This document shows, piece by piece, positions 1 through 57,459 of a stretch of DNA of 57,459 nt. A model generated the notes under the pieces. The model had not been told where the DNA came from. It worked only from the letters and a program-made list of their open reading frames with translations, and searched no databases. Positions within the stretch are counted from its first letter, which is position 1. Each line of letters begins with the position of its first letter. The position numbers and the translations under genes were made by a program. Location: contig JANXXE010000202.1 in NCBI GenBank assembly GCA_025350815.1, positions 1 through 57,459 of the forward strand, in the 5' to 3' direction. The DNA is from Myxococcales bacterium (GTDB taxonomy: Bacteria > Myxococcota_A > Polyangia > Fen-1088).

Positions 1-235
1 GATTCGTCACATCTCGGGTTGGCTCCGCTCGGATTGAGCGCGGTCGGCGGAGGTGGGTGGTGTGTCAGTTTTCGCGGCGTCCGAGGCCGCTCGGCCGTCT
101 GCGGCCGATGCCAAGCCGAGGCCGAGCGCGTGGCAGCGCAGCGGCCGTATCAGCGCGTCCGCGAAAACTGACACACCACCCACCTCCGCCGACCGCGCTC
201 AATCCGAGCGGAGCCAACCCGAGATGTGACGAATC
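1..235. repeat. Perfect 77-bp inverted repeat with 81-bp loop
   Basis: Bases 1-77 and 159-235 are exact reverse complements, so the strand can form a very long hairpin. The loop (78-158) is GC-rich and has shorter internal repeats built on GGCCG/CCGAGG. Because the left arm starts at the window edge, the true length of the repeat is unknown. It lies just past the stop codon of the MFS gene (15 bp away), so it could end transcription of that gene. The length and perfection are more like a palindromic mobile or repetitive element than an ordinary terminator. There is no T-run and no coding sequence in it that I can support. Confidence 0.9.
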
Positions 236-249
236 ATGAGAGCCGCGCA

Positions 250-1455
250 CTAGCCGCCGGCGGGGCGCAGACGTGCCGACAGTTTCGCCATCAAGATGGG
301 CAACATGGCCGACAGCACCAGGGCAACGAACGCCACGGCGGGCATGCCTTCAAGTCCGCCGCCCGGGCGTTCGTGCAAAATGCGCGCAGACAGGATCGCG
401 CCCAGCGCCGCGGACAGGTGTTGTACGGCGGACTGCGCGGACATGAAGCGTGCGCGCTCGCTGGGTGGTGGGACGCGCGAGGTCAGCGCGTTCATGGCGA
501 CCGCCCGCACGGAATTGGCCAGCATCAGGCCCACGAAGATCGCCATCACGGGCAGGCCCCGCACGGGGTGAATGAAACCGGCCGCCAGATCGAAGACCAT
601 CAGAACGCTGCCGACGACGCCCACCACGGTCGCGCCCCGCCGGTCCACCGCCGCACCCGCAAGGCGCATGGCGAAGAAGCTGATGATGCCGCCGACGAGG
701 TACAGAAGCCCGAGGCGACCGCGGGGATAGCCGACGTTGAACTGAAAGTACGCCGAGATGTTGGGCACCACGGCGAACACGCCCATCATGACGACGGAGG
801 TGCAACTGAGCGACAGCAGCGTCGTGGGGCTCAAGAGAAACGAGCGAAGGCCGCGCGGGCTTTCGCCCCCTGTCTGCTGGCGCGCCCGGGCGGGGAGGGC
901 GGGCATCAGCAGCAGGGCGGCGGTCACGACCAGTACGCCGAGGGCGGCGACCGCGAAGAATGGCAGCCGCCAGCCGCCCAGGCGTGACAGTTCGAGGCCC
1001 GCGGGCACGCCCAAGACGGAGGCGACCGAGAACGCCCCCATGACGGCGCCCATGGCCTTGCCCCGACGGGCGGGCGGGACGACATCCGTCAGGATCGACA
1101 GGGCAAGGGAGGTCGCCGGGCCCCCGAAGGCGCCTGCCAGGATGCGCGCCGCGATGAGCTCGCCCGAGCCGCGCGCGAAACCACCCGCTGCGGTTCCCAG
1201 CACCAGACCCAGCATCGCCGTTGCCAGCGCCTTGCGCCTGTCGAATCGATCAAGAAACAGCATCCCGACCATGCCCGCCAGCGCGGCCGCGGCGGTGTAG
1301 CTGCCGCCGACGATGCCCAGGCGCGACGATGGGATCCCGAGGGCTCTCGCGAAATCGGGACCGAGCGGCATCACCATCATGAAGTCCAGGACGTTCACGA
1401 ATTGCACGGCCGCCAGCAGGAAGACGATGCGGCGTTCTGACGAGGGGACGTCCAT
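250..1455 (-). CDS. MFS transporter (DHA-type drug/solute efflux)
   Basis: A 401-residue polytopic membrane protein with about 12 hydrophobic segments. It belongs to the major facilitator superfamily, whose members move small solutes across the inner membrane using the proton gradient. The cytoplasmic loop after TM2 has the family motif-A remnant (FLDRFDRRKAL, near residue 70), and the N-terminal half has the drug:H+ antiporter pattern (an MVMPLGPDFA segment in TM1). The length is normal for a 12-TM MFS protein. The start is the ATG at 1455, with no clear Shine-Dalgarno. It is transcribed away from the HEAT-repeat gene across a 124-bp spacer and ends 15 bp before the large inverted repeat. 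The substrate cannot be told from sequence. Confidence 0.9.
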   Translation of the reverse strand: MDVPSSERRIVFLLAAVQFVNVLDFMMVMPLGPDFARALGIPSSRLGIVGGSYTAAAALAGMVGMLFLDRFDRRKALATAMLGLVLGTAAGGFARGSGELIAARILAGAFGGPATSLALSILTDVVPPARRGKAMGAVMGAFSVASVLGVPAGLELSRLGGWRLPFFAVAALGVLVVTAALLLMPALPARARQQTGGESPRGLRSFLLSPTTLLSLSCTSVVMMGVFAVVPNISAYFQFNVGYPRGRLGLLYLVGGIISFFAMRLAGAAVDRRGATVVGVVGSVLMVFDLAAGFIHPVRGLPVMAIFVGLMLANSVRAVAMNALTSRVPPPSERARFMSAQSAVQHLSAALGAILSARILHERPGGGLEGMPAVAFVALVLSAMLPILMAKLSARLRPAGG

Positions 1456-1534
1456 TGGTGCAGCGCCGGGCCTTCAGGCGCCAACGACCCACTGCTTTTC
1501 CCCCGTGGGCGGAATCTTTACAACTGCCTGTGAC

Positions 1535-1569
1535 GCGATCGCTTATCGCCAGGTGATCGCTGGTACAAT
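1535..1569 (+). promoter_or_regulatory. Candidate -10 and dyad before the HEAT-repeat gene
   Basis: TACAAT at 1564-1569 is a good -10 box and ends 10 nt before the GTG start at 1580. Just upstream, GCGATC (1535-1540) and GATCGC (1555-1560) form a dyad across the -35 region, where no clear TTGACA-like hexamer is seen. The arrangement suggests a near-leaderless mRNA and a possible operator. No transcript data support it. Confidence 0.35.
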
Positions 1570-1579
1570 TCGCGCCATC

Positions 1580-2188
1580 GTGCCAGGCACAAGACAGATC
1601 GCTGCGATCGTTGCGGTCGTCCTTGCGGTGGCGGTCGTTGTCCTATGGTGGGTGCGCCGATCGGACGTGCCCCTAGGTGGGGCTGCGAAGCCGAGCGCTG
1701 GGGCGCCGTTGCCGCGGTTGCTGGGTGCGGGCGGACCTCGACCGGGTGGGGCGGCCGGCGCGGCGGCGGCTGATCACGGCGGTGCGCCCACGGCCCAGAC
1801 AGTTCCCGTGATGATGAAAGAATGGCGCGACGGGATCATCAACAAGGACCAGGAATCGGTCATGGCTATCGACCTGGCGTTTCACAACTACCCGGCCGAA
1901 TTTCGGGACGAGCTGCTGAGAAGCGCGGAGCACGATGAGGAGCCGCGGGTGCGCGCATTTTCGACCCGGGTTATCGGGAACTTGAAGATGCAGGGCGCAG
2001 CCGAGTTGCTGCGGCGCCTGCTTGGCGACAAGAGCGAATTCGTTCGCCACAACGCTGCCTGGGCGTTGGGCGAGATTGGCGACCGGCAGGCGGCGTCCGA
2101 AATTCGTCGTCTGGCAGCGAAAGATCCGGCGCCGGCAGTCCAAACGGCGGCCCGCGAGGCCCTCAAGCGGATCGAATCAAGGCCCTGA
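1580..2188 (+). CDS. Membrane-anchored HEAT-repeat protein
   Basis: A 202-residue protein with one N-terminal hydrophobic helix (about residues 7-22), then a Gly/Ala/Pro-rich linker (about 28-70), then two to three HEAT-like alpha-helical repeats. The repeat signature is seen in the segments RVRAFSTRVIGNL, FVRHNAAWALGEIGD and AVQTAAREALKRI. Such repeats act as protein-binding scaffolds. The helix predicts inner-membrane anchoring with the repeats probably in the periplasm. I chose the GTG at 1580 because the frame upstream of it looks non-coding and overlaps the divergent promoter region, and because a TACAAT box lies 10 nt before it. It ends 11 bp from the convergent lipoprotein gene. Its binding partner is unknown. 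Confidence 0.7.
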   Translation: MPGTRQIAAIVAVVLAVAVVVLWWVRRSDVPLGGAAKPSAGAPLPRLLGAGGPRPGGAAGAAAADHGGAPTAQTVPVMMKEWRDGIINKDQESVMAIDLAFHNYPAEFRDELLRSAEHDEEPRVRAFSTRVIGNLKMQGAAELLRRLLGDKSEFVRHNAAWALGEIGDRQAASEIRRLAAKDPAPAVQTAAREALKRIESRP

Positions 2189-2198
2189 AGGGGCCTCT

Positions 2199-2819
2199 TT
2201 AGTTCAGGTTGACGTCGAAGGTGACGTCCAAGTCGGCCGCCGGCTTGCCCCCGGCGGCGTTCCAGTGGGCTTGCAGATCGCCCACAAAATGCGTCGTGAC
2301 CAGATCCCATGTCGTGACGTTCAGCTTCATCGTCGTGGGCAGTCCCGAGACAACCGCGCCCATGTCGTTGGAAAGGACGAATTCGTGGTTTTTGGGATCG
2401 GTCAGCATGCCCTTGCTTGGCCCGGGTCCGCCCAGCGTCAGTCGCGCGCCGTTGCCGTTGCAACTGAGCGACCACATCATCGAACTGGCCACGTAGACGG
2501 ACGCCTTGCCGGATTCGCAGGCAGTGGTCGATTTGGCAGTGCCGATGGTGAACGTCGCCTTGACGCCTGAAAGCATCGTCGGGCCGTCCCTGCCAGCATC
2601 GGGGATGACAGCGGCCGCGTCCCGTGTCGTGTTCGTGTCCGCCGTGACCATTCCATCCTGACTGGCTGGCGCGCCATCGTGAGTCGTCGACCCGACCGCG
2701 GCGCTGCCGTCAGCGGTTTTGGGTTGGCCCGCGCCCCCACCCCCGCACGCGACGGTCGCGACAGCCAGCAACGAGGCACCTAGCGCGACCACGCGGGAAC
2801 CGAAACAGAGGCTCGTCAT
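2199..2819 (-). CDS. Hypothetical lipoprotein
   Basis: A 206-residue protein with a lipoprotein signal: a short positive start, a hydrophobic stretch and the lipobox AVATVAC, giving lipid attachment at Cys25. After it comes a Gly/Ser/Asp-rich linker (about 26-75), typical of lipoproteins in this window, and then a beta-rich C-terminal domain of roughly 120 residues with two Cys (in the ACES and LSCN segments) that could form a disulfide. I do not recognise the domain. On the minus strand TACGAT (2833-2828) ends 8 nt before the ATG, and there is no Shine-Dalgarno, so the message may be leaderless. It converges with the HEAT-repeat gene. Confidence 0.75.
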   Translation of the reverse strand: MTSLCFGSRVVALGASLLAVATVACGGGGAGQPKTADGSAAVGSTTHDGAPASQDGMVTADTNTTRDAAAVIPDAGRDGPTMLSGVKATFTIGTAKSTTACESGKASVYVASSMMWSLSCNGNGARLTLGGPGPSKGMLTDPKNHEFVLSNDMGAVVSGLPTTMKLNVTTWDLVTTHFVGDLQAHWNAAGGKPAADLDVTFDVNLN

Positions 2820-2877
2820 GTAGGTGAATCGTACATGGCCCCGAGGGTTGTGGCGTGGGAAAGCGACGTGTTCTCGA

Positions 2878-2954
2878 TGTCATGACAGAAAGGTCAACGA
2901 TTTCGTGATTTCCTTGTTGTTGATGGTGAGGGTTTCGAAACCATTGGTGAGGGT
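2878..2954. promoter_or_regulatory. Palindromes and 21-bp-spaced direct repeat (operator-like)
   Basis: The spacer between the divergent genes at 2819 and 3069 holds three symmetric features: TGTCATGACA (2878-2887, perfect 10-bp palindrome), GGTTTCGAAACC (2931-2942, perfect 12-bp palindrome) and a direct repeat GGTGAGGGT at 2925-2933 and 2946-2954 that brackets the second palindrome at a 21-bp period, two helical turns. This layout is typical of a regulator binding site. No regulator gene is adjacent. Confidence 0.4.
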
Positions 2955-3002
2955 CGCCGGTGTGTGGGGGCGGTCGCCTCGGCACTGCCTTGCCGCTGTC
3001 TT

Positions 3003-3032
3003 TTTACAGTTGTTTGCATGGCGTGTTCTAAT
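3003..3032 (+). promoter_or_regulatory. Sigma-70-like promoter for the gene at 3069
   Basis: TTTACA (3003-3008) and TCTAAT (3027-3032) each match the consensus -35 and -10 at five of six positions with an 18-bp spacer. The predicted start of transcription is near 3039, leaving a leader of about 30 nt that contains the GGAGGG Shine-Dalgarno. Confidence 0.55.
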
Positions 3033-3068
3033 GACCTGTGGAGCTGGCGTGATGGAGGGCAGCGCGAC

Positions 3069-3506
3069 ATGGTGACTTTCTTCAGGCGCCTTTTCGGGGC
3101 GGATGAGGGGCAGGACCGCCCCCCGCAGGACATGTTGATCGTGCGACCCGAGGCACAGCGCACCGTGGGCACCTGGAAGTCGGTGCCGCGGGCCTACGTC
3201 GAGTTGCTCGGCCAGGCCCCCATCACGAACACGTTCCGCGTGACGATCGAGGTCGTTCACATCGATATCCGACGCTCGGGCGTGGTGGGCGATGCCACGA
3301 ACGTGCGGGCGATCTTCGCAGCGACCGAGATCCCGCCGCAAGCGACGGTGGACCTGGTATTCAACATCTGTGCGTCGCCGGTTTTCTCGTCGGTGGGACC
3401 CTGGCTGCTGGCGGATCTCATCCTGTGGGACACAGACGGCCGGCGGCACAAGCTGACCGAGGTCCGGTTTCGCGATGCCGACGCCGACGACGCCGCAGGC
3501 GGCTAG
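3069..3506 (+). CDS. Conserved-looking hypothetical protein, 145 aa
   Basis: A soluble, mixed alpha/beta protein of 145 residues that I do not recognise. It begins with an amphipathic segment (VTFFRRLFG). The middle has alternating beta-strand patterns (TFRVTIEVVHIDI, NVRAIFAATEIPP), and a hydrophobic C-terminal third contains PWLLADLILWDTDGRR. There is no signal peptide or clear transmembrane helix. The start is well supported: ATG at 3069 with GGAGGG at 3054-3059 and a good promoter upstream, one of the few genes here with complete conventional signals. Its stop codon overlaps that of the convergent S1 gene within a CTAG tetranucleotide at 3503-3506. Confidence 0.7.
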   Translation: MVTFFRRLFGADEGQDRPPQDMLIVRPEAQRTVGTWKSVPRAYVELLGQAPITNTFRVTIEVVHIDIRRSGVVGDATNVRAIFAATEIPPQATVDLVFNICASPVFSSVGPWLLADLILWDTDGRRHKLTEVRFRDADADDAAGG

Positions 3507-4708
3507 ATCTTCTTGTTCTTGAACAAGTCGCCCAGGGTGCCAAGTCGCCCGGGTGCGGCCGACCGGGCCGCCGCCGCAAGGTCTTCGGGATCGACCGCAT
3601 CGGTGCGATCACCCAGTCCCAGCGACAGGCGGCGGCGCTCGGGGTCGACGGACAACACCGTTACTTCGACCGCCTGACCGGGCTTGACCGCCTCGCGCGC
3701 GTGGCGCAGAGGCTTGCCGGCGCCAAGTTCGCCCATGGGCAAAAGGCCCTCCAGGCCAGGCGCCAATTCGACGAAGGCGCCGAAGGGTTCGACGCGCGTC
3801 ACCGTGCCGTTGATCTTGGTACCGGCGGAAAATCGCCGGGACACCTCATCCCAGGGATCGGGGGCGAGCGCCTTCAGCGACAGGGAAATCTTTTCGGGGC
3901 GTCGTGGGTCGTCGGTCTTTTCGATCTTCAGGATCTGGACCTCGACCTGTTGCCCAGGCGCCAGCACGTCTCCTGGGCGGGCCGTGCGGGAATGGCCAAT
4001 CTCCGATACGTGCAGCATGCCCTCGATGCCGCCGAGATCGATAAAGGCGCCGTAATCCTTCAGGGTCGTCACCACGCCGGCGACAACCGCACCCACGGTC
4101 AGGCGGGCGCGCGTCTCGGCACCGCGCACGCGGGCCTCTTCTTCCAGCAGAATCCGGCGGGACACCACGATGTTGGCGCCCCGGCGATCGTCTTCGTAGC
4201 GTGTGATTCGGAAGGTCAGTTTTCGCCCCACGAAGGCCGCGGGATCCTCCACGTGGCGCAAGTCCAGCTGTGACACGGGGCAGAACGCGCGCGCGCCTGA
4301 CACCAGCACCTCGGCGCCGCCCTTGATAATGGCGGTGACGGTGCCCTCTACGGGCGCGCCCAGCGCGAACGCCTGCGCCAGTTCGGCCTGTGCGTCTGGG
4401 CCCCGACCAAAGCTTCTGCGCAGGACCACGCCCCCGGATTCGCCGCCCAGGTCGACAACGCGCGCCTCGACCATGTCACCGACTGCCGCCGTGAGCTTGC
4501 CGTTGGCGTCGTGCAGTTCGATCAGATCCAGCATCGCCTCGGACTTGTCACTGCCAAGATCCACGAAGGCCTGTTCCCGTCCGATGGAAACGATGCGGCC
4601 GCGGACGGTGTCGCCCAGGCCGATCTCGTTGCGGGCCCGGCGAGGAGCTTTCTTTTCGAACTCCTGCAGCAGTTTTCCGAAGTCTTCGCCAGCGTCGTCC
4701 TTGGGCAT
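3503..4708 (-). CDS. S1-domain RNA-binding protein (RpsA-like, four S1 repeats)
   Basis: A 401-residue protein made of four consecutive S1/OB-fold repeats (about residues 30-100, 115-190, 205-280 and 295-370). The third and fourth carry the best signature (DYGAFIDLGGIEGMLHVSEI and FGAFVELAPGLEGLLPMGEL). S1 repeats bind single-stranded RNA. Ribosomal protein S1 usually has six repeats and about 560 residues, so this is an S1-like paralogue or a short S1 homologue acting in translation or RNA decay. The frame is open 120 nt further upstream, but that part runs into the palindromic element and is low-complexity. I take the ATG at 4708, after which the acidic start (MPKDDAGEDF) looks natural. Confidence 0.85.
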   Translation of the reverse strand: MPKDDAGEDFGKLLQEFEKKAPRRARNEIGLGDTVRGRIVSIGREQAFVDLGSDKSEAMLDLIELHDANGKLTAAVGDMVEARVVDLGGESGGVVLRRSFGRGPDAQAELAQAFALGAPVEGTVTAIIKGGAEVLVSGARAFCPVSQLDLRHVEDPAAFVGRKLTFRITRYEDDRRGANIVVSRRILLEEEARVRGAETRARLTVGAVVAGVVTTLKDYGAFIDLGGIEGMLHVSEIGHSRTARPGDVLAPGQQVEVQILKIEKTDDPRRPEKISLSLKALAPDPWDEVSRRFSAGTKINGTVTRVEPFGAFVELAPGLEGLLPMGELGAGKPLRHAREAVKPGQAVEVTVLSVDPERRRLSLGLGDRTDAVDPEDLAAAARSAAPGRLGTLGDLFKNKKI

Positions 4709-4783
4709 GGGTCGAGTCGGTTTAACTCGTTGGCTCGACGGAGGCAACCGGGCGGCTGCGGCGGCCGGGCAGCGGACCGGCGT

Positions 4784-4950
4784 GCTAGTGCACCGCCGTC
4801 GAAATAGCGTCGATGCCGAGGCCGACAAGCCGGGCCAGCGGCGAGGCGCGACGACGTGGAATACCCGTAGGTATTGGGAGGAGGAGCAACGAAGCGGCTG
4901 GCCCGGATCGTCGGCCGAACATGATGCTATTTCGACAGCGGTGCACTAGC
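4784..4950. repeat. Imperfect palindromic element (about 167 bp)
   Basis: Arms 4784-4839 and 4897-4950 are near-perfect reverse complements. They begin and end with GCTAGTGCACCGC/GCGGTGCACTAGC and share GTCGAAATAGC, CGGCCGAC-like and CCGGGCCAGC blocks with a few substitutions and small gaps. The loop holds a smaller dyad, AATACC-CGTA-GGTATT (4860-4875). The defined termini and mismatched arms look like a dispersed palindromic repeat or MITE-like unit inserted between the S1 and methyltransferase genes. There is no transposase and no obvious target duplication. Confidence 0.8.
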
Positions 4951-4961
4951 GTTCACCGGCG

Positions 4962-5834
4962 ATGAATGCGCCTATGGATTCAGTCTCACCGCGGGGCGGA
5001 ATCGTTCGCGGCGCGCGGCGCCCGCCGGGCTGGGTGGCCCCTGGTCCGACGCCCCCGTCGCCGTCGGAAGCCACTGACCTGTGGCCCGGCCCCGACGAGG
5101 ATCTGTGCTGGCTGGCCGGAAACTGGCGCATCTTGCAGCGCCTGGACGGTCATCGCTTTTCTCTTGATGACCTGCTGACCGCGCACTTCGCGTCGGAGGC
5201 GACGGCGGTGGCACCCGCGCGCGTCCTGGATCTGGGCTGCGGCATCGGCAGCGTGCTGTTGTTTGTGGCTTGGCGCCACGCCGGGGCCCGCTGCGTTGGT
5301 GTCGAGGCCCAGCAAGTTTCGGCCGCCCTGGCGCGTCGATCAATCGCATGGAACGGAGCCGCGCAACGCGTGTGCGTCGCGGAGGGGGACTTTCGCGACC
5401 CGCGGATCCTGGCGGGACAGGCGCCGTTCGATCTGATAACCGGCACGCCGCCCTATTTCCCGATCGGTACCGGCGTCGAATCCGACGGCATTCAGCGCGG
5501 ACCTTGTCGTTTCGAACACCGCGGTGGCGTGGAGGCGTATTGCGCCGCTGCGGCGCGAGTTTTGGCACCGGGCGCGCCGCTGGTGCTGTGCGAGGCGTTT
5601 GCGCAACGCCACCGGGTGTCGGGGGCCGCCGCTGCGTCGGGCCTGGTCATCGAGCTTGGCCGGGACGTGGTGCCGCGCGCGGGCAAGCAGCCTCTGTTCA
5701 CGCTGTTCCGCCTGCGGCAGGCGGCGCACGCCCTGCCGTCGGTGAGCGAGCCGCCGCTGGTCGTGCGCGACGCCGCGGGCCGGCGCACCGAAGAATTCGT
5801 GGCCGTGCGAGCGGCGATGGGGATGCCGCCGTGA
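4962..5834 (+). CDS. TrmN6-like tRNA (adenine-N6)-methyltransferase
   Basis: A 290-residue class I SAM-dependent methyltransferase. The SAM-binding loop LDLGCGIG is at residues 89-96, and the substrate/catalytic motif reads TPPYFP at about 162-167. The TrmN6/YfiC family, which methylates A37 of tRNA1(Val), carries a similar NPPYF motif after the same spacing. The segment LDGHRFSLDDLLTAHFA just before the Rossmann fold is also typical of that family. The first 40 residues are Pro/Gly-rich and probably unstructured. The ATG at 4962 is 12 bp beyond the palindromic element, and in-frame ATG 4974 is a possible alternative. The first motif residue is Thr rather than Asn/Asp, which may alter activity. 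Confidence 0.75.
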   Translation: MNAPMDSVSPRGGIVRGARRPPGWVAPGPTPPSPSEATDLWPGPDEDLCWLAGNWRILQRLDGHRFSLDDLLTAHFASEATAVAPARVLDLGCGIGSVLLFVAWRHAGARCVGVEAQQVSAALARRSIAWNGAAQRVCVAEGDFRDPRILAGQAPFDLITGTPPYFPIGTGVESDGIQRGPCRFEHRGGVEAYCAAAARVLAPGAPLVLCEAFAQRHRVSGAAAASGLVIELGRDVVPRAGKQPLFTLFRLRQAAHALPSVSEPPLVVRDAAGRRTEEFVAVRAAMGMPP

Positions 5835-5861
5835 ACCGCCCGGCGGTGTAAAAGGACCCCT

Positions 5862-6857
5862 ATGGGATCGGTCATTCGCTGGGGCATTCTGGGTACCGGG
5901 CGCATCGCCCATGAATTCACGGCGGCATTGAGGCTGCTGCCCGACGCCGAGGTGGTGGCCATTGGCTCGCGCACGGCCGACAAGGCCGCTGCGGTCGGCG
6001 AGGCGCTGGGGATCCCGCGGCGGCATGGTTCGTACGAGGCCCTGGCGGCAGACGCCGAGGTGGACATCGTGTATGTGGCCACTCCACACGCGCTGCATAG
6101 GGACAACACGCTGCTGTGCCTGGCGGCCGGCAAGGCGGTGCTGTGTGAGAAGCCCTTGGCACTCAATCACGTCGAAGCAACCCAGATGGTGCGCGCGGCC
6201 CGCAGCAAAGGGCTGTTCCTCATGGAGGGCATGTGGACGCGCTTCTTTCCGGCACTGCGCGCCGTGCGCGAACGTATTGCAGCGGGGGACATCGGCGAGC
6301 CCCGGATGCTTCACTGTGACTTCGGTGTTCGCAACGACGCGCGCCTGGGCGGCCGTCTGTTCGACCCGGCTCTTGGCGGCGGGGCGTTGCTGGACGTGGG
6401 CGTCTACCCGGTGGCGCTGTCTTCGATGCTGTTCGGATCGCCCGTAAGGATTGCGGGGGTCGCGCACCTTGCCGCCGGTATCGACGAGCAGTGCGGGATG
6501 GTTTTGTTGCACGCGCGCGGGGAACTGTCGGTGCTGTCCGCCGCCGCCCGCACCATCACGGGTAACGAAGCGCTGATCGCGGGCACCGCCGGCCGCATCC
6601 GCCTGCACGAATCATTTTGGCAGCCGCGCGACGTTACACTGTCGCGTCCCGGCCGCCCCGACGAGCGGCTGTCCTTCCCGGCGTCGGGCGGCGGCCTCGA
6701 ATACGAAGCCGCCGATGTCATGCGCTGCCTGCGCGCCGGGAAGATCGAAAACGAACTGATGCCCCTCGACGAGAGCCTTTCCACGATGCGCACGCTCGAC
6801 GAGCTGCGTGCGCATTTCGGACTGGTCTACCCGACCGAGACAGCGCGGGACGGTTAG
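5862..6857 (+). CDS. Gfo/Idh/MocA family NAD(P)-dependent oxidoreductase
   Basis: A 331-residue dehydrogenase. The N-terminal Rossmann fold has the dinucleotide-binding loop GILGTGRIA (residues 8-16), and the family Lys motif EKP is at 96-98, followed by the alpha/beta substrate domain. The segment LMEGMWTRFFPA resembles the dihydrodiol dehydrogenase / glucose-fructose oxidoreductase-like branch, which oxidises sugars or cyclic diols with NAD(P). The length is typical. The ATG at 5862 follows the methyltransferase stop by 27 bp with no Shine-Dalgarno. TAAAAG (5849-5854) lies 7 nt before it. The 3' end overlaps the convergent amt stop by 4 bp. The substrate is undetermined. Confidence 0.88.
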   Translation: MGSVIRWGILGTGRIAHEFTAALRLLPDAEVVAIGSRTADKAAAVGEALGIPRRHGSYEALAADAEVDIVYVATPHALHRDNTLLCLAAGKAVLCEKPLALNHVEATQMVRAARSKGLFLMEGMWTRFFPALRAVRERIAAGDIGEPRMLHCDFGVRNDARLGGRLFDPALGGGALLDVGVYPVALSSMLFGSPVRIAGVAHLAAGIDEQCGMVLLHARGELSVLSAAARTITGNEALIAGTAGRIRLHESFWQPRDVTLSRPGRPDERLSFPASGGGLEYEAADVMRCLRAGKIENELMPLDESLSTMRTLDELRAHFGLVYPTETARDG

Positions 6858-8374
6858 CCGCCACCTTCTTCGAAGTGGTAACCGGCCTCGCCGTGGTCGC
6901 TCTGGTCGAGTCCCTGCTGTTCTTCGTCGGTGTTTGGGCGCAATCCGACGACCGCCTTGACGATGAACGCGATGACGATGGTGGCCACCACGGACAGCGT
7001 CAGCGTAAAACCAATGGCCTTGAGCTGTTCCAGCCACAGGGACTTGCCGACGATCTGTGCCAGGTTCGTGTTGAGGTTCGAGTTCACCTCCGGAGTCGCG
7101 AAGAACCCCGTCACAAGAGCGCCCAGGGTGCCGCCCACGCCGTGTACGCCGAAGGTGTCGAGGGCGTCGTCGTACTTGAAGATCGCCTTGAGTTTGGTGC
7201 ACGCCAGGAACGGCACGACGCCGGCCAGCACGCCGATCATGACAGCGCCGGTGGCGTTCACGAAGCCGGCCGCCGGGGTGATGACCACCAATCCGGCGAC
7301 CACGCCCGAACAGAAGCCGAGAACGGTGGGCTTTCCGCGCGTGGCCCACTCCAGCAGCGGCCAAACGCAGGACGCAATGGCGGCGGCCAGCGTCGTCGTC
7401 ATGAAGGCGTTGGCCGCGATGCCGTCGGCCGCCACCGCGCTACCGGCGTTGAAGCCGTACCAGCCCACCCACAACATTCCGGTACCCACCATGGTGAGAA
7501 CCAGGCTGTGCGGTACGAAGGCCGCGTGACCGAAACCTTTCCGTTTGCCGAGGATGATGCACAGAACCAGGGCGGTCCAGCCCGAGGACATGTGCACGAC
7601 CGTTCCGCCGGCAAAATCGATCGCCTTGATGGACGCCTTGGCGTTCCACACCCCGTTCATCATGCCGTCGATGCCCCACACCATGTGGGCCAGGGGGAAA
7701 TAGACGACGAACATCCACAGAAGGATGAACAGCATGATGGCCGAGTACTTCATGCGTTCAGCTATCGCGCCGACAATCAGCCCGGGTGTGATGATCGCGA
7801 ACATCAGCTGGTACATCGCGAAGACGTTCTGCGACACCCAGTACGCGTAGTCGCCGTTGGGGGTGGCGTTGACCCCCGTCAGCAGCGCGAACTTCGTGCC
7901 GCCGACAAAGGGCGAGCCGCCCGAGAAGCACAAGCTGTAACCGACCGCCCACCACAGGACGGTGACCAGTCCCGCGCAGCCGAGACACTGCGCCAGCACC
8001 GATAGGACGTTCTTGCGACGGACGAGCCCGCCGTAGAACAGGGCCAGTCCGGGCAACGTCATGAATAGCACCAGCGCCGATGAGGTCATCATCCACCCAT
8101 TGTGACCGGGGCCCGACGAGATCAGGGTCTTCGGCGCGCCGTTGGTGATGTAGGCCTCGAGGTCGGCCACACGGGCCGCAAGATCAGGCGTGGCCGGTGC
8201 CGCGGCGGGCGCGGGGGCCGCGGGCACTGCCGCGGCGGGCGCGGGGGCTGCTGCCGCGGGCGCAGGTGCGGCGGGTTCCTCAGCGTTGGCGCCGGATAGC
8301 TGCGTCGCCGCATGCATCCCGAAGAAAACCGCTGCAAGCGTGATCAGTCGTGCGAACCGTCGGGCTGTGGACAT
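6854..8374 (-). CDS. amt: Ammonium transporter (Amt family)
   Basis: A 506-residue Amt/MEP/Rh channel that brings NH4+/NH3 through the inner membrane. It has an N-terminal signal sequence (residues 1-31), then an unusually long Ala/Pro-rich stretch, then 11 predicted TM helices. Family features are visible: FYGGLVRRKN (periplasmic entry), LWWAVGYSL, the FAGGTVVHMSSG segment with the first pore His, and FGVHGVGGTLGAL with the second pore His. The start at ATG 8374 is fixed by a strong purine-rich Shine-Dalgarno (GAGGGGGA) and the signal peptide; the frame upstream is non-coding. No glnK/PII gene is adjacent, unusual for amt. The nitrate-assimilation operon begins 2 kb away on the other strand. 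Confidence 0.95.
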   Translation of the reverse strand: MSTARRFARLITLAAVFFGMHAATQLSGANAEEPAAPAPAAAAPAPAAAVPAAPAPAAAPATPDLAARVADLEAYITNGAPKTLISSGPGHNGWMMTSSALVLFMTLPGLALFYGGLVRRKNVLSVLAQCLGCAGLVTVLWWAVGYSLCFSGGSPFVGGTKFALLTGVNATPNGDYAYWVSQNVFAMYQLMFAIITPGLIVGAIAERMKYSAIMLFILLWMFVVYFPLAHMVWGIDGMMNGVWNAKASIKAIDFAGGTVVHMSSGWTALVLCIILGKRKGFGHAAFVPHSLVLTMVGTGMLWVGWYGFNAGSAVAADGIAANAFMTTTLAAAIASCVWPLLEWATRGKPTVLGFCSGVVAGLVVITPAAGFVNATGAVMIGVLAGVVPFLACTKLKAIFKYDDALDTFGVHGVGGTLGALVTGFFATPEVNSNLNTNLAQIVGKSLWLEQLKAIGFTLTLSVVATIVIAFIVKAVVGLRPNTDEEQQGLDQSDHGEAGYHFEEGGG

Positions 8375-8407
8375 CGTGCTCCCCCTCTTGATGCTCAAGT
8401 GGGCCGG

Positions 8408-8437
8408 AACGTAGAAGACCGGGGCCGCGGGTGTAAA
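8408..8437 (-). promoter_or_regulatory. Candidate promoter of amt
   Basis: On the minus strand TTTACA (8437-8432) is followed after 18 bp by TACGTT (8413-8408), about 34 nt before the amt start codon. This leaves room for the visible Shine-Dalgarno. A perfect palindrome GTAAATTTAC (8459-8468) lies about 20 bp upstream of the -35 and could be an activator site. I looked for a sigma-54 element (TGGCAC-N5-TTGCA), expected for many amt genes, and did not find one. Confidence 0.4.
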
Positions 8438-8629
8438 GGGCATTTGGGCCGCCCGTCCGTAAATTTACTTTTGCGACACCATGACGAAACACCACAGAAA
8501 CAACTCAGATGCCCTGTGGAATCCTTGCAGGGCGGCCCGGTGGTGGCCCGGCCCGATTCTTTACTCGTTCGCGGCCCCCGTGTAACAAAGGGGGCGGTGG
8601 CGAAACGCAACACCCGCCGGGCAGCCCAG

Positions 8630-10447
8630 ATGGGGGCCCCGCCGACTCCGGCTCGGCAGTCGCCGTCCCGCCTGACCAGCGCTGTCGATATCCTGGCGCT
8701 CGGTCTGGCGTTCACGGTCGTCTTCAATCTGCTTTTTCACCAATACTTCCCCAACGACCGTGGCCGGCTGGGGCATGACTACTCTTACTTCCTGCCGCAT
8801 TTGCTGGCGGGGGATTTTTGGATTCAGCGCAACGGGATCTTTGCCGTGCCGTGGTTCACGCCGGCATTTTGTGGCGGCGTTCCGATGTTCGCCAATCCGC
8901 AAAGTCCCTACTACACCGTCACGCAATTCCTCAGCGCGCTGTTCGTTGATCCTTTGACGGCGGTTTATCTCACCTTGTTGCTGTTCGCGTGGATGGGTTA
9001 CGCGGGTTTCTATTTGCTGCTGCGTGGACCGTTTGCGTCGGGGCGTGCGGTGGCCATTCTGGGTGCGGTGCTGTTCATGTTCAACGGTCTTTACGCGCAC
9101 CGGATGATGGTTGGTCACCTGACCTTCCACGCTTTCATGTTGATGCCGCTGCTGGCCTTTCTGCTGTTGCGCGGCCCCTTCGTCGGCGCACCGGGCAGCC
9201 GTGCGGCGTGGCTGGCTGGTGTGGCCGGCGCCTCGGCGACAATCGCCTATATGGTGATGGCCGGCATGATTCAGATGATCCTGCCGGTGCTGCTGAGCGT
9301 GGTGGTCGTGGCGATTCTTGCCGGCGGCGCGCGCGGGGGCGGGCTGCGCTTTGCGCTGCGCTTTGCGCTGTCCGGGCTGCTGGCGGGTGCGGTGTGCCTG
9401 GCGCGCCTGACGGCCAGTGCCGCGTTTCTTGAGCCCTTCCCGCGCGACGACTACAAATTGCCGGGCGCCGGGTCGGTGCTGGGGGCGATGCAACTGGCCG
9501 TTGAGTCCCTGTTTTTTCGGCCGGCGCACAAGGCGGCGGCTGACGGCATCCTGCTTAACCAGGAATGGTCACTGGATCAGCACGAATTCGAGTTTGGGGT
9601 CACTGTTGTGCCGCTGCTGGCCCTGCTGGTCGGTGGCGGCGTGGCGTTGGTGCGCTGGAGGCGTGCCGGGTTTGGTCGCCCCGGTTGGCGCCGTGTCCTG
9701 CAGGCGGTGGCGGTGGCACTGATCCTGCTGCTGCCGATTGTTCTCAATTGCTATACGCCCGCCTGGAACGCCACGCTGAAGGGCCTTCCGTTGCTACGCA
9801 GCAGCAGCAGCCTGATTCGCTGGTTCTGCCTGTACATCCCGGTGGTGATTCTGGGCGCCGCCCTGGCGATCGAGGGCCTGACATCCTCGGCGCTCGCGAA
9901 GTGGCTGGCGGCGGCGGCCGGCGTTGCGACGTGCCTGGTGACCAATCTTGTCGCGGACGATTCGTTTTACCAGCAGCAGGGATACGACCCGGCAGCCATC
10001 ACCAAGGCGTACCACCAGTCGGACATTCCCGATATCCGGACCATCGGGGATCGCACGGCGGGCGGGAACGACGCCCTGGTGCGCGGTACCTCGCCTGGCA
10101 TGTGCTACGAGCCGATCTTTGGCTACCGGCTCGAACATCTTCCGTTCAAGACGCTGACGCCGGGACCGGTTGTCGACCAACACGCAGGCACGCTCAACAT
10201 CAAAAACCCCGCCTGCTACCTGTTTCCGCGGGAAAACCACTGCGCGCCGGGCGATCATTTCAGCGTGCGCGACAAAGATGACGCGGCGGCTTTCGCTCGC
10301 TACCGCGCGTTCGCTTTCGAGATGCCGCTGCGGCAGCGTCTGGCGAACGTTGTCTCGCTGCTGGCGGCACTGGGCGTGGTCGCGCTGTTGCTACGTGGTC
10401 CGGTTGGCCGCCTCGTCGGGCGCAGGGCCGGCATGAAAGGCGGTTAG
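8630..10447 (+). CDS. Polytopic membrane protein, YfhO/GT-C-like
   Basis: About 605 residues with 11-13 predicted TM helices, a large soluble C-terminal loop and a final TM near the end. The first extracytoplasmic loop (DYSYFLPHLLAGDF) and the segment GLYAHRMMVGHLTFHAFMLMPLLAF resemble YfhO-type and GT-C-fold membrane proteins, which use lipid-linked sugars or mannosylate/glucosylate envelope polymers. I cannot identify a definite catalytic motif. The ORF is open far upstream, so the start is uncertain. ATG 8630 is taken; GTG 8597 is an alternative, but its AAAGGGGG lies only 2 nt away. It sits between amt and nirB, but a glycan role is more likely than a nitrogen one. Confidence 0.65.
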   Translation: MGAPPTPARQSPSRLTSAVDILALGLAFTVVFNLLFHQYFPNDRGRLGHDYSYFLPHLLAGDFWIQRNGIFAVPWFTPAFCGGVPMFANPQSPYYTVTQFLSALFVDPLTAVYLTLLLFAWMGYAGFYLLLRGPFASGRAVAILGAVLFMFNGLYAHRMMVGHLTFHAFMLMPLLAFLLLRGPFVGAPGSRAAWLAGVAGASATIAYMVMAGMIQMILPVLLSVVVVAILAGGARGGGLRFALRFALSGLLAGAVCLARLTASAAFLEPFPRDDYKLPGAGSVLGAMQLAVESLFFRPAHKAAADGILLNQEWSLDQHEFEFGVTVVPLLALLVGGGVALVRWRRAGFGRPGWRRVLQAVAVALILLLPIVLNCYTPAWNATLKGLPLLRSSSSLIRWFCLYIPVVILGAALAIEGLTSSALAKWLAAAAGVATCLVTNLVADDSFYQQQGYDPAAITKAYHQSDIPDIRTIGDRTAGGNDALVRGTSPGMCYEPIFGYRLEHLPFKTLTPGPVVDQHAGTLNIKNPACYLFPRENHCAPGDHFSVRDKDDAAAFARYRAFAFEMPLRQRLANVVSLLAALGVVALLLRGPVGRLVGRRAGMKGG

Positions 10448-10552
10448 GGGCCAGTTAGGGGGCGCATGTTTCCGGCGTGTGTCAGAAATACGTCGCGTTT
10501 TTACCGAAAGGCAACCCCCTGGAAACCGAGAGCGAGATACCTATGACGGGTG

Positions 10553-13096
10553 ATGTCTCGGTCGACAAAACGCCTGATCGTCGTCGGCAACGGCATGGTG
10601 GGCCATCGCTTTTTGGAGACGATGTGCGCCCTGCCCGGGGCGGCAGATTGGAGCATCACCACCTTTTGTGAAGAGCCGCGGCTGGCCTACGACCGCGTGA
10701 ATCTGTCGAAGTTCTTCGCGGGCGACACGGACGGCGACCTGACCCTGGGAAGCGCCGACGCCTACGCGCGGATGGGGGTCGAGATCGTGGTCGGTGATGC
10801 CGCCGCCAGCATTGATCGGGAGGGCCGGCAGGTTCGCTCGCAGGCCGGGCGCCTGGTGCCCTACGACGCCTTGGTGCTGGCGACCGGGTCGTACCCCTTC
10901 GTGCCGCCCATCCCGGGTGTCGCGGGGGACGGCTGTTTCGTGTACCGGACCATCGACGATTTGAAAGCGATCCGCGATTACGCGCAGACGGCGAATGTCG
11001 GGGTCGTGGTCGGCGGTGGCCTGCTGGGCCTCGAGGCCGCGAACGCCTTGCGGAACCTGGGCCTGGAAACACACGTGGTCGAGATGGCGCCGCGCTTGAT
11101 GGCGTTGCAGGTGGACGAGATGGGGGGCGCGATTCTCCGTCGGCGCATCGAAGCGTTGGGCGTGGCTGTGCACACCGGCATGGTCACCAAGGAAATTGTC
11201 CGACGCGAGGGCAGGGCGTGCGGGCTGCGGTTTGCCGACGGTGGCGAGCTGGCAGCCGACCTGGTGGTGTTTTCCGCCGGCATCCGGGCCCGAGATGATC
11301 TGGCCCGCGCGTCCGGCCTGGCCTTGGGATCGCGCGGGGGCATCGCCATCGACGGGCAGTGCCGAACGTCCGATCCGAACATCTTGGCGATCGGGGAATG
11401 TGCGTCGTGGGATGGCCGGACGTACGGACTGGTGGCGCCCGGCTATCGCATGGCGGACGTGGCAGCGCAGGCGTTGACGGGAACGGGCCAGGGCAAGCTG
11501 GGCACCTTTGACATGAGCACGAAGCTGAAGTTGATGGGCGTCGATGTGGCCAGCTTTGGCGACGCCTTCGGCCTGGAGGCGGGGGCGCATACGTTGTCGA
11601 TCGTCGACAGCGTCGACGGCGTTTACAAGAAGTTGGTGGTCAGCGCCGACAAGAAGCGCCTGTTGGGCGGCGTGCTGGTGGGCGATGCGTCCGCCTACGG
11701 TCAACTGCTGGCGATGGTGCAAAGCAAGACTGTCTTGCCGCCGAATCCCAGCGATTTCATCTTGCCGGCGCGCACGGGCGCGTCGTCTGGCTTCGGAATC
11801 GCGTCGCTGCCTGACAGCGCCCTCGTGTGCAGCTGCCACAACGTATCGAAGGGCGCGATTTGCGCGGCCATCACGGACAGCGGTCTGACGGCGGTGTCCG
11901 AGGTGAAGGCGTGCACGAAGGCTGGCACCGGATGCGGGTCGTGCGTCACGTTGGTCAAGGACATCTTGAACCTTGAGTTGAAGAAGGCGGGCGTCGCCGT
12001 CACCAATTACGTTTGCGAACACTTCAAGCTGTCCCGGCAAGAGTTGTTTCACGTGGTGAAGGTCGGCCAGCAGCGAACGTTCGAGGAGGTGATTCGTGCG
12101 GCGGGGTCGGGGCGTGGCTGCGAGATCTGCAAGCCTGCGGTGGCGTCGATCCTGGCGTCGGTGTGGAACGAGCACGTCCTTGCCGACCCGCACGTGGGCC
12201 TGCAAGACACCAACGACCGGTTCTTGGCCAACATCCAGCGCGACGGGACGTATTCGGTGGTGCCGCGCGTACCGGCTGGGGAAATCACCCCCGACCAGTT
12301 GATTGCGCTGGGCGATGTCGCGAAGAAGTATCGCCTCTACACCAAAATTACGGGCGCCCAGCGGATCGATCTGTTTGGCGCGCGCAGCGAACAACTGCCC
12401 CTGGTGTGGGCGGACTTGATCGCCGCCGGCTTCGAATCGGGGCATGCCTACGGCAAGGCGCTGCGCACCGTGAAGTCCTGCGTGGGCAGCACCTGGTGTC
12501 GTTACGGCGTGCAGGATTCGGTCAGCTTTGCCGTTCGCCTGGAGAATCGCTACAAGGGCCTGCGCAGCCCGCACAAGCTGAAGGCCGCCGCGTCGGGATG
12601 CGCGCGCGAATGTGCCGAGGCGCAAAGCAAGGACTTCGGTGTCATTGCCACCGACAAGGGCTACAACCTTTTCGTCTGCGGCAACGGCGGCATGAAGCCC
12701 CAACACGCGCAGCTTCTGGCGTCTGACCTGGACGAAGACACGGTCATCCGCTACGTCGACCGCTTTCTGATGTTTTACATCCGCACGGCGGACCGCCTGG
12801 AACGCACAGCGCCCTGGTTCAACAAGCTGGAAGGCGGCCTTGAATACCTGCGCCAGGTTGTGATCGACGATTCACTGGGACTAGCCGCCGACCTGGAACG
12901 AGACATGCGCGCCATAGTTAATACCTACGAATGTGAATGGAAGGCGACCCTGGCAGATCCGGACAAGGTTCGGCGCTTCCGCCCCTTCATCAACAGTGAA
13001 TTGCCCGATCCCAGCATCGTTCACCTGCCGCTGCGGCAACAGCACCGCGTCGCTACCTGGAATGAAAAGGCCGCACGGCTGGGGCACGGCGCCTGA
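10553..13096 (+). CDS. nirB: Assimilatory nitrite reductase [NAD(P)H] large subunit
   Basis: An 847-residue enzyme reducing nitrite to ammonium with NAD(P)H in the cytoplasm. Domains in order: FAD/NAD(P)H disulfide-reductase fold (about 1-400, GNGMVGHR and VVGGGLLGLEAANAL loops), a BFD-like [2Fe-2S] domain with C426-x-C428 and C461-x2-C464, a second BFD-like segment (C488, C523, C526), a ferredoxin-like half-domain, and a sirohaem/[4Fe-4S] domain with C643-x5-C649 and C683-x3-C687 at canonical spacing. All ligands are intact and the length is normal. ATG 10553 or the adjacent GTG 10550 may be used. It is first gene of a four-gene operon whose members all overlap by 1-4 nt. Confidence 0.96.
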   Translation: MSRSTKRLIVVGNGMVGHRFLETMCALPGAADWSITTFCEEPRLAYDRVNLSKFFAGDTDGDLTLGSADAYARMGVEIVVGDAAASIDREGRQVRSQAGRLVPYDALVLATGSYPFVPPIPGVAGDGCFVYRTIDDLKAIRDYAQTANVGVVVGGGLLGLEAANALRNLGLETHVVEMAPRLMALQVDEMGGAILRRRIEALGVAVHTGMVTKEIVRREGRACGLRFADGGELAADLVVFSAGIRARDDLARASGLALGSRGGIAIDGQCRTSDPNILAIGECASWDGRTYGLVAPGYRMADVAAQALTGTGQGKLGTFDMSTKLKLMGVDVASFGDAFGLEAGAHTLSIVDSVDGVYKKLVVSADKKRLLGGVLVGDASAYGQLLAMVQSKTVLPPNPSDFILPARTGASSGFGIASLPDSALVCSCHNVSKGAICAAITDSGLTAVSEVKACTKAGTGCGSCVTLVKDILNLELKKAGVAVTNYVCEHFKLSRQELFHVVKVGQQRTFEEVIRAAGSGRGCEICKPAVASILASVWNEHVLADPHVGLQDTNDRFLANIQRDGTYSVVPRVPAGEITPDQLIALGDVAKKYRLYTKITGAQRIDLFGARSEQLPLVWADLIAAGFESGHAYGKALRTVKSCVGSTWCRYGVQDSVSFAVRLENRYKGLRSPHKLKAAASGCARECAEAQSKDFGVIATDKGYNLFVCGNGGMKPQHAQLLASDLDEDTVIRYVDRFLMFYIRTADRLERTAPWFNKLEGGLEYLRQVVIDDSLGLAADLERDMRAIVNTYECEWKATLADPDKVRRFRPFINSELPDPSIVHLPLRQQHRVATWNEKAARLGHGA

Positions 13097-13428
13097 TGTC
13101 AGCCTGGCAGGACGTTTGCGCACTGACTGAGATCACGCCTGACACAGGTGTCTGTGCCCTGGTCGACGGAAAACAGGTCGCGGTGTTTCGCACGGGCCCC
13201 GACGACGGCGTGTACGCGCTGTCCAACTTCGATCCGTTCAGCAAGGCCTTCGTGCTGTCGCGCGGGATCGTCGGTGATAAGGGCGGCGTGCCCAAGGTCG
13301 CGTCACCCCTGTTCAAACAGAACTTTGCGCTGGCGACGGGCGTCTGTTTGGACGATGTGGCCGTGTCCGTGCGGTCGTATCCCGTGCGTGTTCGACAAGG
13401 TCGCGTCGAAGTGGATGCCACAGAATGA
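13096..13428 (+). CDS. nirD: Nitrite reductase small subunit
   Basis: A 110-residue partner of NirB with the Rieske-like beta fold of the NirD family. As in the family, it lacks the Cys/His ligands of true Rieske proteins and so is structural rather than redox-active. Recognisable segments are VCALVDGKQVAVFRT, YALSNFDPFSKAFVLSRGIVG and PLFKQNFAL. Its ATG (13096) overlaps the nirB stop in a TGATG, which implies translational coupling and equal subunit output. It overlaps the next gene in an ATGA. Confidence 0.96.
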   Translation: MSAWQDVCALTEITPDTGVCALVDGKQVAVFRTGPDDGVYALSNFDPFSKAFVLSRGIVGDKGGVPKVASPLFKQNFALATGVCLDDVAVSVRSYPVRVRQGRVEVDATE

Positions 13429-15185
13429 CGGGCAGTAACCCGGGGTCGGGTGCGTCCGTCATCCGTTCACCGCTGCTGCAGCTGGCCGGGCACGCGGAGT
13501 CGCCCGGGGTGCGCAACCTGCTAACTGAACTATTGCGCGAACAGCAGACGCTGACCGCCGTCGAACGCTTTTCGCGACAGCACGACGATTCTGCGTTGTC
13601 CCTGAAGGCGCGCACCTACAGTGATCTCATTCCCACCGGAATGCCGGGGGCGGGACGGCAATACGCGTTCGAGGTCAATCTGGACGCCTGCACGGGCTGC
13701 AAGGCGTGCGTGGCCGCGTGTCACAACCTCAATGGCCTTGAGGATAGCGAAATCTGGCGCACCGTCGGTGTCCTGCACGGCGGAACGCCCGAGGCGCCCG
13801 CACAGCAAACCGTCACCACGGCGTGCCATCACTGTGTGGATCCTGCGTGCATGACCGGCTGCCCGGTCAGCGCGTACGAGAAGGATCCCGCGACCGGGAT
13901 TGTCCGACACCTCGACGACCAGTGCATCGGTTGCCAGTACTGCACGCTGATGTGCCCGTATGACGCCCCGAAGTACAGCCACGCCAAGGGCATCGTGCGC
14001 AAGTGCGATATGTGCAGCGATCGGCTGACCAGCGGCGAGGCGCCGGCCTGCGTGCAGGGCTGTCCCAATGGCGCCATCGCCATACGCATCATCGACCAGG
14101 CGCGCGCCATTCAGGCCAGCGAATCGGGGGCGTTCCTGGCCGGTGCGCCGGCACCAGACCACACCGTACCGACGACGATGTACCAAACAGCGCGACCGGC
14201 GCCGCAGAACATGTTGCCGGCCGACTACTACAGCGTCAGCCCGGAAAGTGATCACCCGCCGCTGGTGATCATGATGGTGTTGACACAGCTGGCGGTGGGC
14301 GCGTTCGCGTTCGATGTGTTGTTCGATCGCATATTTGGCGCGGCGTTCGCCGAAGGTTGGGGATTTCTGAACGCCGCCGTGGCGCTGGTGCTGGCGGTGG
14401 GTGCCCTGGGCGCCGCGACCTTGCATCTGGGCCGGCCCCAGTACGCATTTCGCGCGGTGCTGGGTTTGCGGACATCGTGGATGAGCCGCGAGATCTTGGC
14501 CTTCGGGGGCTTTGCCGGGCTGGGTGCGCTTTACGCCGCGTCGCTGGCGCCGTGGGGTCTGCGGACCCTTACCGGCGACGCCGTCGCCTTGCGGATCGGC
14601 GCTGTCGCTGGCGTCGGTGCCGTTGTCCTGGGTCTGGCGGGGGTGGCGTGTTCGGCGATGATCTATGCGGCCACGCGACGGTCCCACTGGCGGGGCGCGG
14701 TGACAGGCCCGCGCTTCCTGGCGACGACCGTCTTGCTGGGCGCCGCCGCTGTACACACGGTGTCCACCGTCGGGGCGCGCATCGGCGGCTCGCACGCGAA
14801 CGGTCCGACTGCGCTGCGATGGCTTTTGGCCATCATCATAATCAGCAGCGCCGCCAAGTTGCTGACCGAGGCTGTGGTCTTTCGGCACCTGCGGTCTTTG
14901 CGCCATTCCGTGGGCAAGCGCGTGGCGCTGGTGATGAAACGCGATCTTCGTTCCACCACGCAGGCCCGTTTTGTTTTGGGTGGGGTGGGCGGCCTGGGCA
15001 TTCCGGCGCTGACGGTGACGGCCGCGCTGCCCGGCCCGGACCTTGCGGCCAACTGGGTCCCGTCGACCGCTTTCATCGTAAGCTCGGTCCTGATCTTGTT
15101 GTCGCTGGTGGCCGGCGAATTGCTGGAGCGATCGCTGTTCTTTCGTGCAGCGCCGCCGTCGCGGATGCCGGGCGCCTTTCGATGA
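13425..15185 (+). CDS. Fused 4Fe-4S subunit and DmsC-like membrane anchor
   Basis: A 586-residue fusion. The N-terminal half (about 75-235) is a DmsB/NrfC-type electron-transfer subunit with four Cys clusters (C89-x2-C92-x2-C95-x3-C99 and three more, 16 ligands), enough for four [4Fe-4S] centres. The C-terminal half (about 280-570) has eight hydrophobic helices and resembles the DmsC quinol-oxidising anchor ([18 protein letters not shown] start). These are normally two separate genes. It begins inside the nirD stop codon and ends inside the start of the nitrate reductase, so it most likely feeds quinol electrons to that enzyme. There is no Tat signal, placing the Fe-S part in the cytoplasm. 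The first 75 residues are unassigned. Confidence 0.85.
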
Positions 15186-17410
15186 GCGCGCGCACCCTTG
15201 CAGGCGCGCTGGGCGATCTCATCCACCGGCAGACAGGTCCCCTGACCCGCGACCTGCTGCGGACGCCCGGGCACTTTGGGCTGGGCCAGGTGCCGGCGCG
15301 GCTGGCCCCCGATCAGACGACGACGATGGTCTGCGGCTATTGCTCGACGGGGTGCGGCCTGACCGTTCACATGAAGGAAGGGCAGGCAGTGAACCTCAGC
15401 CCGTCCGCGGCGTATCCGGTGAATTTGGGCATGGCCTGTCCCAAGGGGTGGGAGGCACTGACGCCCCTACGCGCGCCCGACCGCGCGACGACGCCGCTTC
15501 TGCGCAACGCCCGTGGCAAGTTGGAAGCCGTGAACTGGCCGGAGGCGTTGCAGGCGATGGTCGGGCGCTTCAAGGCGATTGCCGGCCGCCATGGCCCGGC
15601 GTCGCTGGCGTTTCTATCAACAGGTCAGATCCCGACCGAAGAAATGGCGCTTTTGGGGGCGCTGGCGAAATTCGGCATGGGCATGCTTCATGGTGACGGC
15701 AACACGCGCCAGTGCATGGCGACCGCCGTCGTGGCCTACAAGCAATCCTTCGGATTCGATTCGCCGCCGTATGCCTACCGGGACTTCGAGGAATCCGACG
15801 TCATCGTCCTCATCGGGGCCAATCTGTGTATCGCGCACCCGATCCTGTGGGAACGAATTTGCCGCAACAAGAACAATCCGGCGATCGTGGTGTTGGATCC
15901 GCGCAAGACTGAAACCGCCGCGGCCGCGACACACCATTTTGCCCTGACACCGAAGTCGGATCTGGTCCTGCTGTATGGCCTTGCCAACCGCCTGATTCGC
16001 ATGGGCCGCGTCGACCGCGCCTTTGTCGACGCGCACACCAATGGGTTTGCCGACTTCGAGGCGCACGTGGCGGCCTTTGAAACCGAACAGGTCTGCGCGG
16101 CCAGCGGCCTGACTGCGGCGGAACTGGACACGCTGGCCCAGGTTATTGCGGGCGGCAAGCGGGTCTCGTTGTGGTGGACGATGGGCGTCAACCAAAGCCA
16201 CGAGGCCACGCGCGTCGCGCAGGCGATCATCAACATCGCATTGCTTACCGGCAACATCGGTCGCCCGGGCACCGGCGCCAACTCGATCACCGGCCAGTGC
16301 AATGCGATGGGTTCGCGCATGTTCAGCAACACCACCAATCTTCTGGGCGGTCACGATTTCACGTTGCCTGAACACCGCCGCAAGGTTGCCGATGTCCTGG
16401 GCATCGCGGACGAGGCCATTCCGCAAACGGCCAGCGCCAGCTATGACCAGATTCTTGAGAAGATCCTGGGCGGACAGATTCGCGGCCTGTGGGTCATCGC
16501 CACGAATCCGGCGCATTCGTGGATCAACCAAAGCTATGCGCGCGACATTCTGGGTCGACTGGATTTCCTGGTCGTTCAGGATATGTACGCGACGACGGAA
16601 ACAGCCGAGCAGGCCCACCTGCTGCTGCCGGCGGCGGCCTGGGGCGAAAAGGACGGCACCTTCATCAATTCGGAACGCCGCGTGGGCCTGTTGAAGAAGG
16701 TGGCGCGCCCGCCTGGACTGGCGCTGGCGGATTTTCATATCTTCCGATTGGTCGCCGAGGCCTGGGGCTGCGGCGACATGTTCAGTCGCTGGACCAGCCC
16801 TGAGGCGGTCTTCAATATCCTGAAGGACCTGTCGCGCGGGCAGCCGTGTGACATCACCGGAATCAGGGACTACCAGATGCTGGACCGGCAGGGCGGTATC
16901 CAGTGGCCTTTTCCCGCCGCGGCAGGGCCCCAGGCACCGGCGGTCGAACGGCGCCTGTTCGAGGACGGCGTTTTCTTTCACAAGGATGGCAAGGCGCGAT
17001 TCATTTTCGATGCCCCGCGCCCGCCGCCGGAGGTTCCTTCGCGTGACTTCCCGCTGATCCTGCTGACGGGGCGGGGCAGTTCAAGCCAGTGGCACACGCA
17101 GACGCGCACGAAGAAGTCACCCGTGTTGCGCCGCCTGGCGCCGGCGGAGATTTATCTAGAGTTAAGTCCCGTCGACGCTCGTGCCCTCGGCATCACCATG
17201 GGCGAGATCGTCGAGGTGACCTCGCGGCGCGGATCGATTCGTGCGCGCGCCTTCGTCACGAACATCGTCAAGCCGGGACAGATCTTCATCCCGATGCACT
17301 ACGAAAAGGCCAACCGCCTGACCTTCCCGGCCTTCGACCCGCATTCGCGCCAGCCGTCCTACAAATACTGCGCCGTCAGGGTCGCGCGCGTCGATCCCGC
17401 GATGGCCTGA
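15182..17410 (+). CDS. nasA: Assimilatory nitrate reductase catalytic subunit (Mo-bisMGD)
   Basis: A 742-residue molybdopterin oxidoreductase that reduces nitrate to nitrite, providing the substrate for NirBD. The N-terminal [4Fe-4S] motif is C51-x2-C54-x3-C58-x27-C86 followed by the conserved Lys (CPKGW). The likely Mo ligand is C178 in NTRQCM, where nitrate reductases of the Nas/Nap type have Cys. The C-terminal molydopterin-binding domain contains [16 protein letters not shown]. It lacks a Tat signal, so it is cytoplasmic, and lacks the extra C-terminal [2Fe-2S] domain of some NasA proteins. The start at ATG 15182 overlaps the upstream stop (ATGA). The in-frame extension further upstream is an out-of-frame shadow of the previous gene. 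Confidence 0.93.
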
Positions 17411-17420
17411 AGCGGCGACG

Positions 17421-18209
17421 TTACTTGCCGTCGCTGCCGGTCGGGTAGCGAAGGGCGCCCACCGGGAATTGTTCCAGGTCGATGACGGCACCGCTGAAGG
17501 CCGCTGCCTGGTCGGTCGACAGCAGCAGGCACACATTTGCGATCTCTTCTGGCTTGAGCAGTCGCCCCATCGGGGAATTCTTGCCCTCGCGATCGATGAA
17601 ATCGGGATCTTTGCCCTCGCCGGCCAGGGTCGCGCGCTCGCCGTCGGTGTCCATCCAACCGACGTTCAGGCAGAAAACGCGCACCCGCGTGAACATCAGC
17701 GAGTTCGCCAGATTCCGCGACGCCGTCATGAGGGCGCCCTTCGTGGCCGAATACACCAGAAGATTGGTCAAACCGACATAGGCGTTGACGCTGCCGATGT
17801 TGATGATGACGCCGCCGCGTTCACGCAGGAAGGGCAGGGCGGCCTGGGCCAGCAACAGCGGGGCACGTACGTTAACGCGAAATTGCGCGTCGAAAAATTC
17901 GGGCTTGAAGTCCTCGACGGTGGATCGCGCCGTGTCCGCGGCGCTGTTGACGATGATGTCGACGACGCCGAAGGCCTTCACGGCCGCATCGACCAGTGCC
18001 GTGCAGTCTGCGGGGTTGGCCAAGTCAGAACGCGCAAAGATCGCCGCGTCCTTACCCAACCTTGCCACCACGGCCTCGCCCTTGTCGCGCGAGCGACCGC
18101 TGATGACCACGCGTGCGCCTTCGCTGACGAACTGGCGCGCAATCGCGGCGCCGAGACCCTGCGTGCTGCCCGTAATGATGGCTGTCTTGCCCGCCAGTGA
18201 AAGGGTCAT
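17421..18209 (-). CDS. Short-chain dehydrogenase/reductase (SDR)
   Basis: A 262-residue classical SDR that oxidises or reduces an alcohol/ketone with NAD(P)(H). The cofactor loop is TGSTQGLG (residues 13-20), and the catalytic Ser140, Tyr153 and Lys157 (YSATK) are intact. The usual NNAG motif is NSA at 88-90. The length is standard. It starts at ATG 18209 and faces the end of the nitrate operon tail-to-tail, 10 bp away. TAGCTT on the minus strand lies 12 nt before the start. Its substrate is unknown, and proximity to the nitrate genes does not imply a shared role. Confidence 0.9.
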   Translation of the reverse strand: MTLSLAGKTAIITGSTQGLGAAIARQFVSEGARVVISGRSRDKGEAVVARLGKDAAIFARSDLANPADCTALVDAAVKAFGVVDIIVNSAADTARSTVEDFKPEFFDAQFRVNVRAPLLLAQAALPFLRERGGVIINIGSVNAYVGLTNLLVYSATKGALMTASRNLANSLMFTRVRVFCLNVGWMDTDGERATLAGEGKDPDFIDREGKNSPMGRLLKPEEIANVCLLLSTDQAAAFSGAVIDLEQFPVGALRYPTGSDGK

Positions 18210-18410
18210 TTTCGTGGGTAGAAGCTAGCATGGCCAGCCGTGGGACCCGCGACCGCCGAAAGCGCTTTCTGACCGCCGCCGATCGCCCGCGACGGCGAAT
18301 TTGGCTGACTCACGGCGTTGCCCCTCGAACGAATCGCCCTCCTCGAAAACCAGATCTCGCCCTATATTGACGCGGCAGTCACCACCACCAACCCCCGTAG
18401 GAGACGAACG

Positions 18411-18722
18411 ATGAACGCAAAGGGAATCAACGGACCCAATGGAATCAATGGAACCAATGGAATCAATGGAATGATGATCGCCGCGATCGCCGCGGGCTTC
18501 TTCGCCGCCGCGGCCCCCATTGCCGCCCACGCCGCCGATTCGGCCAAGGTCCATTGCCTGGGTCTGAACGGATGCAAGGGCAAAGGCGCGTGCAAGAGCG
18601 TCAACAACGGCTGCGCCGGCCAGAATAGCTGCAAGGGCAAGGGCTGGACGGAGATGGACGACAAGGAATGCAAAGCCAAGGGCGGTATGGTGTTGAAGCC
18701 TGAGAAGTCTGAAAAGAAGTAG
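18411..18722 (+). CDS. bufA2: BufA2-type bufferin metallophore precursor
   Basis: A 103-residue secreted precursor. After an odd n-region of five Gly-x-Asn repeats (residues 5-19) comes a hydrophobic signal core and an AHA|AD-like cleavage site (about residue 41). The mature part has six Cys (49, 55, 61, 68, 74, 87) in CKGKGACK / CAGQNSCKGKG spacing, matching my recollection of BufA2-family bufferins. Bufferins are peptides whose Cys are modified by a DUF692/MNIO enzyme and which bind copper in the periplasm. The start is fixed by AGGAGA at 18399-18404. TATATT (18363-18368) is a possible -10. BufB and BufC follow directly. The Lys-rich tail is normal. Confidence 0.85.
   Translation: MNAKGINGPNGINGTNGINGMMIAAIAAGFFAAAAPIAAHAADSAKVHCLGLNGCKGKGACKSVNNGCAGQNSCKGKGWTEMDDKECKAKGGMVLKPEKSEKK
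18423..18467 (+). repeat. Five 9-bp tandem repeats in the bufA2 signal n-region
   Basis: Five in-frame copies of GGA-NNN-AAY (with the middle codon ATC, CCC, ATC, ACC, ATC) encode GIN-GPN-GIN-GTN-GIN. Copies 3-5 differ at only one base, so replication slippage could change copy number without breaking the frame. Confidence 0.9.
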
Positions 18723-18756
18723 GAATTTCTTTCTGAGCGGGGACGGCGGCCGGGGT

Positions 18757-19611
18757 GTGAAGTTCCCCAACCTGGGGCACGGTATTGGCCTGCGGCCGCC
18801 GCACTATCCGCAGGTGCTGGGTGGCGTCGTGCCCACACCGGGCCTCGACTGGTTCGAGATCATCTCGGAAAACTTCTGCGAGCCTGGCGGCAACCCGCGC
18901 CACGTGCTGCGCGCCGTGCGCGAGCAATTCCCCGTCGCCATGCACGGTGTGTCGTTGTCGCTGGGGTCGGTGGATCCCTTGAACGAGCGGTATCTTGATG
19001 AACTGGCGCGGCTGGCGGACGAAATCGAGCCCGCGATCATTTCGGATCACCTGTGCTGGGGCAGCATCGACGGACACTACGCGCATGATCTGCTGCCTCT
19101 GCCCTACACCGACGAGGCGCTTGCGCACGTCACGCGCCGGGTGCTGGCCGTGCAAGATCGGCTCAAGCGCCGGATATTGGTAGAAAACGTGTCGAGCTAC
19201 GTCGCGTTCCGGCAGGACGCCATGACCGAATGGGAATTTCTGGCGGCGCTGGCCACGCAGGCGGATTGTGGTGTGTTGCTGGATGTGAACAATGTGTTCG
19301 TCAGCGCGCACAACCACCGTTTCGACGCGCGTGCGTTCATCGCCGGCATCCCGCGCGGGCGGGTCGGTCAGATTCACCTGGCCGGTCACAGCCGCAACGG
19401 CGACTTGTTGCTGGACACCCACGACCACCCCGTCCTTGACGAGGTATGGGAGCTGTACCGCTTCGCCATCGCGACCCACGGTCCGGTGTCGACGCTGATC
19501 GAATGGGACGATGACATCCCGCCGCTTGACCGCGTCGTCGACGAATCACGAAAAGCCCTGGCGATATGCCGCGAGGTCGGCTTGGGGGCAGGTCGCGATG
19601 CGCAGCCCTGA
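18757..19611 (+). CDS. bufB: DUF692/MNIO peptide-modifying enzyme (BufB-like)
   Basis: A 284-residue multinuclear non-haem iron-dependent oxidase of the DUF692 family (TIM barrel). These enzymes oxidise Cys residues of a partner peptide, in bufferins forming Cys-derived heterocycles that bind copper. Family signatures are visible in order: GIGLR, EIISENF, MHGVSLSLG, ISDHLCW, LVENVSSY, LLDVNNVFVSAHNH, IHLAGHS and DTHDHPV, which include the His/Asp/Glu iron ligands. The GTG at 18757 lies 34 bp after bufA2. It overlaps the BufC start by 14 bp. Known MNIO enzymes need a BufC/HvfC-type partner to recognise the substrate, and that partner is present here. Confidence 0.93.
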   Translation: MKFPNLGHGIGLRPPHYPQVLGGVVPTPGLDWFEIISENFCEPGGNPRHVLRAVREQFPVAMHGVSLSLGSVDPLNERYLDELARLADEIEPAIISDHLCWGSIDGHYAHDLLPLPYTDEALAHVTRRVLAVQDRLKRRILVENVSSYVAFRQDAMTEWEFLAALATQADCGVLLDVNNVFVSAHNHRFDARAFIAGIPRGRVGQIHLAGHSRNGDLLLDTHDHPVLDEVWELYRFAIATHGPVSTLIEWDDDIPPLDRVVDESRKALAICREVGLGAGRDAQP

Positions 19612-20419
19612 GGGCGGTCCTCGACTGGCTGAATTGCAACGCCGGTTCTTTGCGCTGGTGGTCGCGGCCGACGGTGTCACGCCGGCCCTGCGCCGGGCCG
19701 CACTGTCCGAGGGGGATCTGGACGCGTTGGTGGTCGGCGACCAGCGGCGGGACGCTGTCGGCCGCCTGGAAATCTACGCCGGGATGTATTTTCACCGGTT
19801 GCTCGATGTACTTGGCGCCGACTACCCCAAGCTGGCTGCGGTCATTGGCCAGTCCGCGTTTACGCGGCTGGTGCGCGATTTTTTGGATGCCTGCCCGTCG
19901 CAGCATCCCTCGCTGCGGCATCTGGGTGCGCGCCTGCCCGCCTTCGTGGAACGACACCTTCTGTCGGACGAGCGTCCCTGGCTGGCGGATCTGGCCAGTC
20001 TGGAATGGGCGCGTGTCACGGTCTTTGATGCGCCCGATGCGCCGACGCGCACACTGGAAGGCGTGCGGGGCCTCGCGCCCGAAGCGTTTCCTGAATTGCC
20101 GTTGCCGTTGATTCCCGCGCACCAGATCGTGGTCGTCGGCAGCCGTGTTGAAGAAGTCTGGCGACGCATCGAGGCGGGGCAGGCGCCCGGGGCACCGTCC
20201 ACGGGCAGGGGCCGTCTGATTGTCTGGCGACAGGATTTCATCGTGTACCACCGCGTGGTCGATGTGGCCGAGGTACCCGCCCTGGAGCTGGCAGCCGCGG
20301 GCGCCACATTCGGGGCGCTGTGCGAAAGTTTGGCGCCCGGCCGGCAGCCCGAGGATGCGGCCCGCCTGGCCTGGGAAACCGTCTCGCGCTGGCTGCTGGC
20401 CGGCTTGGTCACCGCATGA
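19598..20419 (+). CDS. bufC: DUF2063 peptide-modification chaperone (BufC-like)
   Basis: A 273-residue protein of the DUF2063 / HvfC-BufC type, which binds the leader or core of the precursor peptide and presents it to the DUF692 enzyme. The N-terminal helical domain has the typical RLEIYAGMYFHRLLDVLGADYP segment, and the second half is alpha/beta. The start at ATG 19598 overlaps the end of bufB by 14 bp and has GGGGGCAGG just upstream. The longer frame upstream is a shadow of bufB. The stop overlaps the VOC gene start in an ATGA, which ties the next two genes to this operon. Confidence 0.88.
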   Translation: MRSPEGGPRLAELQRRFFALVVAADGVTPALRRAALSEGDLDALVVGDQRRDAVGRLEIYAGMYFHRLLDVLGADYPKLAAVIGQSAFTRLVRDFLDACPSQHPSLRHLGARLPAFVERHLLSDERPWLADLASLEWARVTVFDAPDAPTRTLEGVRGLAPEAFPELPLPLIPAHQIVVVGSRVEEVWRRIEAGQAPGAPSTGRGRLIVWRQDFIVYHRVVDVAEVPALELAAAGATFGALCESLAPGRQPEDAARLAWETVSRWLLAGLVTA

Positions 20420-20826
20420 CGGCCCCGGCGGGTGTCCATCACATCGCCGTGATGGTGCGCAGCTTGGCCGCGGTCGAGCCGTTTTACCGCGACATTCTGG
20501 GATTGCCGATCATCCGTCGCTGGCCGGCCGCCGATGGGCAGGGTGACCGCTCGGTTTGGCTGGACGCCGGGGGCGGGGCGTTCGTGGCGCTCGAGGTCGC
20601 CGCGTCGGGGGGCCCGCCCGATCCGCAGCCGCGCCCGGGCTGGCACCTGGTCGCCCTGCGCATTGCCGTCACCGAGCGTCCGGTCTGGCTACGCCGGCTC
20701 GCCGCGGCGGGCGTTGTCGTGTACCAGCAGACACCCCACACGCTGTACGTGCGTGACCCCGAGGGCAACCGTGTGGGATTGTCACACTGGCCCGAAGCTG
20801 CCGCCCATGCCGACGATCACGTTTGA
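20416..20826 (+). CDS. VOC (glyoxalase/dioxygenase) family protein
   Basis: A 136-residue vicinal-oxygen-chelate fold protein with the paired beta-alpha-beta-beta-beta modules of glyoxalase I, fosfomycin resistance and methylmalonyl-CoA epimerase proteins. HHIAVMVRSLAAVEPFYRDILGLP and VRDPEGNRVGLSHWPE are the family start and end motifs. His8 and the first-module Glu (VALEV) could be metal ligands. The start ATG 20416 overlaps the bufC stop (ATGA). It overlaps the ferredoxin gene by 20 bp. Its place in the bufferin operon suggests a role in metal or oxidised-thiol handling, but that is inference; a generic detoxification enzyme is equally possible. Confidence 0.85.
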   Translation: MTAPAGVHHIAVMVRSLAAVEPFYRDILGLPIIRRWPAADGQGDRSVWLDAGGGAFVALEVAASGGPPDPQPRPGWHLVALRIAVTERPVWLRRLAAAGVVVYQQTPHTLYVRDPEGNRVGLSHWPEAAAHADDHV

Positions 20827-21118
20827 ACCATTTCATTCGCGCATCACCTGCGCCGACGGTGAATCGGTGTTCGAGGTCGGTCATCGCAGCGGTGTACCCA
20901 TCGCGACGATCTGCGTGGGCAAGGGAACGTGCGGGACCTGTCGCGTGAAAGTCCTGTCGGGTGAAGAGTTCCTGACGCCCTTCAACGCCGCCGAGACAAA
21001 GCACCTTGGCAACGTTTACTTCATCACGAAGGAACGTCTGTCGTGCCAGTCACGCCTGCGGGGCGGCGGTGATGTCGTGGTGTCGGTCCCGCCCCCGAAG
21101 GTTCAAAAGAAAGACTGA
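20807..21118 (+). CDS. [2Fe-2S] ferredoxin
   Basis: A 103-residue plant/adrenodoxin-type ferredoxin. Ligand spacing is C36-x5-C42-x2-C45-x34-C80, with TICVGKGTCGTCRVKVLSG around the first three. It is a one-electron carrier in the cytoplasm. The start at ATG 20807 lies within the end of the VOC gene, so the two are probably co-translated. As the last gene of the bufABC-VOC run it could re-reduce the iron centre of the DUF692 enzyme. I infer this from position only. It ends 18 bp from the convergent terC-like gene. Confidence 0.9.
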   Translation: MPTITFEPFHSRITCADGESVFEVGHRSGVPIATICVGKGTCGTCRVKVLSGEEFLTPFNAAETKHLGNVYFITKERLSCQSRLRGGGDVVVSVPPPKVQKKD

Positions 21119-21136
21119 GCGCGCCCAATCGGCCTG

Positions 21137-21943
21137 TCAGCCGGGGGGCGCGGGGTCGCCGGGTCGGGTCAGGCGATGCCGTTCAGGCTGTGTCGTGTCC
21201 TCAAGGCTGTCCCGCACGGGTGGGGCCGGCGCGCGCTTGCGCAATCTCATGTTCAGCATCTCCACGGCCAGTGCGAACGCCATGGCGAAGTAGATGTAGC
21301 CCTTGTCGATGGACTTGCCGAACCCTTCGGCCACCAGCAGCACGCCTATGAGCAGCAGAAACGACAGGGCCAGGATCTTCATGCTGGGGTGGCGCGCGAT
21401 GAAGTCGCTGACCTTGTCGGCGAAGATCAGCATGACCACGACCGCGCTGATCATGGCGGTCACCATGGTGGCCAGCGACGGCACCATGCCGACCGCGGTG
21501 ATGACGGAATCCAGCGAGAACACGATGTCCAGCAGCAGGATCTGGATCAGGGTCGCCCCGAAGGACGCCGGAGCGCCGCCGCCCGGAGTCGCCTCGGCCC
21601 CCGCATCTTCGACCTTGTGGTGAATTTCCAGGGTGGCCTTCGCCACCAAGAACAGCCCGCCTGCCAGCAGCACCAGATCCCTGCCCGAGATCTCGTGTCC
21701 GAAGGGCGCCAGCCACGGGTCGGTCAATTTCATGATCCACGACAGCGTGAACAACAGCGCCAGCCGCATGATGAGCGCCAGGCTGATGCCCAGGCGCCTG
21801 ACGCGACTTTGTCGTGCGCGCGCGACCTTCTGCGACAGGATCGCGACGAACACGATGTTGTCGATGCCAAGAACTATCTCCATCGCCGACAGGCTCAGCA
21901 GGCTGATGGCGTTGGCCAGGGTGAAGAAACCGCCGGGATTCAT
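21137..21943 (-). CDS. TerC-family integral membrane protein
   Basis: A 268-residue inner-membrane protein with about seven TM helices in two halves. Each half has the acidic motif of the TerC family, GIDNIVFVA near residue 27 and FSLDSVITAVG near residue 145. TerC proteins are linked to tellurite resistance, and many homologues act in manganese efflux or metal loading of exported enzymes. The C-terminal 40 residues are basic and Pro-rich. Its ATG overlaps the rnhA stop by 4 bp, so it is transcribed with RNase HI. It converges with the ferredoxin gene of the bufferin operon. Confidence 0.92.
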   Translation of the reverse strand: MNPGGFFTLANAISLLSLSAMEIVLGIDNIVFVAILSQKVARARQSRVRRLGISLALIMRLALLFTLSWIMKLTDPWLAPFGHEISGRDLVLLAGGLFLVAKATLEIHHKVEDAGAEATPGGGAPASFGATLIQILLLDIVFSLDSVITAVGMVPSLATMVTAMISAVVVMLIFADKVSDFIARHPSMKILALSFLLLIGVLLVAEGFGKSIDKGYIYFAMAFALAVEMLNMRLRKRAPAPPVRDSLEDTTQPERHRLTRPGDPAPPG

Positions 21944-22620
21944 ACCGTCCCTCGTCGTTCAACGGCCAGACGGGCCAGTTCGTCGCAGCGCTCGTTCTCG
22001 GGCACGCCCGCATGTCCCGCCACTTTCACGAATGTGAGATCGGCAATCTTGGCGGTGACCCGGCGCAGGCGCGCGACCAGATCCTGATTGGCCTTCGCCT
22101 TCCACCCCTTCGACAACAGGCCAATGGCGTAGCCGGAATCGCTGTAGACGCGTACCGGGCGGGTACCTTTGGGATCAAGCTCGGCTGCCAGCGCCAATCC
22201 CCGCTCGATGGCCACCAGTTCGGCGATGTTGTTCGTTCCCTCGCCCAGGTATTCACCCAGTTCCCGACGCGCCCCTTCGCCCAGGACCACGGCGCCAATG
22301 CCCATGGGCCCGGGATTGCCCGAGCAAGCGCCATCGGTCCACACATGCAGGGCATCCGACGGCGCACCGGCGGCGTGGTCGGTGGTCACGCGCGCGGCCG
22401 GGCGTGGTGCCGCTGCGCGGGCGCCTGGCGCGTCTTGCCTCGTCTCACTTTGTCCTGCGCCAGGTGGCTCCAGATTCGCCAAACCCGGCTTGTAGCTCTT
22501 CGGGTCCTCGATGCGATACTTCATTTCGGCCCGCCCCGTACCATCGGCAACCGGTCGCCCCTGTCCGTCCACCATGACCCAGACCAGCCCTCCGCGAAAA
22601 CGCATCCGTGACCAAGGCAT
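21940..22620 (-). CDS. rnhA: Ribonuclease HI with N-terminal extension
   Basis: A 226-residue protein whose C-terminal 140 residues are RNase HI, which cleaves the RNA strand of RNA/DNA hybrids. The catalytic D96 (TDGACSGNPG), E134, D161 (YSDSGYA) and D213 are all present, plus H203 in AGHAG. The first 90 residues are extra: a possible small folded part (VWVMVDGQGRPV...AEMKYRI, about 13-52) and an Ala/Pro linker. The start is taken at ATG 22620, with CATAGT 11 nt upstream on the minus strand and no Shine-Dalgarno. ATG 22605 is an alternative. Confidence 0.92.
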   Translation of the reverse strand: MPWSRMRFRGGLVWVMVDGQGRPVADGTGRAEMKYRIEDPKSYKPGLANLEPPGAGQSETRQDAPGARAAAPRPAARVTTDHAAGAPSDALHVWTDGACSGNPGPMGIGAVVLGEGARRELGEYLGEGTNNIAELVAIERGLALAAELDPKGTRPVRVYSDSGYAIGLLSKGWKAKANQDLVARLRRVTAKIADLTFVKVAGHAGVPENERCDELARLAVERRGTV

Positions 22621-22682
22621 TTGGAAAACGCACTATGACGCCAAGCGCCTGATAGTTTCCAGGGGCAATCGGATCTTTCACC

Positions 22683-23678
22683 ATGAACTTCTTTGGTCGC
22701 TTCGCCGTCGTTGCCGTTCTGTCCGGCGCGCTGATCTCTTGCCGGGGTGGCTGCCGCCGTGACGTGGCGCCGCCGGCCCAGGGATTGCTGGCGTCACTGC
22801 CCGCCGGGACCCGGTTCGTCCTGTCCGCCGACGTGGCCGCCATCCGTGCCAGCGCCCTGTGGGCGGGCCTGTCCGCGCTGGCGAAGGATCGGGCTGGCGA
22901 TCGCGCCATCGTGGAACAGTTCACCGCGCGAACCGGCGTCGATCCTTTCCGGCACATCCACCGCATCGTCGCCGCGTTCCCCGAGGAGGCGCGCCAAAGC
23001 GGCCAGTTTGCCCTCGTCATCGACGGCGAAGGTTTCGACGAGAAGCGCCTGGTTTCCTACGCGCGCGACCAGGCCAAGCTGCGGGGTCAAGACATCCAGT
23101 CGCGCGTGGTGGCGTCGCGGACTGTGTGGGTTGGTCCCGGGCCCGAGCGAACCGGCGGCTTCTTCATGGGCGCCCCGCGCTTCGTGCTGGGCGCGGGCGG
23201 CTGGGCCGAGGAACTGGCCGCCATCGCCGGGGGAACCCCGGGTGTCGCCAGTGCCGCCGACAACAACGATCTGTCTCACCTGTGCGCGCGTGTCGATTCG
23301 TCGCGGGCGTTCTGGTTCGCGGCGGTCGTCCCGGCCCAGACCCGCCGCATGCTACAGGCCGATGTCCGCTTCAGCGCGGCGGCGTCCGTCGCGCGCCTGG
23401 GCGGCACCATCGATTTCGAACGCGGCCTTGCCGCCGATCTGCTGGCCGAGTTGTCGAACGAGGCGGACGCGCGCACCCTGGCGGCCCGGGTCCTGGCGTT
23501 CAAGCGCGACGCCAAGGGCAGTCCGCAGGTGTTGATGCTGGGACTGGCCGCCTATGTGGACGCTGTGAGCGCCAGCAGCGACGGTCCCAATGTGCACATC
23601 CGGATCGCGCTGACCGAAGGGCAGGTCAACGACCTGATGGCGCGCGTGGGCGGACTGGCGCGGATGCAGCGGAAATAG
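22683..23678 (+). CDS. Hypothetical lipoprotein, 331 aa
   Basis: The signal peptide ends in a lipobox (ALISC, Cys20) followed by a Cys/Arg-rich RGGCRR. The mature part is an alpha/beta domain of about 300 residues with no motif I recognise. Its opening (LLASLPAGTRFVLSADVAAIRASALW) resembles exported proteins that average or score surface residues, but this is only an impression. A possible -10 (GATAGT, 22651-22656) and ATG 22683 define the start. The flippase gene begins 18 bp after the stop, with its own -10-like TAAGCT inside that gap. Confidence 0.65.
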   Translation: MNFFGRFAVVAVLSGALISCRGGCRRDVAPPAQGLLASLPAGTRFVLSADVAAIRASALWAGLSALAKDRAGDRAIVEQFTARTGVDPFRHIHRIVAAFPEEARQSGQFALVIDGEGFDEKRLVSYARDQAKLRGQDIQSRVVASRTVWVGPGPERTGGFFMGAPRFVLGAGGWAEELAAIAGGTPGVASAADNNDLSHLCARVDSSRAFWFAAVVPAQTRRMLQADVRFSAAASVARLGGTIDFERGLAADLLAELSNEADARTLAARVLAFKRDAKGSPQVLMLGLAAYVDAVSASSDGPNVHIRIALTEGQVNDLMARVGGLARMQRK

Positions 23679-23696
23679 TTGTAAGCTGCGCCCGCG

Positions 23697-25229
23697 ATGG
23701 AAGCCCCGGCACGCGATCCCCAGGTCCGCCATCCCGTCGCTGCGCCCGATCGCGCGGTGGAAGCCGGGCGGGGCGCCCTGTTCATCGGATTCGCGAAAGT
23801 CTTCTTCATGGTCAGCGGCTTTCTGCAGAAGCTGCTGCTCACCCGGCTTGTCGGTCAGGCTGAATACGGGGCGTTCTCCGTCGTGAACGTGGCCATCTCG
23901 ATCGTGAACAACACGATGGTGCAGGCGACGGTCCAATCGGTGTCGAAGTTCACGGCCGAGGACGACGCGCAGGCCGATGCGGTCAAGCGCGCTGGTCTCA
24001 CCATGCAGGCCTTCCTGGCGACGGCGATTGGCCTGGGGTTTCTTCTTGGCGCGCCGATCATCGCGGGGTTCTTGAAGGCGCCGGCCTATGTCTCTTGGTT
24101 CCGCTTGGTCGCGGCCATTCCGTTCTTGTACGGATTTTATGCGGTCTTCGTCGGCTCGGCGAACGGGCTGCGCCGATTCCGCGCCCAGGCCAGCTTCGAC
24201 GTCGGTTTTTCGACGGCGAAAACGATTCTGCTGCTGGGCGGTGCCATGGCCGGTGCGGCCGCCGGCCGTTCGGTCACCGGGGCGTTCCTGGGCTTCGTCA
24301 GCGCGGCGGCGCTGATCCTGATCGTGTCAGCCCGCGTGATGGGGCTGCCGAAGGGGGCAGGGCGTTTCCCGATATCGCGACTGCTGATCTTCATGGCCGG
24401 CGTTGTTTCGTACACCGCGCTCATCAACGTCGCGCTCAGCTACGATCTGATGCTGCTGCGGCGTTTTGCCGGGGCCGCTGTCGCGGACACCTTGCGCGCC
24501 GAGGCGCTGGCCGGCACCTACGAGGCGGTTCGCAACCTGGCGCTTTTGCCCTATCAGGCGCTGCTCGTCATCACATTCGTCATCTTCCCGTTGGTGTCGC
24601 GCTCGACCTTCGTCGCCGACAAGGACGCCACGAAGGCGTACGTCACGCAGACGCTGCGCTACGCCCTGATTCTCGCCTCCGCGATGGGGGTCGTGCTGGG
24701 CGCGCGGCCGCTGACGCTGCTGGGCGTGCTGTATCCGCCGGCCTACGCCGAGGGCGCGCGGGCGTTGCCGGTGCTGGTCGCGGGCATTTGTTGTCTGGCG
24801 TTGTTGGCGGTGTCGGGCGCGATCATCAACGCCTCGGGTCGTCCGCGCGTTGCTGTTCTGTTGGTGGCGACGACTGTGTTGGTCGGTGGCGGGTTCGCCG
24901 TCGCATGGGTGCCGTCGGCGACGCCCGGGCCGGACATGTTGTTCGCCGCCGCGCTGGCGACGTCCCTGGGCATGCTGGCGGGGGTGGTGGGCGCGTTTGG
25001 GTACTTGCGTTGGCGATTCGAGGCCGGGCCGCCCCCCGCGACAGTTCTTCGCACTGTCGGCTCTGCGGGCCTGGCCATCGGCGCGGGGCGGCTGGTTCCC
25101 GGCGCGGGCAAGGTCATGGGCCTGCTGGCGCTGGCGACGGTCGGCGTGGTTTTTGTGGCCGCGCTTGTCCTGCTGCGCGAATTCGGGCCGGCCGACCGGG
25201 CCAAGTTTCGCAAGATTCTCCGTCGCTGA
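23697..25229 (+). CDS. Wzx-type oligosaccharide flippase (MOP superfamily)
   Basis: A 510-residue membrane protein with about 14 TM helices. The N-terminal segment (KVFFMVSGFLQKLLLTRLVGQAEYGAFS) is the hallmark of polysaccharide-biosynthesis flippases, which move lipid-linked sugars from the cytoplasmic to the periplasmic face. It starts at ATG 23697, 18 bp after the lipoprotein gene, with no Shine-Dalgarno and TAAGCT 9 nt upstream. It lies next to a glycosyltransferase and a DUF2079 protein on the other strand, so the region is an envelope-glycan island without a complete assembly pathway. Confidence 0.88.
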   Translation: MEAPARDPQVRHPVAAPDRAVEAGRGALFIGFAKVFFMVSGFLQKLLLTRLVGQAEYGAFSVVNVAISIVNNTMVQATVQSVSKFTAEDDAQADAVKRAGLTMQAFLATAIGLGFLLGAPIIAGFLKAPAYVSWFRLVAAIPFLYGFYAVFVGSANGLRRFRAQASFDVGFSTAKTILLLGGAMAGAAAGRSVTGAFLGFVSAAALILIVSARVMGLPKGAGRFPISRLLIFMAGVVSYTALINVALSYDLMLLRRFAGAAVADTLRAEALAGTYEAVRNLALLPYQALLVITFVIFPLVSRSTFVADKDATKAYVTQTLRYALILASAMGVVLGARPLTLLGVLYPPAYAEGARALPVLVAGICCLALLAVSGAIINASGRPRVAVLLVATTVLVGGGFAVAWVPSATPGPDMLFAAALATSLGMLAGVVGAFGYLRWRFEAGPPPATVLRTVGSAGLAIGAGRLVPGAGKVMGLLALATVGVVFVAALVLLREFGPADRAKFRKILRR

Positions 25230-25238
25230 CAGGCGCCG

Positions 25239-25607
25239 TCATTTGGCTTTCGTCCGAAATGCGTAGGTATCGATCAGCCACGCGACGGCCAGGCCTGTCG
25301 CGGTGCCAATGACGTCCCAGCTGAAGTCGCGCCACGACGGATCGCCGCCGCCGCGTCTGTCCATCAGTTCTTTGGCCACGCCCGCGGACAGGGCGACGAC
25401 CGCGCCCGTCGCCAGTCGTGGCGGCGGCGTCCTGAACAGCCCGGCCCCGGCCTCGTAACCGCCCACCGCCAGCGCCAGACTGATCGAAAAGTGCGACGCC
25501 TTGTCACGGCCGAACCACGGGTCGGCTTTGTCGGCCCGGGCCGTTGAGGCGCCTGGGCCCAGGCAGGTCAGCAGCAGCACCGAAACGAATCGCTTCCCGA
25601 TCAGCAC
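25239..25607 (-). CDS. YfiM-like small membrane protein
   Basis: A 122-residue protein with an N-terminal hydrophobic signal or anchor, then a DKASHF motif and two further helices with DVIGTATGLAVAW near the C terminus. The pattern (W-x-G-x-DK-x2-HF, later KE-x2-D and SW-x-D-x4-D-x-G) resembles the YfiM/DUF2279-type envelope proteins of unknown role. I chose the GTG at 25607 because the preceding gene stops at 25612 and an AGGGGC lies just before the GTG. It is the last gene of the DUF2079-GT2 run and faces the flippase tail-to-tail. Confidence 0.65.
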   Translation of the reverse strand: MLIGKRFVSVLLLTCLGPGASTARADKADPWFGRDKASHFSISLALAVGGYEAGAGLFRTPPPRLATGAVVALSAGVAKELMDRRGGGDPSWRDFSWDVIGTATGLAVAWLIDTYAFRTKAK

Positions 25608-25611
25608 GCCC

Positions 25612-26370
25612 CTAACCCCGCCGCGTCCGTCGCTGCGCCAGATCCCGCCCGATGCGTGCCACGTCAAGGGCCGCCTTCGCCATGTGCGCTGGCCCCAGCT
25701 TGGATCCGCCCACGTCCCGCCAGATCAGCAGGGGCTCCTCGACGATGCGATCCAGATCCACGGGCGCGACGTCGGGGCCGCCGATGACCAGTCGCCCCAG
25801 AAGTTCGATGTCGAACGCCCAGCGCGACAGGAAAGGCGTGGCGACAGCCGCAGCCAGCGCCGGACCATTGCGAAAGAACTTGGCCCCGCATTGCGTGTCG
25901 TACACATTCAGTTTCAAGATGAACGACGCCGCGGACGCGAACACGCGGCCCAGGTAGTGGCGTGCCGGACTGCGTTCGATTGATCGTCCCAGCAGCGACA
26001 CCCGCGACGCCAGCAGAACCGTCGCTGGCCCGGTGCGCATGATGCGCAACAGGCGCCGGATCTCAACAGGCGGTGTCGCCAGATCCGCGTCGACGTACCC
26101 GACGATCGGGTCGCCGCCGGCCATGGCACCCAGCAATCCCCGTCGGACCGCCTCGGCCTTGCCCTGATTTTGTTCGAGGGTGAGGACCTTCACTTGTTCG
26201 GGCCGGCGGGTTTTCAGCGCCCGCAGGCGATCGCCCGTGCCGTCGGTCGAGCCGTCGTCGACGAACAGCAGGTGCGCGCCATCGTCGTCGTCTGCCAGGG
26301 AAAGCAGGGCCGCCTCGTCCAGGCGAGACGCCTCGTTGTAGCAGGGGATCACCAGCGTCGTGGTTGTCAT
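25612..26370 (-). CDS. Family 2 glycosyltransferase (DPM/DPG synthase-like)
   Basis: A 252-residue GT-A fold enzyme that transfers a sugar from a nucleotide sugar, probably to polyprenyl phosphate. The sequence shows VIPCYNEA at the start, the nucleotide-binding FVDDGSTDGT (about 35-44), the DxD equivalent GYVDADL (about 90-96) and a GAKFFRN / RWAFDIELL segment typical of dolichyl-phosphate mannosyl/glucosyl transferases. The ATG at 26370 overlaps the end of the DUF2079 gene by 4 bp. The long frame upstream is a shadow of that gene. Such enzymes often charge the carrier used by neighbouring GT-C/DUF2079 membrane proteins. Confidence 0.92.
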   Translation of the reverse strand: MTTTTLVIPCYNEASRLDEAALLSLADDDDGAHLLFVDDGSTDGTGDRLRALKTRRPEQVKVLTLEQNQGKAEAVRRGLLGAMAGGDPIVGYVDADLATPPVEIRRLLRIMRTGPATVLLASRVSLLGRSIERSPARHYLGRVFASAASFILKLNVYDTQCGAKFFRNGPALAAAVATPFLSRWAFDIELLGRLVIGGPDVAPVDLDRIVEEPLLIWRDVGGSKLGPAHMAKAALDVARIGRDLAQRRTRRG

Positions 26371-28337
26371 CGTGGTATGGCCGCCAGCACGGCAGCATTG
26401 CCGCCGTCCGGGTGTCCGCGACGCGCCAGCACGAAGTCCCCGCGCCGCTCGACCACGCCGAATCTTTGATTGGTCAGTGCCTCGACCACGTTGCCGGTCT
26501 CGTCGCCGCGCGGGGGGATCCACGCCAACAGGTATTCGGCGTCGAAAACGCCGATGCGCAAAGTGTAGGCGTCGGGCCGGCTGGACACGTGGGCAACCAG
26601 CGACTCGGACGCGACGATTTTCGCGCGGGGGGGAACCTGCGCTACCAGCGCGTACAGGTCGCGGTGTCGTTGGTGGTCGGCTTCCTCGTGGCCAAAACGA
26701 TACGCGCCGAAACCGCCGCGCACGGTGTGCTGTTGCAGGATGGCCCCGTACTGATTCGAGGTGATGAGGGTGCAGGTCACAAGTGCTGTCATCCACGCCC
26801 GACCTCTGCCCCTCGCCCTCGACGGGGCGTCGGCGCGTTGAACAGCCGCCACGACGGCAATGAACAGAAACGATGTCCAGTAGGCGGTGTACTGAAACGA
26901 GATCTGAATCAGCGGCGGGTACTGCGTCGACAGCAGTGTGAAGAAGAAGCCTGGCAAACAGCACAGCATGCCGACGGGAAAACGCCACGGCAGGAAGGCA
27001 AGTGGCGCCATGATCTGCAGGAGGTAGACGATCTTGTCGCGTTCCAGCAGGCTGCCCAGCGTGAACGCCGGGTTGGCGAAGACGGTCTTGAGCACGCCGC
27101 CGTATCCGGCGTCGCCTTCGGCCAGCAGGCCCTTGTATTGGTGGATGTACGACGACTGTCCGCCCAGGAAATGCGGCATGAGGGTCATCTTCACGACGGC
27201 GAAATACAGCGCCCCCACGGCCGCGACGACCAGACCCGCCTTCGGCCGCTCGCCTGTCAGCACCAGATACCCGCCCAGGATTATCAGCAGGGCCGACATA
27301 TCCTCGCGCACCGACAGCGTCAGCACCACGGCCACAACCGCCCAGCGATCGCGCCGCTGTTCCAGCAGATACAGCGTCAGCCACAGGAAAAAAGGCGCGA
27401 ACGGCAGGTAGTGAAAGTCATACAGGTTCGACCCATGCAGCGGCGGGTACATCAGGTACGCCAGTGCAATGCCGCACGCCGCGCCCGGACCCAGGCGGCG
27501 CTTCGCCAGCAGGTACAGCGGCAGCGCAGCGGCGCCCATCAGCGTGGCCTGGATGACCAGCAAGGTCTGCGGGACGGGCGCCAACAAATACGGCAGGCCA
27601 ATCAAATACGCGAAGTACGTCTGGTGGTACCCCAGATGCGTCGACAGCGGCCCGCCCAGCGGCGACGTCTTGAACAGCGGTCCGCCATGCATGGCGTTCC
27701 ACACGAGATTGTTCTCGATGCCGAGGTCGAAGGCCGCCGTGCCGAGGGTGTAGTGGTTGGCGATGGTGTGGATGGAGAAGAACAAGGCGTAGCCAAGGGC
27801 ACCCAGAATGACGACGGTCGGCGGCAGCCACGGCCGCCGCGCCTCGGCCAGGATTGCGTCCCGGGCGCGGGCAACCGCCGGCGGCAACGTCGCAAAAACC
27901 GGGGGCGTGGACAGGGCGACGCGCATCAGCGCCGCAAGGCCCAGTCCAAACAAAGACGCCATGACCAGGAAGGACAGCTCGCTGCCCACCCACAGCGACC
28001 AGTTCAGCAGCAGCGGCAGCAGGCCGGCCAGTACCAGGGGGGCGCACCGCCGCGACGCCCGATGCACCAGATCCAGCCCGTTCGTGCGGTTGCGAACGGC
28101 CACCGCCCCGCCGGCCGCCACCATCAACAGGGCCCCGGCCGCCATGTTGGCCAGCGCAAACTTCCGGGCCACCGGGTTGAGCGTGTTGCCAGCCACGTAC
28201 GGGCCCAACCTGTCCGCCATCCGCAGGGTCCATCCCGCCAGGCCCAGCGACATCCCCTGCAGCCCCAGCATGCCGAAGCTGCGACACGCGACGGTGAGCC
28301 GCGGAACCGGACGATCAGCCTCGTCCTGCGCCGGCAT
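26367..28337 (-). CDS. DUF2079 polytopic membrane protein
   Basis: About 656 residues with 12 or more TM helices and a soluble C-terminal domain. DUF2079 markers are clear: TAAFDLGIENNLVWNAMHG in the first large loop, LYDFHYLPFAPFFLW, LSVREDMSALLI, and a C-terminal segment with ASESLVAHVSSRPDAY. The family is related to GT-C glycosyltransferases; the function is not established. I place the start at ATG 28337, with TACAGT on the minus strand (28350-28345) ending 7 nt before it. A GTG at 28364 is possible, but the added residues look untranslated. It is the first gene of a three-gene run with the GT2 and YfiM-like genes. Confidence 0.85.
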   Translation of the reverse strand: MPAQDEADRPVPRLTVACRSFGMLGLQGMSLGLAGWTLRMADRLGPYVAGNTLNPVARKFALANMAAGALLMVAAGGAVAVRNRTNGLDLVHRASRRCAPLVLAGLLPLLLNWSLWVGSELSFLVMASLFGLGLAALMRVALSTPPVFATLPPAVARARDAILAEARRPWLPPTVVILGALGYALFFSIHTIANHYTLGTAAFDLGIENNLVWNAMHGGPLFKTSPLGGPLSTHLGYHQTYFAYLIGLPYLLAPVPQTLLVIQATLMGAAALPLYLLAKRRLGPGAACGIALAYLMYPPLHGSNLYDFHYLPFAPFFLWLTLYLLEQRRDRWAVVAVVLTLSVREDMSALLIILGGYLVLTGERPKAGLVVAAVGALYFAVVKMTLMPHFLGGQSSYIHQYKGLLAEGDAGYGGVLKTVFANPAFTLGSLLERDKIVYLLQIMAPLAFLPWRFPVGMLCCLPGFFFTLLSTQYPPLIQISFQYTAYWTSFLFIAVVAAVQRADAPSRARGRGRAWMTALVTCTLITSNQYGAILQQHTVRGGFGAYRFGHEEADHQRHRDLYALVAQVPPRAKIVASESLVAHVSSRPDAYTLRIGVFDAEYLLAWIPPRGDETGNVVEALTNQRFGVVERRGDFVLARRGHPDGGNAAVLAAIPR

Positions 28338-28480
28338 CGGGCTCACTGTATCCCACGAGCCCACGAAAGCAATCGCACCGCGTCCCTGGGATCCACCGTG
28401 AAGCGCGGAACGGGGGCTCCTTTGCGGGCCGGTGGGCCAACGCCGGGTGCGCGTTTGCGTCGCTGTCGTCTTGGATAAAA

Positions 28481-28509
28481 TTGACCCCCCCGATGGTGCG
28501 TGATATCGA
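28481..28509 (+). promoter_or_regulatory. Candidate promoter of the response-regulator gene
   Basis: TTGACC (28481-28486) and TATCGA (28504-28509) are separated by 17 bp. Transcription would start near 28516 and give a leader of about 16 nt before the ATG at 28532. If real, it would also drive valS. The -35 is strong and the -10 weak. Confidence 0.4.
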
Positions 28510-28531
28510 TACGAATCTCTTAGGTTTTCAC

Positions 28532-29593
28532 ATGGGCAAACGCATTCTTGTCGCCGACGACAGCGTTACGATCCAGAAGGCATTCGCCATGGTTTTCGGA
28601 AGCCAGGATGTCTCGCTGGCCGCCGCGCGATCGGTCGATCAGGCATTGTCGTCGGCGCGGCAGGCGCGCCCCGATTTGGTGATAGCGGATGCGGCGCTCG
28701 GAACCGGAACGGGCTACGACCTGTGCGCGGCCCTCAAGGGCGACGCGGCAACGCGTGACGTTCCGGTCTACATACTCGCTTCCACGCACGTACCGTATGA
28801 CGATGCGCGCGGCCGTCAGGTCGGCGCTGCGGGCCACCTGCTGAAGCCCTTCGACAGTCAGATCATCATCGACAAGGTGTTCGAGTTGATGCGGCAGCCG
28901 GGTCCCGCAGAGACATCGCCGGACATGCCCGCGATTGTGATCGACCGACCCGCATCTGCGCGGGTTGCCCCCGTCGCCGCACCGTCGGCAGAAGACGAGA
29001 ACTACGGCGAAATCAGCATCGAACATTCCGACCCTGGCTCGCCGGCGCCGAAGGCGCGACCGCCGGTGCCGGTGGCCGCCCCGGTTGTGGCGCCGGCGAT
29101 GCCGCCCCCGCGTCCGGTGATGCCGCCGCTTCCTGGCGGTTTGCGGCCGTCGCTGATTCCGGGCGCGCAGCCCGGCATGTCGGCGCGGCTGGGTGGCGGT
29201 GCCCGACCCCCTGTACCGGCCGTCGTCCCAGCGATTGCCGCACAGGCAGCGGCGCCTGCTGCCAAGGCGCCGCCCGCCCGCACGATGATCGGCCTGCCCG
29301 CGGCGTCATTGCCCATCCCGGGCCTGGGCGCCGCCCCGGTGCCCGCGACGGCCCGCGGTTTCGCGCCCGCGCCTGCGCCTGCGCCCGTCGCGCCGGTTTC
29401 CGTTTCGCCCGCTGCTGCGGCCGTCACGTCCGCCGTGGCCGCGAAGATGACCGAACTTTCCGCCCGGGGCCCCGAGTACGAGGCGATTGCCAAGCTGTCG
29501 AAAGAGATCATCGAGCAGGTGGTGTGGGAGGTCGTGCCGGAGCTGGCTGAGCTGATCATCCGGCAGGAGGTCGACCGGCTCGCGAAGAAGTAA
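28532..29593 (+). CDS. Response regulator with Pro/Ala linker and C-terminal helix
   Basis: A 353-residue protein. The N-terminal receiver domain (1-120) has acidic D9/D10, phospho-acceptor D53 and K105 (LLKPFD). A low-complexity Pro/Ala linker of about 170 residues follows, and then a C-terminal amphipathic segment (residues about 320-353) with VVWEVVPELAELI and RQEVDRLAKK. No DNA-binding domain is present, so output is probably by protein contact. The same receiver-linker-helix plan occurs in motility and polarity regulators of myxobacteria, as far as I recall. ATG 28532 is used because the receiver fold starts there (MGKRILVADDS). Its stop overlaps the valS start by one base (TAATG). Confidence 0.8.
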   Translation: MGKRILVADDSVTIQKAFAMVFGSQDVSLAAARSVDQALSSARQARPDLVIADAALGTGTGYDLCAALKGDAATRDVPVYILASTHVPYDDARGRQVGAAGHLLKPFDSQIIIDKVFELMRQPGPAETSPDMPAIVIDRPASARVAPVAAPSAEDENYGEISIEHSDPGSPAPKARPPVPVAAPVVAPAMPPPRPVMPPLPGGLRPSLIPGAQPGMSARLGGGARPPVPAVVPAIAAQAAAPAAKAPPARTMIGLPAASLPIPGLGAAPVPATARGFAPAPAPAPVAPVSVSPAAAAVTSAVAAKMTELSARGPEYEAIAKLSKEIIEQVVWEVVPELAELIIRQEVDRLAKK

Positions 29594-32316
29594 TGTCCGA
29601 CCTGCCGAAAAACTACGATCCGTCCGCCATTGAAGGACGGTGGTACGCCGAATGGATGGAGCGGGGCTACTTTCACGCCAACGCGACCGCCCCGAAGGCG
29701 CCCTTCTCCATCGTCATTCCTCCGCCCAACGTCACGGGGTCGCTGCATATGGGCCACGCGCTCGGCTGCACCATCGAGGACATCTTCACCCGGTGGAAGC
29801 GCATGGCCGCCTACAACGCCATGTGGCTGCCCGGGACCGACCACGCCGGGATCGCCACGCAGATGGTGGTCGAGCGCGAACTGCGCGAAAAAGAGGGCAA
29901 GACGCGCCACGATCTTGGTCGCGAAAAATTCATCGAGCGCGTCTGGGATTGGCGCGGGCGCTACGGCAACCGCATTCTCGAGCAGCTGAAGGTTCTCGGC
30001 TGCTCGCTGGACTGGGATCGCCTGAAGTTCACGATGGATCCCGCCTATTCGCGGGCGGTCATCGAGGCCTTCGTGCGCCTGCACGAAGAGAAGCTAATCT
30101 ACCGCGCGCGCCGGCTGATCAACTGGTGCGTGTCGTGCCGGACGGCGCTGTCTGATCTTGAAGTCGAATACGACGAGGGCGCGCAGGGCGAGCTGTACGA
30201 GTTCGCCTATCCCCTGGCCGACGGCTCGGGCGAGGTCGTGGTCGCGACGACGCGGCCCGAGACCATGCTGGGCGACACGGCCGTCGCGGTCCACCCGGAC
30301 GATGTTCGCCACCAGAGCAAAATCGGCAAAATCATCCGCCACCCCTTTACGAATCACGAATTTCCGATCATCGCCGACGCCATTCTGGTGGATCCGAAGT
30401 TCGGCACTGGTGCCGTCAAGGTGACCCCGGCGCATGATCCCAATGACTTCGAGACCGGCCAGCGGCACAACCTGCCGTTCATTTCGTTGCTGGACGAAGC
30501 CGGCATCGTCACGGCGGCGGGCGGCCCCTTCGCGGGTCTTGATCGATTCGCCGCGCGCAAGCAGGTCAAGGCGCGCCTCAAGGCAGACGGACTCGAACGG
30601 GGCAGCAAACCACACGTCCACGCCGTCGGGCACTGCCAGCGTTGCGGCACCGTCGTCGAACCCATGATTTCCACACAGTGGTTCGTCAAGATGGAACCGC
30701 TGGCCAAGCCGGCCATCGAGGCGGTCGAAAACGGCAAGACGCGCTTCGTCCCGGAAAGCTGGACGAAGACGTACATGCACTGGATGACTAACATTCGGGA
30801 CTGGTGCATCTCGCGCCAGCTGTGGTGGGGGCACCGCATTCCGGCCTGGTACTGCGGTACCTGCGACGGCGTCACTGTCGCACGCGAGGCGCCCACGGCG
30901 TGCAGCCACTGCCAGGCACCCGCAAGCGCCCTCAAGCAGGACGAGGATGTCCTCGACACCTGGTTCTCGTCGTGGTTGTGGCCGTTCGCGACGCTGGGCT
31001 GGCCGGACGAAACGCGCGAGCTCAAGACCTTCTATCCGACGACGGTGCTCGACACCGGCTACGACATCCTTTTCTTCTGGGTGGCCCGCATGATGATGGC
31101 GGGGCTGCACTTCATGAACAAGGTTCCCTTTCGCACGGTGTACCTGCACACGATGGTCACCGACGAAAAGGGCGACAAGATGTCCAAGGTCAAGGGCAAC
31201 ACGGTCGATCCCCTCGACGTGATCAGCAAGCACGGGGCGGACGCCCTGCGTTTTGCCCTGGCGTGGCTGGCGACGCAGGCGGCGCAGGGGAAGAACATCA
31301 AGTTTTCAATCGGCAACGTCGAGGACGCCCGTCGCTTTGCCAACAAGATCTGGAATGCCGCTCGTTTCGCCCTGTTGAACCTCGACGGCTACGATCCGAA
31401 TCGTTTCGCCGACCGCACGGCCGACGGGCCCGACGCCGCCGAGTTTGATCTGCCCGAGCGCTGGATTCTGTCGCGGGTTCAGCGCGCGACCGAGGAAGTC
31501 AACAACGCCCTCGACGATTCGCGGATTGCCGATGCCGCGCAGGCTGTCTACCACTTCATCTGGGACGAGATCTGCGACTGGTACATCGAGCTTGCGAAGG
31601 GGCGTCTGGGCGTGGGACGCGGCGAGGGGGCTGCCGCCGAAACGTCAGACCGCTGGAAAGTTCAGGGCGCGCTGGTGACAGCCCTCGAGGCGGCGATGCG
31701 TTTGCTGCATCCGTTCATGCCGTTCTTGACCGAGGAGATCTGGCAGCAGCTGCCGAAGGCCCTCGGGTCGCCCCAGAGCATCATGATCACGCTGTACCCG
31801 ATGCCCGACCTGCGTTTCGTCGACGACGCATCCGAGGCGTCGATGTCGCTGGTGCAACGGGTGGTGACGACCATTCGCTCGCTGCGCAGCGAGAACGACA
31901 TCCCGTCTTCTTTCCGTTCGCGCGTGGTTTTGAACGTGGCCGACGACTACAAAAAGACCATTCTGGAAGGCTACGGCGCCCTGCTGGCGGAACAGTCTCG
32001 CTGTCGCGAGATCATCGTACGACGAACGGGTGAAGCACCGGTGGGGCCGATAGCGACGGGCGTCTCGGGCGACATCGAGGTTGTCCTGCTGCTGGAGAAG
32101 CCAGCCGGCGACAAGACCGCCGAGCGCGCCAAGCTGGACAAGGAACGGACGAAGCTGCTGGCCGACCGCGACTACCTGGCCAAGAAGCTGTCGAATCCAC
32201 AGTTTCTCGAGCGCGCGCCTGCCGCCGTGCTCGACAAGGATCGCGCCCACCTGGCCGAGCTCGAATCGGCGCTCGGCCGCCTCGAAGCCGCCTTGGCGTG
32301 GCTGGCCGCCGGGTAG
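29593..32316 (+). CDS. valS: Valyl-tRNA synthetase
   Basis: A 907-residue class Ia aminoacyl-tRNA synthetase that charges tRNA-Val. The HIGH motif is HMGH (52-55) after PPPNVTGSL, and the KMSKS motif is KMSKV (529-533) followed by KGNTVDPLDVI. Editing-domain segments (TTRPETMLGDTAVAVHPDD), a zinc-finger-like Cys set near residues 417-440 and a C-terminal coiled-coil tRNA-binding arm (about 840-905) are present. The length is normal. Its ATG overlaps the response-regulator stop, so its translation depends on that gene's mRNA. Confidence 0.98.
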   Translation: MSDLPKNYDPSAIEGRWYAEWMERGYFHANATAPKAPFSIVIPPPNVTGSLHMGHALGCTIEDIFTRWKRMAAYNAMWLPGTDHAGIATQMVVERELREKEGKTRHDLGREKFIERVWDWRGRYGNRILEQLKVLGCSLDWDRLKFTMDPAYSRAVIEAFVRLHEEKLIYRARRLINWCVSCRTALSDLEVEYDEGAQGELYEFAYPLADGSGEVVVATTRPETMLGDTAVAVHPDDVRHQSKIGKIIRHPFTNHEFPIIADAILVDPKFGTGAVKVTPAHDPNDFETGQRHNLPFISLLDEAGIVTAAGGPFAGLDRFAARKQVKARLKADGLERGSKPHVHAVGHCQRCGTVVEPMISTQWFVKMEPLAKPAIEAVENGKTRFVPESWTKTYMHWMTNIRDWCISRQLWWGHRIPAWYCGTCDGVTVAREAPTACSHCQAPASALKQDEDVLDTWFSSWLWPFATLGWPDETRELKTFYPTTVLDTGYDILFFWVARMMMAGLHFMNKVPFRTVYLHTMVTDEKGDKMSKVKGNTVDPLDVISKHGADALRFALAWLATQAAQGKNIKFSIGNVEDARRFANKIWNAARFALLNLDGYDPNRFADRTADGPDAAEFDLPERWILSRVQRATEEVNNALDDSRIADAAQAVYHFIWDEICDWYIELAKGRLGVGRGEGAAAETSDRWKVQGALVTALEAAMRLLHPFMPFLTEEIWQQLPKALGSPQSIMITLYPMPDLRFVDDASEASMSLVQRVVTTIRSLRSENDIPSSFRSRVVLNVADDYKKTILEGYGALLAEQSRCREIIVRRTGEAPVGPIATGVSGDIEVVLLLEKPAGDKTAERAKLDKERTKLLADRDYLAKKLSNPQFLERAPAAVLDKDRAHLAELESALGRLEAALAWLAAG

Positions 32317-32457
32317 GCGCTGGGCGCGCCACTGTTGCGGGAAAGCGCCTTGCCTGGCGGCGAGCGAAGGTGCCACCCCTTCACCAGGTACCGGCAGTCG
32401 GACGGGCCCGAAGCCATTGCCTGTCCGGGGGATACGCACTAGGCTTCCGTCGCCAAA

Positions 32458-33717
32458 ATGAGCGCCGACCGCAAGTCATCCGCCGAGCAAGAGACCCTCG
32501 AGACCTACCTCAAGGTCAACCCGAGCCACGCCACCGTCGAAGAAGCCGCGGAGTGGGCCCGTTACTCGTCGCGCATCGAGCGGCGGTTTCTGGACGAGTT
32601 CAGGCTGCCACCGGTGTTGCTGCGCGACCAGTCGGTCCTGGATGTCGGCTGTGGCACCGGCGAGAAAAGCCTGGTGATGGCGTCCTGGGGCGCCAAGGTG
32701 ACCGGCATCGATTTCAACCCCAAGGCCCTGGACCGGGCCCGGACCCTGGCGGCGCAGGCCGAGGTCCCGCACCGACCCGTCTTCCAGCAAGAGTCGCTGC
32801 CCGACATCTCGGCCGCCTTGCGCGCGCGATCGTTCGGGCTGGTGTTCGCCGACGGGTCGCTGCACTGCCTGTCCGAACCGGCGCTGGGCATGCGGACCGT
32901 CGCGACGCTGGTGAATGCCGGAGGCTTCCTGGTCATCCGCGTCTATCACCCGATCACCTCGCTGCAGCGGATGATGAAGCGGATTATCGTCCAGATCGGC
33001 ACGCACCGCGATCCGGACGCCATCACCGCCAACGTGCAGCGGCTGTTCGCCGAGGACGTCGACCGCAGCGTGGCCACCGGCCGCGGGGTCATTCAGAGCA
33101 TCCACGACAACTTCGTGGCGCCCTACCGGCCCATCTCGCTGTGGCACGTGCTGGACCTGTGCCGATCGGCGGGGTTCGAGATCTACAGCCAGAACCCCTC
33201 GCCCGAGGCCGCCGCCTTGCTGGGCGCGGGGCCGCTGCCCGCCCGGCCGGCGGACCCGCCCACCGATGGCGTCCTGTGGAACGCCGTGGCGCCTGCGCGG
33301 GCCATGGTGGCGGCCGACTGGTCGATGGCGGTGCTGAACCAGACGCACGATTTGCTGGCGACCTGCTCCGCCGCCGAGCGGAAGGTCGAGGACGCCCTGT
33401 CCGTGGTGGTCGAGGATCCCGGCGCCGCGCCATGGGGCCGCCTGGTCGAATCAATCGACGCCTTCCTGGGCGCCTACCACGGTCTGCTGACGACGCTGGG
33501 GACCCACGCCGCCGGCCAGGTGCAGACGTTCCGCCGCGATCTGGAAAAGGCGGCGCCCGTGGTCACCGCCGCGTTCCAGGGGGACACGTCCGTGGCCGCG
33601 CTGCCCGGGACCGAGGTGCTGTTCCGGGGGCTGAGCGGCTTCAACATGGCCACCTGGGTCCTGCGCAAGGTCGACAAACCGGCGCCATCACCCATCCGCG
33701 CCGCCCGCGTCGCGTAG
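32458..33717 (+). CDS. Class I SAM-dependent methyltransferase, 419 aa
   Basis: The SAM-binding motif LDVGCGTGE is at residues 61-69 of a standard Rossmann methyltransferase (about 50-190), followed by SLHCLSEPALG as motif IV region. The C-terminal 200 residues are extra and look mostly helical; I do not recognise them. The target is unknown (small molecule or protein). The ATG at 32458 lacks a Shine-Dalgarno. TAGGCT (32440-32445) ends 12 nt before it. The 141-bp spacer from valS shows no gene. Confidence 0.82.
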   Translation: MSADRKSSAEQETLETYLKVNPSHATVEEAAEWARYSSRIERRFLDEFRLPPVLLRDQSVLDVGCGTGEKSLVMASWGAKVTGIDFNPKALDRARTLAAQAEVPHRPVFQQESLPDISAALRARSFGLVFADGSLHCLSEPALGMRTVATLVNAGGFLVIRVYHPITSLQRMMKRIIVQIGTHRDPDAITANVQRLFAEDVDRSVATGRGVIQSIHDNFVAPYRPISLWHVLDLCRSAGFEIYSQNPSPEAAALLGAGPLPARPADPPTDGVLWNAVAPARAMVAADWSMAVLNQTHDLLATCSAAERKVEDALSVVVEDPGAAPWGRLVESIDAFLGAYHGLLTTLGTHAAGQVQTFRRDLEKAAPVVTAAFQGDTSVAALPGTEVLFRGLSGFNMATWVLRKVDKPAPSPIRAARVA

Positions 33718-34097
33718 CCGGTTTCCGCCGAATAAACCAGCCGCTGGTGGCGACAGCACGCCCCACATCGGCTTGACCGCGTCTTTGCTTTCGCCGGAAG
33801 GCTCACGCGATCAGCAGGGCGATCAGCAGGACGCTCGTCTGCGAACTCGACTGTGCTGACCGCCTTGTCGCAGAACGGGGCCTCTGATGAGGTGGCCCCA
33901 CGGCTGGAGGATCCAACTTGCAGAGAGCGTTCAGGTGCTCCTTGCTTTTTCCGCGGCCGATCCTTAATCGATGGAACAGGCAGAGCGACTCTCTTCCCGG
34001 CCCCACTCGGTGGTTCTCAGGATGGGTCCACTTCAGGTAACCATGTCGGACGCCCGATCGCCCGCCCCGCGGTGCGGGACCCTGATATCGTTCGGCC
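33718..34097. other. 380-bp stretch without a supported gene
   Basis: Composition is less GC-rich than the surroundings. The only long frame is on the minus strand (34312 down to 33803). It has patchy, basic, low-complexity translation and overlaps the start of the next gene, so I do not call it. Its middle part (about 33900-34040) looks less random and could be the remnant of an inactivated gene. A direct repeat GCGATCAGCAGG(G/A) occurs around 33805-33832. TATCGT (34086-34091) just before the next start may be its -10. Confidence 0.4.
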
Positions 34098-36410
34098 GTG
34101 GCACGAGCGTTCTTGGCAGTCTCGTTGTGGTTGTCCCTGCTGATGGGAACGGCGTTCGCGCGCGTCGTCCAGATGCCCGAGGGGGGCAGGGCGGTGCCGG
34201 TTGCGGGAAAGGGTGTCATCTGTGGATCGCCGCCGGCCGGCTGGTCGCTGGAGGCCGATCGCACCGCACTGAGGCCCCCTGCGGCGGGTGACAGCCTCGC
34301 CCTTGTGCCCATCGACGTGACGATCGCCCCAAACCCTGAGTCCTGCGGACAAGCGAAGGATGTGGTGACGGTCGTCGCGACCGCGCCGTTGCCCGAGATC
34401 GAAGCTGCGGGTGTGGTCCTTCTGCCGGACGAAGGTCGGGTTGAGTTGCGCGGCCAGCGCCTGGCCGGCGTTCAGGTTCTGTGGGAGGCGGAGGGCAAGA
34501 CCGGCCAGGAGGCGTGTCTGGAGCCGTCCCCCACGGGCAAGGTCCAGCAGTGTGTCGTGCCCGTGCGGCCCCGCCTGCCCGCGGACGCGGCCCTGCGCTG
34601 GTTGCCGGCCCGGGGCCGTTCGGGCGGCGATGTCATCACCTTCGATGCCAACGGCGCGCGTCTTGAGCCCGCACAGATGGTGCTTCGGCCGTCCCGTACC
34701 GTTCTGTCGGCCATGTTCGCGGCGTCAGTCGCGGTCGATGTCTCGCAGGGCCGCGCCCGTGTTCCGTTGATTCACCCCGAGGCAGTCGCGTCCGTCGACT
34801 GCGGCCAGGCGACGTGCGAGCTGTCCGACGGGGCGTTGGTGATTTGGGGTGTGCCCGCGGCGGCCAGCAGCGTCACCGCCCGCCTGCGCCTGGCAGCGCG
34901 GGTCGTCTTTTCGAAGGGCAGCGCCACGGAAACGGTTGTCAGCGAATCGTTGCCGGTGTTTCGCTGCCAGCTGGCGATCGCGTCCGGCCCGCCTGTGCGC
35001 GACGCCGACGAAACCCAGTTGGTCGTGCGGATGGATCAGCAGGATCAGCGCTGTGGCAAGGATCTGCGCCTGCGCTGGACGATGGGCGGCGAGTCTTTGG
35101 AAGCCGTGCGGACTGTCCGGACCAAGGACGCGCTGTTCGTGCAGTTGCGCGCCGGGCGCATCACCGGCGAACGAATCACGGTGATGGCGGCGCGCGCCGA
35201 TCTGGACAACGCCAGCATCGCAACCGTCAGCGCGCCGACGGCGCCCGCGCCCCGGCCGCGCACGTTGATCGAGCTGCCCCGCATAGGAAAGATCGAGTTC
35301 ATACCGACGAACCGCGATGCGTGGCTGTCGGTCGCGGGCGCCGGAGATCACGCCCGTTTCGTCCCCCTGCCCATCGAGGGGGCCTATACCGTTCGCGGGA
35401 TGGAAGGCCGGCGTTTCCTGGTGCGCGGCGATGAGAACGCAGGCGGGTTTGTGTCACTGCGTTTCGGATATCGTGGCGAGGGGTTACCGTCCGAGTTCGC
35501 CGAGACCGATCTGGCAGTCGTCAGCGAACGCGTTCAGCGGGCCGTGCGTGAGGCCAGCGTGCCCGCGCCGCTGGGCGAGTCAGCCGAGGGAAGCAATCCG
35601 CTGGTTGAACTGTTGTGCGCTGACGCCCGCGGCGTGGCCCAGCGCCTGGCGCCCGGACGTCCCCACCGGATCCCTTTCGAGTCGCGGGGCACCTGCCGCG
35701 TCGTCATTCACCGCGAGCGGCTGCGCCCCGAAGACGGCCTGCAGGAAATCATCGTCGAGGCGGATGTCACGCGGCCCGACGGCAGCAGCCGGAGCGAGGC
35801 CAGGGTCAGCGAGCGCATGGTTCTGAATCCGGGCGCCGACAGCCGCGTCATCGCCCTGCGCGGTGGGACCGAACAATTCGATCACGTCCTGGTGCGCGTG
35901 TCGCACGTCTTCGACGAATCTCGCTATGCGCTGAGCCCCCTGGCGCGCAATGGTGTCCCGTCGGCACAGTGGTCGGTCACCATCGAAGGCGGCCGTTTTC
36001 GGCTGTACGCCACCGCCGAGATTCCGGCCGGCCTGTATCGTGTGAACGCGCCGTCCGGTCAGCTGACGTTGAACTTTGGGGTTTTGTCCCGCATCACGAC
36101 CCTCGACCCGCGTGGCAAGGAACGCCTTTTGGGGGCGGAACTCGGCCTAATGGGTGTGGGGCTGATCCAGAGTCCGGGGGCCATTGGCCAGTACCCGCCA
36201 ACGTTGGCAGCCGTGGGGGGACTCGGTATTCGGGTGCCGCTCGGGGGTGGCGCGGCGGTCAGTGTCCACGCCTGGGTAGCCTACGAATTCCGCCGTGACT
36301 TTCTTTACGCGCCCGATCTCAGCGACCAGATGCGGAAGCAGGACGCCCCACACTGGATGTTCATCTTCGGTCCCAGCATCGCCATAGGCAACGTCGGGAC
36401 GAATCTGTAG
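34098..36410 (+). CDS. Large secreted protein of unknown function, 770 aa
   Basis: The GTG start at 34098 gives a clear signal peptide (hydrophobic core LAVSLWLSLLMG, cleavage after AFA about residue 22). The rest is beta-rich and looks like several Ig-like modules with widely spaced Cys (for example near residues 43, 82, 133, 147, 235 and 242) that could pair in the periplasm. The last 110 residues (LGAELGLMGVGLIQ...VSVHAWVAYEFRRDF...MFIFGPSIAIGNVGTNL) have alternating hydrophobic strands compatible with a small outer-membrane beta-barrel or barrel fragment. I cannot name a family. TATCGT ends 6 nt before the start, with no Shine-Dalgarno. It ends 2 bp from the next, convergent gene. Confidence 0.7.
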   Translation: MARAFLAVSLWLSLLMGTAFARVVQMPEGGRAVPVAGKGVICGSPPAGWSLEADRTALRPPAAGDSLALVPIDVTIAPNPESCGQAKDVVTVVATAPLPEIEAAGVVLLPDEGRVELRGQRLAGVQVLWEAEGKTGQEACLEPSPTGKVQQCVVPVRPRLPADAALRWLPARGRSGGDVITFDANGARLEPAQMVLRPSRTVLSAMFAASVAVDVSQGRARVPLIHPEAVASVDCGQATCELSDGALVIWGVPAAASSVTARLRLAARVVFSKGSATETVVSESLPVFRCQLAIASGPPVRDADETQLVVRMDQQDQRCGKDLRLRWTMGGESLEAVRTVRTKDALFVQLRAGRITGERITVMAARADLDNASIATVSAPTAPAPRPRTLIELPRIGKIEFIPTNRDAWLSVAGAGDHARFVPLPIEGAYTVRGMEGRRFLVRGDENAGGFVSLRFGYRGEGLPSEFAETDLAVVSERVQRAVREASVPAPLGESAEGSNPLVELLCADARGVAQRLAPGRPHRIPFESRGTCRVVIHRERLRPEDGLQEIIVEADVTRPDGSSRSEARVSERMVLNPGADSRVIALRGGTEQFDHVLVRVSHVFDESRYALSPLARNGVPSAQWSVTIEGGRFRLYATAEIPAGLYRVNAPSGQLTLNFGVLSRITTLDPRGKERLLGAELGLMGVGLIQSPGAIGQYPPTLAAVGGLGIRVPLGGGAAVSVHAWVAYEFRRDFLYAPDLSDQMRKQDAPHWMFIFGPSIAIGNVGTNL

Positions 36411-36412
36411 GC

Positions 36413-36667
36413 TCAGCTCTCGGCGTAAAGGCGGATCTGCTCGCGCATCACATCGTCACTGAGGCCGGTGCGCAGATAGTCCTGCAGGCAGTCTGCAAGG
36501 GTGACCAGCATCTCCTCGACGCCCTTTTCCTGCATCAGCTTGGCCAGCAACGCCCGGGCCTCGCGGCTGTCGTCGTCACGGACGAAATCCTTGATCATGT
36601 CGATGGTCAGATCACCCGAAAAGTCGAGAACCGCATGCTCAAGGAGAAAGGCGACGAGCTGTTTCAC
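36413..36667 (-). CDS. Small hypothetical helical protein, 84 aa
   Basis: An acidic, all-helical soluble protein with no motif that I recognise. The GTG start at 36667 is supported by GGAGG five bases upstream on the minus strand, one of the best ribosome-binding sites in the window, so the gene is likely expressed. It shares its short upstream region with the DUF4398 lipoprotein gene transcribed the other way and converges with the large secreted protein. Possible regulator or chaperone; undetermined. Confidence 0.65.
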   Translation of the reverse strand: MKQLVAFLLEHAVLDFSGDLTIDMIKDFVRDDDSREARALLAKLMQEKGVEEMLVTLADCLQDYLRTGLSDDVMREQIRLYAES

Positions 36668-36808
36668 TTATGCCTCCGGACACGTGGCGAGGGATTGATA
36701 ACGGACCGTTAATATCTCTCAAACGTCCCAGGAATCAAGGAGGAATTTCGGATTTGACGAAGCGTTTCCGACGGTTCAGGCAGTTGCCGGTCCGCCGCGA
36801 GGCCGTTC

Positions 36809-36836
36809 TTGACTCCCCGGGCCGATTTGTTACGGT
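36809..36836 (+). promoter_or_regulatory. Candidate promoter of the DUF4398 lipoprotein operon
   Basis: TTGACT (36809-36814) and TACGGT (36831-36836) with a 16-bp spacer. The -10 ends 9 nt before the GTG start at 36846, so the mRNA would be leaderless or nearly so. Confidence 0.4.
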
Positions 36837-36845
36837 CGCCCCATC

Positions 36846-37178
36846 GTGTTGCGCTCACGTTGTCTTGGAGCGCTCGCGCTGGGTGTCTTGTCTTCTCTCG
36901 GTTGCGGGCCCGTCGAGTACCTGAACCAGGTCAGCAGTCGCGCGGCGACGGCATTGCTGCTGGCGCAGCAGCAGGGGGCCCGGCGTTACGCCCCGTACGA
37001 ATACGCGAAAGCGGCGGAGTACTACCACAAGGCGCGCGAGGAGGCCGGGTACTCGTCCTACCAGGCGGCAATCGACTACGGGCGCAAGTGCGAGGAACTG
37101 GCCAGCAAGGCGCAGGCGTTGTCGCGCGAGCGGTCGGCGCCGCGTGCCGCGGGTTCCGCGCCGGCAGAGGCGAAATGA
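36846..37178 (+). CDS. DUF4398-like lipoprotein, 110 aa
   Basis: A small lipoprotein with lipobox SSLGC (Cys20), followed by a helical hairpin with YAPYEYAKAAEYYHKAREEAGYSSYQAAIDYG. This is the DUF4398 / periplasmic lipoprotein-TPR-like pattern, seen next to OmpA-domain genes in many Gram-negatives. The start is GTG 36846. Its stop overlaps the OmpA gene start in an ATGA, so the two are co-translated and probably form a peptidoglycan-tethering pair at the outer membrane. Confidence 0.8.
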   Translation: MLRSRCLGALALGVLSSLGCGPVEYLNQVSSRAATALLLAQQQGARRYAPYEYAKAAEYYHKAREEAGYSSYQAAIDYGRKCEELASKAQALSRERSAPRAAGSAPAEAK

Positions 37179-38269
37179 TCGCGCGCGAGGGTTCGCTGCC
37201 GTCGCGCCACGCATTGCTGTGTGTGCTGGTGATGACCGCGTCGGCATGCGCGGGCACGGACCTCGTGATGCAGGCGCGCGCTCTGCGCGGTGACGTCAAA
37301 GCCGTTCGCGACGACGGGGCGTACCGGTGTGCGCCGGTCGAACTGGCGCGGGCCGAGGCCAATGTCGAGTTCGCCGAGCAAGAACTGGATCAAGGCGACT
37401 ACTTTCGCGCGAAGGACCACCTCAAGATCGCCGACGCGAATGCCCGCGAGGCGCGTCGACTGTCACCGCCTGACAAATGCCGTGCCCCGGCCCGACCGGT
37501 GTCCGCCCGCCCCAACGATTCGGACGGCGATGGGATTCCCGACGACCAGGACAAGTGTCCGGCCGAGCCCGAAGATAGGGACGGGTTTCAAGACAGTGAT
37601 GGCTGTCCCGAACTCGACAACGACAGCGACGGCATCCTCGACACCAACGACAAGTGCCCGACCGAGCCCGAGGACGCTGACGGCTTCGAAGACAGTGACG
37701 GCTGCCCGGATCCCGACAACGATCAAGACGGTGTTCTGGACGCGGCCGACAAGTGTCCCGCCGACAAGGAAGACCGGGATGGCTTCGAGGACGGCGATGG
37801 CTGTCCTGATCCTGACAACGACAAGGACGGCGTGCTGGACGCGGCCGACAAGTGCCCGAACGAGGCGGGGCCGCGCGACAACGACGGTTGCCCGCAGAAG
37901 TTTGCGCTGATCAAAATCACCCAGGGAAAGATCGAGATCAAGCAGACCATATTCTTCCAGACGGCCAAGGCCGTCATCATGGGCAAGAGCTATCCCCTGC
38001 TCGACGAGGTTGCGCTGGCGCTCAAGGGGCGGCCGACGATGAACGTGCGCATCGAAGGGCACACCGACAGCCGTGGCAACCGCGCCCTGAACACGCGGCT
38101 GTCGGCGGCGCGCGCGGATTCGGTCAGGGCGTATCTGGTGGGCAAGGGCATCGGGGCGGATCGGCTGGAATCGCGGGGTTTCGGCCCCGACCAGCCGATC
38201 GAGACCAACAAGACCGCGACCGGGCGCGAAAAGAATCGCCGGGTCGAGTTCGTTATCACCCAGCAGTAG
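37175..38269 (+). CDS. OmpA-family lipoprotein with DUF4398-like and TSP3 repeats
   Basis: A 364-residue outer-membrane lipoprotein. Lipobox TASAC (Cys25) comes first, then a DUF4398-like helical region (about 40-95), then four thrombospondin type 3-like calcium-binding repeats rich in DxDxDG (about 114-239), then a C-terminal OmpA domain (about 260-362) with HTDSRGN and NTRLSAARADSVRAYL motifs that bind peptidoglycan. It thus links the outer membrane to the cell wall with a Ca-stiffened stalk. The start at ATG 37175 overlaps the upstream stop. The 366 bases of open frame before it are a shadow of the DUF4398 gene. Confidence 0.93.
   Translation: MIAREGSLPSRHALLCVLVMTASACAGTDLVMQARALRGDVKAVRDDGAYRCAPVELARAEANVEFAEQELDQGDYFRAKDHLKIADANAREARRLSPPDKCRAPARPVSARPNDSDGDGIPDDQDKCPAEPEDRDGFQDSDGCPELDNDSDGILDTNDKCPTEPEDADGFEDSDGCPDPDNDQDGVLDAADKCPADKEDRDGFEDGDGCPDPDNDKDGVLDAADKCPNEAGPRDNDGCPQKFALIKITQGKIEIKQTIFFQTAKAVIMGKSYPLLDEVALALKGRPTMNVRIEGHTDSRGNRALNTRLSAARADSVRAYLVGKGIGADRLESRGFGPDQPIETNKTATGREKNRRVEFVITQQ
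37513..37893 (+). repeat. TSP3-type calcium-binding repeat region
   Basis: Coding repeats in the OmpA lipoprotein with unit DxDGDGxxDxxDKCP...DxDGFxDxDGCPxxDN. Four units of about 30 residues are seen; the last is shortened. Asp/Asn positions match calcium-binding TSP3 repeats. Confidence 0.85.
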
Positions 38270-38287
38270 TCATCAGGAGGTGAGCGC

Positions 38288-40036
38288 GTGATTGACCCTT
38301 GCAAAGGCCGCGTCAGGACTTCGGCGACGCGGCTCGTGGTTCTGCTGTGCGCTCTTGGTTGCGGCAGCGCCTACGCTGACGAAAGCCCGACCGATCGACT
38401 GAAGACGCTCAATCGCGAGGCGCTGGCCAGTTACGCGTCGTCTGACTTCGATTCTGCCAAGGTGTCGCTGCTTGAAGCCATCGGCGTCGGCACGAAGGCT
38501 GCGCTGTCCGACAGTCCGATGATGGCGCGGACCTACGTGCATCTCGCGGCCGTTTATCTCAACGGATACAAGGATCGCGGCCACGCACTTCGTTATCTGA
38601 TGACCGCGCTGAAGATCCGATCGGACATCGAGCTGACGGAGGCTGTGGCGACGCCGGCCCTCAAAGACGTTTTCGCGCTGGCCCAGGCGGAGGCCAAGCG
38701 CAATGCAGCGGCGGCGGCCAAGGCCCCGCCTGTTGTCGGTGCCGCGCCCGCACCGGTCGCGAAGCCCGCGCCCGCGCCGGTCGCGGAAAGGCCCGCGCCG
38801 GTCGCGAAGCCCGCGCCGGTCGTGGAGAAGCCCGCACCGGTGGTAAAGCCCGCGCCCGCACCGGTCGCGAAGCCCGCACCGGTCGTCGAAAAGCCCGCGT
38901 CCGCGCCCGCCCCCAAGGCCCCGGCTGCTGCCCCGGCGCCGGTCGTCGCGCAAGCGCCGAAGCCGAAGCCGCAGCCCAAGGCCAAGGTCGAGAAGAAGCG
39001 AGTCGGTCCCGAGGAGCCGGACCTGCCCGCCAGCATTCCGCAGGCGCTGTACTGTCCCAACGTCGACGAGGCCCCGCCCCGTGCGCAGATGCTGTTGCGT
39101 TGTGTGGCGCAACCGGGTGTCAGGATGGCCCGCGTCCTGTTGTTCTATCGCGCCCCGGGCAAGGAGGACTTCACTGCGGTGCCGATGGTGAAGTCACCAA
39201 AGGGTTGGTACTCGGGCGTGGTACCAGCTGATGTCGTGACGGCCAAGTCGCTGCAATATTATTTCGAAGCGCGCGATGGTTCCGACAAAGCGGTGGCTGA
39301 CAACGGCCGCAACGACAGCCCCAACCTGATGATCATCCGCGCCGGTGTTCCGCCCGTCGGGCAGGGGGCGGCGGGGCTGCGTGTTTCCCGGCGGGGCGAT
39401 GGCGACGCCGCTTCGGCCGAGGACAATCCCCTTTCCCACATCGAGGCTGAAAAGGTACGGGAGCTGGAGGAAGCGGGTCACCACATGCGCGAGGCCAAGG
39501 CCCTGTGGATTGGGTTCGGTGTCGGGTCAGGATACGGCTGGCACCCTTCGACGAAGCTCGAGTACCACAACAAGTTGAGCGTGGGCGCCGGCTTCACCCC
39601 TGCCGGCTTGCTGCACTTCATCCCTGAGGTCGGGTACCAGGTGACTTCGTCGCTGGCGATCTCACTGGCCGTTCGTTACCAGTACGTGCCGTCGAGCGGC
39701 TCGGGTGACGTGACCGTTGGCGCCCCCAAGACCAGCGCTGTCGCGGCGCTGGTGCGCGTCTTTCAGTTCTTCGGTGAGGGGAACACCCAGCCGTTCGTGT
39801 CCGGCATGCTGGGCGGCGGCCAGGGCGTGCGTCTTGTCGTGTCGCCGAAGCCCGACATGGGTCTCATCTCCAGCGACACCGTGCGCGGCGGGCCGCTGCT
39901 CGTCGGGGCCGGCGGGGGCATCCTGTACCACTTGAGCCCGCACGCCGCGATTGTGGCCGAGCTCAAGTTGACGCTGGGTGCGGGGGATCTGGCGGCGGTC
40001 TTCGACCTGACGACAGGCGTTCAGATCGGATTCTGA
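38288..40036 (+). CDS. Outer-membrane protein with TPR-like, Pro-rich and beta-barrel parts
   Basis: A 582-residue exported protein. After a signal peptide (about 1-31) come a helical TPR-like domain (about 35-130), a repeated Lys-Pro-Ala-Pro-Val linker (about 150-235), an Ig-like beta domain with two Cys (about 255-350), a short helix and a C-terminal outer-membrane beta-barrel-like part (about 395-582, ending in GVQIGF with terminal Phe). The terminal Phe fits BAM recognition. Start GTG 38288 has a perfect AGGAGGTGA (38275-38283) 5 nt upstream. It follows the OmpA gene by 18 bp, and its end overlaps the convergent kinase gene by 16 bp. Confidence 0.8.
   Translation: MIDPCKGRVRTSATRLVVLLCALGCGSAYADESPTDRLKTLNREALASYASSDFDSAKVSLLEAIGVGTKAALSDSPMMARTYVHLAAVYLNGYKDRGHALRYLMTALKIRSDIELTEAVATPALKDVFALAQAEAKRNAAAAAKAPPVVGAAPAPVAKPAPAPVAERPAPVAKPAPVVEKPAPVVKPAPAPVAKPAPVVEKPASAPAPKAPAAAPAPVVAQAPKPKPQPKAKVEKKRVGPEEPDLPASIPQALYCPNVDEAPPRAQMLLRCVAQPGVRMARVLLFYRAPGKEDFTAVPMVKSPKGWYSGVVPADVVTAKSLQYYFEARDGSDKAVADNGRNDSPNLMIIRAGVPPVGQGAAGLRVSRRGDGDAASAEDNPLSHIEAEKVRELEEAGHHMREAKALWIGFGVGSGYGWHPSTKLEYHNKLSVGAGFTPAGLLHFIPEVGYQVTSSLAISLAVRYQYVPSSGSGDVTVGAPKTSAVAALVRVFQFFGEGNTQPFVSGMLGGGQGVRLVVSPKPDMGLISSDTVRGGPLLVGAGGGILYHLSPHAAIVAELKLTLGAGDLAAVFDLTTGVQIGF
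38746..38900 (+). repeat. KPAP(V/A) coding repeat in the Pro-rich linker
   Basis: A short-period repeat of (G)CGAAGCCCGC(GC)CGGTCG-like units encoding KPAPV/KPAPAPV/EKPAPV in irregular order. The low-complexity DNA could vary in length by recombination. Confidence 0.8.
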
Positions 40037-41166
40037 CCGGGGTCCGTCGGCGAGAACACCTGTGCCGCCTGTGCGACCGCGCTGGCCCGCTGGTGCGGGT
40101 CGGCGATCGTCAGGGCGGCGACCAGGCGCAACAGGCGCGGGTATTCCTGGTCAAGGGCCCGGCTGGTCGGCAGTGGCCCGGGATCGTAGCGACCGGCGAT
40201 CAGATCGGCTTGCGTGCGCAGGGGACTGCCGGCCAGCGCTTCCCAGAGCACGGCGCCGGCCGCGAACAAATCCGTCTGGACCGATGGCGCCGCCCCCCGA
40301 AACTGCTCGGGCGCCAGATAAAGCGGGGTGCCGCCGGGGCTGTCAGGACCTTCGGGCTGCGCCCCCGGGCCGCGCGCCACGCCAAAATCTGCCAGCACCG
40401 GCTGTCCCGAATCACGAAACAGAATGTTCCGCGGTGTGATGTCAGCGTGGACGACGCCCTGGCCGTGGACGAAGGCCAGCGTCGACAACAGGCCGCGCGC
40501 TATCCTGGCGACGTCAGCGGGCGGCAGTCGGCGGTCGGGTGCAACGTTCAGTCGGTCGCGCAGCGATCCGCCGGGCAGAAATTCCATGGCCAGCAAACCG
40601 GCCGCCTCGTCGAGGTCGTAGACCGCGACCACGCCGGGGTGTCGGAGGCTGGCCATAGTACGTGCCTCATTGAAGAAGCGCCGGGCGGACACGTTTGCGC
40701 GCCCGGGGCCGCCCGTCGGGTGAAGAATCTTGAGCGCCAGCGGCAGGTCAAGGGTGCGATCTCGAGCCAGGTAGACGGTGGCCGTGGCGCCCCGGCCGAG
40801 TTCGCGCTGCAATTCGAAGCGCTGCACGGGCACACCGGCCGGGCCGGACAGCGTTGCGGTCGCCATCGTCGTGGGGGGCGGCGGCAGGTGGACCTGGTCC
40901 CCCCGCGCGGGCGCGAGGCGGTCGAGATGGGCGAGGGCCTCGGGATGATCGATGTCGTCCGCAAGCAGGCGTTCCCAGCGGACGATCGCGGCGGAGGTCC
41001 GACCCTCTTGCTCGTCGAGCTCGGCCAGTCGCGCCAGGGCCGCCGCACCGATTTGTTCCCCGCGGTCTTCCAGCGGCGTCAGGACCGCCCGCGCCGCCGT
41101 CGCTTCGCCCAAAGAGGCCAGGCGCGTCCCGTGCGCCAGCGCCTCGGCGGCCTCGTCGTCGGTCAC
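40021..41166 (-). CDS. Hanks-type Ser/Thr protein kinase with TPR-like N terminus
   Basis: A 381-residue soluble kinase. Residues 1-85 are helical and TPR-like. The kinase domain (about 117-375) has Gly-loop LGRGATAT (123-130), catalytic K146, E167, catalytic loop H240-A241-D242 with N247, D260-F-G, and APEQF (285-289). The usual HRD is HAD, so this is a non-RD kinase and may not depend on activation-loop phosphorylation. There is no TM helix or PASTA domain. Its GTG start overlaps the FHA gene stop (GTGA), so it is translated with that gene. The FHA protein is the obvious phosphothreonine reader for it. Confidence 0.92.
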   Translation of the reverse strand: MTDDEAAEALAHGTRLASLGEATAARAVLTPLEDRGEQIGAAALARLAELDEQEGRTSAAIVRWERLLADDIDHPEALAHLDRLAPARGDQVHLPPPPTTMATATLSGPAGVPVQRFELQRELGRGATATVYLARDRTLDLPLALKILHPTGGPGRANVSARRFFNEARTMASLRHPGVVAVYDLDEAAGLLAMEFLPGGSLRDRLNVAPDRRLPPADVARIARGLLSTLAFVHGQGVVHADITPRNILFRDSGQPVLADFGVARGPGAQPEGPDSPGGTPLYLAPEQFRGAAPSVQTDLFAAGAVLWEALAGSPLRTQADLIAGRYDPGPLPTSRALDQEYPRLLRLVAALTIADPHQRASAVAQAAQVFSPTDPGQNPI

Positions 41167-42335
41167 GCGATCTCCAGGCGCAACGATCCAGATTCAAGTT
41201 CGAGGACGTCGCCGACCAGAAGATCGCAGACCGGCCCGACCAGATGTCCCGCGATTCGCAGCGACACGCCGGGCGCGCGCCCCAGTCGGATGGTGTCGGG
41301 ACAGAAGGACACCGAAAGCCCCGCCGCACCGGAGAATGCGTTGACCAGAGGTATCGGGCCCGTCCCGACGACGGCGACCAGACCGCGATCCAGGCCCGTG
41401 TGGCAGACCAGTTCCACGAGGCCGGGTCCCAGGGATCGGTAGGTGAGTTCGCAGTGGTCCCCGAGACCGAGGCGGCCTTCACCCGTGAGCGCGAAGGGCT
41501 GGCCGATGGGGATCCCGGCGATGCGGGTGCCGACGCGAGAGCCCGCGTCCTGTACGACCAAACCCTCAGTTCCCGCGACGATGGTGGCGTGGCGCCGTGA
41601 CACGCTGGGGTCACGCAGGACAACCTGCGCCAGTCCGTCGCGGCCAAGAAGGCAGGGAGTTTCCGCGACGCGAACCCGCCGCCCGTCGGATCCGATCAGC
41701 GTCAGGGCGCGGCCCCGGCACAAGCGGCGTTCCAGATCGCGGGCTGAAGCACGCAGGGCGCTGCCGTCGGGGTGGCCGTCAGGGATCTCGGATGCCGCCC
41801 CGACCGCCGCCGCGCGCTCGCCGGACGCAAGAAGGATCTCGAAACGGCGAAAGGCGTCGGCCGCGGTTCGTCGATGCGCGCGCGCGTTGTCGTCGCGGGC
41901 CAAGGCGGCCTCTAGAGGCTCGATCGCGCCCAGGGCGGCATACGCATCAGCGGCGCGCACATGATCACCGGTCCGCTCGAAGATCTCGGCCGCCCGCTGG
42001 AAGTCCCCCACCTCAAATAGAAGCTCACCCGCCGCGCGGAGGGCGTGCATGACGGCCGCCGTCGGTTCGGCGCAACGGGCTCTGCCAACGAGGGCGGCCG
42101 CCGCCAGCCGCTTGAGGCTCGACACCGGCTCGCCTCCGGTGGCTTCTGCAATGGCCGAGGTCGACTCGTGAAGATCTTCCAGTGTCGTCGGCTCGCCGCC
42201 CGCCTCGTTCAACAATCGTTCGATAGCCGTCCAGTCCCGGTCGCGCACCAGCCGGCGCGTGAGGACCCCCAGCCGTCCCTCTTTCACGGCGGTCTGAAGA
42301 TCCTGCGCTGACAGCGGCGACTTGGCGTCGGCCAT
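41163..42335 (-). CDS. FHA-domain protein with TPR-like N terminus
   Basis: A 390-residue protein. Residues 1-200 are helical and TPR-like. An FHA domain (about 207-300) contains LLGRD (229-233), S245-RRH (247-249) and GSRVGTRI near 265-272 (Asn of the canonical motif replaced), so phosphothreonine binding is plausible. A second beta-rich region (about 310-390) ends the protein. The start is ATG 42335 with TACCCT on the minus strand 9 nt before it. It is the first gene of the FHA-kinase pair and is divergent from the 501-aa unknown gene across 54 bp. The 550 residues of open frame upstream are a shadow. Confidence 0.9.
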   Translation of the reverse strand: MADAKSPLSAQDLQTAVKEGRLGVLTRRLVRDRDWTAIERLLNEAGGEPTTLEDLHESTSAIAEATGGEPVSSLKRLAAAALVGRARCAEPTAAVMHALRAAGELLFEVGDFQRAAEIFERTGDHVRAADAYAALGAIEPLEAALARDDNARAHRRTAADAFRRFEILLASGERAAAVGAASEIPDGHPDGSALRASARDLERRLCRGRALTLIGSDGRRVRVAETPCLLGRDGLAQVVLRDPSVSRRHATIVAGTEGLVVQDAGSRVGTRIAGIPIGQPFALTGEGRLGLGDHCELTYRSLGPGLVELVCHTGLDRGLVAVVGTGPIPLVNAFSGAAGLSVSFCPDTIRLGRAPGVSLRIAGHLVGPVCDLLVGDVLELESGSLRLEIA

Positions 42336-42389
42336 TGTCTGTGAAGGGTAGCGCGCAGCGGGGCAACCCCCAAGGTACACTGAGGATCC
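42336..42389. promoter_or_regulatory. 54-bp divergent promoter region
   Basis: TACACT (42376-42381) lies 8 nt before the ATG of the 501-aa gene and TACCCT (minus strand, 42350-42345) lies 9 nt before the FHA ATG. Two back-to-back, short-leader promoters would couple the two gene pairs. A GAGGA just before 42390 could also serve as a Shine-Dalgarno for the rightward gene. Confidence 0.35.
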
Positions 42390-43895
42390 ATGCTGACCCG
42401 GGTGGCGTCTGGCCAGGCGCGTTTCGTCGTGCCGGGGTTGACCACCGACGCGCGTGGCATCGCCGCAGGCAAGCAACTGGCCCTGCGGTTTCCGACCTGG
42501 GATCGGGCGGTGTCGTTTCTGCGGGTGCTCAGTGGCGCCGCTTGCCCGGACGAGATCTGGCACGGGCTGCGGCTTCACCACCTTCGTCCGACGGACGGCA
42601 TGCGCGAGTTGCTGATCGTGGTGCCGCACACCTCGTCGCACGTTGCCGATGGGGTGGCGCGCGCGGCCCGCCTGGCCGGCGGCGCGTGCTTCACCGGGAC
42701 GGGGCGCCACTTCGTTCCGTATCGGGACAAGGATGCGCCACTTGGTTACGACGCTGCGACGCTGGTTCACACCGGCGATGGGGATCTGATCTTGTACACC
42801 GCCAATCAGTCCGTTGCGTGCCAGCTGCAAGGGGACATCCCATTCGACAGTCTGCTCCTGCGCCTCGACCTGCGGCGCGAACCGCGGGGCGCCCAGGCCA
42901 TGGCGCGCGAAGACGAAGCGGGCGTTCTTTACCTGTCCTGTCGCCGGGGCCTGGGCCCCGTGCTGGCGGCGCATTTCTATCGTTCGGGCGTCCAGGCCGA
43001 TACGGCGGAGTGCGAGCCGGACAGCGCGAGCCCGTTTGGCGATGAGACTCCCTTCTGGCTGTTTCGCCTGCGGCACGTGCCTGCACGCCTGCTGGGTCTT
43101 GTCGTCGGCACGCCCGGCCTTCAGCTTTACCGCGCCGTGCTCGACAACGTGGCCGTGGCCGTCGGATTTGCGCACGTTCTTCACCTCGAAGGCTGCCGCG
43201 CGGCGGTTGCACCGGATCGTTTCCTGTTGCTGCGGCCGCGGCCCGGCAGACCGGTGGTGATGACGTCGCCGCCCGATTTCGTCCCACTGGGCGATCGGGT
43301 GGCGATTCCGGGGCAGGGCGGGAACGAAATCGCGACCATGACACCCGCTCGGCGGTCGGCGACGGGGCTCGGGGTCCCGCTGCGCCTCGAACGATCGCCG
43401 GCATCGCGGCCCCGCCCGGTCGCAAGCTGGATTCCGTGGTCGCAGGCCGATTGGCTGCGCCGGCTGTGCTACGCGCTTCCGACGTCCGCGTTGGCGGGCT
43501 ACCGGCTGGCATTGCTTGAGGCGGGCATCCTGGTGCTGGCGCCAGAACGGCTGGAAGGCTTTCCCTTCGGTCGGCCGCTGGAGGAAGCGGCACCTGGCGT
43601 CCTCATCCCAGTGGGGACTTGCGTTCGGCCCGCGGTATCGCCCAGCCTCATTCGCGATTCTCTCGCCGCCGGCGGGGATGGGACGTTTGTCTTCTCCGCC
43701 GCGGATGCGCCGCCGTTTCGGATCGCTGATGAATCCTTCGCGCCCTTCGAGCGACGGGTTCTGTCGCGAATCGCTGTGTCGACGCCACCGATGGTGGGGG
43801 CGCTGCCGTCTGCCACGCCGCCCCCGGGCGCGGCTGCCCCGGAGGTTGAGAACGATGCCCTCGGCCCATTGCCGGTGTGGGGCCTGCGCCGATAA
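42390..43895 (+). CDS. Unrecognised 501-aa protein (possible ternary-system accessory)
   Basis: A large soluble protein with no motif I can name. It shows several beta-rich segments; VPARLLGLVVGTPGLQLYRAV followed by NVAVAVGFAHVLHLEGC and FLLLRP looks like a module recurring in proteins from vWA-MoxR/FtsH ternary systems, but this is from memory and uncertain. The C terminus is Pro/Ala-rich. There is no signal peptide. ATG 42390 has GAGGA and TACACT upstream. It is paired with the 366-aa gene 15 bp downstream and divergent from the FHA-kinase pair. Confidence 0.55.
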   Translation: MLTRVASGQARFVVPGLTTDARGIAAGKQLALRFPTWDRAVSFLRVLSGAACPDEIWHGLRLHHLRPTDGMRELLIVVPHTSSHVADGVARAARLAGGACFTGTGRHFVPYRDKDAPLGYDAATLVHTGDGDLILYTANQSVACQLQGDIPFDSLLLRLDLRREPRGAQAMAREDEAGVLYLSCRRGLGPVLAAHFYRSGVQADTAECEPDSASPFGDETPFWLFRLRHVPARLLGLVVGTPGLQLYRAVLDNVAVAVGFAHVLHLEGCRAAVAPDRFLLLRPRPGRPVVMTSPPDFVPLGDRVAIPGQGGNEIATMTPARRSATGLGVPLRLERSPASRPRPVASWIPWSQADWLRRLCYALPTSALAGYRLALLEAGILVLAPERLEGFPFGRPLEEAAPGVLIPVGTCVRPAVSPSLIRDSLAAGGDGTFVFSAADAPPFRIADESFAPFERRVLSRIAVSTPPMVGALPSATPPPGAAAPEVENDALGPLPVWGLRR

Positions 43896-43910
43896 CGCCG
43901 GCGGGTGATC

Positions 43911-45011
43911 ATGGCGCGGGCATTCGTCGGTCGCTTTCTTCTGCCTTTGGTCCAAGGGGGACCGTTGCACGTCGGCAGGCCGATCGGACAGCGGCATCTA
44001 GCGCGAATTCTGTCCGCCGCAGAAGCCGGGTCCGAACGCGAGGCCGCGCAGAAGCTTGAGGCGCATCGACACGCTGAGGCGCGCGCCCTGGTTTCTGGTG
44101 TTCAGGCCCCTTTACTGGACGAGGCGACGTTGCGGCTGGGTGTCACGGTTCACAACCTCCTCGCCCTCGGGCATCCGTCGCTGGCGGGTAAGGCCAACGA
44201 GGGGCGGCGCCACCGAATTGCCGCTGTGACCGAGGGTCTCGCCGACCTGGGGCCGCCCCGCAGTGTTGCCGAAACCGTCGGCCGCCACACGCTGCTCGCC
44301 CGACTACCCGACATCGGGCACACCTCACACCTGGTGCAGCAATGGTGGGGTCAGCAGCGATTCGTCGGCCGGACGCCGCCCGCGCGTGTGCTGGCCCTGC
44401 CGAGCCTTCGACGTGTCAAGCACACGTTCGTGCGGCGTGGATGGGTCAAGGAGGTCGGCGTGGCGCCGTACGCGCGCGCGGCGTGGCTGGCGCTGCATCG
44501 GGCCAGTCCCCTGGCGGAGGCGCTGGATCCGCTGCGACTTGATCCTCCCTGGGCCTGGGAGCGTGTGTTACCGATTCTGCGTTTCGCACCCATCTTCCGC
44601 CTGGTCGCGGGCCGCGTTCTGGAGATCGGCGTTGCGCCTACCGGCGGGGCCATGGTGTCCGCCCTGTTTCGTCTGGCTTCGCTTCGCGAACCAAACACGG
44701 GGGCCGCCGCGCCGCCCGGACACCTTGCCTTTGCGATCGGGTTCCTCGCGCATGTCCTTTGGCTGGATGGCCTGTTCGGGCGCGCCTCGACGCCGCTGGC
44801 GGCGCCCGAGCTGGAGGCCGTTGTCCTGGCGGCCAGCGAGATCCGTCCAGGCCTGGTCTGGCCACCCGATGTCGACGCCACCACGGGCGCGGGCCGGTTC
44901 TTCGCAGACAGACTGGCGCAGATGCGTCGCGAACTGCTACTGACCGCCCCTGCACGGTACGTCGCGGCCCGGGCCCTGTGTCGCAGGGCAGTCCCCGACA
45001 TGTCGGGATAG
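43911..45011 (+). CDS. Unrecognised 366-aa helical protein
   Basis: A mostly helical, basic protein without recognised domains, signal peptide or definite TM helix. It is rich in Arg/Ala and Trp/Leu patches (TSHLVQQWWGQQRFVG, PYARAAWLALHRASPLAEAL). The start could be ATG 43911 (GGCGGGTGA upstream) or GTG 43905. It directly follows the 501-aa gene and is presumably co-expressed. The vWA lipoprotein gene begins 81 bp later with its own Shine-Dalgarno. Role unknown. Confidence 0.5.
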   Translation: MARAFVGRFLLPLVQGGPLHVGRPIGQRHLARILSAAEAGSEREAAQKLEAHRHAEARALVSGVQAPLLDEATLRLGVTVHNLLALGHPSLAGKANEGRRHRIAAVTEGLADLGPPRSVAETVGRHTLLARLPDIGHTSHLVQQWWGQQRFVGRTPPARVLALPSLRRVKHTFVRRGWVKEVGVAPYARAAWLALHRASPLAEALDPLRLDPPWAWERVLPILRFAPIFRLVAGRVLEIGVAPTGGAMVSALFRLASLREPNTGAAAPPGHLAFAIGFLAHVLWLDGLFGRASTPLAAPELEAVVLAASEIRPGLVWPPDVDATTGAGRFFADRLAQMRRELLLTAPARYVAARALCRRAVPDMSG

Positions 45012-45092
45012 GTATCCCTGTGACTGGGATTCAGGTAAGGTGGCTGTGCGTTTCATTACAGCAGGTACGGTTCACGTCCGGAAAGGACTACC

Positions 45093-46238
45093 ATGCGGTA
45101 CGCGCGTCCACTTCTCGGAGCCATTCTCACGCTCGCGGCTTGTTCGACTGATCCCGCGATCAAACCGACGACATCGGACAAGGCCACCGGCGGCGGGGCA
45201 GGCGGGGCCGACACCTCGAACACGACGGGCACTGGCGGCGCCACCGGGGGCGCCACCGGCGGTACTGGCGGTGGCTTCACGGTCAGGATTCCCGACGCTG
45301 GCACCGGCACCGGCACAACCTCGAACACCCCGGACGGGGGCGTGCGCGGGGGCGGTATGTGTGGCATGGAAGACTTCAAGCTCGATCGACTGCCGCCCGA
45401 GCTCTTGATCGTTCTCGACCGCTCGGGCTCGATGACCACCAAGGTGCCGCCCACGGCCGGCGCCACGCGCTGGACGGAAGTAACAGCCGCGCTGGACGAG
45501 ACAGTGATGAAGACCGAGGCTGGCGTGCTCTGGGGTCTGAAGATGTTCCCCAGCGTCGACGGCTGCATGGTCAGCGCCCCGGCCGAAGTGGACATCGCGG
45601 TGAACAACTACGCCGCCGTGGGCGGCAAGATCAAGATGTCGGCGCCCGCGATGGGCGGCGGTGGGACGCCCACCACTTTGGCGATGAACAGCGCGCTGGC
45701 CTATATGCAAACGCGGACGGCGTCGAAGAATCCGAAGTACCTGTTGCTTGCCACCGACGGTGAGCCGAATTGCGGGGCGGGTGGGGCGAGGACGGCTGAC
45801 AACGCGGGCGCCGTCGGCGCGGTCAAGGCGGCCTTCACGGCTGGCTTCCACACCTTCGTCGTCGGCATCGCCACCGCGGGTACGGGCGCCAACACGGTTC
45901 TTAACGATATGGCCACCGCGGGCGGCGAGCCCCGCCAGGGCGACCCCAAGTACTACGCCATCGCCAACCGGCAAGATCTGGTGATGGCCCTGGCGCAGAT
46001 CACGTCTGCGGTGTCCACCTGTGTGTTCCCGCTGGCCAAGGTGCCGCCGTCGCCCGACGACGTGGCCGTGAACGTCGATGGCAAGCGTGTTCCCCGTGAC
46101 AAGGCGCAGATGGACGGCTGGAACTACGGCGCCGACATGAAGTCGATCCAGCTTTACGGACCGTGGTGCGAGGGGCTCAAGATGAACGCCGGCGACGTGA
46201 AAATCATCTTCGGTTGCCCCGGGGTGATCATTCCGTAG
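45093..46238 (+). CDS. vWA-domain lipoprotein
   Basis: A 381-residue exported lipoprotein: lipobox TLAAC (Cys17), a Gly/Thr-rich linker (31-85), then a von Willebrand factor A domain (about 102-300). The MIDAS is complete enough to bind metal: D109-R-S-G-S113, a Thr in GGGTPTT and the Asp of ATDGEPN. The tail after the vWA part is a beta-rich domain with two Cys pairs (STCVF, PWCEG, FGCPG). Probable adhesion or protein-interaction module on the outer surface. GGAAAGGAC before ATG 45093 sets the start. It is adjacent to the MoxR gene, a common vWA partner, although partner vWA proteins are usually inner-membrane or cytoplasmic. Confidence 0.88.
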   Translation: MRYARPLLGAILTLAACSTDPAIKPTTSDKATGGGAGGADTSNTTGTGGATGGATGGTGGGFTVRIPDAGTGTGTTSNTPDGGVRGGGMCGMEDFKLDRLPPELLIVLDRSGSMTTKVPPTAGATRWTEVTAALDETVMKTEAGVLWGLKMFPSVDGCMVSAPAEVDIAVNNYAAVGGKIKMSAPAMGGGGTPTTLAMNSALAYMQTRTASKNPKYLLLATDGEPNCGAGGARTADNAGAVGAVKAAFTAGFHTFVVGIATAGTGANTVLNDMATAGGEPRQGDPKYYAIANRQDLVMALAQITSAVSTCVFPLAKVPPSPDDVAVNVDGKRVPRDKAQMDGWNYGADMKSIQLYGPWCEGLKMNAGDVKIIFGCPGVIIP

Positions 46239-46294
46239 CGGGTCCTCGGCCCCGTCACGTCGGCGCCCGGCAAGCCATCGCGTCTGCCGTCCGC

Positions 46295-46300
46295 TATAGT
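46295..46300 (+). promoter_or_regulatory. -10 box (TATAGT) of the moxR-methylase operon
   Basis: TATAGT ends 11 nt before the MoxR ATG. No -35 or Shine-Dalgarno is evident. It implies transcription separate from the vWA gene and a leader of only about 5 nt. Confidence 0.45.
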
Positions 46301-46311
46301 GCGCCACCGCA

Positions 46312-47529
46312 ATGAACTTGTCTGAACCCCCGCCGGCAGCGCCGGTCGCAGTCGACAACGCGCAGGTCGCTGCCGTCGCACAGAAGCTGAACGGGGTGGC
46401 GCGCGCACTTGGGCAGTGCTTCCTGGGCAAGGATGAGACCATCCGGCTGGCCCTCATTGCCCTCGTCGCGGGCGAGCACATGTTGATTGTGGGCCCCCCC
46501 GGTACCGCGAAGTCGGCACTGGTGCGGCAGCTCGCCCGCCTGGTGGACGCACGCTACTTCGAATACCTGCTGACGCGTTTCTCTGAACCGAACGAAATCT
46601 TCGGGCCGATCGACATCAAGGCCTTTCGCGAGGGGTCCTACCTGCGGCGCACGGAGGCGATGTTGCCCGCGGCCGAGATCGTCTTCCTGGACGAGGTTTT
46701 CAAATCCAACTCCGCCATCTTGAATTCGCTGCTGGCGATCATGAACGAGCGACGCTTCTTCACGGGAAGTCGCACGCTGACCGTGCCGCTGCGCTCGTTG
46801 TTTGCCGCCACCAATGAGGTTCCCAACGACGAGGGCCTGGCGGCGGTCTTCGACCGGTTCCTCATCCGCGCCAGTTCGGACAACCTTGAAAGCTTTCATT
46901 TCCACGGGCTGGTCGGGCGCGGCATCGAGGCCGAGGTTGCGCACCTGGGCGGCAGTGATGACGCAGCCGCGGCGCTGGTGTCCCTGACCGAGATTGCTGG
47001 CTTGCAAAGGGCCACGGCCGGTCTTCTGCGTGTCGGCGACGAATTTCTCGCGCGCTACAAGGGCCTCGTCTTCCAGATCCGTTCCGAAGGTGTGTCGCTG
47101 AGCGATCGCCGTGTGGTGAAGCTGCTGAAGCTCTTCGCGGCCAGTGCCGCCCTCGACGGCCGATCGGCGGTGGACGACCGCGATCTGTTTATTCTGAAGC
47201 ACGTCTGGAACAGCGTCGAGCAGATAGGCTTGCTCAAGGACATCGTCGCGCCTGTCCTCGAACGGCACCAGAGCGAACATCCCGAGTCGCCACGTCCCGA
47301 CGCCGGGAACGTCGACCTCGACACTGTGCTGGTCGAACTGGGCACCATTCGCGGGTTGCTGCTAGGTGGCTCGTCGCTGTCGGACATTCAGCTTTTTTCG
47401 CAGCTGAGAAATCTACAAGATATACGGACGACGTTGCTGGCCCTGGGTACGCCCACGGCCCAGCAGATGGTCAGCGAGGTCGACAAATTGCTTGAAGGCG
47501 TGTTCGAGTCATCCCGATGGACCGCCTGA
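46312..47529 (+). CDS. MoxR-family AAA+ ATPase (RavA-like)
   Basis: A 405-residue chaperone-like ATPase. Walker A GPPGTAKS (61-68), the typical EPNEIFGPIDI insert (92-102), Walker B IVFLDE (123-128), sensor-1 N168 and an arginine finger near R182 (DRFLIRA) are all intact. RavA-type MoxR proteins work with vWA partners to remodel complexes. Start ATG 46312, TATAGT 11 nt upstream. The C-terminal 100 residues contain a helical LARA-like region. It overlaps the methylase gene by 13 bp. Confidence 0.94.
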   Translation: MNLSEPPPAAPVAVDNAQVAAVAQKLNGVARALGQCFLGKDETIRLALIALVAGEHMLIVGPPGTAKSALVRQLARLVDARYFEYLLTRFSEPNEIFGPIDIKAFREGSYLRRTEAMLPAAEIVFLDEVFKSNSAILNSLLAIMNERRFFTGSRTLTVPLRSLFAATNEVPNDEGLAAVFDRFLIRASSDNLESFHFHGLVGRGIEAEVAHLGGSDDAAAALVSLTEIAGLQRATAGLLRVGDEFLARYKGLVFQIRSEGVSLSDRRVVKLLKLFAASAALDGRSAVDDRDLFILKHVWNSVEQIGLLKDIVAPVLERHQSEHPESPRPDAGNVDLDTVLVELGTIRGLLLGGSSLSDIQLFSQLRNLQDIRTTLLALGTPTAQQMVSEVDKLLEGVFESSRWTA

Positions 47530-48734
47530 AACCGCCACCAGAGGTTCGGCAGCGCCGGGCGTTCTCCACGCTCGGTGGTCCCGTCACAACCGGCGGCGAC
47601 GGCGAATCCGGTCGCGCCCTGGCCCGTTTGTTTCACGTCGACGCGGCGCTGGCGCGGGCGCTGACACACGGTTTTCACAGCTATGCGGGCCGCATGCACC
47701 CGGGCATCGCGCGTGGTGCGGTCGCCCAGTGGAGCCGCCCCGGCGGCAGGGTGCTCGATCCTTTTTGCGGCAGCGGCACGGTACTGGTCGAGGCCTTCGC
47801 CGCTGGGCGCGCATCGGTGGGCGTCGACGCCAGCCCGCTTGCCGTCCAACTAGCCCAGGTGCGTTCGACGACCTTGGGCGCCGAGGGCCGGTCGCGCCTG
47901 GTGCAGGTGGCCACCGAGATCGCGACCGAATCGGCGGAACGGGCGCGCAAGCGCAAGCGGCCAGAAAGCGCGATCTGGGCCAAGGACGAGTTCAAGCGTT
48001 TCCATCCGCACGTCGCTCTCGAACTGTTGGGCCTGCGCGAGTTGGTGATGGCGACGCCCCAGGACGACATCGGTCGCGCCCTGCGACTGTGCCTTTCGTC
48101 GCTCTTGGTGAAGTTCATGCGGACCGGGCCCGAGGCGCCGCGCGACGGTGAGACGAAGCGCATCGGTCGGGGTGTCCCCTCGCGTTTCTTGGCCGATCGT
48201 GCGCGCGAGCTGACGGGCGGCCTGCAGGCACTGGAGCGCCGCGCGCAACCCGGCACGCCGCCGCCCGAGGTGATTCTGGGCGACGCGCGTTCGTACCCGA
48301 AGATTGCGTCCGAACAGTTTGATCTGGTGCTGTCGTCGCCGCCCTACGCCGGGACCTACGACTACGCCGACCAGCACGCAGTGCGCTTTACCTGGCTGGG
48401 GTTGCCGGGCCGGGTGTTCCGCCAGAACCAGATAGGCGAGCGCAGCGAAGGCATGGGCTCGGCGGCGCGAGATTGGATTGAGGATCGCAAGCGCTGGCTG
48501 TCCGAACTGGCCCGGGTCCTGAAGCCATCCGGTCACGCCCTGCTGGTGGTCGGCGACGGTGTCGTCGGGGGCGCGCCCGAGGATGCCGTCGAGGCGATGG
48601 CGGATGCCGCGCCGTCGGCGGGTCTGCGCGCGGTGGCATGGGCGTCACAGGCCCGTCCGACCCGGGACCGCCGCCTGCAGGAGATCTTCGGCGGCAAGCC
48701 GCGGCGCGAGCATCTGGTTCTGCTGCGCCGCTAG
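47517..48734 (+). CDS. Site-specific DNA methylase (or RNA methylase) of the N4/N6 type
   Basis: A 405-residue amino-methyltransferase. SAM motif DPFCGSGTVLVEA (81-93) precedes the catalytic SPPY (274-277), the order of beta-class N4-cytosine / N6-adenine DNA methylases and of TRM11-like RNA methylases. HGFHSYAGRMHPGIAR near residue 51 occurs in both. A long basic region (KRKRPES, about 145-152) sits between motifs. No endonuclease gene is beside it, so it is an orphan methylase or an RNA modifier. ATG 47517 lies inside the MoxR 3' end. The next gene is parB, convergent. Confidence 0.82.
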   Translation: MDRLKPPPEVRQRRAFSTLGGPVTTGGDGESGRALARLFHVDAALARALTHGFHSYAGRMHPGIARGAVAQWSRPGGRVLDPFCGSGTVLVEAFAAGRASVGVDASPLAVQLAQVRSTTLGAEGRSRLVQVATEIATESAERARKRKRPESAIWAKDEFKRFHPHVALELLGLRELVMATPQDDIGRALRLCLSSLLVKFMRTGPEAPRDGETKRIGRGVPSRFLADRARELTGGLQALERRAQPGTPPPEVILGDARSYPKIASEQFDLVLSSPPYAGTYDYADQHAVRFTWLGLPGRVFRQNQIGERSEGMGSAARDWIEDRKRWLSELARVLKPSGHALLVVGDGVVGGAPEDAVEAMADAAPSAGLRAVAWASQARPTRDRRLQEIFGGKPRREHLVLLRR

Positions 48735-48737
48735 TGC

Positions 48738-49637
48738 CTACTCGGGCAGCAGCTTCGCCAGCACAGAATCGAGCTCGTCCAGCGTCTGGTAGTGGATTTC
48801 CAGATGTCCGCGACCCGGGCCTGTCTCGACGACCTTCACCCGCGCCCCCAAGGCGCGCTGCAACCGCTCGGTCAAATCGCGCACCGCAGACGACGGTCGC
48901 TGGGCCGCGTCGCCCTTCGCGTCGCCCTTCGTGGCGCCCTCGCGCTCGCGCCTGACCAGGCCCTCGACCTGCCGCACGGACATTTCGCGTGTCACCGTGA
49001 GGCGCGCCAGCCGTTCGATCTCCGACGCGGAATCGAGGCCCAGAAGCGCCCGGGCATGCCCCATCGACAGGCGTTGGCCCACGACCATCTGCCGAACCGA
49101 GGCGGGCAATCGCAACAGACGCAGGGCGTTCGCCACGGTGCTGCGATCCTTGCCCACGCGTCCGGCCAGTGATTCCTGCGTGTATCCGTATTCGTCGATC
49201 AGGCGCTGGTACCCATCCGCCTCTTCGATTGGGTTCAGGTCCTCGCGCTGCAGGTTTTCGACCAGGGCCATCTCGAACGCCGCGGTCTCGGTCACCTCGC
49301 GCACGACCACCGGCACCTCGTGCAGGCCGGCGCGCTGGGCCGCCCGCCAGCGCCGCTCGCCCGCAATCAACTCGTAACCGTGTTCCTGCGCGCGCACGAC
49401 CAGCGGTTGGATGATGCCCTGCACGCGAATCGTGGCTGCCAGTTCCTCGATGCGGGCGTCGTCGAAGGTCTTGCGCGGCTGATGCGGCGACGGATGAATG
49501 TCCTCGATGGGGATCAGGCGCAGTCCGCCATCCGCCGTGGCACGTGCAGGCGCGACCACCTGGGCCTGTCGAGGGGCCGGCGCCTCGGGAATCAAGGCCG
49601 CCAATCCGCGACCGAGGGCCTGGCGCTTGCTGCTCAC
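48738..49637 (-). CDS. parB: Chromosome-partitioning protein ParB
   Basis: A 299-residue CTP-dependent clamp that loads at parS. The N-terminal domain has GERRWRA (near residue 100) and LVENLQREDLNPIEEA. The central helix-turn-helix (GYTQESLAGRVGKDRSTVANAL) reads parS, and a C-terminal dimerisation domain ends the protein. All are intact. The Met is at 49637, overlapping the parA stop by 4 bp. No perfect parS (TGTTTCACGTGAAACA) is present in the window. Confidence 0.97.
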   Translation of the reverse strand: MSSKRQALGRGLAALIPEAPAPRQAQVVAPARATADGGLRLIPIEDIHPSPHQPRKTFDDARIEELAATIRVQGIIQPLVVRAQEHGYELIAGERRWRAAQRAGLHEVPVVVREVTETAAFEMALVENLQREDLNPIEEADGYQRLIDEYGYTQESLAGRVGKDRSTVANALRLLRLPASVRQMVVGQRLSMGHARALLGLDSASEIERLARLTVTREMSVRQVEGLVRREREGATKGDAKGDAAQRPSSAVRDLTERLQRALGARVKVVETGPGRGHLEIHYQTLDELDSVLAKLLPE

Positions 49638-50431
49638 GTCGTCGGTCCGTCCGGGGTGCGCGCGTGGCGGATCAAGAATTCCCGCGCGGCCTCAAGGTAA
49701 CTTTTAGCGCCCTTCGACGCGACGTCGTACAGCAAGATCGGCTTGCCGAACGAGGGCGCCTCGGACAGGCGGACATTGCGCGGGATCGACACGTCGTACA
49801 CCTTGCCGGCGAAATGCTTTCGCACCTCGCCCGCGACCTGTTCGGTCAGGTTCTGGCGGTTGTCGACCATGCACAGAAGGATACCCTCGATTGTCAGCCC
49901 GGGGTTCAGCGACCGGCCGACCAGGCTGACGGTGGCTTGCAGATCCGACAAACCTTCCAGCGCGTAGTATTCGCACTGCAAGGGGACGAGGACCCCGTCC
50001 GCGGCGCACAGGGCGTTGATGGTCAGCAGTCCCAGCGACGGGGGCGTGTCGATGATGACGAAGTCGTAATCGGGCGTCGCCAGGCGCAGCGGCCCGCGCA
50101 GACGGTGCTCGCGGTCGGGCAGGGGGACCAGTTCAATCTCGGCGCCCGCCAGATTTTGTCCCGCCGCCACCAGATGCAGGAACGGCAGCTCGGTCTTGCG
50201 GACGACGTCGCTTATCGATTTGTCGCCGATAAGCACGTTGTAAACGCTGCCCTCGGTGCTGCTGGCCCCGGCGCGCGCATGGCCGAGGCCCGAGGTGGCG
50301 TTGCCCTGGGGGTCCATGTCGACCAGCAGAGTGCGCTTCTCCGCCGCCGCCAGCGATGCCGCCAGGTTCACGGCGGTCGTCGTCTTTCCGACGCCCCCTT
50401 TTTGGTTCGCGACTGCGATGACCCTTCCCAT
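49634..50431 (-). CDS. parA: Chromosome-partitioning ATPase ParA
   Basis: A 265-residue Walker-type ATPase that moves ParB-parS complexes. The deviant Walker A KGGVGKTT (residues 11-18), DMDPQGN and DTPPSLG (Walker B) are present. ATG 50431 (MGRVIAVANQKGG) matches other ParA N termini; longer starts at 50443 and 50455 exist. It is followed directly by parB and divergent from the small acidic gene. There is no N-terminal extension, as is typical of chromosomal ParA. Confidence 0.97.
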   Translation of the reverse strand: MGRVIAVANQKGGVGKTTTAVNLAASLAAAEKRTLLVDMDPQGNATSGLGHARAGASSTEGSVYNVLIGDKSISDVVRKTELPFLHLVAAGQNLAGAEIELVPLPDREHRLRGPLRLATPDYDFVIIDTPPSLGLLTINALCAADGVLVPLQCEYYALEGLSDLQATVSLVGRSLNPGLTIEGILLCMVDNRQNLTEQVAGEVRKHFAGKVYDVSIPRNVRLSEAPSFGKPILLYDVASKGAKSYLEAAREFLIRHARTPDGPTT

Positions 50432-50481
50432 GTTGGGGCGCATCGTCCTTAGCACCGCACGCGTTCCGAAAGGTGAAAAAA

Positions 50482-50521
50482 TTGACGCTTTCGCTGGGGA
50501 GGGTAAAACACCTACATGTAG
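50482..50521 (+). promoter_or_regulatory. Promoter and palindrome before the 62-aa acidic gene
   Basis: TTGACG (50482-50487) and TAAAAC (50504-50509) with a 16-bp spacer. A perfect palindrome CTACATGTAG (50512-50521) sits at the expected transcription start, a classical repressor position. The leader then holds GAGGAG before the ATG at 50553. It lies in the parA divergent region, so parA could share the operator. Confidence 0.5.
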
Positions 50522-50552
50522 TGCGGAGCCCTACTTGAAGAGGAGATCGACC

Positions 50553-50741
50553 ATGTCCCACAGCGACCAGAGAATTTACAAGTCCTTCGAAGAGTTCGAG
50601 CGCGAGGAGCTGCGTGCGATGGAGACCATGGGGGCCTCCGTCGACGATATGATCGACGCCCTGTACGGGCAGGACCTCGACTTCGACCCCGATTCGGGCC
50701 GCACCCGCGGTGCCCGCGACGACGCCGAAGACGAAGAATAG
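50553..50741 (+). CDS. Small acidic protein, 62 aa
   Basis: A soluble, strongly acidic protein (Asp/Glu-rich, with a cluster at the C terminus: DLDFDPDSG and DDAEDEE). The middle is helical. There is no recognised motif. The start is well supported: promoter, palindromic operator and AGGAG 8-9 nt before ATG 50553. It is divergent from parA. Possible roles include a DNA-mimic or a partner of ParA/ParB; undetermined. Confidence 0.7.
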   Translation: MSHSDQRIYKSFEEFEREELRAMETMGASVDDMIDALYGQDLDFDPDSGRTRGARDDAEDEE

Positions 50742-50823
50742 CGCCCGCGTCGCAGCCGATCTTCAACCGCGCGCGCGGGAAGCGGCTGGCGAGAGTCCTC
50801 CGGCCCAGGTATAAGTTCGCGCC

Positions 50824-52491
50824 ATGGCGAACGACTCTTCCAATAAAGGTTCAAATATCTGGCCGTGGGCTCTGGTGACGGGCCTGGCGGTTGGTTTCCT
50901 GGTGGGGCGCGAGATGGGCGGCAGGGGCGGCTCTGGCTCTGCAGAATCGGACGAACGGCCGCACGCGGCGGCAACGGCGCCGGCGAACGCTCCTGGCGGC
51001 ACGGTCTACAAGAGCGAGTCGCAGTTTCCCCCGTCCTGGCTGAAGTCGACGGATCTCGCGACGGTTTCGGGCGTGAACTTCGACGGCATGACGGACGCCC
51101 AGAAGGCGGCGGCCCTGCAGGCGCTTAACGAGCGCAACTGCGAGTGTGGTTGCAGCTTCGGCACGATCGCGAACTGCGCCAAGAAGGATTCGAGCTGCCC
51201 GCGCAGCCCGAAGTTGGCGAAGCAAGTGGTCGACCTGGCCAAGCAGGGCAAGGGCCTGGCTGATCTCTACGCATTCCTCGACGTCGAGAACAAGAAGGGC
51301 GCGGCCCCCGCGGCGGCCCCTGCCGCCCCGACCGGCCCGCAGAAGGTGCCCCTGTCGGCGCACAGCCCGCGCAAGGGACCGAGGGCCGCGAAGGTCACTA
51401 TCGTCGAGTTCAGCGATTTCCAGTGTCCGTTTTGCAGCCGCGTCGTCCCCACGATCAAGGAGATCGTGGAGAAGTACCCCAAGGATGTCGCGATCGTCTT
51501 CATGAACCAGCCGCTGTCGTTTCACCCCATGGCCATGGGCGCCGCTCAAGGCTTCCTGGCCGCAAGCAAGCAGGGCAAGGCGTGGGAGATGCACGACAAG
51601 ATGTTCGCCAACCAGCAGGCGCTGAATCCCCCGGATCTCGAAAAGTATGCGCAGGAGCTGGGCCTGAACGTCGCCAAGTTCAAGAAGGACTTTGCCGATC
51701 CCAAGATCAAGGAAGAGATTGCGGCTGATCAGAAGCTGGGCAGTTCAGTCGGCGCGGATGGCACGCCCACGTTCTTCGTCAACGGCCGGCTGCTGTCGGG
51801 CGCGCAGCCTTTCGCGTCTTTCAAGACGATCATCGACGAGGAAATCAAGAAGGCGGATGACCTCCTCAAGAAGGGCACCAAGCTGGAGGACGTCTACACC
51901 AAGCTGATGGAACTGGCCGCCGCCGCGCCCCCGCCTGCCGCTGCGGGCGCCGCTGCCCCTGCCGCGAAGGTCGACATCGTGCCGGGCAACGCCCCCATCA
52001 AGGGTCCCGCCAACGCGCCGGTAACAATCATCGCGTTCAGCGATTTCCAGTGTCCGTTCTGTAGCCGCGTGGTCCCCACGCTCAAGCAGATCGAGGACAC
52101 CTACAAGGGCAAGGTCCGCATCGCTTTCAGGAACTTCCCGCTTGGCTTCCACGACAAGGCGCAGCTGGCTGCCGAGGCCTCGCTGGCCGCCAACGAGCAG
52201 GGCAAGTTCTGGCAGATGCACGACAAGCTGTTCGAGAATCAGCAGCAGCTCGACCGCCCTTCACTTGAGAAGTACGCGGCCGACTTGGGCCTCAACATGG
52301 GCAAGTTCAAGGCCGCGCTCGATTCCGGCAAATTCAAGGATCAGGTCGCCAAGGACACCGCGCAGGGCACGTCCGTCGGCATCACTGGAACGCCCAGCTT
52401 CGTTGTCAACGGCGAGCTGTTGGTCGGTGCCCAGCCCTTCGAGAAGTTCAAGACGGCGATCGACGGGGCGCTTGCCGCCAAGGGCAAGTAG
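50824..52491 (+). CDS. Tandem DsbA-fold thiol oxidoreductase
   Basis: A 555-residue protein with an N-terminal TM anchor (about 13-28), a Cys-rich segment (NCECGCSFG and CAKKDSSC, about 106-125) and two thioredoxin/DsbA-like domains. Each has CPFC (201-204 and 410-413) and a cis-Pro loop (GTPTF about 313, GTPSF about 522). DsbA-type CxxC proteins form or isomerise disulfides in the periplasm. The two domains differ by 209 residues and are nearly identical around CPFC, even in DNA (51408 on versus 52035 on). ATG 50824 has TATAAG (50810-50815) 8 nt upstream and no Shine-Dalgarno. Many Cys-rich exported proteins here could be substrates. Confidence 0.9.
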   Translation: MANDSSNKGSNIWPWALVTGLAVGFLVGREMGGRGGSGSAESDERPHAAATAPANAPGGTVYKSESQFPPSWLKSTDLATVSGVNFDGMTDAQKAAALQALNERNCECGCSFGTIANCAKKDSSCPRSPKLAKQVVDLAKQGKGLADLYAFLDVENKKGAAPAAAPAAPTGPQKVPLSAHSPRKGPRAAKVTIVEFSDFQCPFCSRVVPTIKEIVEKYPKDVAIVFMNQPLSFHPMAMGAAQGFLAASKQGKAWEMHDKMFANQQALNPPDLEKYAQELGLNVAKFKKDFADPKIKEEIAADQKLGSSVGADGTPTFFVNGRLLSGAQPFASFKTIIDEEIKKADDLLKKGTKLEDVYTKLMELAAAAPPPAAAGAAAPAAKVDIVPGNAPIKGPANAPVTIIAFSDFQCPFCSRVVPTLKQIEDTYKGKVRIAFRNFPLGFHDKAQLAAEASLAANEQGKFWQMHDKLFENQQQLDRPSLEKYAADLGLNMGKFKAALDSGKFKDQVAKDTAQGTSVGITGTPSFVVNGELLVGAQPFEKFKTAIDGALAAKGK

Positions 52492-52494
52492 CTC

Positions 52495-53544
52495 TCAGAA
52501 TCGCTGCGTCGGAACGTTGGGGCGGGCGCGCCGCAAGACCTGCGTGCCCACGCCCCACAGCAGCCGAATTTCCCCGGCCGCCGCGTGGCCCTGGTAGGCG
52601 TCGAGGCGGCGCCGGCCGGTGTCGCAGGGGCCGCCTTCCAGGATCTCGAAGCCACGCTCGGACAGCATGATGCGGTCGCCCTGGATTTCGCCGGTGACCT
52701 GGTACCGGGTCAAGACGCGGAAATCGAGGGCGCTGTTGCAGCGATAGGCCTGACCGTCGGTGGAGATCTGGCGAACAATCCGGTCGTAGTAACCGCTGAC
52801 CTTCGTTCCATCCTGCGTCAGATGCCACTCCTCGCGCTCGACCTTCTGGTCGCCCGTGGCCATGGTGCCCCGGTGTTCCCAGACCCACAGCCCATGCACG
52901 TTCGCCGGCGTCCCGGTGGAATGGCTGGCTTGCACCGATTCCTGCGCGGCGGCGGGGACCTGGTTGTCCCAGCTCGGATCCGGTGTGGCGAAGGCAAGTA
53001 GGCTCTTGTCCGTCGCGCCGGCCTCGTCCGGGGGACGCCGGTACAGGGTCACACGGCGCTCGGTGTCGCTCAGCGTGAGGACATCGCCGCGCACGTCGGC
53101 ACGGAAGCGCGCGGGTGTACGGCCCGTGGGGCGGCAGGGTCCCTTGCTCTTAGCCTCGCCAATCTCCTGCAGCTCGATCTGGTCTTTGTCGACGCGGCCG
53201 CGCACCTCGAATCGCAGCAGCGTGGAGAAGCGCGGCTCCCGGCTGCACATGTACGCCCGCCCGTCGCCCGAGATCATCGTCAGCTCGACCACATAGAAGC
53301 CCGCGATGGCGCCGCCCGTCTGGGTTAGCCGCCAGGCCTGGCGTTCGATGCGTGTGTCGCCCGCACCGGTTCCGTCGTCGAGCGTCGACCGAAAGAATCC
53401 TTCCCAGATACCCGCCACAGCAGCGGGTCCCGCCCTGGGCGGCTCGGGGCGGCGCGAACGCAAGGTCGAACAGCCCGGGCCGGCTGCCACGAACGCGATG
53501 GTAGCCAGCGACTGGACGAGCCGAGAGCAACGCAGGGGATGCAC
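52495..53544 (-). CDS. Lipoprotein with two tandem homologous domains
   Basis: A 349-residue lipoprotein. Lipobox GPGC (Cys25). Two copies of an about 110-residue beta-rich domain occur: the first (about 44-165) contains GIWEGFFRST...WRLTQTGG...GFYVVEL and the second (about 220-325) contains GLWVWEHRGT...WHLTQDGT...GYYDRIV, with matching Cys. The family is unknown to me. The start is GTG 53544. It lies tail-to-tail with the tandem-DsbA gene (3 bp apart) and head-to-head with the beta-helix gene. Confidence 0.72.
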   Translation of the reverse strand: MHPLRCSRLVQSLATIAFVAAGPGCSTLRSRRPEPPRAGPAAVAGIWEGFFRSTLDDGTGAGDTRIERQAWRLTQTGGAIAGFYVVELTMISGDGRAYMCSREPRFSTLLRFEVRGRVDKDQIELQEIGEAKSKGPCRPTGRTPARFRADVRGDVLTLSDTERRVTLYRRPPDEAGATDKSLLAFATPDPSWDNQVPAAAQESVQASHSTGTPANVHGLWVWEHRGTMATGDQKVEREEWHLTQDGTKVSGYYDRIVRQISTDGQAYRCNSALDFRVLTRYQVTGEIQGDRIMLSERGFEILEGGPCDTGRRRLDAYQGHAAAGEIRLLWGVGTQVLRRARPNVPTQRF

Positions 53545-53698
53545 GATCTACAGGGGCAATCGGCAGATTCGCGGGTGGGGTGGAGCCCGATTCGTTGACG
53601 CGCGGCTCGCAGGCCGGGGACGGGTGTGTTCGTGTGCGCATCGAGGCGCAGCACCGCCGGACTGGCGTCGCGGTTGCCTGCGGGTGTACGACAGACGA

Positions 53699-55702
53699 AT
53701 GCGAATCAGCCGGCGACCGGGACTGACTTGCGTTTTGGTGACCCTTGGCGCGGCGTGTTCGAGTGGCAGCAAGGTCGAGTCGGCTGCGCCGGATTCCGGC
53801 GTGGCGGATGGGGCTCGCGTGGGAGCGGCGGGCACAGGGGGGACGGCGTTGCCCGCGCCGGACGCAGGCGTCGTCGATACCAAGCGCATCGACGCGGCCG
53901 TCGACCCCGACGCGGCGGTTGCAGGCATGTTCGTGGCACCGATGGGCAGGGACGACAATCCCGGCACCCTGGACCTGCCTTGGAAGACCATTTCGCATTG
54001 TGCGTCGGTGGCCCAGCCCGGCGATACCTGCTGGCTGCGTGCGGGCGTCTACCGCGAGACCGTCCACCCGGCGCAGTCGGGCCTTGCGGGCAAGCCGATT
54101 CGTTTCGCAGCGTGGGCGGCGGAAAGCGTCACCGTGTCGGGGGCCCAGGTCGTCGCGGGCGATGCTTTTTCCGTCTGGAAGGACAGCATCTGGCAGGCGA
54201 CTGTCGCGGCACCACGCACCGGATACGCGGCCGATGGCTTGACCGCCAACCAGGTCTTCGTCGGTGGTCGCATGATGATCGAGGCGCGCTGGCCGAATAC
54301 TGGTCTCGACCTGATGCGCCCGAAATTCACCGGCGGCGGTCCCAAGAAAAGCGGCACGACGGTGGTCGTCACCCACAAGGACATCCCCGTCATCGCGGGC
54401 GGCTGGGTCGGCGGCACGTTGTGGACCAACGAATGGTTCGTCTCGCGCACGGGAACCATCACGGCCGAGGGCCCCGGCACCGTCACCGCCACTGCGTTCG
54501 ACAGCGGCGATTTTGCGGCCGGCTACTGGTTCTATCTGACCGGGCGCCTGGGTGCGCTAGACGCCGAAGGTGAATTCTTCTTCGATGGCGGCAAGCTGTA
54601 CATCTGGCCGCCCGGCGGCGCGCGCCCCGCCGAGGTCGAATACAAACAGCGCGTGCTGGCCTTCGATTTGACGGATCGTTCGTACATCGAAGTGCGCGGC
54701 CTGAAGATCTTCGCCGCCACGATCGCGACCGGCGACGGAAGCACGGGCGTGGTGGTCGACAAGGTCGACGCCCGCTACGTCTCACACCACGTTACCTTGC
54801 CGCTGTTTCCGGCCGCACTCAAAAAGCCCAACACGGACGATGATCTGATCATCGACGCGCACATCCACGACACGGGCATCATCCTGCGCGGCAAGGGCAA
54901 CGCGTTGACTGGCAGCCGCGTCACGTGGAGCGCCGGCAACGGTGTGCTGGTGATGGGGCAGGGCCATACGGTGTCGGGGAATATCATCGAGAACACGGAC
55001 TACGCGTCGACCTACGCCGCGGGCCTGCAACTGGCCGGCAGCGGGCATCACATCGACCACAACACCTTCGGAGCGACCGGGCGCAGCGCCATCAATGTGT
55101 CCTGGCACCTGAACGGTGAAACCATGGACAATGTCGAAATCGCCTACAACGATTTTCACGACTGGGGCGCGTTGAGCGCGGACCTCGGTGCCGTCTACAT
55201 CTGCTGCTACACGGATCTCGCGACCGTGCAGATCCACCACAACCGCTTGCACGATCCGATCATCTTCAGCCCCTTTTGGGACGTGGCCGGCATCTACCTC
55301 GACATCGAGGCGCACAACGGGCAGCTGCACCACAACGTGATGTGGGCTTTCGGCGGCGACCGGGGTAAGGGCATCAAGGGCGGCTCGACGCGGGGGACGG
55401 ATCGCATCACGAACAACACGCTGCTCATGCCGGTGTGGATCGGCAAGGGATCGCTGTTGCGAAACAACATCATGCTGGGCAAGAACGACGGCCCCGCCGC
55501 GACCTTCGAGAACAGTCTGGGCGTTGGAGCCGACCCCAAGTTCACCGACGCGAAGGCCGGTGATTTCACCTTACTGGACGGCTCGCCCGCGATCGACAAG
55601 GGCGCTGTCATCCAGGGAATCACCGACGACGCCGTGGGTGCGCCCGATATCGGCGCTTACGAGCGCGGCCGGCCGCCTTGGCAGGCCGGCGCGCCGATGT
55701 AG
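53699..55702 (+). CDS. Secreted parallel beta-helix lipoprotein
   Basis: A 667-residue lipoprotein: lipobox TLGAAC (Cys20), Gly/Ala linker, then DUF1565-like start (FVAPMGRDDNPGTLDLPWKTISHCA...AGVYRE) and a long right-handed parallel beta-helix with recurring N-G-x-G/H-N patterns (GHHIDHNTFG, VQIHHNRLHDP). Such folds are found in polysaccharide lyases and hydrolases; the exact chemistry is not clear. Several Asp/His that could be catalytic occur around the coil at residues 420-540. ATG 53699 has TACGAC 6 nt upstream. Earlier frame is non-coding. The stop abuts the ABC-F stop (TAGCTA). Confidence 0.82.
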   Translation: MRISRRPGLTCVLVTLGAACSSGSKVESAAPDSGVADGARVGAAGTGGTALPAPDAGVVDTKRIDAAVDPDAAVAGMFVAPMGRDDNPGTLDLPWKTISHCASVAQPGDTCWLRAGVYRETVHPAQSGLAGKPIRFAAWAAESVTVSGAQVVAGDAFSVWKDSIWQATVAAPRTGYAADGLTANQVFVGGRMMIEARWPNTGLDLMRPKFTGGGPKKSGTTVVVTHKDIPVIAGGWVGGTLWTNEWFVSRTGTITAEGPGTVTATAFDSGDFAAGYWFYLTGRLGALDAEGEFFFDGGKLYIWPPGGARPAEVEYKQRVLAFDLTDRSYIEVRGLKIFAATIATGDGSTGVVVDKVDARYVSHHVTLPLFPAALKKPNTDDDLIIDAHIHDTGIILRGKGNALTGSRVTWSAGNGVLVMGQGHTVSGNIIENTDYASTYAAGLQLAGSGHHIDHNTFGATGRSAINVSWHLNGETMDNVEIAYNDFHDWGALSADLGAVYICCYTDLATVQIHHNRLHDPIIFSPFWDVAGIYLDIEAHNGQLHHNVMWAFGGDRGKGIKGGSTRGTDRITNNTLLMPVWIGKGSLLRNNIMLGKNDGPAATFENSLGVGADPKFTDAKAGDFTLLDGSPAIDKGAVIQGITDDAVGAPDIGAYERGRPPWQAGAPM

Positions 55703-57459
55703 CTACGGTCCTTCCGATGCAGCGATGGTCGCCAGTTCGGCGGCGGCCGATTCCCATTCGGCCATGCGCCGTTCGAGGCGAGTGGCGAGATCACTCTCCT
55801 GGTCGGCCAGTGCGTGCAATTTCTGCCAGTCGCCCTGGGGATTCTCCGCCAGCTGCGCCCGCAGCGCGCTCAATTCTTGTTCCACCTTGCCCACGTCGGC
55901 CTCCAACGATTCCACGCGGCGTTCCAGACGGCGCCGCTCGCGGTCGCGGTCCTTGTTGCTGGCGCGTGTTCGGTCGGCGGCGGGCAGCGGGGGCGGCGGC
56001 GTCTGGGGGGTAGGCCTGGCAGTCGGGGCCGTGACTGGGGCCGCGACGTCTTGCTTCTTGCGCGCGCGCCAATCCGAATAGTTGCCAAGGTGCGATTCCA
56101 CGCCGCTGCCTTCGACGACCAGCATCCGCGTGCATACGCGATCCAAAAAATAGCGATCGTGGCTCACCACCAGCAGCGTTCCCTCGAACCCCCCCAGAGC
56201 CTCTTCCAGAACTTCGCGTGCGGGAATGTCCAGGTGGTTGGTGGGTTCGTCCAGCGCCAGCAAGTTGCGCGGAAACAGCATCATCTTGGCCATGGCCAGG
56301 CGGCTGCGCTCGCCCCCTGACAGGCCGCGCACCACCCGGAACGGATCGTCGCCGAAGAAGCGAAACTTGGCCAGGTATTGCCGGACGAAGTCGGGCGACA
56401 GATCCGCGCGCACGGACTGGATCTCTTCAATCAGTGTCCGCTCGTCGGCCAGCGAGCCAAGCTTCTGATCAAAGTATCCCAGGCGCACGCCGGTACCCCG
56501 GGCCACGCTGCCCGCCAGCGGCGCCAGATCGCCGACCAGCGTGCGCAGCAGTGTCGACTTGCCGCAGCCGTTGGGGCCGACGATGCCGATGCGGTCGCCG
56601 CGGTACACGTTGACGGTGATGTCCTTCAAAATGGGCTTGTCGGCGTATCCGACGGTGATTGCGGGCGCGCGAATGGCTTCCTTACTGCCCAGATCGCCCC
56701 CGGTCGAGAACGACAGCGCAATCTTCCCGGCCAGCTCCCAGTGATCTTCGGGACGCTCCAGGCGATCCAGCTTCTCGAGCATCTTGCGGCGGCTTTGCGC
56801 CTGCTTGGTCTTCTGGCCGGCCAGATTCTTGCGGATGAAGTCCTCGGTCTTGTCGACGTGTTCCTTCTGGCGCTGGTACTCGGCGCGCGCGCGTTCAAGG
56901 CGGCCGTCACGCTCGACGACGTATTTGTCGTAGCGGTAGGGGTAGCGGACGAATTTGCCGCCCTCCAGTTCGACAATTTCGCGGCAGGTTTGTTTGATGA
57001 AGACGCGGTCGTGCGATACCAGGACGAACGCGCCCGGGTAGTCGGCCAGATAGGCCTCCAGACGTTCGATGGCCGCCAGGTCCAGGTGGTTGGTGGGCTC
57101 GTCCATCAGCAGCAGATCCGGCTGGCGCACCAGCACCTTCGCCAGCTCCAGTCGTCCCCGTTCACCGCCCGACAGCGTGTCCACGGACCGCGCCAGATCC
57201 CCCGCCGCAAAGCCCACGTCGGCCGTCAGCCGGCGGACACGGCCCTCGACCTCGTAGCCGCCCTCCCGGGTGTAGCGCTCTTGCAGCTCGCCGTATCGTT
57301 GCAGCTCGGCGGCTCCCGCCTGACCCAGGTGCTCCTCGATCTTGACCAGGTCGTCGTGCATCGCCTGCAGGTGGGCGAACGGTTCTAGCAACGCGTCGAG
57401 AACGGTTCCGCTGCCGCCCAGCTCCTGCGACTGGCGCAGATACGCCACAGTGGCCTTGC
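55703..57459 (-). CDS. ABC-F ATPase (Uup-like), N terminus outside the window
   Basis: A soluble ABC-F protein with two ATPase domains and no TM helices; family members act on ribosomes. In view are the first domain's signature LSGGERGRLELAK, DEPTNHLD and switch His (LVSHD), the linker arm, the second domain with GPNGCGKST (Walker A), LSGGERSRLAMAK, DEPTNHLD, and a C-terminal coiled coil typical of Uup. The frame stays open to the window edge and reads KATVAYLRQ just before the visible GTG at 57448, so the first Walker A lies outside and the gene is partial at its 5' end. Confidence 0.93.
   Translation of the reverse strand, partial: KATVAYLRQSQELGGSGTVLDALLEPFAHLQAMHDDLVKIEEHLGQAGAAELQRYGELQERYTREGGYEVEGRVRRLTADVGFAAGDLARSVDTLSGGERGRLELAKVLVRQPDLLLMDEPTNHLDLAAIERLEAYLADYPGAFVLVSHDRVFIKQTCREIVELEGGKFVRYPYRYDKYVVERDGRLERARAEYQRQKEHVDKTEDFIRKNLAGQKTKQAQSRRKMLEKLDRLERPEDHWELAGKIALSFSTGGDLGSKEAIRAPAITVGYADKPILKDITVNVYRGDRIGIVGPNGCGKSTLLRTLVGDLAPLAGSVARGTGVRLGYFDQKLGSLADERTLIEEIQSVRADLSPDFVRQYLAKFRFFGDDPFRVVRGLSGGERSRLAMAKMMLFPRNLLALDEPTNHLDIPAREVLEEALGGFEGTLLVVSHDRYFLDRVCTRMLVVEGSGVESHLGNYSDWRARKKQDVAAPVTAPTARPTPQTPPPPLPAADRTRASNKDRDRERRRLERRVESLEADVGKVEQELSALRAQLAENPQGDWQKLHALADQESDLATRLERRMAEWESAAAELATIAASEGP

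Follow-up and report, generated by a model that had tools for sequence, protein, structure and literature searches.

The four genes at positions 40021–45011 of the window (the whole 57,459-nucleotide stretch analysed here), encoding a kinase, an FHA-domain protein and two proteins of 501 and 366 residues (p501 and p366), belong to a genuine protein-remodelling machine of myxobacteria, widely conserved and little studied. It is best read as a vertically inherited MoxR-vWA remodelling chaperone that lacks FtsH and is probably controlled by phosphorylation. The window corresponds to contig C101 in a 4.5-Mb genome with relatives among the Myxococcota of the Polyangia type.

The Ser/Thr protein kinase (381 aa, helical N-terminus, GTG start; 40021–41166) and the FHA protein (390 aa; 41163–42335) are encoded on the minus strand and match PF00069 (1e-34) and PF00498 (3.8e-9), respectively, both passing the profile cut-offs. 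The end of the FHA gene overlaps the kinase start by 4 bases (GTGA), bearing out the translational coupling proposed in an earlier note on this DNA, and the overlap recurs in homologues. A 54-bp intergenic region (42336–42389) separates the FHA gene from the divergent p501 gene (42390–43895, plus strand), followed on the same strand after 15 bp by p366 (43911–45011, or 368 aa from an in-frame GTG at 43905), a vWA lipoprotein gene (45093–46238), a 405-aa MoxR AAA+ ATPase of the bpMoxR/RavA type (46312–47529) and a DNA-methylase-like methyltransferase (MTase) gene (47517–48734; PF01555, 3.6e-15) that overlaps the MoxR end. The 54-bp spacing and the plus-strand gene order described earlier agree with these coordinates; the back-to-back short-leader promoters placed in the gap were not found by a sigma-70-like scan of its surroundings, a scan that is weak for myxobacteria. 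A 944-aa minus-strand ORF running across p501 arises by spurious extension of the FHA frame upstream and was discarded. Adjoining the kinase are DUF4398-like, OmpA-like and TPR/beta-barrel genes (36846–40036), a placement kept only in the window's family, and a 770-aa protein with no Pfam or NCBIfam match is encoded at 34098–36410.

Gene calling covered 40 loci anchored on p501, each up to 20 kb long, and 80 named loci anchored on the vWA gene. The recurring order has FHA and kinase genes on one strand and, divergently, p501, p366, MoxR, a ~490-aa vWA protein and a ~610-aa TPR/HEAT protein, with start/stop overlaps of 4 bases common within the operon. Among the p501 genes of the vWA-anchored set that had enough flank, p366 and MoxR follow p501 in 46/46 and all four partners lie downstream in 37/46. 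The operon has no fixed gene for FtsH, a beta-propeller or an effector. It is nearly universal in some families of the class and is present in the cultured strains Nannocystis exedens DSM 71, N. pusilla DSM 53165 and Enhygromyxa salina SWB007. The divergent FHA-kinase and p501-p366 pairs are not peculiar to the window, being neighbours in many other genomes; of the six-gene neighbourhood first proposed, the FHA-kinase pair, p501, p366 and MoxR recur, the vWA lipoprotein does not, and the operon's own vWA and HEAT genes were missing from that reading. Insertions between MoxR, vWA and HEAT in other lineages encode a receiver-like protein or a further kinase, as would fit a machine accepting various signalling inputs.

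Of 290 genomes of the class, 184 encode p501 homologues, as a rule a single one; most are full length, at ~28–48% identity. The gene is thus no chance ORF. When a profile was run against 284 genomes from the whole phylum, full-length copies outside the class came up in only a few genomes of two families, and none was found in plasmid and phage collections. The window protein alone has no Pfam, NCBIfam or PADLOC match; the family links are visible through its homologues. Among the 29 alignment members, 25 match bpX2 weakly (best 1.2e-5; the individual scores seen lie below the curated cut-off of 23.6) and eight match fvmX7 (best 2.3e-11; some above cut-off), the window protein not being one of the eight. 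Aligned with fvmX7 proteins by hhalign, the p501 profile scores 98.9% (E 2.5e-17) over 311 columns. As judged from these profiles, p501 is a distant relative of the ternary-system domains bpX2 and fvmX7, and the impression that the 501-aa protein recalls accessory domains of such systems was well founded. Its predicted structure consists of alpha+beta modules (pLDDT 83, pTM 0.61) and is less certain than the model of p366.

p366 represents a new protein family. It has no Pfam, NCBIfam or PADLOC match, and hhalign found no relation to fvmX6, to fvmX7 proteins, to the vWA protein or to any other profile tried. The model (pLDDT 93.4) is mostly helical with a small strand region, a predicted fold without a counterpart in the PDB. 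The gene lies directly downstream of p501 in most loci, and the 366-aa protein holds up as a new component. A relation of the two proteins to ternary-system families was thus borne out by profile for p501 and not for p366, and neither predicted fold matched a PDB structure at E 0.001.

The window MoxR contains the bpMoxR domain (PF20030, 3.7e-72), and its nearest solved structure is RavA (5e-47). No LARA domain was detected in its 405 residues, which matched only AAA/lid families. The P-loop reads GPPGTAKS, with GTAKS invariant in 23 homologues, and so carries the GXXXTAKS variant noted for the MoxRs of FtsH and beta-propeller ternary systems (PMC7159879). In a tree built from both kinds of MoxR, those of the p501 operon (support 86/91) stand apart from the simple FtsH-type MoxRs (100/99). 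The adjoining MTase is lineage-specific and not part of the core; the same gene lies between MoxR and vWA in relatives of the window's family (loci L039, L040 and L133–L136). A small receiver-like protein (REC13, sub-threshold Response_reg) occupies the interval between MoxR and vWA in some families (L044:4949–5335, L169:9363–9758).

The vWA lipoprotein encoded between p366 and MoxR is an unrelated insertion outside the machine. We had to reject it as the MoxR co-chaperone, and as the machine part it was first taken for, on three grounds: it has a lipobox (LTLAAC), it resembles the adhesin CglB (model NF033757) below cut-off (67 bits; cut-off 200), and it was found between p366 and MoxR in 0/40 p501-anchored loci. 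Profile searches of the other loci (L039–L078, L133–L212) recovered no relatives. With its lipobox it should be exported, and it would be hard to fit as the partner of a cytoplasmic AAA+ ring.

The window contains no vWA or HEAT gene of the operon families. The true vWA gene lies elsewhere in the same genome (about C19:17033–18358), as does the TPR/HEAT gene (about C19:12917–14611), both as open frames; within this locus (L112, C19:5001–20632) they are separated by two unrelated genes, nucleotidyltransferase-like and pyruvate-kinase-like. A split is seen too in genome G039, from the window's family, where ~127 kb of a single contig lie between vWA-HEAT and p501-MoxR; in family f11, vWA and p501 are likewise unlinked. 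Over 290 genomes, 178 have both p501 and vWA, 94 have neither and 18 are discordant (6 and 12), several of the latter being incomplete assemblies (Fisher 1.6e-54, from a count by genome, which overstates independence since relatives share history). The co-occurrence holds also in genomes where the two genes are unlinked, and this unlinked co-retention is the best evidence that p501 and vWA work together. Seven of the eight searched genomes of family f1 that are without vWA are also without p501, so the two were probably lost together.

In the ~490-aa protein a helical N-terminal region precedes the vWA domain, which occupies the C-terminal end. The window genome's own copy alone does not match ivWA, yet 13/20 family members do (best 1.4e-5) and the family profile aligns with canonical ivWA proteins by hhalign (98.5%, E 2.1e-15); the divergent, ivWA-like vWA of ternary systems is thus present at the level of the family profile. 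The profile matched no PDB sequence. The family retains the DxSxS motif, with D272 and S276 invariant and S274 almost so (alignment A3); in our reading of the same alignment the second MIDAS Asp appears to be replaced by an invariant His (T368 H369). According to Kaur et al. (PMC7159879), some of these systems have lost one Asp or both.

An FHA and a kinase gene lie upstream of p501 in 19/37 vWA-anchored and 11/36 p501-anchored loci, counts obtained with profiles built from these same homologues, so that divergent FHA genes may have escaped them. The pair is missing beside many p501 loci and is not obligatory. In the window, the FHA domain keeps the GR and SRRH residues of the phosphopeptide site, and the kinase keeps the G-loop, beta3 Lys, catalytic Asp, DFG and APE, with Thr in its catalytic loop (HADITPRN) where most neighbours have Lys. 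The FHA protein had been called TPR-like; its N-terminus gave only a sub-threshold TPR match (E 0.3), which does not confirm that description. PADLOC matches of the kinase to PD-T4-6 and mad6 were set aside as generic kinase similarity. On the kinase's far side a ~210-aa putative lipoprotein with a weak Methyltransf_FA match occurs repeatedly (L044:13528–14178 and L138:2149–2757, among others), often followed by a very large kinase.

We consider it fairly probable that p501, p366 and MoxR form one MoxR-vWA remodelling machine together with the vWA and TPR/HEAT proteins of contig C19, the kinase-FHA pair probably gating it where present. We infer that these proteins assemble physically. A RavA-like MoxR hexamer would work with the vWA co-chaperone, which would capture the client; p501 (bpX2/fvmX7-like) and p366 would be adaptors, the TPR/HEAT protein would provide a scaffold, and ATP hydrolysis would remodel or assemble the client complex. 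In a third to half of loci, the window included, the kinase-FHA pair probably gates the machine: the kinase would phosphorylate a component or the client, and the FHA protein would bind the phosphopeptide. The Thr in the catalytic loop of the window kinase, the apparent His at the second MIDAS position of the vWA protein and the many p501 loci that lack a neighbouring kinase-FHA pair weigh against this reading. Kinase-FHA control of a MoxR-vWA machine with new components, as the earlier note envisaged it, keeps its conserved adjacency and p366 as a new part; the control itself is suggested by gene position only, and the lipoprotein drops out.

How the operon is inherited bears on its role. Trees of p501 and of the operon MoxR group the GTDB families together, whereas the FtsH-type MoxRs of the same class mix families (f6 falls in two places, and f11, f12, f14 and f26 are mixed). 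Because the operon genes follow taxonomy and the FtsH-type MoxRs are scattered, inheritance argues for a resident rather than a mobile immune role. A conflict system against invaders, of the kind represented by the FtsH and beta-propeller ternary systems and working by regulated assembly against phages in multicellular myxobacteria, would account for the domains that p501 and the vWA protein share with predicted conflict systems (PMC7159879), for the faster divergence of p501 than of MoxR, and for the signalling genes or MTases inserted in some lineages. The operon nevertheless descends vertically in single copy and has no fixed or hypervariable effector; the mobility, variability and effector expected of anti-phage defence were not found, neither as plasmid or phage copies nor as PADLOC matches for p501 or p366. 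Vertical, single-copy inheritance and the lack of a fixed effector weaken the conflict-system label, and we regard such a role as rather unlikely.

Two further accounts concern the parts of the locus. The kinase-FHA pair might have nothing to do with the MoxR module and regulate, for example, the outer-membrane genes on its other side, the adjacency having been inherited by chance. The pair is indeed not found at half or more of p501 loci, OmpA and TPR-barrel genes flank it in the window's family, and the class is rich in FHA proteins, with 24 FHA matches in the window genome. Since several families share the divergent arrangement although their outer neighbours differ, and the gene nearest p501 is usually FHA, we think this unlikely. 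That the module in the window genome is a split, decaying and functionless remnant seems very improbable: vWA and HEAT do lie on another contig with two genes between them, and a lipoprotein gene has been inserted between p366 and MoxR, but all five core genes are open, without stops, and other lineages (G039, f11) likewise retain the genes in unlinked form. Returning to the resident chaperone, a more specific version holds that it is a kinase-FHA-gated five-protein machine with a core function in Polyangia-type myxobacteria, sharing ancestry with the mobile FtsH ternary immune systems. We put this forward tentatively; if it is true, a single family has given rise both to immune machines and to a housekeeping chaperone. 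To our knowledge, the immune function of MoxR-vWA ternary systems is a prediction, and nearly everything known of them comes from comparative genomics; a vertically kept, effector-less relative in cultured strains would offer a tractable route to the core role of MoxR-vWA-X without effectors.

With no FtsH and no propeller, the operon is neither an FtsH nor a beta-propeller ternary system. Sequence comparison indicates that it is related to both, sharing MoxR, vWA and p501; p366 and the HEAT protein are absent from the canonical loci read. Like the FtsH ternary systems (MoxR-ivWA-FtsH, fvmX1–X7; PMC7159879), it has an fvmX7-like protein followed in order by MoxR and vWA, a GxxxTAKS MoxR and a divergent vWA with an N-terminal helical region. 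Unlike them, it lacks the double-AAA FtsH component, fvmX1/fvmX6, and Ubl/E2/JAB or caspase genes, and it has p366, a TPR/HEAT protein and often the FHA-kinase pair; its MoxR clade is separate and its inheritance vertical. No FtsH domain was found in p501, p366, MoxR, vWA or HEAT, whereas canonical FtsH ternary loci of the same class comprise fvmX6, an AAA/M41 protein, a ~1100-aa fvmX7 protein (the length in the simple type, against ~500 aa for p501), MoxR and ivWA. A more complex FtsH ternary locus (L122, L123) has fvmX1, JAB-like and E2-like genes and a ~530-aa stand-alone fvmX7 protein. Some of the p501 loci may already be listed under fvmX7 in the supplementary tables of Kaur et al. With the MoxR-vWA-beta-propeller ternary systems (bpX0–bpX6) the operon shares the bpMoxR domain and a bpX2-like p501. 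It differs from them in that no beta-propeller was found on either the vWA protein, with its C-terminal vWA domain, or the fifth protein, which is TPR/HEAT; across 193 genomes of the class nothing matched bpX1 above its cut-off.

A MoxR with a dedicated vWA partner, the general trait of MoxR-vWA chaperone pairs, is evident in the operon from gene order and co-occurrence. The resemblance to RavA-ViaA of E. coli lies in a RavA-like AAA+ protein paired with a ~490-aa protein bearing a C-terminal vWA domain, a presumed two-part chaperone core; the p501-operon MoxR differs in having no LARA match, and the operon in having three extra conserved proteins. NorQ-NorD of Paracoccus likewise joins a MoxR AAA+ to a C-terminal vWA partner and acts by remodelling a client complex, and there the client enzyme is identified; its MoxR belongs to what we take to be a different MoxR subfamily. 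The MIDAS residues of that pair are needed for client activation and not for NorQ binding (PMC9976466). Known MoxR-vWA pairs remodel complexes (PMC9976466; PMC7159879), and it is by analogy with characterised pairs such as NorQ-NorD that we propose client remodelling as the probable work of the p501 operon.
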